Shown here one piece after another: positions 1-44,873 of a stretch of DNA of 44,873 nt (the stretch's first letter is position 1; each line of letters opens with the position of its first letter). Below the pieces are notes generated by a model, which was given only the letters and a program-made list of their open reading frames with translations, was not told the origin of the DNA and did not search any database. Where the stretch lies: positions 1 to 44,873 of the forward strand of contig NZ_JAGJCF010000026.1 of the NCBI RefSeq assembly GCF_017815135.1, read 5' to 3'. The translations under genes and the position numbers were made by a program. The DNA comes from Jiella mangrovi (GTDB lineage: Bacteria > Pseudomonadota > Alphaproteobacteria > Rhizobiales > Rhizobiaceae).

Positions 1-134
1 CAGCCTCATGCAACTGTTCAGGTTTCGAAGACGGCGCGGGAAGGGGCCATGCCAGGCACCGGTCTGCCTTGCGGACGACCAGGATTCTCTCGGCCTCCTT
101 CCCGCCTCCCACCATACACCAATTCGAACACACA

Positions 135-188
135 GGATTCTCGGGACGAGGCCCGAGAATGACGAAGCGTCGAATGATGCGCCTTCTC
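135..188 (+). repeat. Dispersed intergenic repeat, copy A
   Basis: A 54-nt block matching 29707-29760 at the same length with scattered mismatches. Both copies share a core in which a hairpin is followed by a CGTCGAATG-R-TGCGCC segment. In this copy the hairpin is perfect: ATTCTCGGG at 137-145 pairs with CCCGAGAAT at 152-160 around a 6-nt loop. The same hairpin type, ATGCTCGGG/CCCGAGCAT, recurs at 44685-44708. It lies just downstream of the hybrid kinase gene and could also act as a 3' stabiliser or terminator of the kai operon transcript, although no clear U-run follows on the minus strand. The remaining bases of 1-202 hold nothing else I can name. Confidence 0.6.
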
Positions 189-202
189 AATCAAGTCCAC
201 GC

Positions 203-2062
203 TCAAGAGCGCTTCGGCTTGTCGGCGGTCCGGTCGAAGACTTCACGAAGCAGGACGAGCAGCTCTTCCGGCCGGAACGGCTTCAGGAGCACCGGGTAGC
301 CCTGGATCGTGCTTTCGCCTTCCTGGCGCGCGATCGGATGGTCGCTATATCCCGTCATGAGGACGACGGGCGTGCCGGGATGGTGGGCGATGACGAATTT
401 CGCCAGCTCCGGTCCGCCGATGAGCGGCATGACGACGTCGCTGAGCACGAGATCGACCGTCTTGCCGTCCGCGCTCCCAAGGAGGGTCTGGGCCTCCGCC
501 CCGTTCGCGGCCGAAAAGACGCGGTAGCCCTTGCGTTCGAGGATCCTGCGAGCGGCCCTCGCGACGGCTTGATCGTCGTCGACCACGAGCACCGTTTCGT
601 TTCCTCGCAGGCGGTCGGGCGGAACGGCGGTCTCGGCCTGATCGAGCAGTTCGCTTTCCGCCCTGGGCAGCAGGATCGAGAAGGTCGTGCCGGCGCCGAC
701 CTTGCTTTCAAAAGAGATATGCCCGCCCATCTGCATGACGATGGCGTAGCTCGTCGCCAGTCCAAGGCCGGTTCCCTGCCCGCGCGCCTTGGTGGTGAAG
801 AAGGGCTCGAAGATGTGGTCTCTTTCGGCCGGGCCGATCCCGCAGCCGTCGTCACTGACCTTGAGGCGGATATAGTCGCCCTTCGGCATGCCTTCCCAAT
901 CCTGGGCGAGGGTGTGGTTCTCCAGCCTGATCGTAAAATGGCCGCCTTTCGGCATCGCGTCGCGTGCATTGACCGCGAGATTCATCAGCACCTGCTCGAG
1001 CTGGTTTCCGTCACCGATCGTCGGCCAGACGCCGTCGTCGATCAAAGAGGTGATCTCGATTTCGATCGGCATCAGGCGGCGCAGCATGGCATGCATGCCG
1101 GTCACGACGTCGGTGACGTTGAAGACCACCTTCTCCACCGGCTGGCGCCGCGAGAATGTCAGCAACTGGCGGGTGAGCGCCTGCGCCCGGGACACGGCAT
1201 CGACGATCTCCGACGCCTCGTCGTGAAACAGCGCAGGCTCCTCCGCGCCCCGGATCAGCTCGGCATAGAGCATCATCACCAGCAGCAGATTGTTGATGTC
1301 GTGGGCAACGCCTCCGGCCAGAAGGCCGAGCGCTTCCATCTTCTGTGTGTGGCGCAACTGATCGGCGAGGCGCTTCTCCTCGGTCACGTCACGCATCGTC
1401 GCAAGAAAGGCTGGCCGGTAATCCCATGTGCACTCGGCAACACGAAGCTCGACCGAGCGCCGGCCCCCGGGCCGCAGGATCTCCAGATCCGAGACCCGGC
1501 CGACCTCGACGGCGAAATCGATCAGCTCGCCGAGGAAATCGTCCTCGTTGCGGCCGAGCAGCTGGCGGGCCGCTGGGTTGAGAAACTGGACGCGCCCCAA
1601 CGGGTCGGTGACCACCACTGCGTCCGGCATCACCGTGACGAGGCTGCGGAACTGATCGTGCTGCCGCTCCGCGCTGGCCAGATCCAGCATGGAGCGGACG
1701 CTCTGTTCCAGATGCTGGGAGGGCGAGTCATCCTTGGCGACAATGCCGAGGACACCGGCCTTGCGCGCCAGTTTCGCAACTTCCATTCCCGACGTCGCGC
1801 CGGCGAAGATGACGATCGGTGTCTTGGACGAGACGGGCAGCAGGCGGTCCAGGGTCGCCTCGCCCGTCGTATCCGGCAGGTTGAGATCGAGGATGATGCC
1901 GTCGAACGTCGTGCGGCTGAGAGCCTTTATGGCGGTGTTCAGGGTCTCGACGCTCTCGACGTTGATCTCGATGTCGAGCATGCCGCCGATCCACTCGCGC
2001 GCGAGATCCGCGTCGCCAGGGTTGTCTTCGACCAGCAGCAATCGAAAGGCTTTGGACTGCAC
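203..2062 (-). CDS. Hybrid sensor histidine kinase (REC-PAS-HisKA-HATPase-REC) of the kai operon
   Basis: A 619-residue soluble kinase with no membrane segments. The N-terminal receiver (about 5-125) has acid pair E12/D13 and acceptor D59. A PAS domain (about 140-230) is followed by the dimerisation helix with phospho-acceptor H254 in a VAHDINN motif. The HATPase domain (about 350-468) carries N-box NLAVNARD, DDGCGIG and GTGLGLA. The C-terminal receiver (about 488-612) has acceptor D542 and K594. The start is GTG at 2062, preceded by a GAGGTGG ribosome site; kaiC ends 11 bases upstream, so the gene closes the kai operon. Inference: it is the input or output kinase of the KaiABC-like module, with the N-terminal receiver taking phosphate or sensing a partner. 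The CheY-like and kinase parts are certain; the link to the clock rests on operon position. Confidence 0.93.
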   Translation of the reverse strand: MQSKAFRLLLVEDNPGDADLAREWIGGMLDIEINVESVETLNTAIKALSRTTFDGIILDLNLPDTTGEATLDRLLPVSSKTPIVIFAGATSGMEVAKLARKAGVLGIVAKDDSPSQHLEQSVRSMLDLASAERQHDQFRSLVTVMPDAVVVTDPLGRVQFLNPAARQLLGRNEDDFLGELIDFAVEVGRVSDLEILRPGGRRSVELRVAECTWDYRPAFLATMRDVTEEKRLADQLRHTQKMEALGLLAGGVAHDINNLLLVMMLYAELIRGAEEPALFHDEASEIVDAVSRAQALTRQLLTFSRRQPVEKVVFNVTDVVTGMHAMLRRLMPIEIEITSLIDDGVWPTIGDGNQLEQVLMNLAVNARDAMPKGGHFTIRLENHTLAQDWEGMPKGDYIRLKVSDDGCGIGPAERDHIFEPFFTTKARGQGTGLGLATSYAIVMQMGGHISFESKVGAGTTFSILLPRAESELLDQAETAVPPDRLRGNETVLVVDDDQAVARAARRILERKGYRVFSAANGAEAQTLLGSADGKTVDLVLSDVVMPLIGGPELAKFVIAHHPGTPVVLMTGYSDHPIARQEGESTIQGYPVLLKPFRPEELLVLLREVFDRTADKPKRS

Positions 2063-2073
2063 GCGTCACCACC

Positions 2074-3618
2074 TCAAATCTTTGGCGGCGGCGGCGGCGG
2101 CGTCTCGGGGCTGAACATCTCAGCGAGATGCTCGCGTTCACGAGTGAACATATAGGTGGGCGTTCCGGTCATGATCCCGTGAATGCCGCGGAAGGGGGCG
2201 CCGATATGCATCCCCTGTCCGTCGATGTTGTATTCGCGAATATCCTTCTGATGCTGGGTTCCGCGCATCTTCAGGATCATCAGCCCGCGGCGCATCTCGC
2301 CGTGCAACTCGACATAGCGCAACAGGAGAATGGTGTCGGTCACCGTCGAGATGTGCGTCTCGGTGATGGACTGCCCGCCCATGAGCATCGCCGTCGTGTC
2401 GGTGATCAGCCCGGTGATCTCCAGGTATTTGACGTAGCTCGTGAAGCCGATGACGAATTCGCGGAAAGACCGCCGGGTTCCAGCCTTCTCGAAGGCGGAG
2501 AGGCTGTCGACGGCGATCCGCGCGGGTTTGAAGGCGTCGATCTCGCGCCGCATCTGCAGCTGATGGTCTTCAAGACCCATGATGTCCGGATAACGGCAGA
2601 CGATCCGCAACAGGCCGGATTTTTCGGCCCCTTCGAAATCGATGCCCCAGGAATTGGCGTTGCGCGTCAGCTGCTCGCGGCTTTCTTCCGAGGCAAAGAG
2701 GATCGCGCGCTCGCCCGCCTGGATCGCCGCATTGATGTAGTGAGCGACCGTCAGGGTCTTGCCGGTGCCGGTGGCGCCGCTGACGAGGATGATGGAGTCG
2801 CGGTACATGCCGCCGCCGCACATGCGGTCGAGTTCCTCGATGCCGGAGGAGACGCGCTTGTTCGACGAGCCCTGTTTCAGCTCGATCGCCGAGAGCGGCA
2901 GGATGCTGACGCCCTCGTCGGCATCGACGGTGAAGGTGTATTCTCCCTTCTGGTGCATGCCGCCGCGAAACTTGAGGATCTCGATCGTCCGGCGGCGCTT
3001 TTCCTGATCGAGCCGATTGCGCAAAATGACGACGTTGTCGGCGACGAACTCCTCGACACCGAAGCGTCCGACGGCCCCGTCGTCGTCGAGGCGCTCGAGG
3101 GTCATGAGGGTGGTGACGCCGAGTTTCCTGAGGCCAGCGCCGATCCGATGCAATTCGCGGCGCACGAGGTTGGGGTCGGTGAATTGCGGGAACAGGGCGC
3201 CGATGGCATCGAGGATGACGCGTTTTGCGTTGACCTCCCGGACCGCATGTTCGATCCGCGCCATCAGTCCCGACAGGTCGAAAGCGCCGCTCTCGATCTG
3301 AACGTCCCCTGGTTCGGGGGTGGCATCAACGATGGCGAGCCGCTTTTTCTCGACCTCTCCCGCAAGATCCCAGCCGAAGGAACGAACGTTGTGGATCAGG
3401 TCCTCGGGGCTTTCCTCGAAGGTCACGAAGACGCCGGTTTCATCATATTTGCGCAAGCCCATCACCAGAAACTGCAGCGCAAGAATCGTCTTTCCGCTTC
3501 CCGCGGTCCCGGCCACGACGGCGGTGCGATTCCTCGGCAGCCCGCCATTGGTGACCTGGTCGAAGCCAGGGATCCCGGTGGGCATGCGCTCTATCTGCCA
3601 GTCGGTGACGTCCGCCAT
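2074..3618 (-). CDS. kaiC: Circadian clock ATPase/kinase KaiC
   Basis: A two-domain RecA-like ATPase of 514 residues, close to the 519 of cyanobacterial KaiC. CI has Walker A GTAGSGKT at 37-44 and the catalytic glutamate pair at 68-69. CII has Walker A GATGTGKT at 281-288 and its glutamate pair at 311-312. The CII phosphorylation segment THISTVTDT is intact: T419, S424 and T425 match the T426, S431 and T432 sites of Synechococcus KaiC, so autokinase and autophosphatase cycling looks possible. The C-terminal A-loop/tail region (about 484-514) is present but diverged and ends in a run of six prolines. There is no long coiled-coil extension. An ATG at 3618 overlaps the kaiB stop by one base; a GTG one codon earlier is the alternative start. 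Translationally coupled to kaiB. Confidence 0.96.
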   Translation of the reverse strand: MADVTDWQIERMPTGIPGFDQVTNGGLPRNRTAVVAGTAGSGKTILALQFLVMGLRKYDETGVFVTFEESPEDLIHNVRSFGWDLAGEVEKKRLAIVDATPEPGDVQIESGAFDLSGLMARIEHAVREVNAKRVILDAIGALFPQFTDPNLVRRELHRIGAGLRKLGVTTLMTLERLDDDGAVGRFGVEEFVADNVVILRNRLDQEKRRRTIEILKFRGGMHQKGEYTFTVDADEGVSILPLSAIELKQGSSNKRVSSGIEELDRMCGGGMYRDSIILVSGATGTGKTLTVAHYINAAIQAGERAILFASEESREQLTRNANSWGIDFEGAEKSGLLRIVCRYPDIMGLEDHQLQMRREIDAFKPARIAVDSLSAFEKAGTRRSFREFVIGFTSYVKYLEITGLITDTTAMLMGGQSITETHISTVTDTILLLRYVELHGEMRRGLMILKMRGTQHQKDIREYNIDGQGMHIGAPFRGIHGIMTGTPTYMFTREREHLAEMFSPETPPPPPPKI

Positions 3619-3926
3619 CACTCTTTTCCTGTTTGAATCGATGCGTTTTCGTGATGAGTTGAATAGACGTCGAGGCCGAGCAGGACCTTCTCGCGGTCGC
3701 TGAGGTCGCCGATGATCTTGCGAACCGGTTCGGGCAGTTTGCGCACCAGTGTCGGCGTCGCGAGGATCTTTTCGATATCGGCAAGACCGGGATTTTCAAG
3801 AACGTCGATGATCTCGACCTCATAGCGCCCCGCGAGTTCCGTCTCGCAGATCGATCGGAGATTATCGAGCGCCCGTATGGAGTGCGGCGTGCGGCCGGTG
3901 ATGAACAAGCGCAGTCGATAGATCAT
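3618..3926 (-). CDS. kaiB: Circadian clock protein KaiB
   Basis: A 102-residue protein of the fold-switching, thioredoxin-like KaiB family, usual length about 100. The N-terminus matches the family pattern ([19 protein letters not shown]) and the middle carries the diagnostic [22 protein letters not shown] block, the segment that rearranges when KaiB binds the KaiC CI ring. The start ATG at 3926 overlaps the upstream response-regulator stop as ATGA, and the stop overlaps the kaiC start. In the cyanobacterial clock KaiB binds KaiC late in the cycle and sequesters KaiA. Here the adjoining KaiA-like protein could play the sequestered partner, which is inference. Confidence 0.96.
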
Positions 3927-4798
3927 TTCGGACCCCTCGCGCCAAAGCGACGACTACTGCCGGTCCGGTAGTAATCCACAAGCAGGCCCATCATCTCCAG
4001 AGCCAGCAGCCGACCCTCTATGACCGTCGCGCTGGCGCGCTCCGACGGAATGCGGTGGACCGAGCGCTCGAGCGCGGCTACGTGGATATCCAGGAGGTCG
4101 CGAGGACCTCCACCGGCATCGCCGATCGCGGTGGAGATCCGGCCCATGATGTCCTTGGGTTTTTCGCTGTCGCGGGTGAGCCGCTCGATGTATCTGGCAA
4201 GAAGGGTGGTGTAATCTTCGATCATGTCGCCGAAGAACCCCGGATCGCGATCGCGCAGGGCTCCGACGCCGGTCACGGTCGCTGTCACGCTTGTATGCGC
4301 GCCGGACGACGACAAGGCCCGGTAATGGCTGAGAACCGTCTGCATCTCGCGAAGCTGCGTCTCCCTCAGCCGCGCGACCGCATAGCCGATGGTGCGTCGC
4401 AGGCGCAGGGGCTGGAGCTCGTCCTTGGCGAGATAATCCTGCGCACCGGCGTCGATGCATTGGAGCGCGGCATCCTCGTCGGCGATCCCCGTCAGAACGA
4501 CGATCGGCGCTTCCGGCGAAACCGACTGGATCGCCCGAACGGCCTCCACGCCTTGCGCATCGGGCAGCCGCAGGTCGAGAAGAATGACGTCCACCGGCTC
4601 ACTTTCGAGGAGGGCCGACGCCGCCGCCAGCGTCGCGACGTGACGCACCACATAGTCGGTTCCGTCGCCGACGAGACTGAGCATTTCCCCCACGATGTCG
4701 GCATCGGCGGGGTTGTCTTCGACGAGCAGAAGAGAAACGAGAGCCTGATGGCGACTCTTGGCCTCGATCTGCGAGAGTTGTGATTTTATGCTCGTCAT
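3923..4798 (-). CDS. Response regulator with KaiA/RsbU_N-like C-terminal domain
   Basis: A 291-residue protein, first gene of the kai operon. The receiver (about 21-142) is complete: acid pair E27/D28, acceptor D75, T103 and K125. The C-terminal part (about 187-281) is all helical by eye. It resembles both the KaiC-binding C-terminal domain of KaiA (a DIHVAAL segment against EIHMELI, then R-x8-RL-x6-11-Y-YR against the same spacing near the KaiA end) and the N-terminal domain of the phosphatase RsbU ([13 protein letters not shown] against YHQLLSRYIAELT). These family sequences are recalled, not searched. KaiA is otherwise regarded as cyanobacterial, so this is a candidate phospho-gated KaiA analogue or partner-switching adaptor. 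ATG 4798 is chosen with GGAAAG upstream; a GTG lies one codon earlier. It overlaps kaiB by ATGA. Confidence 0.85.
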
Positions 4799-4921
4799 CA
4801 CGCTTTCCGGTCATCCGCCTGGCGTAGGCGGGAGTAGACCGGAAGTTGCGCGGGAATACAATGCCCATAGAAATGTAAGGACTGACAAAACCTTCAACGA
4901 ACCAATCTTGCACTCTAATTA

Positions 4922-4940
4922 GTAAGTAACATTTACTTAC
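4922..4940. promoter_or_regulatory. Inverted repeat upstream of the kai operon
   Basis: GTAAGTAA-CAT-TTACTTAC: perfect 8-base arms and a 3-base spacer, 124 bases upstream of the first kai operon start. The size and symmetry suit a dimeric regulator. Function is inferred from position only. Confidence 0.5.
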
Positions 4941-5038
4941 AGCTGTCCCGTGATGTGATGATTTGCCGCGTTTACTATTCTTTCGCCATGAATAGGCTCG
5001 TAAATTGATTGTCGTGTATAAAAATAATCATCCGGTAA

Positions 5039-5055
5039 TATAATAAAATATTATA
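5039..5055. promoter_or_regulatory. Second inverted repeat in the divergent region
   Basis: TATAATA-AAA-TATTATA: perfect 7-base arms around AAA, about halfway between the two divergent genes. It could be an operator or simply an AT-rich melting element overlapping a promoter. No transcription data can be inferred from sequence alone. Confidence 0.4.
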
Positions 5056-5269
5056 GAGGCTAAATTCCCGTATATGACGATAAATTCTCCATACGATTCG
5101 CGAATACAACAGTGTTTATGATGTATCCTACGTATTTCCTGCTATTGCAGATGGTAAAAGATTTGTTAATCTAGGATCAAGGCGTGTGGAGGTCGTGACA
5201 ACCGTACGTTCCCACCGGAAACATGACCTGCGGGCAGTCTGCCTCGGTTCACACCAGGAAGGAGGAAGC

Positions 5270-5752
5270 ATGCCTCGCATTCTCATCATCGACGATAGAG
5301 CCGACGTAAGGCGGGCGATCGAGGCGATCCTCAAAGCGCGGGGCTACACCAGCCGGTCTGCGGGTGGCGGGCGTGAAGGGCTGGACCTCATGCGCACGCA
5401 TCACTTCGACGCCGTCGTCGTCGACATCTTCATGCCGGATCTCGACGGCATCGCCACCATCCAGTTGATGAAAGCCGACTTTCCCGAGCTTCCGGTCATC
5501 GCCATTTCCGGCCATGCCGTCCAGTTTGCCGCTGAGGGTGGGATCGACTTCCTCAAGATGGCGGTCGAGCACGGCGCGTCGGCCTCGTTGCGCAAACCCT
5601 TCACGCCAGCGCAGTTGATGGATGCCGTGGATTGCGCAATCCATGCGCCGAAGCGCGATGGCAGCACGGGCATGTTGCTTGCTCGCAGTGGCGGGCACCT
5701 GCGCAGCGTGACTCCTTCCGTTATGGCAGGCGGCGCCAGCTCGGCGCATTGA
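5270..5752 (+). CDS. Single-domain CheY-like response regulator
   Basis: A 160-residue protein consisting of one receiver domain (about 1-125) with acid pair D8/D9, acceptor D52, switch residue S80 and K109, plus a 35-residue tail with no recognisable output domain. The start at ATG 5270 is supported by GGAGG six bases upstream; a GTG 28 codons earlier is open but has no ribosome site. It is transcribed divergently from the kai operon across an AT-rich control region, so the two may share regulation. With no DNA-binding output, it probably relays phosphate or binds a partner protein, possibly one of the two neighbouring kinases. Confidence 0.88.
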   Translation: MPRILIIDDRADVRRAIEAILKARGYTSRSAGGGREGLDLMRTHHFDAVVVDIFMPDLDGIATIQLMKADFPELPVIAISGHAVQFAAEGGIDFLKMAVEHGASASLRKPFTPAQLMDAVDCAIHAPKRDGSTGMLLARSGGHLRSVTPSVMAGGASSAH

Positions 5753-5837
5753 AGCCCGCCATCAAACGCCGCCCCGAGGCAAGTGACGTCCCTGGCCGAC
5801 CGACGGTCGGCGGCGCGATGCACAAGGTGGGTTTCCG

Positions 5838-6275
5838 TTACTGTCGGCTGGGCGGCAATTTCACCACGGTGAACCAGAAATCCTCGACGGCCTGGACGAT
5901 CTGCTGGAACGCCTCGAGCCCCACGGGCTTGGTGACGTAGCAGTTGGCGCCCAGCGCATAGCTCTCGACGATGTCGCGCTCCGCCTCCGAAGACGTCAGG
6001 ATGACGACCGGGATTGAGCGCAACCTCTCGTCCCCCCTGATGTCGGCAAGCAGTTCCCGCCCGCCCTTGCGGGGCAGGTTGAGATCCAGAAGCATCAGAT
6101 CGGGTATCGTCGCGTCGCTGTCTTTTGTTTCCCCACGAAGCATGGCGAGAGCCTCGACACCGTCCCTTGCGACCGACAGCTCGATCTTGAGCTTGCTCAT
6201 GTCGAAGGTTTCGATCGTCAGATCGGCGTCGGCCGGGTTGTCCTCCACGAGAAGGACCTTGATGGGGGCGGTCAT
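5838..6275 (-). CDS. Rcp1-like response regulator
   Basis: A 145-residue single receiver protein of the kind paired with phytochrome-like kinases (cyanobacterial Rcp1). The acid pair is E11/D12, the acceptor D64, the switch T94 and the lysine K116. The family-typical insertion between beta-2 and the acceptor strand (LRGETKDSDATIPDLMLLDL) is present. Its ATG overlaps the stop of the upstream histidine kinase as ATGA, so the two proteins are translationally coupled and are very probably a cognate pair. No output domain, so the output partner is unknown. Confidence 0.92.
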   Translation of the reverse strand: MTAPIKVLLVEDNPADADLTIETFDMSKLKIELSVARDGVEALAMLRGETKDSDATIPDLMLLDLNLPRKGGRELLADIRGDERLRSIPVVILTSSEAERDIVESYALGANCYVTKPVGLEAFQQIVQAVEDFWFTVVKLPPSRQ

Positions 6276-8626
6276 GAAAGCCTCTCGGTCATCTTGGGAA
6301 ACGAAATGTAGAACGTTGTCCCGGCACCGGGTTGGGAATCGAACCAGATCCGCCCGCCATGGCGCTCGACGATCTTCTTGGCGACTGCAAGGCCGATCCC
6401 GCTGCCCGCGTAGCGCTCACGCTCGTGCAGCCTCTGAAACATCTGGAAGATGCGCTCGCCATATTGCGGATCGATCCCGATGCCGTTGTCTGCGACGGAA
6501 AAGAGCCAGTCCTCGTCGTTCTGCTCGGCCCTGATCTCGACCAGCGGCGGCGCGTCGGAGCGGAACTTCACCGCATTGCCGATCAGGTTCTGGAACAACT
6601 GGCTGAGCTGACTGCGGTCTCCTTCCACGGCGGGAAGTTCACCGACCTTCACCGTCGCGTTCGTCTCTCGAAGCGTTTGATCAAGGTCGAGGACGACCGC
6701 ATCGACGATGGCGCGTGTCTCGACAGGCACGAGCGGCGCGGCCTTGGTGCCGATACGCGAAAAGGACAGGAGATCGTTGATCAGGAGCTTCATGCGCTTG
6801 GCCCCGTCGACGGCATAGGCGATGTACTTGTCGGCGCGTTCGTCCAGCTGCCCCTTGTATCGCTGCGCGAGAAGCTCGGTGTAGCTTGCCACCATCCGCA
6901 GCGGTTCCTGCAGATCGTGGGCGGCGACATAGGCGAACTGTTCCAGCTCGGCGTTCGAGCGCTTGAGACCCTCGGTCTGGGCGGCGGCCTCGGCGTCGGC
7001 CCGTTTGCGATCGGAGATGTCGCGTGCGATCTTCGAGGCACCGATCAGCCTGCCGTCGATGTCGCGCACCGGCGAAATGTTCAAGGAGACATCGACCGGC
7101 GTCCCGTCCTTCTTGACCCGCACGGTCTCGAAGAGATGGATCTTCTCGCCGTGACGGACCTTGTCCAGAAAATCGTCCCTCTCGTCCTTGCGATCCGCCG
7201 GAATGATCTTGTCGGTATCGTTTCCGACCATCTCGGCTGCGCTGTAGCCGTAAAGGCGCTCCGCCGCCTGATTCCAGGTCTGTATGCGGCCCTTAAGATC
7301 GAGGATGAAGATCGCATCCTGCGACGTCTCGACCGCCGCGCTCAAGAGCCGCTCGCGCTGCGTCTTGTCGCGAAGTTCGGCGTTGATCCGCTGCTGCTCG
7401 GCGAGCGCCCGGGTCAGCGAAGAGCGCTTTTCTTCCACCTCGCTCGCCATGCTTTCGAAGGCGCGGGCGAGCGTCCCGATCTCGCCGCCGGCCTTTGTCG
7501 GCAGTTTCGGCCGCTCGCCCCGCTCCATCGCCTCGGCGCCCCGCGTCATCGCATGGATTGGCCGCACGAGGCCCCGCGCGACCAGGAGCGCAAGCGCGAT
7601 GGCGCAGACGGCAGCGATGATGGCACCGAGAAGGATCGATCTCTGGGGTGCGTCGGCGATGGACGTCAACACATCGTAGGGTACGGCTTCGACAACGAAG
7701 ATCGGCTCGGACCCGGCCAGAACCATCGGTTGGAAGACGACGCCGAACGTGTCGCCACTCCGATCCGTGGTGACCTCACGGACCTCGCGGCGCTGGGCGA
7801 CGGCGGTGCCAAGGGCGGGAAACACATCGCCGATGCGGGCCGACCCGCCGCGTTGAAACGCAAAATCGTCCCTGCCGTCGGGCGAGAAAAGGATCTGCCC
7901 GGCTTCGTTCGCCACATAGATCGACCGCTCGGGTCCCGTCGCCGCTCGCATCGCGGCGAAAAAGACCCGCAGGTCGATATTGATGATCAGAATGCCGAAG
8001 GGCCGGCCATCAGGCGCGACCACCGGCGTTGCGGCACGAAAGACGGGTTTCAGGGGCGTCTCGATTTCACCCTCTTCTTCGTTGAGTTCGATCGGCGTGA
8101 GGTTGACACGGTTTTTCGATGCCGCGACCGTATCGCGAAAATAGGGGCGACTTCCCTTTCGCTGCAGCGCGGCGTCCTGAACGACGTAAACCCCGTTTCC
8201 CGCCGGTGACCGATTGACGCGGACGATCTCCCGTCCCCCGTCTTCGACGCCGATGAAACGGAACTGAAGATAGCTCGGTTCGACCTGGAGCTGGCGCAGG
8301 AAGAACTGCGCCAGCCTTGCGCGCCAGACGTCGATCGCAATGCCGCCTTCCGGATCGACACCGCCGTTACCGGCAGCCCTGACGATCCCGGCGACGGCGC
8401 TGAGGGCGGTCGCGGAAAGGACGTCGTTCGCCGCTGTGTCGGCGATTTCCGCAATGGGATCGGAGACAAGGCGCAGATGGCGTTCGATCTGCTCCAGCGC
8501 GCTCGGCACGACGAGCGCGCGCAAAGTGTAGAAGCTCAAGGTTCCAACGACGGTAGCCGTCGCGACGACCAGCACGGCATTCGCCAAAGCGAGCCTGCCC
8601 CACAGGCCCATCAGCGTCTCCCTCAT
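6272..8626 (-). CDS. Membrane sensor histidine kinase (Cache-HAMP-PAS-HisKA-HATPase)
   Basis: From ATG 8626 the protein is 784 residues. TM1 (about 10-36) is followed by a periplasmic double-Cache-like region (about 45-325, with YLQFRFI and ILIINIDLRVFF segments), TM2 (about 331-350), HAMP (about 351-404), PAS (about 427-541), then a phytochrome-type kinase core with H570 in AHDLQEPLR, N-box NLIGNAVKF and GSGIGLA. The reading frame stays open to a TTG at 8773, but that would place 49 polar residues before TM1, so 8626 is preferred (weak GAGCGG site). The kinase core is the class that signals to Rcp1-like receivers, and the next gene encodes exactly that. The ligand cannot be told from sequence; Cache domains commonly bind small organic molecules. 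Confidence 0.9.
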   Translation of the reverse strand: MRETLMGLWGRLALANAVLVVATATVVGTLSFYTLRALVVPSALEQIERHLRLVSDPIAEIADTAANDVLSATALSAVAGIVRAAGNGGVDPEGGIAIDVWRARLAQFFLRQLQVEPSYLQFRFIGVEDGGREIVRVNRSPAGNGVYVVQDAALQRKGSRPYFRDTVAASKNRVNLTPIELNEEEGEIETPLKPVFRAATPVVAPDGRPFGILIINIDLRVFFAAMRAATGPERSIYVANEAGQILFSPDGRDDFAFQRGGSARIGDVFPALGTAVAQRREVREVTTDRSGDTFGVVFQPMVLAGSEPIFVVEAVPYDVLTSIADAPQRSILLGAIIAAVCAIALALLVARGLVRPIHAMTRGAEAMERGERPKLPTKAGGEIGTLARAFESMASEVEEKRSSLTRALAEQQRINAELRDKTQRERLLSAAVETSQDAIFILDLKGRIQTWNQAAERLYGYSAAEMVGNDTDKIIPADRKDERDDFLDKVRHGEKIHLFETVRVKKDGTPVDVSLNISPVRDIDGRLIGASKIARDISDRKRADAEAAAQTEGLKRSNAELEQFAYVAAHDLQEPLRMVASYTELLAQRYKGQLDERADKYIAYAVDGAKRMKLLINDLLSFSRIGTKAAPLVPVETRAIVDAVVLDLDQTLRETNATVKVGELPAVEGDRSQLSQLFQNLIGNAVKFRSDAPPLVEIRAEQNDEDWLFSVADNGIGIDPQYGERIFQMFQRLHERERYAGSGIGLAVAKKIVERHGGRIWFDSQPGAGTTFYISFPKMTERLS

Positions 8627-9240
8627 ATCCGCTCGGCCAGCTCGGACCGCTCTTTTCACAGCCCAAGGCCAGCCAAGCGATCCCGTCCGGCCCTCGATAT
8701 CGCGCAAGCCCGCCGTATCGAGGCGCTGGCGAACGACACCAAGCGTCGGTGACCGTTCGGCATCGCGGTGCAATCAGGACACCAGTTTCCATCGCAATAC
8801 AACCGATAGCGACTGATTGTCAGTCTGTCAGACCGTTTTGCGGGGTTTGGGCGAGACGCCCGGTGACCGGCGCAGTCTCAAGCAGGCGTTTAGGCCTGCT
8901 CGAGGCTCTGCGTGCCGGGCCGTCCTTCGCGCTTCCTTTTCGAAGATCGGTCTGCGGCCGGGGGGATGAGCACCGCCTTCGCGCGGACTTCGGGTCGTCG
9001 CGGCGGGGAAGCCGCAGTCTCGCCGGGCCGGGCCGCGACGGCCTGCAGCATCGGAGAGATCGAGCGGTCCCTGCGCGCCCGAGCGGACGCAGCGGCGCTC
9101 CGGAACAAAGCTTCTTTGCATTTTCATCTAGTCTTGTATAAGATATATATTATGATTTTTGAGCGACCGGGAAATCGAATGGGGCGAGGGCTCGAGGGCC
9201 CGATGGCGCTCGCGATGAGCCTTCGGGCGGCGCTTTTGGG
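8627..9240. other. Intergenic region, mostly featureless
   Basis: About 600 bases between the sensor kinase (minus) and the GntR gene (plus); it must hold promoters for both. Visible structures are a hairpin (AGCAGGC 8881-8887 pairing with GCCTGCT 8894-8900) and a short AT-rich stretch at 9129-9160 with a candidate operator. I see no convincing gene: open frames here lack ribosome sites and family resemblance. Confidence 0.5.
9132..9143. promoter_or_regulatory. Candidate GntR operator/promoter element
   Basis: TCTT-GTAT-AAGA, symmetric about its centre, inside a TATA-rich stretch about 100 bases before the gntR start. HutC-type GntR proteins often bind GTAT-containing palindromes near their own promoter. 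Assignment to this regulator is by position only. Confidence 0.35.
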
Positions 9241-9981
9241 ATGATGGCACGGATGAGCGAGACGATTTCCGAAGCGCCGGCTTTCAGGCCCCTTTACGTC
9301 CAGGTGCGTGATACCCTGCTTAAGCGGCTGATCTCCGGATCCTGGACACCCGGGATGATGCTGCCGAGCGAGTTTCAGCTCGCCAAGGAACTCGGCGTCA
9401 GCCAGGGGACCGTGCGCAAGGCGCTCGACGCGATGACGGCCGAGCACCTTCTGTTGCGCCGCCAGGGCCGGGGGACGTTCGTCGCTTTGCCCGAAGAGGG
9501 GCGGATCCTCTTCAAGTTCTTCCGCATGGTCGCCGACGGGGGTGAGAGGCTGTTTCCGCTGAGCCAGATCGTCGGGCGCGGACGCTCGAAGGCCAGTGCC
9601 GCTGACTGCGCCCGGCTCGCATTGCCCGCCAAGGCCGAGGTCTGGTGGATCGACAGGATCCGTCAGCTCGGCGGCAAGCCGGTGATCTTCGAGCGGATCA
9701 GGCTTCCGGTCTCGCGCTTCCCGCAGCTCGGCGACATGGCGGACATTCCCAACAATGTCTATGCGCTCTATTCGGAAGAATTCGGGATCACCATCGGCAA
9801 GGCCGAGGAAAAGCTGAAAGCCGCCTTGGTCGACGAGGCCGCCGCCTCCCATCTCGGCTGCGAGGCGGGACGCCCCGTCCTGATCATCGAGCGCGTGGCG
9901 ATGGCTCTCGACGACACCCCGATCGAACACCGCCTGTCCACCTGCCTGACCGACGAGTGTCACTACCAGGCCGAGCTTTAG
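9241..9981 (+). CDS. GntR-family regulator, HutC/UTRA type
   Basis: A 246-residue protein. The winged helix (about 17-82) contains the family signature LPSEFQLAKELGVSQGTVRKAL and RRQGRGTFV. The UTRA effector domain (about 95-240) follows, with WWIDRIRQLGGKPVIFERI and the closing LIIERVA-x6-PIEHR pattern. UTRA domains bind small metabolites that release the operator. Three ATGs cluster at the start (9241, 9244, 9253), none with a strong ribosome site. The exporter gene begins 75 bases after the stop on the same strand, so it is probably the first target. Because the whole stretch to 18957 looks like one sulfonate pathway, a sulfonate intermediate is a reasonable guess for the effector (inference). 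Confidence 0.88.
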   Translation: MMARMSETISEAPAFRPLYVQVRDTLLKRLISGSWTPGMMLPSEFQLAKELGVSQGTVRKALDAMTAEHLLLRRQGRGTFVALPEEGRILFKFFRMVADGGERLFPLSQIVGRGRSKASAADCARLALPAKAEVWWIDRIRQLGGKPVIFERIRLPVSRFPQLGDMADIPNNVYALYSEEFGITIGKAEEKLKAALVDEAAASHLGCEAGRPVLIIERVAMALDDTPIEHRLSTCLTDECHYQAEL

Positions 9982-10056
9982 CCCGGCCGCCCTCCCCTCA
10001 CCGCTCAACATCTTGCGGCACGGCCACACGCCTGCCCTTCGACGATCCAAGGCCCC

Positions 10057-11067
10057 ATGTCCGCACTCACGCCCGCCGCTTTGAAGACCCGCTACTGGCC
10101 CCTGTTTCCCGGCATTCTGCTTGCCCTTGTCGTGGCGGCGGCGGCGCGTTTCGTCGCCGATCACTACAATGCCCCGGTGATGCTGTTCGCGCTCCTCATC
10201 GGCATGGCATTCAATTTCCTCGCCGAGGACGCGCGGTTCAGGGCCGGCCTCGAATTCTCCTCCAAGACGCTTCTGCGCATCGGCATCGTGCTTCTGGGGG
10301 CCCGGATCACGACGAGCGACATCGCGTCGCTCGGAATATCGACCTTCGCGACGGTGATCGGCCTCATCGCCCTGACGATCGCAACGGGCTTCGTCTTCGG
10401 GCGGATCTTCGACAAGCAGTGGCGATTTTCGCTGCTCACCGGCGGTTCGGTGGCGATCTGCGGCGCCTCGGCCGCGCTCGCCATCGCCTCGGTCATTCCC
10501 CACAACGAGAAGACCGAACGCAATCTGCTCTTCACCGTCGTCTCGGTGACCGCGCTCTCGACGATCGCGATGATCCTCTATCCGATCCTCTTCACGCTTC
10601 TCGGCTTTTCCCAGAACCAGAGCGGTTTCATGGTCGGGGCGACGATCCACGACGTCGCGCAGGTCGTCGGCGCGGGCTATTCGATCTCGACCGAGGTCGG
10701 CGATGTCGCGACGATCATCAAGCTGTTGCGCGTCACCATGCTGCCGGTCGTTCTGGTCATCATCGTGCTCGCGCTCGCAGGCAAGCGGAAGGGCAGCACC
10801 AAGTCGGTCCGCCTGCCGCCCTTCGTCATCGGCTTCGCCGTTCTGACGGCGATCAACAGTTTCGGCCTGCTGCCGCCGGTCGTCGCCGATGTTGCGGTCG
10901 ACCTGTCCGGCTGGCTTCTCGTCATCGCCATCTCGGCCCTCGGCGTGCGCACCAACATGAAGGACATGCTGCAGCTCGGCTGGCGCCATGTGGCGATGGT
11001 CGTCGGCGAGACGCTGGTGCTCCTGTCCCTGGCGATCACCGCCGTCGAGATCGGCCTCGCCGGCTGA
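10057..11067 (+). CDS. YeiH/SuyZ-type putative sulfate exporter (UPF0324)
   Basis: A 336-residue membrane protein with about ten hydrophobic segments. Family hallmarks of COG2855 (YeiH; TauZ/SuyZ in sulfonate degraders) are seen: LIGMAFNF near 47-54, RIGIVLLGARI near 86, the SVAICGASAALA block near 135, and a HDVAQVVGAGYSIS block near 202-215. Members next to sulfonate genes are thought to export the sulfite or sulfate set free during desulfonation. The neighbouring dehydrogenases fit that reading. Transport has not been shown for most members. The gene lies 75 bases downstream of gntR and probably shares its transcript. Confidence 0.88.
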   Translation: MSALTPAALKTRYWPLFPGILLALVVAAAARFVADHYNAPVMLFALLIGMAFNFLAEDARFRAGLEFSSKTLLRIGIVLLGARITTSDIASLGISTFATVIGLIALTIATGFVFGRIFDKQWRFSLLTGGSVAICGASAALAIASVIPHNEKTERNLLFTVVSVTALSTIAMILYPILFTLLGFSQNQSGFMVGATIHDVAQVVGAGYSISTEVGDVATIIKLLRVTMLPVVLVIIVLALAGKRKGSTKSVRLPPFVIGFAVLTAINSFGLLPPVVADVAVDLSGWLLVIAISALGVRTNMKDMLQLGWRHVAMVVGETLVLLSLAITAVEIGLAG

Positions 11068-11083
11068 CGAAGACATCGGCCCG

Positions 11084-11150
11084 AAAACCGGTTTCGATTT
11101 TCCCGAGAGCGCCGGGCGAAAAAGTGGAATCCGGTTTTTCGAAAAGCCGG
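11084..11150. repeat. Mosaic intergenic repeat fragment
   Basis: This segment begins with the same catcggcccgaaaa core found at 44517-44532 and ends in an imperfect palindrome at 11131-11150 (CCGG, TTTTCGAAAA, CCGG). Repeats of this style are scattered through Hyphomicrobiales genomes. It lies between convergent genes (exporter plus, lacI minus) and may double as a bidirectional terminator. Confidence 0.5.
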
Positions 11151-11188
11151 CGCGCCAGAGAGAATTTCCAGCATCGGGCGATGCGAAG

Positions 11189-12223
11189 TTAACGCCCGAT
11201 GCTGGAGGATCGCGGCGCCGGCCCGAGCGAGCCGCGCTCGATGATCGATGTCTCGATCGAGACGTGGCGGTCCTGCGGCTGCCCCTCGATGAGGTCCAGC
11301 AGCGCCTTGGCGGCAGCCAGGCCCATGCGGCGATGGGGAACATGCACGGTCGTCAGCCCGGGCTCGACGAGGGCGGCGATGTCGATGTCGTCGAAGCCCG
11401 TGATCGACAGGTCGCAAGGTACGGTCAGGCCGCGCCGCCTGGCGGCGACGATCGCGCCGACGCCCAGAACGTCGTTGCCGCAGATGATCGCGGTCGGCGG
11501 CTCCGGGGCCGCCATCAGGCGGTGCAACGCCACGCCCGCTTCGTCGAAGGCGTATCGCACTTCCTCGACGACGAGACCCTCGGGCGAAAGCCCGGCCTCG
11601 CTCAAAGCCGCCCGCACGCCCGCGATCCGGCCCGCCGCGCGATCGTTCATCGCCGTGATGCCCGAGATCATCGCGATCCTTCGATGGCCGAAGGCGATCA
11701 CCCTCTCTGCGATGGCCCTGGCCGCCGCCACATTGTCGAAGCCGACATAGACGTCGCCGGGGCCGCCGATCGACCAGGCGATCACGCAAGGGGTGGCGAA
11801 GCGCTTGAGGAATGCGCGCGTCTTTTCAGGACGCGCCGTTCCGATCAGGAGGATGCCATCCGCCCCGCGCCCGACGAGCGCCCGGATCTGCGCGGCTTCG
11901 CGTTCGGCGTCATAGCCCGAGCTCGCCACGAGCAGATTGACGCCAGCCTCGGCGAGAGCCTCCTGAAAGGCCTGCAAACCGCGCGCGAAGATCGCGTTCT
12001 CCATCGTCGGAATGACGGCGCCGACCGTATGCGTCTTGCGGGAAGCCAGCGCCCGACCGCCGAAATTCGGGGTGTAGCCCAGCGCCTCGACCGCTGAAAG
12101 AACCCTCTCCCGCGTCTTCGAGGTGACCTTTGCCGGCTCGTTGAGGCACCGCGACACCGTCGCCGTCGAAACACCCGCCACACGCGCGACGTCGTCGAGT
12201 TTCGGCTTGGCGGACACGTCCAT
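11189..12223 (-). CDS. LacI-family transcriptional regulator
   Basis: A 344-residue regulator. The N-terminal helix-turn-helix (about 8-55) reads KLDDVARVAGVSTATVSRCL and is followed by the hinge with GYTPN. The rest is a periplasmic-binding-protein fold (LVASSGYDAEREAAQIRAL, ITGFDDIDIAALVEPGLTTV) ending in a typical dimer region. It is divergent from the small membrane gene and TRAP operon; two LacI-type palindromes lie in the intervening space. Most likely it represses the TRAP/dehydrogenase operon until the transported substrate or a product binds. The ligand is unknown. Confidence 0.93.
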   Translation of the reverse strand: MDVSAKPKLDDVARVAGVSTATVSRCLNEPAKVTSKTRERVLSAVEALGYTPNFGGRALASRKTHTVGAVIPTMENAIFARGLQAFQEALAEAGVNLLVASSGYDAEREAAQIRALVGRGADGILLIGTARPEKTRAFLKRFATPCVIAWSIGGPGDVYVGFDNVAAARAIAERVIAFGHRRIAMISGITAMNDRAAGRIAGVRAALSEAGLSPEGLVVEEVRYAFDEAGVALHRLMAAPEPPTAIICGNDVLGVGAIVAARRRGLTVPCDLSITGFDDIDIAALVEPGLTTVHVPHRRMGLAAAKALLDLIEGQPQDRHVSIETSIIERGSLGPAPRSSSIGR

Positions 12224-12308
12224 GAATTATCGCCCCATGTGCCTCGAGACATGCGGCTTTTCGGCGCTGGCTGAGGCTCTTTGCAAAGATAGCCCGTTTT
12301 GCCGGCAA

Positions 12309-12344
12309 TGAAAGCGCTTGCCAAATGAAATGTAAGCGCTTACA
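12309..12344. promoter_or_regulatory. Two LacI-type operators
   Basis: TGTAAGCGCTTACA at 12331-12344 is a perfect 14-base palindrome with the CG centre typical of LacI-family operators. A second, weaker site with the same AAGCGCTT core (12312-12319) lies 22 bases away centre to centre, about two helical turns. Both sit between the divergent lacI gene (start 12223) and the membrane/TRAP operon (start 12378), so the adjacent LacI protein is the obvious binder and could regulate both directions. Confidence 0.8.
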
Positions 12345-12377
12345 AAAAATCCAGTTCGGCTTGGGAGGGCCTGACTG

Positions 12378-12605
12378 ATGAAAAATCCCAAAATCTGGCT
12401 CGTCGCCGCGCTCGTCGTCTTTCTCGCCTTCATCGCGAACGTCTTCGTCGGCGCGTCCGCCGGAACGGTCGTCGTCGGGCGGACGGGCGAGCTCTTGATG
12501 ATGATCGCGGTGAGCGTCCTGTTCGTCATCGGGACGCTGTGCAGCGAAGCCAGGGCCAGATCAAACGAGCCCAGTTCGCACGAGCCCAGATCACACCAGC
12601 ACTGA
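12378..12605 (+). CDS. Small two-helix membrane protein
   Basis: A 75-residue protein with two hydrophobic helices (about 6-30 and 37-55), a short glycine-rich turn between them and a polar, His/Ser-rich tail. The start ATG at 12378 follows GGGAGG by about 11 bases. It is the first open frame after the LacI operators and 24 bases before the TRAP binding-protein gene, so it is probably co-transcribed with the transporter. I recognise no family. It could be a transporter-associated small protein or an unselected open frame; ribosome site, position and clean hydrophobic pattern favour a real gene. Confidence 0.6.
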   Translation: MKNPKIWLVAALVVFLAFIANVFVGASAGTVVVGRTGELLMMIAVSVLFVIGTLCSEARARSNEPSSHEPRSHQH

Positions 12606-12629
12606 CACGTTATCTCGGGAGGAGATCGC

Positions 12630-13784
12630 ATGACCAGCAAGACTGTGAAAGCTGAAATCGAAAGCAACGAGCGCCGCAACTTTCTCAAGCTCACGGCGGC
12701 GGGAAGCTTCACCGCCGCTCTCGTCGCGGGGGCGGCGGGAACGCTGTGGTCCGACGCGGCCGCTGCTCGAACCGCCAATGAAGAGCGCGAGCGCGAGGCC
12801 GCCGCCGAACAGACCATGACGATCGCGACGGCCTATGTCCTCGGCGCATCGCGCAGCTATCCGATCATGCAGCTCGACCTGAAGGAGAACATCCAGAACC
12901 TCTCCGATGGCCGCATCTATGTGAAGCTCGCACCGGGCGGGCAACTGGGCGCCGGCGGCGCGCTGGTCCAGAAGGTGCAGAGCGACACCATTCAGGCGGC
13001 GCAGCATTCGATTTCGAACTTCGCGCCCTTCGCCCCGGCGGTCGACCTCATCAACCTTCCCTATTTCTGCGGATCGAACCAGCGCTTCGTCAATCTGGTC
13101 AAGTCCGAGGCCTGGAAGAGCGAGGTCCATCCGAAGATTGAGGAGCGTGGCTTCAAGCCGCTCTTTTACGTCGTCATCGATCCGCGCGTCGTCGCCATGC
13201 GCAAGGGCGAGGACAAGCCCGTCCTGGTGCCCGGCGATCTGAATGGCGTGAAGTTCCGCGTGCCGGGCTCCGAGATGCTCCAGCAATATTACCGGATGGT
13301 CGGCGCCAACCCGACGCCGGTCGCCTGGGGCGAAACGCCCTCGGCCATCAAGCAGGGCGTCGCCGACGCTCTCGATCCCGCCGTCGGAGCGCTATACGTC
13401 TTCGGTTTCAAGGACATCCTGTCCAATGTCACCTTCACCCAGGCGGTGCCGGACGCGCAGATCTATTCCTGCAATCTCGAATGGTTCAACGGCCTGCCCG
13501 ACGCGCTCAAGCAGGCGATCGAGGAGGCCTCGGAAATGACCTCCGCGCAGAACCTCGCCAAGGTCCCCTCGGCCCGGGCCTTTGCCATGTACGAGATGCG
13601 CAAGGCCGGGGTCGCGTTCCATACGCTCAGCGACGATCAGCTTGCCGAGTGGAAGGATGCGGGCGGCTATCAGCGTAGCGAGTGGGACAGCTACAAGGCC
13701 GATCTTGCAGGCTCGATGGACAATTTCGCCAAGCTCGAGGAAGCCGCCGGGACCGACAGCAAATACTACGTCAACGACGCCTGA
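12630..13784 (+). CDS. dctP: TRAP transporter substrate-binding protein (DctP family), Tat-exported
   Basis: A 384-residue periplasmic receptor. The N-terminus carries a twin-arginine signal: R15-R16 in ERRNFLK followed by a hydrophobic stretch to about 38. The mature part has DctP family segments (VKLAPGGQLGAGGALVQKVQ, the GVKFRVPGSEM arginine-containing ligand loop, then TPVAWGETPSAIKQGVADA). The arginine in that loop normally pairs with the carboxylate or sulfonate of the ligand. A strong GGGAGGAG site precedes ATG 12630. Two permease genes follow and the dehydrogenases after them suggest a hydroxylated sulfonate as cargo (inference). Tat export is less common than Sec for this family. Confidence 0.93.
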   Translation: MTSKTVKAEIESNERRNFLKLTAAGSFTAALVAGAAGTLWSDAAAARTANEEREREAAAEQTMTIATAYVLGASRSYPIMQLDLKENIQNLSDGRIYVKLAPGGQLGAGGALVQKVQSDTIQAAQHSISNFAPFAPAVDLINLPYFCGSNQRFVNLVKSEAWKSEVHPKIEERGFKPLFYVVIDPRVVAMRKGEDKPVLVPGDLNGVKFRVPGSEMLQQYYRMVGANPTPVAWGETPSAIKQGVADALDPAVGALYVFGFKDILSNVTFTQAVPDAQIYSCNLEWFNGLPDALKQAIEEASEMTSAQNLAKVPSARAFAMYEMRKAGVAFHTLSDDQLAEWKDAGGYQRSEWDSYKADLAGSMDNFAKLEEAAGTDSKYYVNDA

Positions 13785-13800
13785 CCTGTCGCCCTGGCCT

Positions 13801-13826
13801 GAAAGTGCCGCATCGCCGGCGCTTTC
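13801..13826 (+). other. Intercistronic hairpin after dctP
   Basis: GAAAGTGCC at 13801-13809 pairs with GGCGCTTTC at 13818-13826 (one G-U pair, 8-nt loop) just after the binding-protein stop, with no U-run. Such hairpins commonly stabilise the 3' end of binding-protein mRNA or attenuate the permease genes. The rest of the 210-base gap to dctQ holds only the AAAAAAGGAGG ribosome site of dctQ. Confidence 0.5.
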
Positions 13827-13994
13827 GGGCAGGCCGGGACGGCAAGGCGGGCTCAACCGCCCCACCTCCCGCCCCCTCGCCCGGCCGCGCGTGGCTCGCC
13901 CGGCTGTCGGTCTTTCCAGACCCGCCCGACGGCCTGCCGATGGACCGGATCCTGCGCGGTTCCGTCTTCGTCCCGCTGAAAAAAGGAGGCGCCG

Positions 13995-14510
13995 ATGCGT
14001 CCCTTCTTCGCTTCTGTCGATAAAAATCTGGAACGATGGGCCTTGCTCGTCTTCTACACGCTCCTGGTTCTCGTCATGGCCGTGGAGGTCGTGCGGCGCG
14101 AGGTGTTCTCCTATTCCTCGATCTGGGGTGAGGAGGTCGTGCGCTACTCCTTCATCTATCTCTCCTGGATCGGTGTTGCCGCGGCCATCAAGGAAAGAGC
14201 GCATATCCGCATCGACATCCTGACCGCGCTGGTGCCCCGGCGCGCCAAGACGGCGATCTACATTTTCGGCGACATCGTCATGCTTCTCGTCGCGGTGATC
14301 GCGCTCTACTGGTCCTTCGAGACGGTCGCCGTCTCATGGAAGTTCGGCTCGGTCAGCCATGGCCTGCGCCTTCCCATGGTGTGGTTCCTCGCCGCCGTGC
14401 CGATCGGCTTCGCGCTCGTCGTCTTCCGGCTCGTCCAGTCCATCATCCGCGATGCCCGCAGCCTTGTTGCGGGAACCCCGGTCTATGAAGGCGAACGTCT
14501 GTTCGATTGA
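13995..14510 (+). CDS. dctQ: TRAP transporter small permease (DctQ family)
   Basis: A 171-residue protein with four membrane helices, normal for the family. It has the typical N-terminal helix followed by VVRREVFSYSSIWGEEVVRYSFIYLSWIG (in part) and the conserved acidic/aromatic WGEE-x-RY pattern. The E-x-A-HIRID segment after helix two is also typical. The start follows a strong AAGGAGG site. The stop lies about ten bases before the large-permease ATG at 14522, so the subunits are co-translated. The complex uses a sodium gradient in characterised members. Confidence 0.92.
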   Translation: MRPFFASVDKNLERWALLVFYTLLVLVMAVEVVRREVFSYSSIWGEEVVRYSFIYLSWIGVAAAIKERAHIRIDILTALVPRRAKTAIYIFGDIVMLLVAVIALYWSFETVAVSWKFGSVSHGLRLPMVWFLAAVPIGFALVVFRLVQSIIRDARSLVAGTPVYEGERLFD

Positions 14511-14521
14511 GGTTTGACGCG

Positions 14522-15838
14522 ATGCTCTGGCAACAACTTCAGCAACAGACGGTCGATCTCGGCTGGTCCTTCTACGGCCCGGTCATCGCCTTCGTCGTCC
14601 TTTGCGGGCTGGCGGTGCCGGTCTGGGCCGCGATCGGCGTCGCCGCCTGTTTGATGCTCTACATTTCCGGCGTTCTGCCGCTGTCCCTGGTCGGCGAGGC
14701 CCTCTTCGACGGTATCGACGCCTTCGCCCTGACGGCGATCCCGCTGTTCATCCTCACCGGCGACGTCCTGGTCAGGACCGGTCTCAGCCGCAAGTTTCTC
14801 GACGTCGCCGATGCGATCACCTCGTGGTCACGGAGCGGCTTCGGCTCGGCGACGGTTCTCGTCTGCGGCATGTTCTCGGCAATCTCGGGGTCGGACGCCG
14901 CGGGGGCTGCCGCGGTCGGGCGGATGACCATCGACCGGCTGACGGAAGCCGGCTACCCCCGGCCCTATGCCTGCGCGCTGGTGGCAGCCGGCGCCTGCAC
15001 CGGCATCCTGATCCCGCCGTCGATCGCCTATATCGTCATCGGCCTCGTTCTCGGCATCTCGGCATCGACCCTCTTCGAAGCCGCGCTCATCCCCGGCATC
15101 ATGATCCTTCTGTCCATTCTCGTCACCAATTCGGTGATGAACCGGATCAAGGCGTTCGAGAACAATGAGGCGATTTCCTTCGCCGAATGGCGATCCAATG
15201 TCGGCTCGTCGCTGAAGCGCGGCTGGTATGCCTTTCTCGTGCCCGGCATCATCTTCTACGGCATTTTCTCGGGCCGCCTGACACCCACCGAAGCCGGCGC
15301 CGTCGCGGTCGTCGTCACCATCATCATGGGTTTCATCCTCAGAACTCTCAGCTTTGCGGACTTCCCGTCGATGCTGCTCTCCTCGGCGAAAGTGAACGGC
15401 GTTATCCTGCCGATCATCGCCTTTTCGCTGCCGCTCGCCCAGGCGCTCGCGGCCCTCAACGTGCCCCAGGGCTTCGTCTATTCGATCACCCAGATCACCA
15501 GCGAGCCGGTCTTCGTGATCGCCCTGATGATCGTGGTTCTGATCGCCGCCGGCTGCGTGATGGAGACGACGCCCAACATCGTCATCCTCGCGCCGATCCT
15601 GAAGCCCCTCGCCGACGAGATCGGCATGGGCGAGCTGCAGTTCTGCGTCATGATGATCACCGCGCTCGGCGTCGGCTTCATCACGCCGCCGCTCGGGCTC
15701 AACCTCTTCGTCACCGCGGGCCTCACCGGCGAGCCGATCCTCAAGATCGCCTGGTGGGCCGTGCCCTTCGTCCTGTTCATGCTGATCATCGTCTTGATGA
15801 TCGCCTATATCCCGGCGCTTTCCATGCCGGTCTTCTGA
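14522..15838 (+). CDS. dctM: TRAP transporter large permease (DctM family)
   Basis: A 438-residue permease with about 12 hydrophobic segments and DctM signatures: the ALTAIPLFILTGDVLVRTGLS block near 65-85, AISGSDAAGAAAVGRMTI near 120, the GILIPPSIAYIVIG loop near 160-175 and a final GFITPPLGLNLFV. ATG 14522 is preferred; a TTG five codons earlier overlaps the dctQ stop. With DctP and DctQ it forms a secondary, ion-driven uptake system in the inner membrane. The first dehydrogenase gene starts 52 bases after the stop. Confidence 0.95.
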   Translation: MLWQQLQQQTVDLGWSFYGPVIAFVVLCGLAVPVWAAIGVAACLMLYISGVLPLSLVGEALFDGIDAFALTAIPLFILTGDVLVRTGLSRKFLDVADAITSWSRSGFGSATVLVCGMFSAISGSDAAGAAAVGRMTIDRLTEAGYPRPYACALVAAGACTGILIPPSIAYIVIGLVLGISASTLFEAALIPGIMILLSILVTNSVMNRIKAFENNEAISFAEWRSNVGSSLKRGWYAFLVPGIIFYGIFSGRLTPTEAGAVAVVVTIIMGFILRTLSFADFPSMLLSSAKVNGVILPIIAFSLPLAQALAALNVPQGFVYSITQITSEPVFVIALMIVVLIAAGCVMETTPNIVILAPILKPLADEIGMGELQFCVMMITALGVGFITPPLGLNLFVTAGLTGEPILKIAWWAVPFVLFMLIIVLMIAYIPALSMPVF

Positions 15839-15890
15839 CCGCCACCGAACCCGCCCCGCCACGATTGCCACTGCCGAGAGGTCATTCACG

Positions 15891-17198
15891 ATGAGCCGCC
15901 AATATCTGAAGAAAGCCGCCGAAGCACCGGCCTCGAGTGCCCAGGACGTCCGTAACACTGTCCTTTCGATCCTCGACGAGATCGAGACGGGACGCGAGGA
16001 GGCCGCGCTTCGTTATGCGGCTAAGTTCGACCGCTACGATGGCCCGCCTGTTGTGACCAAGGACGCCATCGCCGAAGCCGGCTCGAAGGTCTCGCAGCGG
16101 CTGAAGGACGACATTCGCTTCGCACACGACAATGTCCGACGCTTTGCCGAGCGCCAGCTCGCAACGCTCGGCGACGTCGAATACGAGGTCGTGCCGGGCT
16201 TCGTCGCCGGCCAGAAGAGCATCCCCGTCAGAGCCGCCGGGGCCTATGTGCCCGGCGGGCGCTACAGCCATGTCGCCTCGGCGATCATGACGGTGACGAC
16301 GGCGAAGGTCGCTGGCTGCGAGCATATCACGGTGTGTTCGCCGCCGCGCCCCGATATCGGCGTCAATCCGGCGATCCTCTACACCGCCGACCTTTGCGGC
16401 GCCGACACGATCCTGGCGCTCGGCGGTGTCCAGGGCGTCGCCGCGATGGCCTTCGGGCTGTTTGAGACCCCGCCATCCGACATCCTCGTCGGCCCGGGCA
16501 ACCAGTTCGTCGCCGAGGCGAAACGCGCGCTTTTCGGCCGCGTCGGCATCGACATGTTCGCCGGCCCGACCGACAGCCTGATCCTCGCCGATGCCTCGGC
16601 CGATCACGACGTCGTCGCAGCCGACCTCGTCGGCCAGGCCGAGCACGGCTACAATTCGCCGGTGTGGCTCGTGACCGACGACCGCAAGCTCGCCGAGACC
16701 GTGCTCGACCGCGTGCCGAAGGTGATCGCCGAGCTTCCCGAGCCCAACCGCGACAGCGCGGCCACGGCCTGGCGCGATCTCGGCGAGGTCATCCTTTGCG
16801 CCGATCGCGAAGAGATGGCGCAAACCTCGGACGACTACGCGCCCGAGCATCTGACCGTGCAGGCCGAGGATCTCGACTGGTGGCTCGGCCGCCTCAAATG
16901 CTACGGCTCGCTCTTCCTCGGCGAGGAAACGACGGTCGCCTATGGCGACAAGGCGTCCGGCACCAACCATGTCCTGCCGACATCGGGCGCGGCGCGTTAC
17001 ACCGGCGGCCTGTCGGTGCACAAATACATGAAGATCGTGACCTGGCAGCGGGCCACCCGCGAGGGGTCGCGTCCGGTGGCCGAAGCGACGGCCCGGATCT
17101 CGCGGCTCGAAGGCATGGAAGGCCATGCCCGCACGGCCGACATCCGGCTGAGGAAATACTTTCCGACCACCAATTTCGACCTTTCGGCGACGGATTGA
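15891..17198 (+). CDS. hpsN: HisD-family dehydrogenase, sulfopropanediol 3-dehydrogenase-like (HpsN)
   Basis: A 435-residue enzyme of the histidinol-dehydrogenase fold. Typical blocks are AAGAYVPGGRYSHVASAIMT (Rossmann start), ALGGVQGVAAMAFG, DILVGPGNQFVAEAKR, FAGPTDSLILAD and EHLTVQAED with ATSG-like GTNHVLPTSGAARYTGGLSV (in parts). True HisD sits with other his genes; here it follows a TRAP transporter and precedes two more dehydrogenases. That arrangement and the SuyZ-like exporter match 2,3-dihydroxypropane-1-sulfonate (DHPS) catabolism, where HpsN oxidises R-DHPS twice to sulfolactate with NAD. The HisD superfamily is certain. The sulfonate substrate is inference; another polyol or hydroxy-acid is possible. 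Confidence 0.8.
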   Translation: MSRQYLKKAAEAPASSAQDVRNTVLSILDEIETGREEAALRYAAKFDRYDGPPVVTKDAIAEAGSKVSQRLKDDIRFAHDNVRRFAERQLATLGDVEYEVVPGFVAGQKSIPVRAAGAYVPGGRYSHVASAIMTVTTAKVAGCEHITVCSPPRPDIGVNPAILYTADLCGADTILALGGVQGVAAMAFGLFETPPSDILVGPGNQFVAEAKRALFGRVGIDMFAGPTDSLILADASADHDVVAADLVGQAEHGYNSPVWLVTDDRKLAETVLDRVPKVIAELPEPNRDSAATAWRDLGEVILCADREEMAQTSDDYAPEHLTVQAEDLDWWLGRLKCYGSLFLGEETTVAYGDKASGTNHVLPTSGAARYTGGLSVHKYMKIVTWQRATREGSRPVAEATARISRLEGMEGHARTADIRLRKYFPTTNFDLSATD

Positions 17199-17206
17199 AG
17201 CTGGCC

Positions 17207-17968
17207 ATGGCAGACGCAACGAACCTCCTCGATCTCACCGGCCGCGTCGCCTGCGTGACCGGCGCGAGCAGCGGTCTTGGCCGCGCCGCAGCGACGATGC
17301 TGGCGCAGGCCGGCGCGCGGGTCGTCGGTGTCGCCCGCCGCGTCGGGCGATTGGAGGCGTGGCAGGCCGAGACCACCGGCGAGACGGCGATCGTCGCCGC
17401 CGATCTCGGCGACCGCGACGCTTTGGCCGACATTGCGGAACTGGCGGCGGAACCGTTCGGCGGGCCGGACATCCTGATCAATGCCGCCGGGATCAACACA
17501 CGGGAAGCGGCCGACGACGTCACCGACGATGGCTGGGACCGGACCATCCATCTCAATCTGACGGTCACCTTCATGCTCGCCAAACGCTTCGCGCCCGCCA
17601 TGAAGGCCCGCGGCTTCGGCCGGATCGTCAACTTCGCCTCGCTGCAGTCGCGCCGGGCGTTTGCGGGCGGCATCGCCTATGGAGCCTCGAAGGGCGGCGT
17701 CGAACAGCTGACGCGGGCCATGGCCGAGGCCTGGTCGAAGCATGGCATCAACGCCAACGCGCTGGCGCCGGGCTTCTTTCCAACGGAGCTGACGGGGCCG
17801 GTCTTCTCCGACCCCGAACTCGCCGAGAGGAATGCCCGCCAGACCTGCATCGGCCGCAATGGCGAGATGGAGGACCTGCGCGGACCGCTTCTGTTTCTGT
17901 CCTCGAACGCCTCGGCCTATGTCACCGGACAGGTGCTTTTCGTCGACGGAGGATTTACGGCCCGATGA
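17207..17968 (+). CDS. Short-chain dehydrogenase/reductase, SDR family
   Basis: A 253-residue classical SDR. The cofactor motif TGASSGLG lies near residues 20-27, NAAG near 91, the catalytic serine in NFASLQSRR near 146, and the Y-x3-K pair in AYGASKGG near 159-163. The C-terminal FVDGGFTAR is typical. The start ATG 17207 is 8 bases after the hpsN-like stop, and the stop overlaps the next gene by ATGA. In DHPS degraders, two dehydrogenases (HpsO and HpsP) interconvert the stereoisomers through a keto intermediate so that all substrate reaches HpsN; this SDR and the next gene could fill those roles (inference). Confidence 0.9.
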   Translation: MADATNLLDLTGRVACVTGASSGLGRAAATMLAQAGARVVGVARRVGRLEAWQAETTGETAIVAADLGDRDALADIAELAAEPFGGPDILINAAGINTREAADDVTDDGWDRTIHLNLTVTFMLAKRFAPAMKARGFGRIVNFASLQSRRAFAGGIAYGASKGGVEQLTRAMAEAWSKHGINANALAPGFFPTELTGPVFSDPELAERNARQTCIGRNGEMEDLRGPLLFLSSNASAYVTGQVLFVDGGFTAR

Positions 17969-18957
17969 AAGCGCTCGTCTATACGGCTCCGGAGAAACTG
18001 GATTACCGCGACGTGCCCGACCCCGAAGCGCGCGCGGAAGAGGTCGTCGTCAAGGTCGAGGCCGTCGGCATCTGCGGCTCGGACATGCACGCCTATCTCG
18101 GCCATGACGAGCGCCGCCCGCCGCAGCTCATTCTCGGCCATGAGGCGGCGGGCACCGTCAAGACTGGCGCGATGGCCGGCAAGCGGGTCACCATCAATCC
18201 GCTCGTGACCTGCGGGCGATGTGCGGCCTGCCTGAAGGGCCGCGAGAACCTGTGCCCCGACCGGCAGATCATCTCGATGGCTCCGCGACCCGGCGCTTTT
18301 GCCGAATATGTTTCGATTCCGCCGGCGAACCTCGTCGAAATTCCCGATGGCGTCTCGGCCGAACAGGCCTGCCTCGCAGAACCGATCGCCTGCGGCTGGC
18401 ACGCGGCGCGAGTCGCGCTCCGCCACGACGCCGACGCTGTGCGGACCGGATCGTGCCTCGTCATCGGCGGTGGCGCGATCGGCCTTGGCGCGGCGCTGTC
18501 GCTGCGGGCGGCGGGCGCTGAACGGGTGACGGTGGCCGAGACCAATCCCCGGCGTCACGACGCCATCAGATCGGCCGGGCCCTTCGAGATCTTCGACGCG
18601 GCCGCGCAGCCATCTTCAGCAGCTTTCGACGTGATCGTCGACGGCGTCGGTTTCCAGGCGACGCGGGCGCTTGCGACGCGGGCCGCAAGAGCGGGGGGCA
18701 TCATCGTTCATATCGGCCTCGGCAGCGCCGAAGGCGGGCTCGATATTCGCCGCATGACGCTTCAGGAAATCACCTTCGTCGGCACCTACACCTACACGAA
18801 GGAGGATTTCAGGCAGACGGCGGCGGCGATCTTCGACGGCCGTCTGGGGGCGCTCGACTGGCCGCAGATGCGGCCGCTCGCGGCCGGGGCGCAAGCCTTC
18901 GCCGACATTCTGGCGGGCGACGCCCCGGCGCCGAAGATCATTCTGATCCCCGGCTGA
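17965..18957 (+). CDS. Zinc-dependent medium-chain alcohol/polyol dehydrogenase
   Basis: A 330-residue MDR enzyme. The catalytic zinc ligands are seen in GICGSDMH and GHEAAG, and the structural zinc site in CGRCAACLKGRENLC. The NAD-binding glycine motif is IGGGAIGLGAAL near 166-177. The gene is translationally coupled to the SDR gene (ATGA) and ends the operon, 50 bases before a strong terminator. The context makes it a partner of the SDR in oxidising or epimerising the imported polyol-like substrate. Close relatives act on L-idonate, threonine or sorbitol, so substrate cannot be fixed from sequence. Confidence 0.9.
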   Translation: MKALVYTAPEKLDYRDVPDPEARAEEVVVKVEAVGICGSDMHAYLGHDERRPPQLILGHEAAGTVKTGAMAGKRVTINPLVTCGRCAACLKGRENLCPDRQIISMAPRPGAFAEYVSIPPANLVEIPDGVSAEQACLAEPIACGWHAARVALRHDADAVRTGSCLVIGGGAIGLGAALSLRAAGAERVTVAETNPRRHDAIRSAGPFEIFDAAAQPSSAAFDVIVDGVGFQATRALATRAARAGGIIVHIGLGSAEGGLDIRRMTLQEITFVGTYTYTKEDFRQTAAAIFDGRLGALDWPQMRPLAAGAQAFADILAGDAPAPKIILIPG

Positions 18958-18969
18958 GGCCTGCCGCCG

Positions 18970-18990
18970 GGCGAACGGGGGCCGTTCGCC
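18970..18990 (+). other. GC-rich hairpin before the terminator
   Basis: GGCGAACGG (18970-18978) pairs perfectly with CCGTTCGCC (18982-18990) across a 3-base loop, directly after the dehydrogenase stop. It lacks a proper U-run and probably protects the mRNA end or assists the terminator that follows. Confidence 0.55.
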
Positions 18991-19007
18991 GTCTTTGTCG
19001 GGCAAAG

Positions 19008-19038
19008 CCGCCGGGCCCTTGCGAGCCGGCGGTTTTTT
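19008..19038 (+). terminator. Rho-independent terminator of the TRAP/dehydrogenase operon
   Basis: CCGCCGG (19008-19014) pairs perfectly with CCGGCGG (19026-19032), followed at once by six T residues (19033-19038). It lies between the last dehydrogenase gene and the convergent msrA. Confidence 0.85.
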
Positions 19039-19043
19039 GGCTG

Positions 19044-19559
19044 TCACGCGGCCGTCTGACGACGCGGCAATTTCCAGTTCGGCCGGACGAAATGGCAGGT
19101 ATAGCCGTTCGGGATGCGCTCCAGATAGTCCTGATGCTCCGGCTCGGCCTCCCAGAAATCACCGGCCTCGGCGACTTCCGTGACGACCTTTCCTGGCCAG
19201 ATCCCGGACGCGTCGACGTCGGCGATCGTCTCCTCGGCAACGCGCTTCTGCTCGTCGCTCGTATAGAAGATCGCCGAGCGATAGCTCACGCCGAGATCGT
19301 TGCCCTGCCGGTTCAGGGTCGAAGGGTCGTGGATCTGGAAGAAGAATTCCAGAAGATCGCGAAAGCTGGTCTGGTCCGGATCGAAGACGATCTCGATCGC
19401 CTCCGCATGGGTGCCGTGGTTCCGATAGGTGGCATTTGCGACGTCGCCGCCCGAATATCCGACGCGGGTCGAGACGACGCCCGGCATCCGCCGGATGAGC
19501 TGCTGCATGCCCCAGAAACACCCGCCGGCAAGAATTGCGCGTTCGGTCTTGTCAGTCAT
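19044..19559 (-). CDS. msrA: Peptide-methionine (S)-S-oxide reductase MsrA
   Basis: A 171-residue cytoplasmic repair enzyme. The GCFWG motif near residues 13-17 contains the catalytic cysteine, and [37 protein letters not shown] (in part) and YRSAIFYTS are family blocks. [16 protein letters not shown] is near the C-terminus. A strong GGAGG lies upstream of ATG 19559. It reduces the S-epimer of methionine sulfoxide using thioredoxin. It is monocistronic, convergent with the dehydrogenase operon and unrelated to it in function as far as can be seen. Confidence 0.96.
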
Positions 19560-20039
19560 GGTCGAGCCTCCTTCGTTTCTCGCCTCATCATGTGTCGATG
19601 CGACCCGCGAACTTCAACGCATCGCAGGACAACACGGAGCAAGGGCCCAAGGCCAGACAATTTCGATAAGAAAGAAGCCCGCCCCTTTTTACATCGGGCG
19701 GCGCATCGAAGCGGGCCGCAGGGCGGCCAATCTGCATCAAAACCATGTCCGATCATATCGGGCATGCGCAGAAATACGTGACGCTATATTTTGGTCGTGG
19801 CGCCGGCGAGGCGCACGAAAACGGTCCCTTTAGCGCTGGATGTCAATTCCCGACTGGGTAGCGCAACCACATTCCCGCTGACGTCGACCTGGTGGGTGAT
19901 TTGATCAGGGAACGTTGCGCAGATGCGTTGCTAACGGCGCATATCGAGTGCCTGACACTCAGCGCCGAGAAGATGGGATCTTCTTGCGCAATCCGCGGGA
20001 TACCACGTTCACCGGACCGGCTTTCGCGGAGACCCAGCC
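19560..20039. other. Intergenic region with one repeat
   Basis: About 480 bases between msrA (minus) and the PLP-enzyme stop (minus). It must hold the msrA promoter. The only recognisable element is a 25-base block at 19933-19957 that recurs exactly at 44624-44648. I see no supported gene. Confidence 0.45.
19933..19957 (+). repeat. 25-base repeat shared with 44624-44648
   Basis: The block beginning aacggcgcatatcgagtgcc and ending tgaca is identical at both places. It lies in noncoding DNA in each case and looks like a fragment of a dispersed mosaic repeat. Confidence 0.65.
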
Positions 20040-21236
20040 TCAGTCCGGCCAGCGCAGCGCGCTTGCGAGACTGTGGCGGGGCAGCGCCATGGCGTTTGCG
20101 GGGCGCTCTGCGGCAAAGACCTTCTCGAATGCGTCCGCCACCACCTCGGCCTCGCCAGGATGAAGATTGCAGGGATCGAGATAGAAGAAGCCGAGCTCGC
20201 TCTCGTGATCGCGCACGATGATCGGCGGGTCGCCGGCGGCGAGCGCCTTGGCGAGGCCGTTCGCGGTGAAGCCGCTTTCGGGCGCAACGGTGATTTCCAG
20301 CCGGTCGAGCGGGTTGTTGGTCGGATCGGGCATGATCTTGGCGTGAAGTCCGGGAAGCGCGTTCACGGTGGTCTGCCAGAGGTGGAGAGCGGCTGTCTCG
20401 CGGGCGCGAATGCCGACGTGGTCGCGCTTTTCCCAGGCTTGAAGGGCGGCCATGACGCCGGCAATGGATTCCTTGCCGACCTTCATCGCCCTGCCGATCC
20501 CCTTGTTCTGCAGATAGGCGGCGCGCACCAGATCCTTTCGGCCCGCGACGATGCCGCTGGTCGGGCCGGAAAGGAACTTGTGGCCGGAATAGATGGCGAT
20601 GTCGGCGCCGCGCTCGAGGAAGCTGCGCAGATCATATTCCGATGCCGCATCGACGATCACCGGAATGCCGCGGGGGCGGCAGATCTCGACCACCTCTTCC
20701 AGGCTCACCTGGCCGATCTGGACGGTGTGATGGCTGACGACGAACAGGAGCGCCGCCGTCCGGTCGGTGATCGAATTCTCGATGTGGTAGGGCATCACCT
20801 GCGTCGCCGTGCCGGCATAGACCGGCTTGCCCCCGGCCAGCCGGATCGACTGTTCCACGGGGGCACCGTAGTTCACGGCGTGGCCGAGCTGCAGGATGAC
20901 CTCGTCCTTCAGGCGTTCGGTCCGGTCGGGCAGCTGCTCAATGGCCAGCATGTCGGTACCGGTCATGGTGCCGGCGATGGTCATCGAGATCCCGGCCGCG
21001 CAGCAGGCGGTGACGAATCCGGCCTCGCCGCCGGTCAGCCGCGCGATCACCGCGCTCGCTCGCCGCTGCAGGTCGTCCATCTCGATCCATTGCGGGGCGA
21101 TCTCGGCCATCGCGGCGATCGCGTCCGCATGCATGATCGAGGCGCCGAGCGAGGTCATCGTGCCCGAGACGTTGATGACGGGGCGAAGATTGAGGCGCGA
21201 GCGGTAGTCGGTGTTGTGGTTGGGAGCTGTCGGCAT
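20040..21236 (-). CDS. SelA-like PLP-dependent enzyme (cog1921)
   Basis: A 398-residue fold-type I PLP enzyme related to selenocysteine synthase. From ATG 21236 the PLP lysine is K220 in [13 protein letters not shown] and the ring-binding aspartate D196 in [20 protein letters not shown] near 22-31 is the family N-terminal motif. No selB or tRNA-Sec context exists, so selenium use is unlikely; relatives act in racemisation or elimination on amino acids, such as D-glucosaminate-6-phosphate ammonia-lyase. AGGAACC precedes ATG 21236; an upstream in-frame start at 21287 is not preferred. It is divergent from an IclR regulator and close to a peptide-type ABC operon with an amidohydrolase, a partnership known for cog1921/cog3964 genes. 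Substrate unknown. Confidence 0.82.
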
Positions 21237-21339
21237 CGTCAGGTTCCTGTCGGCATCGAGGGAGGCAGGCGCGAAGGCGGCGCGCATGGCGGTTGAAATC
21301 GGGAGCGGCCTCGATCATCGCTTGACCGGACACCTGTTC

Positions 21340-21354
21340 CCTTCTTATGGAAGG
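21340..21354. promoter_or_regulatory. Candidate IclR operator
   Basis: CCTTC-TTATG-GAAGG, an inverted repeat with 5-base arms in the 137-base space between the divergent PLP-enzyme and IclR genes. IclR proteins often bind such sites between themselves and their target. The assignment is by position and symmetry only. Confidence 0.35.
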
Positions 21355-21373
21355 TTCTTTCAGCGAGGATAGC

Positions 21374-22138
21374 ATGAGCGCCACCACAGCCAGGACCCGG
21401 ACCAGCGGCATCGACCGGACGTTGCAGGTCATGGACATGCTGGCGGAGCGGCGCGCGCCGATGTCGGCCTATGATATCGCCAAGACCGTCGGCGCGCCGA
21501 TCTCGACGATCTACCGGCTCGTCGACGAGCTGGTCGAGCGTGAGATGCTGTCGCGCGGGCCCGACAATTCGGTCTGGCTCGGCGCTCGCCTGATGCGCTA
21601 CGGCCTGATCTACCGCCAGCGCTTGGACGCTTTCGGCCGGGCCGAGGAGGAGATGAAGCGCCTCGTTGCGGCGACCGGCGAGACGGTGCAGATCTGCACC
21701 CGTGACGGCGGCATGATGCTGGTCGTGGGCATGGAGGAAGGTCCCGGCCATTTTCAGGTGGCCTCGCGCGTCGGCACCCGTGTGCCGCTCAACTGGACGG
21801 CGTCCGGCCGCCTGCTGCTCGGCCATCTTGGCGACGGCGAGCGGCTCGCCGCCTTTGCCGCCTCTGCCCGCCCGTCGGCGACGGGCATCGCCGAGACCGA
21901 CCCCGAAAGGCTTTCGGCCCAGGCGCGCATCGATTTCGAGAACCGCCTCGCCGTGCAGTTCAACGCCAGCGAATATTCCGTCGCCTGTATCGCCGCCCCC
22001 ATTCGCGGCGAGACGGGGGCGTGCATCGCCACGATTTCGATCGTCCTGCCCGACCGCAAGGCCGAAGAGCGAGAGAGCGAGCTCGCCGATGCGGTGCGCG
22101 CGGCAGCCTCCGCCGTCGAGCGCTCGCTCGGCCGCTGA
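21374..22138 (+). CDS. IclR-family transcriptional regulator
   Basis: A 254-residue regulator. The winged helix-turn-helix (about 10-70) reads SAYDIAKTVGAPISTIYRLVDELV and the effector domain (about 80-250) has LVVGMEEGPGHF, LNWTASGRLLLGHL and the YSVACIAAPIRGETG block. ATG 21374 is chosen because GAGGA lies just upstream; ATG 21347 is within the putative operator. It is divergent from the PLP-enzyme gene and converges on ridA. It probably controls both the PLP enzyme and the ABC/amidohydrolase operon (inference). Confidence 0.92.
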   Translation: MSATTARTRTSGIDRTLQVMDMLAERRAPMSAYDIAKTVGAPISTIYRLVDELVEREMLSRGPDNSVWLGARLMRYGLIYRQRLDAFGRAEEEMKRLVAATGETVQICTRDGGMMLVVGMEEGPGHFQVASRVGTRVPLNWTASGRLLLGHLGDGERLAAFAASARPSATGIAETDPERLSAQARIDFENRLAVQFNASEYSVACIAAPIRGETGACIATISIVLPDRKAEERESELADAVRAAASAVERSLGR

Positions 22139-22175
22139 GGCAGCTCGTACTGGCCTTGCAACAAGGGCGCCCGCC

Positions 22176-22697
22176 TCAGGCACGTTCGAAGATCGCCTCC
22201 ACCTCGACGGTGATGCCGTTGGGCAGCGACGAGACGCCGAAGGACGAGCGGGCATGCACCCCCGCTGCGCCGAACACCGAGGCGAGAAGGTCCGACGCGC
22301 CATCGATGACGAAGGAGTGGCGGTCGAAACTTGGCGTCGCGTTGACGAGGCCGAGGAGCTTCACCACGCCCCCGATCTCGTCGAGACTGCCGCAATGGCC
22401 GCGCAGAGCGGCGAGGATGTTGATGGCGACGATCTCCGCATGCTGGCGGGCGGTCTGCGCATCGACATCGGCGCCGACCTTGCCGCGCATCAGGCTCCCG
22501 TCCGGCAGAACCGGCCCCTGGCCGGAGACGTAGAGGAGATTGCCGCTTTCGCGGACGTTGGTGAAAGAGCCGATCGGCGCCGGCGGAAGCGCCGGCAGCT
22601 TGATGTTGACGGCCTTCAGCCTCGCCTCGGGACCGGCCTCCGGCCGGGTCACAGGGTTTTCGCCTTCAGGGTGCGTCGCGGTGGGATTCGCAGTCAT
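22176..22697 (-). CDS. RidA/YjgF-family protein
   Basis: A 173-residue member of the RidA superfamily with a longer N-terminal lead (about 30 residues) than the usual 130-residue enzyme. LLYVSGQGPVLPDG and ILAALRGHCGSLDEIGGVVK (in part) are family blocks. The usual catalytic arginine near the C-terminus (ARSSFGVSSLP, where many members read AR-x3-G-V-x2-LP) is present as HARSSFGV. Classic RidA hydrolyses reactive enamine/imine intermediates from PLP enzymes, which fits a PLP enzyme next door. The ATG at 22697 overlaps the ATPase stop as ATGA, so it is the last gene of the ABC operon. Confidence 0.88.
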   Translation of the reverse strand: MTANPTATHPEGENPVTRPEAGPEARLKAVNIKLPALPPAPIGSFTNVRESGNLLYVSGQGPVLPDGSLMRGKVGADVDAQTARQHAEIVAINILAALRGHCGSLDEIGGVVKLLGLVNATPSFDRHSFVIDGASDLLASVFGAAGVHARSSFGVSSLPNGITVEVEAIFERA

Positions 22698-23689
22698 GAG
22701 ACCTCGAGATTGATGCAATGGGCGTGGCGGCCCGGGCCGATGGCAAAGGGCGCGGGAAAGCGCTCGGCGCAGGCCGGCAGGGCGCGGGGGCAGCGGGTGC
22801 GGAAGACGCAGCCCGACGGCGGATCGAGCGGGCTCGGGATCGAGCCCTCGAGGACGTCGCGGCTGCGCGCAAGGGTCGGGTCCGGCTGTGGCACCGCCGA
22901 CAGAAGCGCTCGCGTATAAGGGTGGGCAGGCGCGCGCGCGAGGTCGCGGGCAGGTCCCGTCTCGACGATCCGGCCGAGATACATCACCGCGATCCGGTCG
23001 CAGAGATAATCGACGACGGACAGATCATGGGCGATGAACAGCATCGTCAGGTTTCGCCGATCGCGCAGATCGAGGAGAAGATTGAGGATCTGCGCCTGGA
23101 TCGACACGTCCAGCGCCGAAACGCTCTCGTCGGCGACGATGAATTCCGGCTCCAGCGCCAAGGCCCGGGCAATGCCGATACGCTGGCGCTGGCCGCCGGA
23201 AAACTCGTGCGGATAGCGCTTCATCTGGTCGGCCGAAAGGCCGACCTCTTCCAGCAGCGCGGCAACTCGGTCCCGCCTTTCGCCGCGATTTCCCACGGCG
23301 TGGGCGCGCAGACCCTCGGCGACGATATGCTCGACCTTGAGGCGCGGATTGAGCGAGGATACCGGGTCCTGGAAGATGATCTGCATGCGCTTGCGCATCG
23401 CCACCATCTCCCGATCCGACAGGGTGGTGAGCTCGGCCCCCCCGAAGCGGATCGTCCCGGCGGTGGGCGAGACAAGGCGCAGCAGCGTGCGGCCGAGGGT
23501 GGTCTTGCCCGAGCCGCTCTCGCCGACCAGCCCGGTGATCGAGCCGCGCGGAATGTCGAGGCTGACATCCTCGACGGCGTGAACCGTGCCGCCGGGCGTG
23601 TGGTAGTGTTTCGACAGATTGCGGATGGCAAGGAGCGGCGCGTCGGCGCTCGTTGTCTCCTCTCTGATGGCGGCTGACGTGTCAGGCAT
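22694..23689 (-). CDS. Peptide-type ABC transporter ATPase (OppF/DppF-like)
   Basis: A 331-residue ATPase: Walker A GESGSGKTT, signature FSGGQRQRIGIARAL, Walker B FIVADESVSALDVS (serine where many relatives have proline after the catalytic glutamate), and the C-terminal oligopeptide-ABC extension with CVFRTRCPRALPAC. It overlaps its partner ATPase gene by eight bases at the start and ridA by ATGA at the end. The two ATPases form the heterodimeric motor of the transporter encoded by this operon. Confidence 0.95.
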   Translation of the reverse strand: MPDTSAAIREETTSADAPLLAIRNLSKHYHTPGGTVHAVEDVSLDIPRGSITGLVGESGSGKTTLGRTLLRLVSPTAGTIRFGGAELTTLSDREMVAMRKRMQIIFQDPVSSLNPRLKVEHIVAEGLRAHAVGNRGERRDRVAALLEEVGLSADQMKRYPHEFSGGQRQRIGIARALALEPEFIVADESVSALDVSIQAQILNLLLDLRDRRNLTMLFIAHDLSVVDYLCDRIAVMYLGRIVETGPARDLARAPAHPYTRALLSAVPQPDPTLARSRDVLEGSIPSPLDPPSGCVFRTRCPRALPACAERFPAPFAIGPGRHAHCINLEVS

Positions 23690-24683
23690 CGGCCATCACC
23701 TCGCTGGCCCGGATGCAGGCGGCGCGATGCCCGGCCGCCACCGTTTCGAGACTGACCGGTTCCTCGCAGGCGGTGAGCGCCAGATCGCAGCGGGGCGCGA
23801 AGGCGCAGCCGCGCGGCAAGGCCGTCAGCGGCGGGACCTGGCCGGGGATCGCCTTCAACCGCTCGCCCTCGGGACGGCCCGGCCGCGGGATCGAGGCGAG
23901 CAGGCCGCGCGTATAGGGATGGGCGGGGTTGGCAAACAGCGTCTTCACGCTGGCCGCCTCCACCACCGCGCCGGCATACATCACGGCGACGTCGTCGGCC
24001 ATTTCGGCAACGACGCCCATATCGTGGGTAATGAACAGGATCGACATGCCCATGTCCCGCTGCAGCCGGCGCATCAGGTCGAGGATCTGCGCCTGCACCG
24101 TGACGTCGAGGGCCGTCGTCGGTTCGTCGGCGATGAGAAGCTGCGGTGCGCAGACCAGCGCGAGAGCGATCATCACCCGCTGGCGCATGCCGCCGGACAT
24201 CTCGTGCGGATAGTTGCCGAGCCGCGAGGCGGCGGCGGGGATCTCCACCATTTCCAGCATCTCGATCACCCGCCGGCGGCGGGTCGCGCCGTCGAGGTTT
24301 TCGTGCAGATCGAGCATTTCGCCGATCTGGTCGCCGATGGAATAGAGCGGATTGAGCGAGGACATGGGCTCCTGGAAGATCATCGCGATCTCGCTGCCGC
24401 GGATCTTGCGGAAATCGCGCTGCGACAGCCCGGCAAGGTCTAGGCTGTCGCCGGAGCGGGCGCGGTAGCTTGCCCGCCCGCTGGTGACCTTGCCGTTGGG
24501 CGGCAACAGGCCGAGGAGAGCGAGCGACGTGACCGACTTGCCCGATCCGCTTTCGCCGACGAGGGCGAGGGTCTTGCCCGCCTCGATCGCAAAGCTGACG
24601 TCGCGCAGCGCCGTCACCGCCCGCCCGCGCGAGCGGAAGGCGACGCTGAGCTTTGCGACTTCGAGGATCGGAGCCTCGCTCAT
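23682..24683 (-). CDS. Peptide-type ABC transporter ATPase (OppD/DppD-like)
   Basis: A 333-residue ATPase: Walker [11 protein letters not shown]-loop [11 protein letters not shown], signature [15 protein letters not shown], Walker [15 protein letters not shown], and a C-terminal extension with [15 protein letters not shown]. It overlaps the amidohydrolase stop (ATGA) and the partner ATPase, indicating tight co-translation. Its position after an enzyme gene instead of directly after the permeases is unusual and ties the amidohydrolase to the transported substrate. Confidence 0.95.
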
Positions 24684-25789
24684 GGCTGGCGCCGCGCCGC
24701 TTCCATGACACTCGCGCCGACGACGGTCAGGCGCGGTTCGAGCATCTTTTGAAGGCGCAGGCGATTGCCCATGGAATCGACGGTCTCGGTTTCCGATTCC
24801 GCCACGTCGAAGACGGTGAAATCGGCTTTCGCTCCGACCTCAAAGCCCGAGGAAAGACCGAGCAGCTGGCGTGGACGCTCGGTGACGGCGGCGATGCAGT
24901 CTTCCATCGGCAGTCCGACGGCGAGCAGCTTGGCGATGGTCGTCGCCATGTCGTAGACCGGCGAGCGGATGCTGTTGAGATGGAGGTCGGTGGAGATCGA
25001 CCATGGCTTCAGCCCCCGCTCGATGGCCTTGCGCGCCACTGCGAAGTCGAAGGACGCCGCGCCGTGGCCGACATCCATGCGGATGCCTTCGCCGGCCAGC
25101 CTGATCGCATGGTTCCACAAAGTCTCGGTATCGGCGATCGAGCCGGCCTTCTTGCCGTTGAAGCAATGGGTGACGATGTCGCCTTCGGTCAGGATGTCGA
25201 AGACCTCGTCGATCAGCGGCGGCGGCTCGCCGACATGCACCATCAGCGGCAGGTTGACGATCTCGGCGACACGCTTGGCGATCTTGGCAGGCGTGATGCC
25301 CCAGTCGCCGACGATGACGCCGGAGGCGCGCACCTTCACCCCGCAGATGACGTCGCGATTGGCCTCGATGACGGCGAGTGTCCGGTCGATGTCGATGGAG
25401 CGCAGATCGATCAGCTCGGGCACCCGGTTGCAGGCGACGAGGCCGATCGAGCCGATGTTGAGGAAGGCCTTGATGGTCTCGGCGGCGGGATCGATGACAT
25501 ATTCACGCAGGCCGTGGAACGTCGCCTCGCCGGCGCTGCCGGCATCCGCCATGGCGGTCACGCCCGTCGCGCGCCCGGCCTCGGAGGCCCGGATCGAAAT
25601 GTCGGTGCCGCCGTGCCAGACATGGACGTGCAGATCGCACCAGCCCGGTGAGAGATAGGCGCCGCCGCAATCGACCGTCTCGGCGCCCGCTGGCGGGGCT
25701 TCCGCAATCAGACCGTCGTCGCCGACGTGAAGGCTGGCGGGTCCGCTGCGAAGGCCGATCGGCCGGAAATTGGTGAGAGTGAAGGCCAT
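24680..25789 (-). CDS. Amidohydrolase/deacetylase-family metallohydrolase (cog3964-like)
   Basis: A 369-residue amidohydrolase-superfamily enzyme. The binuclear metal site is visible: H54 and H56 in DLHVHV, K152 (probable carboxylated lysine) in CGVKVRAS, H185 in MVHVGE, H208 in VTHCFNG and D268 in STDLHLNS. A characterised relative (Agrobacterium Atu3266) deacetylates acetylated R-alpha-hydroxy acids. It is inserted between the second permease and first ATPase genes of a peptide-type ABC operon, so the transported molecule probably is, or becomes, its substrate. Neighbouring SelA-like and RidA-like genes suggest an N- or O-acyl amino or hydroxy acid (inference). Confidence 0.88.
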   Translation of the reverse strand: MAFTLTNFRPIGLRSGPASLHVGDDGLIAEAPPAGAETVDCGGAYLSPGWCDLHVHVWHGGTDISIRASEAGRATGVTAMADAGSAGEATFHGLREYVIDPAAETIKAFLNIGSIGLVACNRVPELIDLRSIDIDRTLAVIEANRDVICGVKVRASGVIVGDWGITPAKIAKRVAEIVNLPLMVHVGEPPPLIDEVFDILTEGDIVTHCFNGKKAGSIADTETLWNHAIRLAGEGIRMDVGHGAASFDFAVARKAIERGLKPWSISTDLHLNSIRSPVYDMATTIAKLLAVGLPMEDCIAAVTERPRQLLGLSSGFEVGAKADFTVFDVAESETETVDSMGNRLRLQKMLEPRLTVVGASVMEAARRQP

Positions 25790-25795
25790 AGAAGG

Positions 25796-26656
25796 TCAGA
25801 CGTCCTTTGCGAGACGGGGATCGAGCGCATCGCGCAGGCCGTCGCCGATCAGCTGCAGGCTGAGGACGGCGAGCGAGATGGCGATGCCGGGAAAGAGGAT
25901 GAGATAAAGCGCCTGGTCGATATATTGCCGGCCCTCGTTGACCATCGTCCCCCAGGTCGGGATCGAGGGATCGACGCCGACGCCGAGGAAGGACAGCCCG
26001 GCCTCGGCGAGCATCGCATAGGCGAAGATGAAGGTCGCCTGGACGGTGATCGGCGAGACGATGTTGGGCAGGACGTGCCAGACCATGATCGACAGGTTCG
26101 ACGAGCCCAGCGCCCTCGCCGCCTCGACATAGGGCAATTCCCGGATAACCAGCGTTGCCGCGCGCACGATGCGGGCGATGCGCGGGGTGTAGACGATCGA
26201 CAGGGCCAGAACGACGTTGGCGGCCGAGCCGCCGAGGATCGCGACGAGGGCGATGGCGAGGAGAATGTCGGGAAAGGCCATCATCGCATCGATCAGCCGC
26301 GACAGCGGCGCGTCGAGCCGGCGGAAGAAGCCCGCCGCCAGACCGATGACGATGCCGAGCGCCGTCGACAGGACCGCGACGCCGAGCCCGATCGACAATG
26401 ACACCCGACCGGCAAAGAGCAGCCGTGAGAGAACGTCGCGGCCGAAGGCGTCGGCGCCGAAGATGTAGTCGCCGAGCGGCGGCGAAAGCCGCGCGCGGAC
26501 CGACATGCGGGCAGGATCGGCGGGCGCGATCCAGGGCGCGAGGATCGCGGCGGCCAGGATCGCCCCGAAGACGACGAGGGCGACGAGCACCGCGGGCCGT
26601 GCCGTAAGGGTCTTCCAGAGCCCGGGATCCTCAGAGGTCGACGCTGCCGCGGTCAT
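25796..26656 (-). CDS. Peptide-type ABC transporter permease (DppC-like)
   Basis: A 286-residue inner-membrane permease with six helices. The DppC family features are the N-terminal cytoplasmic lead, the FGADAFGRDVLSRLLFAGRVSL segment (in part), and the EAARALGSSNLSIMVWHVLPN motif that contacts the ATPase. ATG 26656 overlaps the stop of the upstream permease by one base; an alternative start 16 codons earlier is less likely. The amidohydrolase follows after six bases. Confidence 0.94.
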   Translation of the reverse strand: MTAAASTSEDPGLWKTLTARPAVLVALVVFGAILAAAILAPWIAPADPARMSVRARLSPPLGDYIFGADAFGRDVLSRLLFAGRVSLSIGLGVAVLSTALGIVIGLAAGFFRRLDAPLSRLIDAMMAFPDILLAIALVAILGGSAANVVLALSIVYTPRIARIVRAATLVIRELPYVEAARALGSSNLSIMVWHVLPNIVSPITVQATFIFAYAMLAEAGLSFLGVGVDPSIPTWGTMVNEGRQYIDQALYLILFPGIAISLAVLSLQLIGDGLRDALDPRLAKDV

Positions 26657-27597
26657 CAGTAACGCACTCGCTTGTCGATCAGGAGATAGAGGAGGTCGGT
26701 GCACAGATTGATCAGGATGTAGAGGGTCGCGACGACGATCAGCGTGCCCTGGATGATGGGATAGTCACGCCTCAGGACCGCGCCGACGACGAGGCTGCCC
26801 ATGCCGGGAATGTTGAAGACGCGCTCGGTCACGACCGCGCCGGAGACGAGCAGCGCGAAGGTCAGGCCAACGACGGTGACGATCGGGATCGCGGCGTTCT
26901 TCAGGCCGTGCTTCATCACGACGCGGCCCTCCGACATGCCCTTGGAACGGGCGGTGCGGATGTAGTCCTCGCCGAGAACGTCGAGCATCGAGGCCCGGGT
27001 AAAGCGCAAGATCAGCGCCGAATTGACGATGCCGAGAACGATGGCGGGCAGGACGAGATAGCCCATCCGGTCGAGAAAACCGGCGGCTGGACCGCCATAG
27101 CCCGAGGCAGGAAACCAGCCGAGATCCGAGGCGAGCCAGCGTTGCAGGACGAGGCCGGTCCAGAAGGATGGCACCGAGGCGGCGAGCATGGCGGTCGAGA
27201 CCGCGCCCTGATCGGCGACGCCGCCGCGCCGATAGGCGACGAAGATGCCGATCGGCACGGCGATGACGATCGAGATGATGAGCGAGAACAGGGCCAGAAA
27301 GGCGCTCGGCTCGGCCCGCTCGGCGATGACGGAGAGGACGGGCCGGTGGAAGAACAGCGACTGGCCGAGATCGCCCTGCACGGCGCTGAGGATGAATTTC
27401 CCGTACTGGACGAGGATCGGCTGGTCGAGGCCGAGGGTGGCACGGAGCTCCGCCGCATCCTGGGGCGTGGCGTCCGGGCCGAGCATCAGCGCTGCCGGGT
27501 CGCCCGGCGCGACGCGCACGATGACGAAGGTGATGGTGAGCACCAGGAACAGCACCACCAGCATGCCGAACAGACGCTTCAGAATGTATTTCAGCAT
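26656..27597 (-). CDS. Peptide-type ABC transporter permease (DppB-like)
   Basis: A 313-residue permease with six helices. Family features are the N-terminal helix with VLTITFVIVRVAPGDPA, the long periplasmic loop, and the ATPase-contact motif YIRTARSKGMSEGRVVMKHGLKNA (in part). ATG 27597 or GTG 27603 can start the protein; neither has a strong ribosome site. It lies about 175 bases after the binding-protein gene, a gap without obvious terminator, as is common for ABC operons. Confidence 0.94.
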   Translation of the reverse strand: MLKYILKRLFGMLVVLFLVLTITFVIVRVAPGDPAALMLGPDATPQDAAELRATLGLDQPILVQYGKFILSAVQGDLGQSLFFHRPVLSVIAERAEPSAFLALFSLIISIVIAVPIGIFVAYRRGGVADQGAVSTAMLAASVPSFWTGLVLQRWLASDLGWFPASGYGGPAAGFLDRMGYLVLPAIVLGIVNSALILRFTRASMLDVLGEDYIRTARSKGMSEGRVVMKHGLKNAAIPIVTVVGLTFALLVSGAVVTERVFNIPGMGSLVVGAVLRRDYPIIQGTLIVVATLYILINLCTDLLYLLIDKRVRY

Positions 27598-27772
27598 GCG
27601 CACGAGCCGTTTCGGGGGAGCAATGCGTGTCGTGGGAGAGGTGAAAGGCGAGCAGCGTCCGTCATCGTGAACGGGGCTGGGAAACGGGACTTGGGATCGG
27701 GACGGGTTCGGGTGGAGCCGGCGGACGCCCCAATGCCGCCCGCTCCACCCTCGATCCGTCCGGCCCCGGGCC

Positions 27773-29299
27773 TCACTTCTTGGAGGCGTTCCAGAAGTAA
27801 GGCCACGGCGAGGGCGGCACGCCCCCGAGGGTCTTGGCTTCGCCGAGAAGGGCGTTGAAGTTGCCGACCTTGATGAAGCCGACGTCGTCGTAGTTTTCCT
27901 TCTGCATCTCGGCGAACAGCTTCTCGCGCTTGGCCGGATCGGTCTCGGCGACGAAGGCGTCGACCGTCTTGTCCTTTTGTGGATTCGACCAGCCGATGCG
28001 CGAGGCGGGGAACCACATGTCGGTCAGCGCCGGCTCAGGCAGAAAGGGCGAGTGGGTGATGTAGATGTCCCACAGCGCCGGGTCGTTGCGGCGCTGGCCG
28101 AGGGTCGCCCAGTCGACGACGTCCATCTGAACCTTGAAGCCCGCCGCTTCCAGCGCCTGCTTGGCGACTTCCGCCATCTTGTAGTGGAACTCGTACTGGC
28201 GCGAGGTCAGGATGCGCAGCGGCTTGCCGTCGTAACCGGCCTCCTTGAGGAGTTCGGCCGCCTTCGAAGGATCGTTCTGATTATAGGCTTCGGTGCCCTC
28301 TTCGGTGTGCCATTTCCAGCCCTCCGGATAGAGCGCGCCATCGACCTTGAAGAACTTGTCGTCGCCGAAGGCCGCATAAAGCATGTCGTCGAAGGGCAGA
28401 GCCGCGAGCAGCGCCTGGCGGATCGTCTTGTTGGTGAGAAGGCCGGCCTTGTGATTGATCGCCCAGACCGGCCAGCCGAAATCCTTCAGGAGAACGGGCT
28501 TGGCCTTGTCGCTGGGCTCCAGCCGATCGTAGCTTTCCGCCGGCAGCGAGTCGGCAAAGTCGAACTGGCCGGAGACGAGGCCCTCGACGCGGGTGTTGGG
28601 ATCGGGAACCGGGATGAAGCGGATCTCGTCCGGGCCCTGGCCGCGCTTGCCGGCGCCGCCATTGGCGGGGTCTTTGCGGGGCACGAAGCCCTTGAAGGGC
28701 ACGAGCTGCAGATACTGATCCGGGACGTGCTTGCCGTATTTGTAGGGGCCGGTGCCGATCACCTTGTCGATCGGAGCGTCGCCCTTGGGGACGATCTCGG
28801 ACGGATAGATCGCCGCCGCCGAGTTCGAAAAGGCGAGGAGCGACAGAAGCGGCGCATAGGGCGAGGTCATCTTGATCTCGACCGCGTCGGGGCCCTTCGC
28901 CGTGATGCTCTCGACCTTGTCGGCGACCGTCTTGCCGCGCGAGGCGATCTTCAGCCAGCGCTCCAGGGAGGCGACCACATCGGCGGAATCGAGCTTGGAG
29001 CCGTCGGAGAAGGTGACGCCCTCGCGCAGCGCGATGTCGTAAGTCTTGCCATCCTCGGATATCGTCGGAAGATCCTTGGCAAGCAGCGGCGCCACGTTCC
29101 ATGATCCGTCGAAGGTGTAGAGCGTCTCGACGACGTGCTGGGTGACGATGGAGACGACGTCCTTGGTGGAGACCATCGGATCGAGGGTATCGGGCTCGCC
29201 GACGATGGCAACGTTGACGACGCCGCCGGCGAGGCTCGGCGTTGCCACCGATCCCAGCGCCGCGGCCAGGATCACAGTCACGGATTTGAGCATCGCCAT
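27773..29299 (-). CDS. ABC transporter substrate-binding protein, family 5 (dipeptide type)
   Basis: A 508-residue periplasmic receptor. The Sec signal peptide (about 1-24, cleavage after PSLA) is followed by family-5 segments: DTLDPMVSTKDVVSIVTQHV (in part), WNVAPLLAKDLPTISEDGKTYDI (in part) with the typical LREGVTFSDGSKLDSADVV, and a C-terminal lobe. GAGGAAC precedes ATG 29299. It is the first gene of the operon binding protein, DppB, DppC, amidohydrolase, DppD, DppF, RidA. Family 5 receptors bind peptides, opines, nickel or glycosides, so cargo must be judged from the enzymes. Confidence 0.94.
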   Translation of the reverse strand: MAMLKSVTVILAAALGSVATPSLAGGVVNVAIVGEPDTLDPMVSTKDVVSIVTQHVVETLYTFDGSWNVAPLLAKDLPTISEDGKTYDIALREGVTFSDGSKLDSADVVASLERWLKIASRGKTVADKVESITAKGPDAVEIKMTSPYAPLLSLLAFSNSAAAIYPSEIVPKGDAPIDKVIGTGPYKYGKHVPDQYLQLVPFKGFVPRKDPANGGAGKRGQGPDEIRFIPVPDPNTRVEGLVSGQFDFADSLPAESYDRLEPSDKAKPVLLKDFGWPVWAINHKAGLLTNKTIRQALLAALPFDDMLYAAFGDDKFFKVDGALYPEGWKWHTEEGTEAYNQNDPSKAAELLKEAGYDGKPLRILTSRQYEFHYKMAEVAKQALEAAGFKVQMDVVDWATLGQRRNDPALWDIYITHSPFLPEPALTDMWFPASRIGWSNPQKDKTVDAFVAETDPAKREKLFAEMQKENYDDVGFIKVGNFNALLGEAKTLGGVPPSPWPYFWNASKK

Positions 29300-29657
29300 G
29301 TTCCTCTATTAGGTAATAAACTCCATAATTGTAGATGTTGATCGGGAAATCGACAGCTGTCAAGCGGCCTTCGTGTCGGCCCGACGACGGACGATCGGCC
29401 GCTGGACGGCCTTTTCGGACGGGTCGCGGCAAAGGAGAATTCGGCGCAGGCGGCTTTTTCGAAACCCCGCAACCACCGCATCACATTCGAGGCGCCTCTC
29501 CTCGCCCCTCGTCATCCTTGATCGCAACGTGCGACGCGGATGGTCCTTCGGCGGCAAGCGTCTTCCATGGGGTTGGTCCCGCCGCGCACCGCCGGCTGCT
29601 CTTCCCCTTGCAATCGACACGTCACGGCCCTGCCTCGTCGCACAACGCCGCGATCCT

Positions 29658-29708
29658 CCCGAGCATCCAGTGCGCCGATGAAGCTTCTGTTTGGTCGAAC
29701 GTTCCTGG
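29658..29708 (+). repeat. Dispersed repeat matching 44700-44750
   Basis: A 51-base block that aligns without gaps to 44700-44750; shared cores are CCCGAGCATCCAGTGCGCCG, AAGCTTCTGTT and AACGTTCCTGG. It abuts the second repeat block at 29707, making a composite element. Confidence 0.65.
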
Positions 29709-29760
29709 ATGCTCGGCGCGAGGTCCGAGACTGACGTCGCGTCGAATGGTGCGCCTTTTC
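29707..29760 (+). repeat. Dispersed repeat, copy B of 135-188
   Basis: A 54-base block equal in length to 135-188, with the GGATKCTCGG core, a degenerate hairpin and the GCGTCGAATG-R-TGCGCC segment. Confidence 0.6.
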
Positions 29761-29852
29761 GCTCAGGGCGTGGCCCGCCTTCGAGCATCGTGTTCTATGG
29801 CGTCCCGCGGGACGCAGAGCACTCCGACGTCGAGATCCTCCTCAGATCCTGC

Positions 29853-29877
29853 CCGGCCTGTCATTGTGACAGGCCGG
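29853..29877. other. Perfect 11-bp hairpin/palindrome
   Basis: CCGGCCTGTCA-TTG-TGACAGGCCGG, perfect arms with a 3-base loop, about 190 bases upstream of vapB. No U-run follows on either strand, so an operator or RNA stabiliser is as likely as a terminator. Confidence 0.45.
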
Positions 29878-30064
29878 ACCTGTCGGTGCTTTATGGCCAT
29901 TGTTGCGCCGATGTGCCATATCAAGAGTGCTTGACCCATTGGGGCATCTTTTACCAGTCGAGCGTCCCGGCCAGTCCAGGATAATCTGGCCGGTTCCTCG
30001 ATCGAAGGATCGATATCCTGAGGTCGTCCCCTGAGCGGTGAGCGACCAGCCTGTGGAGAGTGTG

Positions 30065-30370
30065 ATGAAACTCTACGAATTGCCGATGCAGGAGAACGGG
30101 CGTGTCGTGCTGCCTGCCGATTTGCGCAAGTCCCTGGGGCTTTCGAAGGGCGACAGGGTCTTGATCGAGGCGGAGGGCGACGAGGTCAGATTGACCACGG
30201 CGCGGCTTCGGCGCAAGCGCGCGCAGGCCATTGCCCGGAAATACGCCCGTCCCGGCGTCAGCGTCGTCGACGAGTTTCTCGCCGAAAAGCGCGACGAAGC
30301 CGAGCGGGAAATCGCCCGCATTGAACCCGATGCCGCGACGCGACCGGACGAGACGGGCGACGGCGCGTGA
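30065..30370 (+). CDS. vapB: VapB-type antitoxin (AbrB/SpoVT domain)
   Basis: A 101-residue protein. The N-terminal swapped-hairpin AbrB domain (about 1-45) has QENGRVVLPADLRKSLGLSKGDRVLI (in part); the charged C-terminal half is expected to wrap and inhibit the toxin. ATG 30065 follows GGAGAG; a GTG nine codons earlier is less likely. The stop overlaps the toxin start. It should neutralise VapC and autorepress the operon. Position beside the partition genes suggests a role in replicon maintenance. Confidence 0.88.
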   Translation: MKLYELPMQENGRVVLPADLRKSLGLSKGDRVLIEAEGDEVRLTTARLRRKRAQAIARKYARPGVSVVDEFLAEKRDEAEREIARIEPDAATRPDETGDGA

Positions 30371-30759
30371 TCGCCTGCGTCGTCGATACGTCGGCGATCC
30401 TCGCTTACGCCTTCGCGGAACGGGGCGCCGGGACGGTCGAGGGCTGGATCGATGCCGGAGCGGCGGTCTCGACCCTGACGGTCCAGGAGACCGTCTCCAA
30501 GCTTTGTCAGAACGGCATGAGCTGCAATGAGGCGGAAGAGCTGTTCCTGTCGCTGGGGCTGATCGTCCAGCCTCTCGATCTCGACCTCGCATTCAGCGCC
30601 GGTGCCATGTTCGCACTGACGAAACCCTATGGTCTCAGCCATGGCGATCGCGCCTGTCTCGCGCTCGGCCAGAAGCTTGCCGTTCCCGTCGTCACCGCCG
30701 ACAAGGCGTGGTCGAAGGTCGCCGCCGACCTCGGACTGAAGGTCGAGCAGTTCCGCTGA
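30367..30759 (+). CDS. vapC: VapC-type PIN-domain toxin
   Basis: A 130-residue PIN ribonuclease. The acidic metal-binding residues are in place: D7 in VVDTSA, E41 in VQETV, D94 in SHGDRACLAL and D112 in TADKAW. The GTG start at 30367 overlaps the antitoxin stop, ensuring coupled translation. VapC toxins cut tRNA or rRNA when the antitoxin is lost. Here the pair sits next to repB and candidate centromere palindromes, typical of plasmid addiction modules. Confidence 0.93.
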   Translation: MIACVVDTSAILAYAFAERGAGTVEGWIDAGAAVSTLTVQETVSKLCQNGMSCNEAEELFLSLGLIVQPLDLDLAFSAGAMFALTKPYGLSHGDRACLALGQKLAVPVVTADKAWSKVAADLGLKVEQFR

Positions 30760-30872
30760 AAGGGCGAACCGGTACGGATGACGAATGAACCGGCCGCGTG
30801 TCGTGATGCGGAGGTCGGAGAGCCGGTAGCCGGATGCGCATTCCGAGCCGGGATTGGTATCTTTTGGAAAAG

Positions 30873-30915
30873 GTGGCAGCTGCCACTTTCGGATCGAGGT
30901 GGCAGCTGCCACCTC
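30873..30915. other. Candidate parS centromere: two tandem palindromes
   Basis: GTGGCAGCTGCCAC (30873-30886) and GAGGTGGCAGCTGCCACCTC (30896-30915, perfect over 20 bases) share the same core, centres 26 bases apart. They lie 39 bases beyond the 3' end of repB. Partition proteins of the RepB class bind palindromes near repAB, so this is the best parS candidate in the window. The core differs from the GTT-x4-GC-x4-AAC pattern I associate with rhizobial repABC parS, so the match is positional and structural, not by consensus. Confidence 0.65.
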
Positions 30916-30953
30916 TCCGGCGACGGGTCAACCATGGCGCATGGGCGCCGTCT

Positions 30954-31961
30954 TCACCTCCGGCGGTTCGAACCGGTCTTTTGAAGATAGGCTTCGACGA
31001 GACCGGGAAGCGCATCGCGCAGATGCGCGACGAGGCCGGTGTCGTTCGGGTCGCTGATCCGGAAGGTCGCCGAGCTGTCCGAGCCGTTCTGGAGGACCGT
31101 GACCCCCTGCCCCTTGAACAGTCGCTCGCCCGGTTCACGGGGCGTTGCCGCGTAGTTCTTGTAGAAGCGCGCAAAGCGGGCGTTGCTGTCGAGGTCGATC
31201 CAGTCCGCAGCCTCGATCAATGCCGTCATGCTGGCCAAGGCCGATGCCACGCCGGACTGCTCGATCACCTTCGCCAAGGCTTCCCAGCGCGGCCGACCGA
31301 TCTTCGGCGCCGGTCCGATCGCCTCGATGATCTCGCGCGGAACCGCTTCGGCGAGTTTGGTCAGCTTGGAGACATTGGTGGGCGGAAGCGACAGCGCAGC
31401 CGCGATCGTCTCGCGCTTGTAGTTGCGTCGCTTGAGTTCGCTCGCGAACAAGGCCTGCTCGATGAAGGTGAGATCCTTGCGCTCGGTGTTCTCCTTGCCG
31501 AGGGCGACCACCATCTCTTCGTCGCTGAGATCGGTGACGATCGCCCGCACCGACCGGCCGAGATGCGCGCAGGCTCTCCAGCGCCGATGGCCGTAGGCGA
31601 TCTGATAGCGTCCCTGCGTCTTCGGATGCGCCCGAACCAGGATCGGCACCTGCTGGCCGTGTTCGCGAATGCTGTCGATCAGTTCGCCGAAGCCGGTGTC
31701 CGCCTCGATCGCCACGAGACGGTCCTGGACGAAGGAAGCTTCGATCATCTGCGGGTCGAGATCAACGACGTGGTGTTCCTCGGCGATGCGCCGACGCAGC
31801 GCCTCGTTCTCCTGCTCGATCCGCGAAAGCGAGGATTCGAGCGAGCGCACGGCGCCCGCCGGCGCGCTGCGGGCAGGCGGCTGCGACGTCTCATCCGGGG
31901 CCGATGGCGCCTCGCTGAACATCGCCTTCATCCGTTTGGCCCGCTCGCTCGCCTTGCTCAT
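30954..31961 (-). CDS. repB: Plasmid partitioning protein RepB (ParB family)
   Basis: A 335-residue DNA-binding partition protein. The ParB N-terminal domain (about 70-165) includes ELIDSIREHGQQVPILVR and YQIAYGHRRWRACAHLGR; the helix-turn-helix (about 185-215) has TIAAALSLPPTNVSKLTKLA. An N-terminal lead with SKASERAKRMKAMFSE resembles the RepB segment that contacts RepA. The ATG at 31961 overlaps the repA stop as ATGA. With RepA and a parS site it segregates the replicon and usually also takes part in autoregulation. Confidence 0.95.
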   Translation of the reverse strand: MSKASERAKRMKAMFSEAPSAPDETSQPPARSAPAGAVRSLESSLSRIEQENEALRRRIAEEHHVVDLDPQMIEASFVQDRLVAIEADTGFGELIDSIREHGQQVPILVRAHPKTQGRYQIAYGHRRWRACAHLGRSVRAIVTDLSDEEMVVALGKENTERKDLTFIEQALFASELKRRNYKRETIAAALSLPPTNVSKLTKLAEAVPREIIEAIGPAPKIGRPRWEALAKVIEQSGVASALASMTALIEAADWIDLDSNARFARFYKNYAATPREPGERLFKGQGVTVLQNGSDSSATFRISDPNDTGLVAHLRDALPGLVEAYLQKTGSNRRR

Positions 31962-33169
31962 GATCGCCCCCAGGCCTGTTTGATCAGACCGAAAATCTCC
32001 GCATTCGCCGCATCGACGGCGTCGAGCGCCCGCCTCAGCGTATCGCGATTCATCGTACCGCGCTCGATCTCGTAAAGCGATTTCTTCTCGAGCCCGGCAT
32101 TGGCGATGGCCGTCGTCTCGAGGACCGGGGTGACGCAGACATGCTCGCCGAACAGGGTGCGCAAAAGCGTCGCCACATTCACCTGCGGCAGGTCATGCGG
32201 ATTGTGCCGTGTGAGAAGATAGCGGAAGAAGTCCTGCCGGATTGTGCCGCCGGCACCCTCGATGACGGAGAGGAGATCGCTGGTCATCGCCAGGAACTGG
32301 TTCATCGAGGCGACGTCGAGCATCGCCGGATGAATGGTGACGACGATGCTGGTCGAGGCATAGAGCGCCGAGAGCGTCAGATAGCCGAGCTGGGGCGGGG
32401 CGTCGATGAGGACGACGTCATAGCGGTCGTCGACCGAGCGCAGCGCTGCCTTCAGCCGCCGGAAGAACATCTGATCGCCGCGCGAGCGCCCCTCGACGAT
32501 GGCACGCGGCGTGTCGTGCTCGAACTCCATCAGTTCCAGATTGCCAGGCACGAGATCGAGACCGGGGAAATAGGTCTCGGTGATCACCTCGCTCAAGTCC
32601 AACGTGTCCTCGTAGCGGATCACCGGGTAAAGCGTCTTGTCAGCCGGCACGTCGAATTCGGGCTGAATGCCGAACATCGAGGTGAGGGAGGCCTGGGGAT
32701 CGAGATCGACGACGAGGACGCGAAGCCCCTGGAAGGCGAGATAGTGGGCAAGGTGGATCGAGGTCGTCGTCTTGGCCGAGCCGCCCTTGAAATTGGCCAC
32801 CGCCAGAACCTGCAGGTGGTCGCCCTCGCGCCGTCCGGGAAGGAACTTGTGGGCCTGGTTCGGCCGCTTCTCGGCGAGGTGACGCCGCAGACCGTTGACC
32901 TGGGCGAGGGTGTAGAGCTTGCGGCCATTGTCGAGCTGGGTCGGCGTCACCGCTTCGCCGTCGATCGCCATCTGCCGGACCGTCGATTCCCCGATGTTCA
33001 GAAGGTCGGCGACCTCCCGGCTGGTGAAGCTGCGCAGCGACTTGCGCGCTTCGGGCGGAAACAGGCTCTGGCGCATGGCATGGAGCTGCCGCGACAGGAT
33101 GTCGGAATGACGGGCGATGACGGCAGCGGCATCTTTGCCGCCCGCAGGATTTTCAGCACTCGCGGTCAA
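31958..33169 (-). CDS. repA: Plasmid partitioning protein RepA (ParA family), TTG start
   Basis: A 403-residue ParA-type ATPase of the repABC class: an N-terminal helix-turn-helix region (about 45-95, SREVADLLNIGESTVRQMA) and the deviant Walker motif FKGGSAKTTTS near 130-140, then LVVDLDPQASLTSMFG and VLIDAPPQLGYLT. The TTG start at 33169 is supported by AGGAGACGCC directly upstream, whereas the first internal ATG would remove conserved N-terminal sequence. TTG use fits the need for low expression. RepA-RepB pairs also repress their own promoter, presumably in the 33.2-33.5 kb gap. Confidence 0.95.
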   Translation of the reverse strand: MTASAENPAGGKDAAAVIARHSDILSRQLHAMRQSLFPPEARKSLRSFTSREVADLLNIGESTVRQMAIDGEAVTPTQLDNGRKLYTLAQVNGLRRHLAEKRPNQAHKFLPGRREGDHLQVLAVANFKGGSAKTTTSIHLAHYLAFQGLRVLVVDLDPQASLTSMFGIQPEFDVPADKTLYPVIRYEDTLDLSEVITETYFPGLDLVPGNLELMEFEHDTPRAIVEGRSRGDQMFFRRLKAALRSVDDRYDVVLIDAPPQLGYLTLSALYASTSIVVTIHPAMLDVASMNQFLAMTSDLLSVIEGAGGTIRQDFFRYLLTRHNPHDLPQVNVATLLRTLFGEHVCVTPVLETTAIANAGLEKKSLYEIERGTMNRDTLRRALDAVDAANAEIFGLIKQAWGRS

Positions 33170-33515
33170 GGCGTCTCCTGACGGAAAAACTTCGTTTAGC
33201 AGGTCTATAGCGTCAGCTTCGCGATACCGCTAGGCTTTAGCACAGACTCAGCCGAGTCGCGTTCAGTTTCGGACAGGATAGGTCGAAAAGCGCGATGAGG
33301 CAGGGGCAACGACGCGATCCGCATCCTTCGGGACGGGGAAAGATTTGAGCCGCCCAAGCCGCAATGCGGTGGCGCCGGGCGGAACGGGCTCAGACCCTGG
33401 ATCATGTCGTTTGAAGCCGGGCCGGATGCTCGGCGGCTCGATCGGACCATGCCGGCGGCGACCGCCGCCGGATGAAGAGGGCGCCGTCAGGGCGTGAAAC
33501 GAAAACGAAGGAGAC
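33170..33515. promoter_or_regulatory. Control region between repA and the rep leader
   Basis: About 345 bases between divergent genes, expected to carry the repAB promoter and the rep promoter. I see only a weak inverted repeat, GACTC-AGCC-GAGTC (33245-33258), and no iterons. Confidence 0.45.
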
Positions 33516-33605
33516 GTGAACGGCAAAAGAAAAGGCCCCGAAGCGGGAGCCGCGGAGCCTGTTCTGGATATCTTGGTCGAATTCAGACTTAGCCTCCTTC
33601 GCTGA
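33516..33605 (+). CDS. Possible 29-residue leader peptide upstream of rep
   Basis: GTG at 33516 preceded by the strong ribosome site AAGGAGAC opens a 29-codon frame, beginning VNGKRKGPEAG and ending LSLLR before TGA at 33605, 64 bases before the rep ATG. The frame runs through the whole antisense RNA locus on the other strand. Leader peptides whose translation opens the rep ribosome site and is blocked by a counter-transcribed RNA are known in other plasmid groups (IncFII tap, IncB/IncIalpha repY), so such a role is plausible here. It could also be a chance frame. Confidence 0.45.
   Translation: MNGKRKGPEAGAAEPVLDILVEFRLSLLR
33525..33560 (-). terminator. Terminator of the antisense RNA
   Basis: On the minus strand AGGCTCC (33560-33554) pairs with GGGGCCT (33539-33533, one G-U pair), then TTTTCTTTT. 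A typical intrinsic terminator. Confidence 0.75.
33525..33580 (-). ncRNA. Probable counter-transcribed RNA controlling rep
   Basis: On the minus strand a promoter-like pair (TTGACG at 33614-33609, 16 bases, CTAAGT at 33592-33587) would start a transcript near 33580. It would run about 56 nt and end in a hairpin plus TTTTCTTTT at about 33525. The RNA is exactly complementary to the untranslated leader of the divergent rep mRNA. repABC plasmids encode an antisense RNA of similar size with a strong terminator opposite the repC leader, so copy-number control is the natural inference. No transcript data; start is approximate. Confidence 0.65.
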
Positions 33606-33669
33606 CATCGTCAACTGAAATCGCGGTTTCCCGCCACGGCGTTGCTTTGCCTCGCGCAAGGAAGAGACG

Positions 33670-34506
33670 ATGGCGGAAGAACAATTCTGTGCGCCGCAAG
33701 GCGTGCCAATGCCCACCCATGCCTCGGACACGGGGGAGGGGGCGGGAACGGATCTGTTTGCCTGGACACCCAAGGAAGTGGCGGCCCCGCACCCGACCTT
33801 CACGGCGCGTGCAGCGATCTGGCGCGATCAGCGCGCCGGTCTGATCTCGCTCGCGGAGGCACAGCGCCGGTCCGCCGCGATTGGCGCGGCGCCGACGCAG
33901 CCCGTGGCGAGGACAGAGGGCGCGCGGGGCAAAAGCCGCCCGCCGGTCGCCCGGCCGCGCCATCAGCGCCCGTCGCCGAATGAAAGCCGCCAATATGCCC
34001 AGCCGATGGCGACGACCGCGGCCCGCGACGATCGCCTGACACCCAACGCCAAGGCCTTCCTCCAGGTGCTGCGCGCCCGCTGCGGGAAGGGGAGGGAGAC
34101 GACGATCACCAAGGGCACGGCCGGAAACATCATGGCCCGCTCGACGCGCACGATAAGGCGCTACCTGATCGATCTCGTGCGCTTCGGCTATGTCGAACTC
34201 GAAACGCTTCGCAATTCGCGCGGCATGCATCTCGGCCTGATCGTCAGGATCACCGATCAGGTGGCGCCGTTCTTCGAGGAGGCGAGGGGGCTGGCGAAGT
34301 GGCTCGCGACGACGCCGAGGGTAATGTTCGAACCCTTCAAGGGCGTTCTTCAGTCAAGAAACAAGGGGGTGACACTTCTGTCATCCAAAAACCAAAACCA
34401 AAACATGAACACCTCCGCTCCGCTAGAAATAGCGGACACGGGCCGACAAGCGGCCCCTGAAAGGCTCTTGAGAAAGGACTGGGCGAAAGGCGTGCCCCGA
34501 TCCTGA
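33670..34506 (+). CDS. Winged-helix Rep-like protein, putative replication initiator
   Basis: A 278-residue protein divergent from repAB. The first 110 residues are polar and low in order. The middle (about 118-195) has a predicted winged helix: LTPNAKAFLQVLRARCGKG, then TKGTAGNIMARSTRTIRRYL as recognition region and YVELETLRNSRG as wing. The C-terminal tail is Asn/Gln-rich (SKNQNQNMNTS). It is shorter than RepC (about 400 residues) and I do not see the RepC sequence signature. Position across a regulated leader with antisense RNA argues that it is the replication initiator of this replicon. Start ATG 33670 follows GGAAGAG. A DNA-binding copy-control regulator is the alternative. Confidence 0.65.
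   Translation: MAEEQFCAPQGVPMPTHASDTGEGAGTDLFAWTPKEVAAPHPTFTARAAIWRDQRAGLISLAEAQRRSAAIGAAPTQPVARTEGARGKSRPPVARPRHQRPSPNESRQYAQPMATTAARDDRLTPNAKAFLQVLRARCGKGRETTITKGTAGNIMARSTRTIRRYLIDLVRFGYVELETLRNSRGMHLGLIVRITDQVAPFFEEARGLAKWLATTPRVMFEPFKGVLQSRNKGVTLLSSKNQNQNMNTSAPLEIADTGRQAAPERLLRKDWAKGVPRS
34360..34410 (+). other. AT-rich, short-repeat stretch inside rep (possible origin)
   Basis: Near the 3' end of the rep-like gene, A-rich units (CCAAAAA, CCAAAA, CCAAAA) follow TGACA-CTTC-TGTCA (inverted 5-base arms) in otherwise GC-rich DNA. In repABC plasmids the origin lies in an AT-rich segment within repC, so an origin here is conceivable. Evidence is compositional only. Confidence 0.3.
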
Positions 34507-34644
34507 GATCGTCCAGCGGCCTTTGCCGGCAATTCCTGGCTTTCACATGTCGCCTGCCAGACAGGGACGGTTTCGCATCTTCGGGCGAAGGCTGGGGCAT
34601 ATGGCACACGCGGCTCTTGCGAGTACAAAAAACGCACCTGCCGG

Positions 34645-35352
34645 TCAAAGGTGGCGCATATTGTGGCGGACCAGGAGCTCGATGATAAGATCGCGGGCTT
34701 TCACCTTGTGCGCCTGGGCCGCATCGCTGGCACGGCGGGCATCGCCGGCACGCAGGGCGTCGATGATCGCCTGATGCTCGCCGAGCGAGTGGAAGGGCTT
34801 GGGGCGCAGCCCCAGTGTGACGCGGCGTGCCCGATAGGACTGGTCGATGTTGATCGTCGCGATCCTTTCCAGGCGCCCGTTGCCCGCGCCGGCAACGAGC
34901 GCTGCGTGAAAGCGCCCGTCATGATCGGCCCAGGCCAAAAGATCGTCCTTTGCGAGCGCTGCGCCGAGTTGCCGATTGAGAAGGTCGAGGGACGCGCAGA
35001 CGCGTTCACGCGTCGACGGCGGCATGACCGCGATCAGTTGCGCCGCCATGCCCTCCACGGCGATGATGACATCGTAGACCTCGCGCATGTCGTCCGGTGA
35101 CAGCGCGACGATGACGACGCCGCGCTTGGCCCGCAATTCGACCATGCCTTCGGCCTGCAGCTGGATGATCGCCTGGTGAACGGGAGTCCGGCTCATGCCG
35201 AGCCGCTGCGCGATCTCCAGCTCCGAGCCCTGAAAGCCGGGCGGGAAGAAGCCGTCGCGAATGGCGTCCTTGATCGCCGAATAGGCCGCCCCGACCAGGG
35301 TCGGCTGACGCGCGGCCACGCTGCTGTCATACAGCAACCGTTTGCTCGTCAT
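34645..35352 (-). CDS. GntR-family regulator, FCD type
   Basis: A 235-residue regulator. The winged helix (about 20-80) has GSELEIAQRLGMSRTPVHQAIIQLQAEGMVEL (in part). The all-helical FCD effector domain (about 90-225) shows metal-site residues D-x3-H in DHDGRFHAAL and the later H in LGEHQAIIDAL and AHKVKARDL. FCD regulators respond to organic acids. It is divergent from the TctC gene, so it very probably controls the tartrate module. ATG 35352 is used; an in-frame start 50 codons upstream lies in the regulatory region. Confidence 0.92.
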   Translation of the reverse strand: MTSKRLLYDSSVAARQPTLVGAAYSAIKDAIRDGFFPPGFQGSELEIAQRLGMSRTPVHQAIIQLQAEGMVELRAKRGVVIVALSPDDMREVYDVIIAVEGMAAQLIAVMPPSTRERVCASLDLLNRQLGAALAKDDLLAWADHDGRFHAALVAGAGNGRLERIATINIDQSYRARRVTLGLRPKPFHSLGEHQAIIDALRAGDARRASDAAQAHKVKARDLIIELLVRHNMRHL

Positions 35353-35413
35353 GCAATCTCGTCCTCCCGGGAACGGACAGTAGCCTTCGTATCCATACCC
35401 TACAAGGCATCCT

Positions 35414-35456
35414 TGCATTCCCTGATGCATGGAACAACGAATGCATTGTTGACAAC
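35414..35456. promoter_or_regulatory. Symmetric elements between gntR and tctC
   Basis: TGCATTC (35414-35420) and GAATGCA (35439-35445) form an inverted repeat around a central ATGCAT, followed by GTTG-A-CAAC (35448-35456). All lie between the divergent starts at 35352 and 35556, where the FCD-type GntR protein would be expected to bind. Confidence 0.45.
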
Positions 35457-35555
35457 CCGCACCGCTTCGGTCCTGATGCGGAAACGGGTCGCCCGGGCGC
35501 ACTTTGGAGGAAGTGCCCCTTTCAACGGGTGGTCGCGTGTCAGGGAGAACAATTC

Positions 35556-36512
35556 ATGCGCATCAGTTCGCTTTTCACGAGCGTCGTTCTGGCCGCCGGT
35601 CTTTTCACCGCCGCCGCCAGCGCTCAGGACTATCCGACGAAACCGGTCAACTACATCATCCCGTTCAATGCGGGCGGTGAATCAGACGTGGCGGCGCGGT
35701 TGCAGCAGCCGGTCTGGGAAAAGCTCACCGGCCAGCCCATGGTCATCCAGTATGTAACCGGCGCGGGCGGCGCGCAGGCCTGGTCGCAGCTGAACGGCAT
35801 GGAAGGCGACGGCTATACGATCATGGGCACCAACCTGCCCCACATCATCCTGCAGCCCATGGCCCAGGACGTCGGCTACAAGACCGACGACATCGCCAAT
35901 GTCTACTTCTTCCAGTATACGCCCGATGCGATCATCGTTCCCAAGGACAGCCAGTTCAAGACGCTGAAGGATCTCGTCGACTATGCCAAGGCCAATCCCG
36001 GCCTGGTGACGTTCTCCGGCTCCGGCACCAATTCGGCGAACGACGTCGCGCAGACCAAGTTCGACAAGCTCGCCGGCGTCACCACCACCTATATTCCGTT
36101 CTCTGGCACCAGCCCGGCAACGGCCGCGGTTCTCGGCAGCCAGGTTCTGGCGGGCTTCAGCTACACGACCGCCGCGATCTCGCAGGGCGACGCCGTGCGG
36201 GTGCTGGCGGTTGCCGCCGACGAGCGGGTTCCGAGCTTCCCCGACGTTCCGACCTTCAAGGAGCTCGGCTACGACATGGTGGGCGGCGCCTATCGCGGCG
36301 TCGCGGTGCCCAAGTCGACTCCTGAGGACGTTCGCAAGGCGGTGTCCGACCGGCTCGACGCGGTGAACAAGGATCCGGACTTCATCAAGAAGATGGAGGA
36401 TGGCGGCTTCGTCGTGATCAACGTGCCTTACGCCGACGTGCCGAAGTTCATGGCCGAGCGCGAGAAAGACTACCAGGCGACCGCCAAGCTGATGGGCATC
36501 GCCCAGAAATAG
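35556..36512 (+). CDS. tctC: TTT-family substrate-binding protein TctC (Bug family)
   Basis: A 318-residue periplasmic receptor with a Sec signal peptide (about 1-24, ending AAASA). The Bug-family hallmarks are YPTKPVNYIIPFNAGGESDVAAR (in part), the first ligand loop, and VTFSGSGTNSANDVAQTKF, the second. VLAVAADERVPSFPDVPTFKELG is also typical. ATG 35556 follows GGGAGAA. It delivers a carboxylate to the TctAB membrane complex; the downstream tartrate enzymes make a tartrate isomer the likely cargo. Confidence 0.93.
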   Translation: MRISSLFTSVVLAAGLFTAAASAQDYPTKPVNYIIPFNAGGESDVAARLQQPVWEKLTGQPMVIQYVTGAGGAQAWSQLNGMEGDGYTIMGTNLPHIILQPMAQDVGYKTDDIANVYFFQYTPDAIIVPKDSQFKTLKDLVDYAKANPGLVTFSGSGTNSANDVAQTKFDKLAGVTTTYIPFSGTSPATAAVLGSQVLAGFSYTTAAISQGDAVRVLAVAADERVPSFPDVPTFKELGYDMVGGAYRGVAVPKSTPEDVRKAVSDRLDAVNKDPDFIKKMEDGGFVVINVPYADVPKFMAEREKDYQATAKLMGIAQK

Positions 36513-36595
36513 CCTTCACCCGATCTCGTCGGGCGGGAGCTTCGACACCGGAGCCTCCGCCCGTGTGATGCCCGCGACCCATCGAGGCCTTCGCA

Positions 36596-38140
36596 ATGGA
36601 CAAGCTCGGCTATCTGGCAGAGGCGCTGACGCCGATCAACATGATGCTCGCCGCCGTCGGCGTGCTGGCCGGTATCGTCATCGGCGCGCTTCCCGGCCTC
36701 TCCGCCACGATGGCGGTGGCGGTGCTGGTGCCCTTTACCTTCACCATGGATCCCGCTTCCGGCCTGATCGTGCTCGGAGCCATCTATACGGGCGCGATCT
36801 ACGGGGGCTCCTATTCTGCGATCCTCGTCAACACGCCGGGAACGCCCTCCGCCATCGCAACGACCTTCGACGGCTTCCCGATGGCCAAGCGCGGCGATGG
36901 CGCGCTGGCGGTCACGCTGTCGACCATCGCCTCCGTCACCGGCGGCCTCGTCGGCGCGCTGTTCCTGATGTTCCTGGCGCCGCCCCTGGCGCGCATCGCC
37001 CTCGCCTTCGGGCCGCCGGAATATTTCTGGCTGGCGGTCTTCGGGCTGACACTGATCTCCGCGCTGTCCGTCGGCAATCTCATGAAGGGGCTGATCGGCG
37101 CCTGTTTCGGGCTGATCCTCTCCATGGTCGGTGTCGCGGTCATCGGCGCCGACGTCCGCTTCACCATGGGCAGCCACGTCCTCCTCGGCGGCATCGACAT
37201 CGTCGCCGGCCTGATCGGGCTCTACTGCATTCCGGTGCTGATCGATCTGATCGCCACCAAGGACCCCCACCTTCGCGTGGAGGGGGCGCAGACGGGCTTC
37301 AGGCTGAAGGAAGCCTTCCGGCTGGTCATGGGCGACAAGGTCAATCTCCTGCGCTCTTCCGTCATCGGCACGCTCGTCGGGATCCTGCCGGGCGCCGGTG
37401 GATCGGTGGCAAGCCTCGTGTCCTATTCCGAAGCGAGACGTTCCTCGAAGACGCCGGAGCGCTTCGGCACGGGCCACCCGGGCGGTATCATCGCCACGGA
37501 ATCGGCCAATAACGCGACCGTCGGCGGTGGCTTCATTCCAACCCTCGTCCTCGGCATTCCCGGCACCCCGCCGGATGCCGTCATTCTGGGCGCCCTTCTC
37601 GTCCAGGGCATCAAGATCGGCCCGGCGCTCTTCACCGCGCAAAGCCAGATCGTCTACACCTTCATCTTCGGCCTGATCATCGGCACGATCCTGATGCTGC
37701 CGATCGGCCTGATGGTCGGCCGCTACGCCTATCAGAGCATCATCTCCATTCCGAAGGCCGCTCTCGTCCCGACCATCGCCTTTTTGACCGTGATCGGCTC
37801 CTTCGCGATCCACAACAACCTCAACGACACCGCCGTCATGATCGGCCTCGGCGTCGTCGGCTGGGTGCTGAACCGTGCCGGCTACGCCCCTTCGCCGATC
37901 GTCCTCGGCCTCGTCCTCGGGCAGATCGCCGAGCAGGGCTTCGTCCAGAGCTATCTGATCGGCAATGCCCAGCAGAACGTCCTCGGGATGTTCTTCGGAC
38001 GGCCGATTTCGCTGGTGATCATCGTCTTCTCGGCACTGACGCTTTTCTACCCCCTCATCGCCAAGGCGATCGGCGCAGCACGGGCGAGACGGTCCCAAAC
38101 CGACATCATGGTGGAGAGCGGCGATGGCAGATCGCGTTGA
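36596..38140 (+). CDS. tctA: TTT-family large membrane subunit TctA
   Basis: A 514-residue protein with about 12 membrane helices. The family motif GALPGLSATMAVAVLVPFTF (near 30-50) and its second copy LPGAGGSVASLVSYSEARR (near 265-283) are both seen, plus NTPGTPSAIATTFDG and the LGIPGTPPDAVILGAL block. The start is 83 bases after tctC. Order C-A-B differs from the classic C-B-A order but is common in alphaproteobacteria. It overlaps tctB by 17 bases. Confidence 0.95.
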   Translation: MDKLGYLAEALTPINMMLAAVGVLAGIVIGALPGLSATMAVAVLVPFTFTMDPASGLIVLGAIYTGAIYGGSYSAILVNTPGTPSAIATTFDGFPMAKRGDGALAVTLSTIASVTGGLVGALFLMFLAPPLARIALAFGPPEYFWLAVFGLTLISALSVGNLMKGLIGACFGLILSMVGVAVIGADVRFTMGSHVLLGGIDIVAGLIGLYCIPVLIDLIATKDPHLRVEGAQTGFRLKEAFRLVMGDKVNLLRSSVIGTLVGILPGAGGSVASLVSYSEARRSSKTPERFGTGHPGGIIATESANNATVGGGFIPTLVLGIPGTPPDAVILGALLVQGIKIGPALFTAQSQIVYTFIFGLIIGTILMLPIGLMVGRYAYQSIISIPKAALVPTIAFLTVIGSFAIHNNLNDTAVMIGLGVVGWVLNRAGYAPSPIVLGLVLGQIAEQGFVQSYLIGNAQQNVLGMFFGRPISLVIIVFSALTLFYPLIAKAIGAARARRSQTDIMVESGDGRSR

Positions 38141-38648
38141 AACGGCGAAAGGACGGGCGATGAAGCTGCATGATCCTTCCGGGACGCTGGTCGCCGTCGG
38201 CTTCGTCGCCTTCGGAGCGCTGCTGATCAGCTCGACCGGGACGATGTCGCCACTCGGCTCGGTGTTTCCGATCACGATTTCGGTGGCGATGATCGTCTTT
38301 TCGCTGATCCTGATCGCGCGCAACCTGTTCATCGGGATGCGTCAGGCGCAAGCGGCCGACATGCCGGAAGCGGGTGCCGGGGCAGAAGCGGAGACACCCG
38401 GCTCCATGGCGAGACGGATCGCCTTCCTGATCCTGATCGCAGCCTGGGTGGCGCTCATTCCGGTGCTTGGCTTCTTCGTCGCCAGCGTCCTCGGCTTCTT
38501 CTCCATCATGGCCGTTGCCACACACGAGCGGCTGCCGGCCAAGGAGATCGTCGTCCTTCTGGTGATCGGGCTCGCAATCCTCACCGGTTTCTATCTCCTG
38601 ATGGCCGACGTCCTTTTGATCCCGATGCCGCGCGGCCTGTTCTTCTGA
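38124..38648 (+). CDS. tctB: TTT-family small membrane subunit TctB
   Basis: A 174-residue protein with four hydrophobic helices (about 22-42, 50-70, 95-120, 140-165) of the TctB type. Starts at ATG 38124 inside the end of tctA, or at 38160, which would remove a short polar lead. Its function within the complex is structural; loss normally abolishes uptake. Confidence 0.88.
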   Translation: MADRVETAKGRAMKLHDPSGTLVAVGFVAFGALLISSTGTMSPLGSVFPITISVAMIVFSLILIARNLFIGMRQAQAADMPEAGAGAEAETPGSMARRIAFLILIAAWVALIPVLGFFVASVLGFFSIMAVATHERLPAKEIVVLLVIGLAILTGFYLLMADVLLIPMPRGLFF

Positions 38649-38709
38649 CCCTCCGAAGCCGCGCCTCGGCGCGCGGTTTCGGGCCGACCGACCTGCGGAG
38701 TAATCATCG

Positions 38710-39783
38710 ATGCACAAGACGAACGCCTTCAAGATCGCGACCATTCCCGGTGACGGGATCGGCCGCGAGGTCGTGCCGGAGGGCATGCGCGTCCTCGAGG
38801 CCGTCGGCCGCAAGTTCGACATCGCCTTCCAGTTCGACGAGGTCGACTGGAGCTGCGACGTCTTCAAGAAGACCGGCAAGATGATGCCCGACGACGGGCT
38901 GGAGCGTTTCAAGCAGCACGATGCGGTGTTTCTCGGCGCCGTCGGCTGGCCGGACGTGCCCGATCACGTCTCGCTCTGGGGCCTGCTCATCCCGATCCGG
39001 CGAACCTTCCATCAATATGTCAATCTGCGCCCCTGCCGCCTGCTCAAGGGGACAACCAGCCCGCTTGCAGGACGCGGCCGGGCCGACATCGACTTTTACG
39101 TGGTGCGCGAAAATGTCGAGGGCGAGTATTCGGAGGCCGGCGGCAGGCTCTATCGCGGCATGGAGGACGAGATCGCCATTCAGGAGGCGATCTTCACGCG
39201 GCGCGGGGTCGATCGGGTGATGCGCTACGCCTTCGAACTCGCAAGGACCCGCGAGCGCAAGCGCGTGACCTCGGCGACCAAGTCGAACGGCATCGTCCAC
39301 ACGATGCCGTTCTGGGACGAGCGCTTCAAGGCGGTGAAGGCGGACTATCCGGACATCGAGACGAACCAGTTCCACATCGACATCCTGTGCGCCCATTTCG
39401 TCCAGCACCCGGACTGGTTCGACGTCGTCGTCGGCTCCAACCTCTTCGGCGACATCCTCTCCGATCTCGGGCCCGCCGTCGCCGGCTCGATCGGCATCGC
39501 GCCGTCGGCGAACATCAATCCGGAAGGCGACTTCCCCTCGATGTTCGAGCCGGTGCACGGCTCCGCCCCCGACATCGCCGGACAGGGCATCGCCAATCCG
39601 ATCGGCCAGATCTGGTCGGCGGCGATGATGCTCGACCATCTCGGCCATCCGCAAGCCGCACAGGCGGTGATCGAGGCCATCGAAACGGTGATCGCCGACA
39701 CGGCCTCGCGCACGAAGGACATGGGCGGCAAGGCGAACACGAAGGAATGCGGCGAGGCGATCGCCAGCGTAATCGCGGGCTAG
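38710..39783 (+). CDS. ttuC: Tartrate/D-malate dehydrogenase (isopropylmalate dehydrogenase family)
   Basis: A 357-residue NAD-dependent beta-decarboxylating dehydrogenase. The N-terminus IATIPGDGIGREVVPEG, substrate-site arginines in the PIRRTFHQYVNLRPCR region, YVVRENVEGEYSEAGG, the catalytic lysine region ATKSNG, NLFGDILSDL and EPVHGSAPDIAG are all family hallmarks. The YVVRENVEGEYS and SLWGLLIPIRR features point to the tartrate dehydrogenase/D-malate dehydrogenase branch rather than LeuB. It acts on tartrate, meso-tartrate or D-malate. Together with the TTT transporter and TarD it builds a tartrate catabolic route to central metabolites. Confidence 0.9.
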   Translation: MHKTNAFKIATIPGDGIGREVVPEGMRVLEAVGRKFDIAFQFDEVDWSCDVFKKTGKMMPDDGLERFKQHDAVFLGAVGWPDVPDHVSLWGLLIPIRRTFHQYVNLRPCRLLKGTTSPLAGRGRADIDFYVVRENVEGEYSEAGGRLYRGMEDEIAIQEAIFTRRGVDRVMRYAFELARTRERKRVTSATKSNGIVHTMPFWDERFKAVKADYPDIETNQFHIDILCAHFVQHPDWFDVVVGSNLFGDILSDLGPAVAGSIGIAPSANINPEGDFPSMFEPVHGSAPDIAGQGIANPIGQIWSAAMMLDHLGHPQAAQAVIEAIETVIADTASRTKDMGGKANTKECGEAIASVIAG

Positions 39784-39820
39784 GACATTGCGCCGACTGC
39801 CCGGCTGTGTGGCGCGAGGC

Positions 39821-39994
39821 ACCCCCCTCTGCCCTGCCGGGCATCTCCCCCACAAGGGGGGAGATCGGGCCTGCCCGAATGGCGGAGCGTCTCTCCAACG
39901 GTCTGTCCGTGCAGATCGGCAGGAAGGCTGGCCGAGGCAATGAAAACGTCGATCTCCCCCCTTGTGGGGGAGATGCCGGCAGGCAGAGGGGGGT
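39821..39994. repeat. Long palindromic intergenic element (RIME-like)
   Basis: The left arm (39821-39867) and right arm (39950-39994) are inverted complements over about 45 bases with two single-base indels. Each arm also contains its own hairpin built on CTCCCCC-x-TTGTGGGGGAG. The spacer is about 80 bases. Such CCCCCTCTGCC/GGCAGAGGGGG elements are abundant in Hyphomicrobiales intergenic DNA. It occupies most of the 246-base gap between the dehydrogenase and dehydratase genes and could modulate their shared transcript. Confidence 0.85.
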
Positions 39995-40029
39995 AGACGC
40001 ATTCCCCGCCACTCAGGAAGGCACACCCC

Positions 40030-41199
40030 ATGCGCATCACCGAGATCCGCGAAAAGACCGTGTCGATCGCCAGCCCGATCGCCAACGCCTTCATCGATTT
40101 CTCGAAGATGACCTGCTCGGTCGTCGCGGTGATCACCGACCAGATCCGCGACGGGGAACCCGTCATCGGCTTCGGCTTCAACTCCAATGGCCGCTACGGC
40201 CAGGGCGCGCTGATGCGCGAGCGCTTCATTCCGCGGCTGATGGAGGCCAATCCTGAGGCCCTGATCGACCGTGAGAACGACAATCTCGACCCCTTCGCCA
40301 TCTGGAAGGTGATGATGACCAACGAGAAGCCCGGCGGTCACGGCGAGCGCTCGGTCGCCGTCGGCACGATCGACATGGCGGTCTGGGACGCCGTCGCCAA
40401 GATCGCGGGAAAACCGCTCTATCGTCTCCTCGCCGATCGTTACCGGGAGGGCATCGCCGACGACAGCGTCTGGGTCTATGCCGCCGGCGGCTACTATCAT
40501 CCGGGCAAGGAGATCGAGGGCCTGAAGGACGAGATGAAGTCCTACCGCGATCGCGGCTACAAGGTCGCCAAGATGAAGATCGGCCTTGCCCCGCTGGCGG
40601 ACGACATGAAACGGGTCGAGGCCGCGCTATCCGTCCTCGGCGAAGGCCAGAACCTTTGCGTCGACGCCAATGGCCGCTTCGATCTCAAGACCGCCCTCGC
40701 CTATGCGAGAGCGCTCGAGCCCTATGATCTCTACTGGTACGAGGAAGCCGGCGATCCGCTCGACTACGCCCTCCAGGCCGAGCTCTCGCAGCATTATTCC
40801 GGCCGGATGGCGACCGGCGAGAACCTCTTCTCCATGCAGGACGCCCGCAATCTCATCCGCCACGGGGGCATGAACCGCGAACGCGACATCCTGCAGTTCG
40901 ACTGCGCCCTCTCCTACGGCCTCGTCGAATATATGCGCACGCTGGAGATGATGGCGGAAAACGGCTGGTCCTCCCGCCGGGTGGTGCCCCATGGCGGCCA
41001 CCAGATGTCCCTCAACATCGCCGCCGGCCTGCATCTCGGCGGCAACGAATCCTATCCGGACGTCTTCCAGCCCTTCGGCGGCTTCGCCGACGACGTCGCA
41101 GTGGTCGACAGCCAGGTCGGGCTACCCGACGCGCCGGGCGTGGGGTTCGAGCGGAAGGCGGCGCTGTATGCGTTGTTCAAGCGCGAGTTGCTGGAGTAG
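40030..41199 (+). CDS. tarD: D-tartrate dehydratase (enolase superfamily)
   Basis: A 389-residue enzyme of the mandelate-racemase group. The characterised Bradyrhizobium D-tartrate dehydratase, also 389 residues, uses K184 and H322 with metal ligands D213, E239 and E265. Here the equivalents, one position earlier, are all present: K183 in KMKIG, D212 in CVDANG, E238 in YEEAGDP, E264 in TGENL and H321 in VPHGGHQ. It converts D-tartrate to oxaloacetate. The TTT transporter upstream and the tartrate-type dehydrogenase support this function. The gene follows the palindromic element and has no strong ribosome site apart from AGGAAGG. Confidence 0.93.
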   Translation: MRITEIREKTVSIASPIANAFIDFSKMTCSVVAVITDQIRDGEPVIGFGFNSNGRYGQGALMRERFIPRLMEANPEALIDRENDNLDPFAIWKVMMTNEKPGGHGERSVAVGTIDMAVWDAVAKIAGKPLYRLLADRYREGIADDSVWVYAAGGYYHPGKEIEGLKDEMKSYRDRGYKVAKMKIGLAPLADDMKRVEAALSVLGEGQNLCVDANGRFDLKTALAYARALEPYDLYWYEEAGDPLDYALQAELSQHYSGRMATGENLFSMQDARNLIRHGGMNRERDILQFDCALSYGLVEYMRTLEMMAENGWSSRRVVPHGGHQMSLNIAAGLHLGGNESYPDVFQPFGGFADDVAVVDSQVGLPDAPGVGFERKAALYALFKRELLE

Positions 41200-41348
41200 G
41201 ATGGGAGAGAGGACGGATGCGGGGGCCTGCAACAGAATTTCCAATTCCGTTTCAGATCGCATAGCTGAAAGCAGGAGGGCGAACCGCGATAGCCGTCACG
41301 GCGCATTCTCTCGCTCTCTGATGTAGCTCAAGGCGAGGAAATTTTCGG

Positions 41349-41756
41349 ATGCCATTAAAAGAATTGCTCGGCTATCAGCTGATATATACGTCGGCTTTTA
41401 TTTTCTGGAGAATTTTTATTGTTGCATTGCTTTTTTATCTTCCTACTGTTCCAGCATCCGGATCAGCCGTAAGCGGCATTACGGTTCTGCTATCGTGTTT
41501 CACAACCCTCTATTTTTATACTCGACGCGAAAGCAGTCCACCACTCGGAAGAGAATATTGGCTCATGGTATCGATTAGTACGTCAATTGCTTTTATTTTG
41601 GACGTAATAATGTTTGTATCCGTGATAAATTACCAAAACTTCCCATTTCCTTCCAATTTTACATTCCTCATAATTATTTTAATTACAGCCGCGCTCAGCC
41701 TTATTGGAAATATGATTGGATATTCCGATTTCGTTGCACGACGATGGCTTCGCTGA
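41349..41756 (+). CDS. Small low-GC membrane protein
   Basis: A 135-residue protein with four hydrophobic helices (about 12-33, 40-57, 72-95, 105-125) and few charges. Its base composition and codon use (many A/T-ending codons) differ sharply from all neighbours, indicating transfer from a lower-GC donor. GAGGAA lies about ten bases before the ATG, and a hairpin with T-rich tail follows the stop, so it looks like a complete cassette. I recognise no family with confidence; small four-helix proteins of this kind include orphan immunity-like and ABZJ_00895-type proteins. Confidence 0.7.
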   Translation: MPLKELLGYQLIYTSAFIFWRIFIVALLFYLPTVPASGSAVSGITVLLSCFTTLYFYTRRESSPPLGREYWLMVSISTSIAFILDVIMFVSVINYQNFPFPSNFTFLIIILITAALSLIGNMIGYSDFVARRWLR

Positions 41757-41763
41757 ATTAGCA

Positions 41764-41791
41764 AACCCGCACTAGCGAAGGCGGGTTCCTT
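41764..41791 (+). terminator. Terminator-like hairpin
   Basis: AACCCGC (41764-41770) pairs with GCGGGTT (41781-41787), followed by CCTTTG; the U-run is weak. It lies directly after the low-GC gene. Confidence 0.55.
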
Positions 41792-41866
41792 TGCCCCATG
41801 TCGCGCTCGAAATTGAAACACTTTCATTGTATTCTGTTTCAGCATTGAGGCGGCTCGATCGATGAT

Positions 41867-42030
41867 AGCTCAGCGCGATATCGGGCTGCGAAATCCGTGA
41901 TGGCCGTTGTTCCCACGGATTGAAATCGATCCATGGTCATCACGACTTCGGGGCCCTGTCGAGGCTGGTCCTGTCGCCGACGAGCCGGGCTGGATCCAGC
42001 TTGCCGCTCTCCACCATATCCAGCATCGCG
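41867..42030 (-). pseudogene. Decayed 3' fragment of the alcohol dehydrogenase gene
   Basis: This stretch aligns over about 165 bases with 43330-43494, the last 50 codons and stop region of the intact dehydrogenase on the same strand; weaker similarity continues upstream to about 41840. One C is missing from a C-run near 41955, giving a frameshift, and the original stop codon is changed to a sense codon. It is therefore a dead remnant of a duplication. The remaining bases of the 339-base gap hold CTGCT-AGTATC-AGCAG (42060-42075), a possible operator of the next gene. Confidence 0.8.
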
Positions 42031-42095
42031 CAACGCCGCTCTTTCCCGTCCGCCACCATCTGCTAGTATCAGCAGGCATATGATGGAAAGTATGG

Positions 42096-43235
42096 ATGCA
42101 GCGCGTCAGAGCCCTTCATGATCCTTCGTCCGGGAAAACTTGGACGACCTGCCTCGACGGAGCCGGGACCACGGTCCGCCAAGGTGCCCCGGGACGCGAG
42201 AGAACAGCCACCCGGGACCACGTCGACGCGGAAGCTGCACGCCGCTGGGCGCTCAAGGAAGAATGGACTCGCTTGAAGAAGGGCATGGTGTTGCGCGCCC
42301 CCGATGCACCTTCGGGCGAGCCGCAGCTGCATCGCTTCATCGTCGGCGCTTACACCGGCGCCATGGCCATCGCCCCCTTCGATGGAGGTGGTTTCGTTTG
42401 CAATCGCTTCGTGGACGGGGAGGAAGAGGACGGTTCCGGGAGCGACGCCATGGTCCATGTCAGCACGGAGGGGGAGGTTACGGCCGGTCTCGCCTTGCCG
42501 AACGGACAATTGGTATGGAAGGCCGCATGGGTGCCCGCCATTGGGTCGATGATGCTGCAAGTTGATGGCGGAGTTACGCGATGGGAACCGGGCAGCAACA
42601 TCGCTACGCAGGTGCTGCAGTATCGCCCGTCCCCCGGCTTCCTTAGCGTCGGTGGAAACCGTCTTGCTTGCTACGACGGGAGCGCTGCGGTGGTGCTGGA
42701 CCTTCATGACGGTGCCGAGATCATGCGAATTCCATCCCAGCCAGAACTCTACGGCGGCCATTCTCCTCAGATGGAGGGTGCCCTATCCCGGGATGGCAGC
42801 CTGTTGGCGCTGTGCGCGGTGCCGGGAGAGATCACCGTCTTCGATATGGCGATGGGGCAGGTGCGCCAGACGCTTCGCGGCGATTTTGCCATGGTTCGTC
42901 AAATGGACTTTTTGCCAGATGGAAACAGGCTGCTAGTGGTCGAGCAATATGGGCGCGGGTCACTGCGTTGCCTCGATCTTGGCACCGGAGGGCCCGCTCA
43001 AGACTGGTCAGAATTGAAACTCGACGGAGCCAGCATCGCATTGTCGCCTTCAGGCAGCCGCCTAGCGGTGGCTTGGCGTGACCATGCTTCAATTCACGAT
43101 ATCTTCAACGACGAACGGCCGCGCAGTTTTGTGCTGGAGCACCTTGCAAAGAGATGCGCGATGGCCTGGATCGCTGAAGACAGTTTGGCGGTTCGAACCG
43201 ACCTCGGCTGCGCCAGCATCTACGCAACACCTTAA
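42096..43235 (+). CDS. WGR-like N-terminus fused to a beta-propeller-like protein
   Basis: A 379-residue soluble protein. Residues about 3-68 resemble a diverged WGR domain: GKTWTTCLDG, then Arg/Gly-rich strand, A-x2-A-x3-A-x-KEEW-x-RLKKG, although the WGR triplet itself is absent. From about 80 to the end, repeated strands such as GALSRDGSLLALCAVPGEIT, MDFLPDGNRLLVVEQYGRG and IALSPSGSRLAVAWRDHASI (each separately) give a WD40-like propeller. No signal peptide and no catalytic motif. ATG 42096 has GGAAAG upstream. It is bracketed by the dehydrogenase fragment and the intact copy, so it arrived with, or was trapped by, a local duplication. Function unknown; WGR domains elsewhere bind nucleic acids. 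Confidence 0.65.
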   Translation: MQRVRALHDPSSGKTWTTCLDGAGTTVRQGAPGRERTATRDHVDAEAARRWALKEEWTRLKKGMVLRAPDAPSGEPQLHRFIVGAYTGAMAIAPFDGGGFVCNRFVDGEEEDGSGSDAMVHVSTEGEVTAGLALPNGQLVWKAAWVPAIGSMMLQVDGGVTRWEPGSNIATQVLQYRPSPGFLSVGGNRLACYDGSAAVVLDLHDGAEIMRIPSQPELYGGHSPQMEGALSRDGSLLALCAVPGEITVFDMAMGQVRQTLRGDFAMVRQMDFLPDGNRLLVVEQYGRGSLRCLDLGTGGPAQDWSELKLDGASIALSPSGSRLAVAWRDHASIHDIFNDERPRSFVLEHLAKRCAMAWIAEDSLAVRTDLGCASIYATP

Positions 43236-43343
43236 GTCGAGTACGAGCCGATCGAGCCAGTCGGCTTCTCCCTCCCCTTTCCGCTCGACCGCGCGTTTTT
43301 GAAACAGTTCAAGCGGATCGGTCGCTGACAGCCCAGCGCGATA

Positions 43344-44384
43344 TCAGGCTGCGAAATCCGTGATGACCGTTGCTCCCACGGATTGAAATCGATTCATGGT
43401 CATCAGGGCTTCGGGGGCCCTGTCGAGGCTGATCCTGTCGCCGACCAGCCGGGCTGGATCCAGCTTGCCGCTCCTCACCATATCCAGCATCGCGCCGTAG
43501 CGATGCGCCTGCATTCCGTGGGAGCCAAGCAGTTCGATCTCCTTTGCGACGATTTTCGGCATGGGCACGGCGGGGGCTGCGTGGTCGCCCAGCATGAGGC
43601 CGACCTGAACATGCTTGCCGCGCGCGCGCAGGCAGAGGATCGAATTGGTCATCGTGGTCGGGTGCCCCAAGGCGTCGAGCGAGACATGCGCGCCGCCCTT
43701 GGTGATTTCCTGGATTGCCTCGACCACATCGCCCCTGCCGTCGATCGCGGCCACCGCACCGAGGTCCCTTGCCAGCTTCAGCTTGGCCGGGTCGAGATCC
43801 ACCCCGATCACATTCGCCCCGGCGGCATTCGCGATCATCACGGCCGAGAGACCGACGCCACCACAGCCATGCACGGCGACCCACTGGCCTGCGCTGACCT
43901 TGCCCTGGTCGATCACGGCCCGGAACGAGGTTGCAAAACGGCATCCAAGGCTTGCAGCGGTGGCGTAATCCATGGCTTCGGGCAGAGCCACGACGTTCAG
44001 ATCGGCCTGATGGATCGGTACATATTCCGCGAAGCTACCCCAATGGGTGAAGCCGGGCTGCTCCTGATGTGAACACACCTGCTGATGGCCCGCATGGCAT
44101 TCGCTGCACGCGCCGCAGCCGCAGATGAACGGGACCGTGACCCGGTCGCCCACCTTCCAGTTTCTGACATCCTTGCCGACTGCCGCTATCGCACCGGCAA
44201 ATTCGTGGCCCGGGACGTGCGGCAACGCAATGCCGCTGTCATGTCCCATCCAGCCGTGCCAGTCGCTCCTGCAAATCCCGGTCGCCTCGACCTTGATGAC
44301 GCAGCCTTTGGCCGTCGGCACGGGGTCATCGACCTCGACGACTTTCGGCGGTGTCGCGAACTGCTCGAAACGCACGGCTCTCAT
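43344..44384 (-). CDS. Zinc-dependent alcohol dehydrogenase (MDR family)
   Basis: A 346-residue enzyme. The catalytic zinc site is seen in GICRSDWHG and PGHEFAG, with C154-region [10 protein letters not shown]. The structural zinc site is [17 protein letters not shown] and the NAD motif [13 protein letters not shown]. The start is ATG 44384, with AGGAG upstream; the frame is open a little further without a ribosome site. Close relatives are AdhP-like primary alcohol dehydrogenases. It is monocistronic. A decayed copy of its 3' end lies at 41867-42030. Confidence 0.92.
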
Positions 44385-44511
44385 ACGGCTGCAATCTCCT
44401 GGCAGTCGGTGATGACGGGAGAGCTTATCGCATGCCGGCGAACACATCGAGCCGGCGTTGCCGTTCGAATGGCTTCGAGGTGATCTGTTTCACTCAGCGC
44501 TGCCGGTTTTC

Positions 44512-44597
44512 GCTAAAGCATCGGCCCGAAAATCGGAATCGTTTTTCGGAAAGCACGATGTGGTGATTCAACAGGTTAGAGCGTCCTTTGTGCGTCC
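44512..44597 (+). repeat. Hyphomicrobiales-type mosaic repeat
   Basis: The block from ctaaagcatcggcccgaaaa through gagcgtcctttgtgcgtcc matches a repeat style very common in rhizobial intergenic DNA. It contains a hairpin (CCGAAAA / TTTTCGG). A fragment of the same core lies at 11084-11100. Confidence 0.7.
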
Positions 44598-44623
44598 ATT
44601 CAGTGCACACGGCAGTCTCGTCG

Positions 44624-44648
44624 AACGGCGCATATCGAGTGCCTGACA
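44624..44648 (+). repeat. 25-base repeat shared with 19933-19957
   Basis: Identical over 25 bases to the block at 19933-19957; here it directly follows the mosaic repeat. Confidence 0.65.
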
Positions 44649-44684
44649 GTCTGAGATTAGGCGTCCGCTTCTATCGCGCTCGTC

Positions 44685-44750
44685 ATGCTCGGGCTCCGTC
44701 CCGAGCATCCAGTGCGCCGTTTAAGCTTCTGTTGTGTATAACGTTCCTGG
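44685..44750 (+). repeat. Composite dispersed repeat
   Basis: The hairpin ATGCTCGGG/CCCGAGCAT (44685-44708) overlaps a 51-base block (44700-44750) that aligns without gaps to 29658-29708. It ends ten bases before the IS110-type transposase stop, so it may mark the insertion neighbourhood. Confidence 0.6.
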
Positions 44751-44759
44751 CAACTGTGT

Positions 44760-44873
44760 TCATTCGAACGCCTTTCTGTCTCTCTGCATGGCGTTGAGAA
44801 CAGTGAGAAGCTTTCTGGCGACGGCGATGATGCCGACTTTCTTCGATCCCGATCTTTCGGCGACGGCTTGAAA
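44760..44873 (-). CDS. IS110-family transposase, C-terminal end (partial)
   Basis: The last 37 codons and TGA stop (44762-44760) of a gene entering from the right edge. The pattern KKVGIIAVARKLLTVLNAM followed by QRD is the characteristic IS110/IS1111 transposase C-terminus (usual form K-x2-x-L-x-A-x-RKLL-x-ILNAM-x-RD). The 5' part lies outside the window, so intactness cannot be judged. Confidence 0.8.
   Translation of the reverse strand, partial: FQAVAERSGSKKVGIIAVARKLLTVLNAMQRDRKAFE

Follow-up and report, generated by a model that had tools for sequence, protein, structure and literature searches.

The locus described here bears on the question of whether there are Kai clocks that ordinary two-component phosphorylation sets. 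On the minus strand of the window, i.e., the whole stretch of 44,873 nucleotides from Jiella mangrovi that was analyzed, a gene coding for a 291-residue protein (4798..3923, ATG start) lies directly upstream of kaiB (3618..3926, 102 residues; PF07689, E 2.2e-27) and kaiC (2074..3621, 515 residues, GTG start at 3621). The first-pass annotation had this gene overlapping kaiB and kaiB overlapping kaiC, and we indeed observed 4-base overlaps at both junctions, an ATG overlap at 3923-3926 and a frame overlap at 3618-3621; since the gene adjoins kaiB in its relatives too, the arrangement is more than chance. The KaiC protein passes the KaiC equivalog models PRK09302 (707.6 bits, cut-off 408) and TIGR02655 (635.0 bits, cut-off 546.25) and presents both Walker A motifs and the S425/T426 pair, and the KaiB protein scores above the cut-off of PRK09301 (116.9 bits, cut-off 110) and below that of TIGR02654 (112.5 bits, cut-off 145.3). 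The same genome codes for a second, divergent two-domain KaiC-like ATPase (contig C23, 305615-306994), 24% identical to the window KaiC.

The minus-strand gene order is: a sensor histidine kinase (6272..8773; Cache-type sensor region, HAMP, PAS, HisKA and HATPase by Pfam; its TTG start was assigned mechanically and the true start is uncertain), a single-domain response regulator (5838..6275; PF00072), which we take to be Rcp-like and name accordingly, the gene for the 291-residue protein, kaiB, kaiC and, downstream of kaiC, a hybrid histidine kinase (203..2062; REC-PAS-HisKA-HATPase-REC by Pfam), a homologue of which occupies the matching place in loci L034 (72%) and L035 (61%). Another single-domain response regulator (5270..5752, plus strand; PF00072) is placed in the opposite orientation between the Rcp-like gene and the gene for the 291-residue protein, and has a homologue, 69.6% identical, in Jiella endophytica CBS5Q-3 (G009), a member of the same genus.

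A BLAST survey reported KaiA only in cyanobacteria (Schmelling et al., 2017, PMC5520375), and the first-pass annotation likewise treated KaiA as cyanobacterial. This view is outdated, since KaiA3 orthologues outside cyanobacteria are in print, that of Rhodospirillum rubrum among them; five genera outside cyanobacteria were reported to have them (PMC11372060). KaiA3 (Sll0485) was defined in Synechocystis, where it is reported to promote KaiC3 phosphorylation (Koebler et al., 2024, PMC11372060); its gene is described as lying just before kaiB, KaiC3 phosphorylation as oscillating in vitro when KaiA3 and KaiB3 are present, and the cognate kinase, by that paper's account, as still to be identified (PMC11372060). 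Cyanobacterial KaiA proteins in which another domain, such as REC, forms the N-terminal part have also been described (Dvornyk and Mei, 2021, PMC8113500).

Searches with the whole window protein retrieved its receiver. The Pfam scan of the protein alone gave the receiver and one chance match, with no family after the receiver at E ≤ 1; the NCBIfam families listed (25 of 98) are receiver families, one CheB model among the matches listed reaching residue 237; the phmmer matches listed against the PDB (60 of 95) fall on the receiver region, as do the 30 matches listed in a plasmid search, where none of the 248 records covers 80% of the protein; and the 50 rows listed in a structural search with the full-length model are receivers or receiver-bearing kinases. 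Since this last search was filled with receivers, the C-terminal domain was modelled alone. AlphaFold2 places four helices in it (residues 186-209, 215-227, 232-247 and 252-284), in agreement with the helical C-terminal domain first proposed, and in a structural comparison of this domain (residues 186-284; 3947..4243, minus strand) KaiA takes the first seven rows, a moderate support by which the fold is of the KaiA-C type.

A profile (A4) was built from the aligned C-termini of nine relatives encoded in non-cyanobacterial kai loci, and was extended with four cyanobacterial KaiA3 and two further members (A6). Run on 15 genomes, A4 has a match in nine, five being sources of its own rows and four being cyanobacteria (Synechocystis salina, Microcystis, Crocosphaera watsonii and Hydrococcus; E 4.3e-34 to 4.7e-36), and has no match at E ≤ 0.01 in Geminocystis, Trichormus, Phormidesmis or three genomes with other Kai types. 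The four cyanobacterial proteins have 288-306 residues and are encoded directly before kaiB, and hhalign relates the C-terminal domain to cyanobacterial KaiA3 at 99.9% (E 5.6e-33). Aligned with the C-termini of 25 of the 26 canonical KaiA (L111 was dropped by the pattern filter), A4 reached a probability of 82.8 (E 9.4e-6, 93 columns), with 100 column-shuffled versions reaching at most 3.2 and cyanobacterial KaiA3 alone only 40.9. Among the 16 matches listed for A4 against PDB sequences the best eight are all KaiA (E 0.0011-0.019) and the ninth, at 0.083, is unrelated; with A6, KaiA improves to E 7.5e-5. The canonical KaiA family PF07688 has no match in the window protein at E ≤ 1 (control canonical KaiA, 1e-61) and none in eight non-cyanobacterial relatives, and it matches three of the four cyanobacterial KaiA3 below its cut-off (E 0.01-0.02). 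One further candidate (G035, E 0.0055), in a 3.1-kb locus without any Kai gene, was set aside as a chance match.

The family and canonical KaiA have the pattern [IVL]-[ED]-[IV]-H ... R-L ... Y-R in common. The motifs named at first pass are present in the window protein and invariant in 15 family C-termini (Y46, D84, H89, R113, Y127 and R128, domain numbering); their invariance does not extend to the 40-member alignment (40 of the 42 family members, without the PAS-fusion protein and the truncated protein of G255), in which the histidine of the IH motif is a tyrosine in 17 sequences and the first tyrosine is Phe, Leu or Met in the same 17. Canonical KaiA (PF07688, N-terminal PF21714) shares this pattern and the C-terminal four-helix domain with the window protein; it differs in its N-terminal domain, described as a pseudo-receiver without the aspartate, and in forming a separate clade (100/100). 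Judged from these alignments, the relation of the C-terminal domain to KaiA is distant but consistent, and the profile, hhalign and structural matches identify the gene as a response-regulator-type KaiA (KaiA3-like).

The same domain had been said to recall both KaiA-C and RsbU_N. The KaiA part of that comparison stands and RsbU_N is a distant second. The RsbU N-terminal domain (PF08673) is reported to have a helical fold of the KaiA-C type (PMC11372060), profile A6 touches RsbU at E 0.38-0.72, and one cyanobacterial KaiA3 presents a sub-threshold RsbU_N match (0.1), which would suit a partner-switch regulator whose helical domain has an RsbT-like kinase or a phosphatase as its binding partner and plays no part in activating KaiC. 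We consider this very unlikely, since KaiA is far ahead of RsbU (7.5e-5 vs 0.38), PF08673 has no match in the window protein at E ≤ 1, neither RsbU, RsbT, RsbS nor a PP2C phosphatase is among the Pfam matches listed for the seven Kai-region proteins (25 of 47 in the case of kaiC), and kaiB stands beside 39 of the 42 family genes (in 40 loci, some of which were retrieved by way of KaiB). The KaiA-like output domain of the first reading is thus favoured by sequence profiles, by structure (moderately) and by gene order, and the profile searches of the PDB ranked KaiA first.

The receiver (4409..4741, minus strand; about residues 20-130) matches PF00072 at E 8.4e-21 over residues 24-127, and was correctly read as complete: E27, D28, the phosphoacceptor D75, T103 and K125 are all in place. 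This set (acidic pair, D, T/S and K) is full in 34 of the 36 non-cyanobacterial members, the exceptions being copy 1 of Acuticoccus yangtzensis, in which H replaces the D and Q the second acidic residue, and an Acetobacteraceae MAG, in which R replaces the K. It is full in none of the four cyanobacterial KaiA3, where the lysine stands one residue further on in three proteins and is absent from the fourth, and where T, A, M or S occupies the T/S position. This conservation suggests that the non-cyanobacterial receivers are phosphorylated. A. yangtzensis has two KaiA3-like operons (L134, 5591-10031, and L038), with a histidine in the place of the phosphoacceptor aspartate in copy 1 and the aspartate kept in copy 2. 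In another locus (L177, 8416-10704), the N-terminal stretch of a hybrid kinase encoded 3' of kaiC shares 45% identity with the window protein over residues 19-153; from this likeness, the receiver of that kinase may be paralogous or may be served by the same kinase.

In the tree of C-terminal domains (L184 left out, and 15 of the 25 canonical KaiA used), KaiA3-like proteins (41 rows) and canonical KaiA (15 rows) are split at 100/100. The window protein groups with that of Jiella endophytica (96/85), and the support is only 66/98 for the wider grouping of these two with Aurantimonas, Acuticoccus and a Rubrivivax MAG. Cyanobacterial KaiA3 are inside a larger, mostly proteobacterial group of 26 rows, for which the support is 93/72, with an unsettled bootstrap and several long branches, and the Jiella lineage is outside it. 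In the KaiC tree, from which the long-branched or degenerate rows L030, L031, L039, L047 and L148 were omitted, the Jiella lineage (94/85) is also outside both the KaiC1 clade (100/100) and the KaiC3-like clade (100/99); joining it to the latter costs 3.17 lnL (p-AU 0.12), and joining it to the KaiC1 clade is not rejected either (p-AU 0.12). The fused reading frame of L037 was entered whole in both KaiC trees, its surplus columns being dropped by the program. Because these trees place the Jiella lineage, provisionally, outside the KaiA3 and KaiC3-like clades, we name the protein response-regulator-type KaiA, KaiA3-like, and not a strict KaiA3 orthologue. Its kind is already known; the additions made here are a divergent lineage with a KaiC outside the sampled KaiC3-like clade, the census of the receiver set, the frequency of the upstream kinase and Rcp-like regulator, and the ending of the KaiC tail.

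The nearest described systems can be compared on these features. Like KaiA3 of Synechocystis sp. PCC 6803, for which the S. salina, Microcystis, Crocosphaera and Hydrococcus proteins served in place of Sll0485, the window protein has a receiver and a KaiA-like C-terminal domain and its gene is just before kaiB; unlike these proteins, it keeps the full receiver set, it has a kinase and an Rcp-like regulator upstream, and its C-terminal domain and KaiC are provisionally placed outside the clades holding cyanobacterial KaiA3 and KaiC3. By published description, R. rubrum Rru_A3293 is a proteobacterial KaiA3 preceding kaiB and kaiC, with a PAS histidine kinase upstream of the KaiA3-kaiBC genes (PMC10931921), so that the linkage as such is not new. 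A census of the breadth of this linkage was not seen in the literature searched, nor did we recognize a paper describing this operon, in a search that left out most subscription papers and all preprints. Within five kilobases upstream and on the same strand, an Rcp-like regulator is present at 29 of 38 non-cyanobacterial family genes and a kinase like the upstream one of the window at 23 of 38, vs none of the four cyanobacterial genes for either (two of these four have less than 3 kb upstream in view, and one Rcp-like gene was counted for both family genes of L189).

In the class-level sample, the domain was found in six of 372 genomes, the window genome included, and in the phylum-level sample in 21 of 398, again with its own included; since about 10-11 first-look candidates were scored per genome, these counts are lower bounds. 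At the phylum level, 24 of the 25 places (in 20 other genomes) adjoin kaiB and the remaining one is cut by a contig end. At the class level, three genomes (G061, G395 and G223) carry the domain beside kaiB and kaiC, and two (G358 and G255) have the domain with no KaiB and no KaiC at E ≤ 1e-10, their inclusion in the KaiB search set being inferred. The arrangement in G358 (L135, 2400-9111), where the genes for a kinase, an Rcp-like regulator and a KaiA-C response regulator precede that for a receiver-GGDEF-EAL protein, together with that of G255, whose upstream neighbours are cut off by the contig end, could be taken to mean that the kinase, the Rcp-like regulator and the KaiA-C regulator form a stand-alone two-component output module that meets Kai only in some hosts, the helical domain having another partner elsewhere. 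This seems unlikely to us in view of the recurrent kaiB neighbourhood in the phylum sample and of the very long branches of the G358 and G255 rows (1.5 and 2.29), which may be leftovers or repurposed copies.

KaiA is reported to bind the C-terminal tail of KaiC (PMC4844972), and we compared this tail in a hand-chosen set of KaiC proteins (45 rows from 42 loci, two of the nine KaiC1 rows being the same protein). From the conserved GTPT onward, the tail of the window KaiC spans 30 residues, the sequence LAEMF among them. The ending [LVIM]xx[LM]F is present in 23 of the 24 KaiCs paired with this type of KaiA (KaiC3 of S. salina and 23 KaiCs whose genes neighbour a KaiA3-like gene), the single miss being A. 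yangtzensis copy 2, and in none of the 21 other sampled KaiCs: none of nine KaiC1 rows, some from genomes also with KaiA3, none of eight KaiC2, none of three KaiC1/3-like proteins from genomes without a profile-detected KaiA3-like protein, and not the one at the PAS-fusion locus. Since the pattern was picked after viewing the tails and the rows are related, we hypothesize that this ending is the KaiA docking site, and it offers a concrete candidate for mutation. Like the Rhodobacter KaiB-KaiC system of the KaiC2 type, reported to be an hourglass, the window has KaiB and KaiC in an alphaproteobacterium; it differs from KaiC2 in that the latter has an extended C-terminus of 74-93 residues in eight of eight sampled proteins (Rhodobacter itself being outside the sample), vs 30 here, and no KaiA3-like gene by profile in seven of the eight KaiC2 genomes; the exception is S. 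salina, a genome with KaiC3 as well.

The explanation we favour, and consider probable, is that of a response-regulator-type KaiA acting on the neighbouring KaiC, with a receiver that the kinase(s) of the operon may phosphorylate. The C-terminal four-helix domain would most likely dock on the tail of the KaiC and, by analogy with the reported Synechocystis KaiA3-KaiB3-KaiC3 system, would then stimulate KaiC autophosphorylation at S425/T426, with KaiB antagonizing the KaiA3-like protein as reported for that system. D75 could in principle be phosphorylated by the histidine kinase(s) of the operon, directly or via the Rcp-like regulator, and an outside signal would in this way set the strength of KaiC activation. 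Gating by phosphorylation and a working three-part oscillator are both plausible, and the system could equally be an hourglass. The intact receiver and the histidine kinases on both sides would also fit a protein whose binding to KaiC or KaiB makes it a competitor, an inhibitor or an output of the clock, in the manner of CikA and SasA, with phosphorylation flowing out of, and not into, the KaiC cycle. Such a role is highly improbable, since the likeness of the C-terminal domain is to the part of KaiA that activates KaiC and the nearest studied relative, KaiA3, is reported to promote KaiC3 phosphorylation (PMC11372060). More tentatively, and with more doubt than confidence, the response-regulator-type KaiA may belong to a Pseudomonadota KaiABC lineage, outside the sampled KaiC1 and KaiC3-like clades, in which a fully phosphorylatable response regulator serves as KaiA and a dedicated operon kinase tunes KaiC directly; if so, the receivers of cyanobacterial KaiA3 and the pseudo-receiver of KaiA would be decayed forms of a phospho-gated ancestor.

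With a candidate kinase, an intact receiver, KaiB and KaiC in one cluster, the two-component question becomes testable with the purified proteins of a single locus; the operon is a well-equipped place for testing a phospho-gated oscillator, which is a good hypothesis. The window genome codes for two reaction-centre proteins of the PufL/PufM family (PF00124), which makes a daily light or oxygen cycle a reasonable setting. Phototrophy as a correlate was rejected: PF00124 matches are present in all ten genomes of the genus examined and the KaiA3-like gene in two of them, so that the operon does not follow phototrophy, and of the 32 genomes examined from outside cyanobacteria that have the KaiA3-like domain only three have PF00124 and 29 are without a match (some genomes are incomplete), so that the system is not tied to phototrophy.

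Other arrangements were observed in the sampled loci. Two KaiA3-like/KaiB/KaiC sets are close together in L189 (5028-9959), L176 (5318-8131 and 12354-15112) and L192 (9-4506), the first kaiC of L189 being a partial frame and the first KaiA3-like gene of L192 being outside the stretch; the second-set KaiC of this type forms a clade of its own (100/100), which a quick tree places beside cyanobacterial KaiC1 (SH-aLRT 81, long branches). In L030 (4436-7764; G223), the gene directly before kaiB and kaiC codes for a protein of 522 residues that has two PAS domains and ends in a KaiA-C domain, and the KaiC there has neither the S/T phosphosite motif nor a tail of the usual kind. In L187 (7016-8640), the region downstream of kaiC codes for another KaiB, of divergent sequence, and after it for a PAS-GGDEF protein, an arrangement that may represent a c-di-GMP output in that group.
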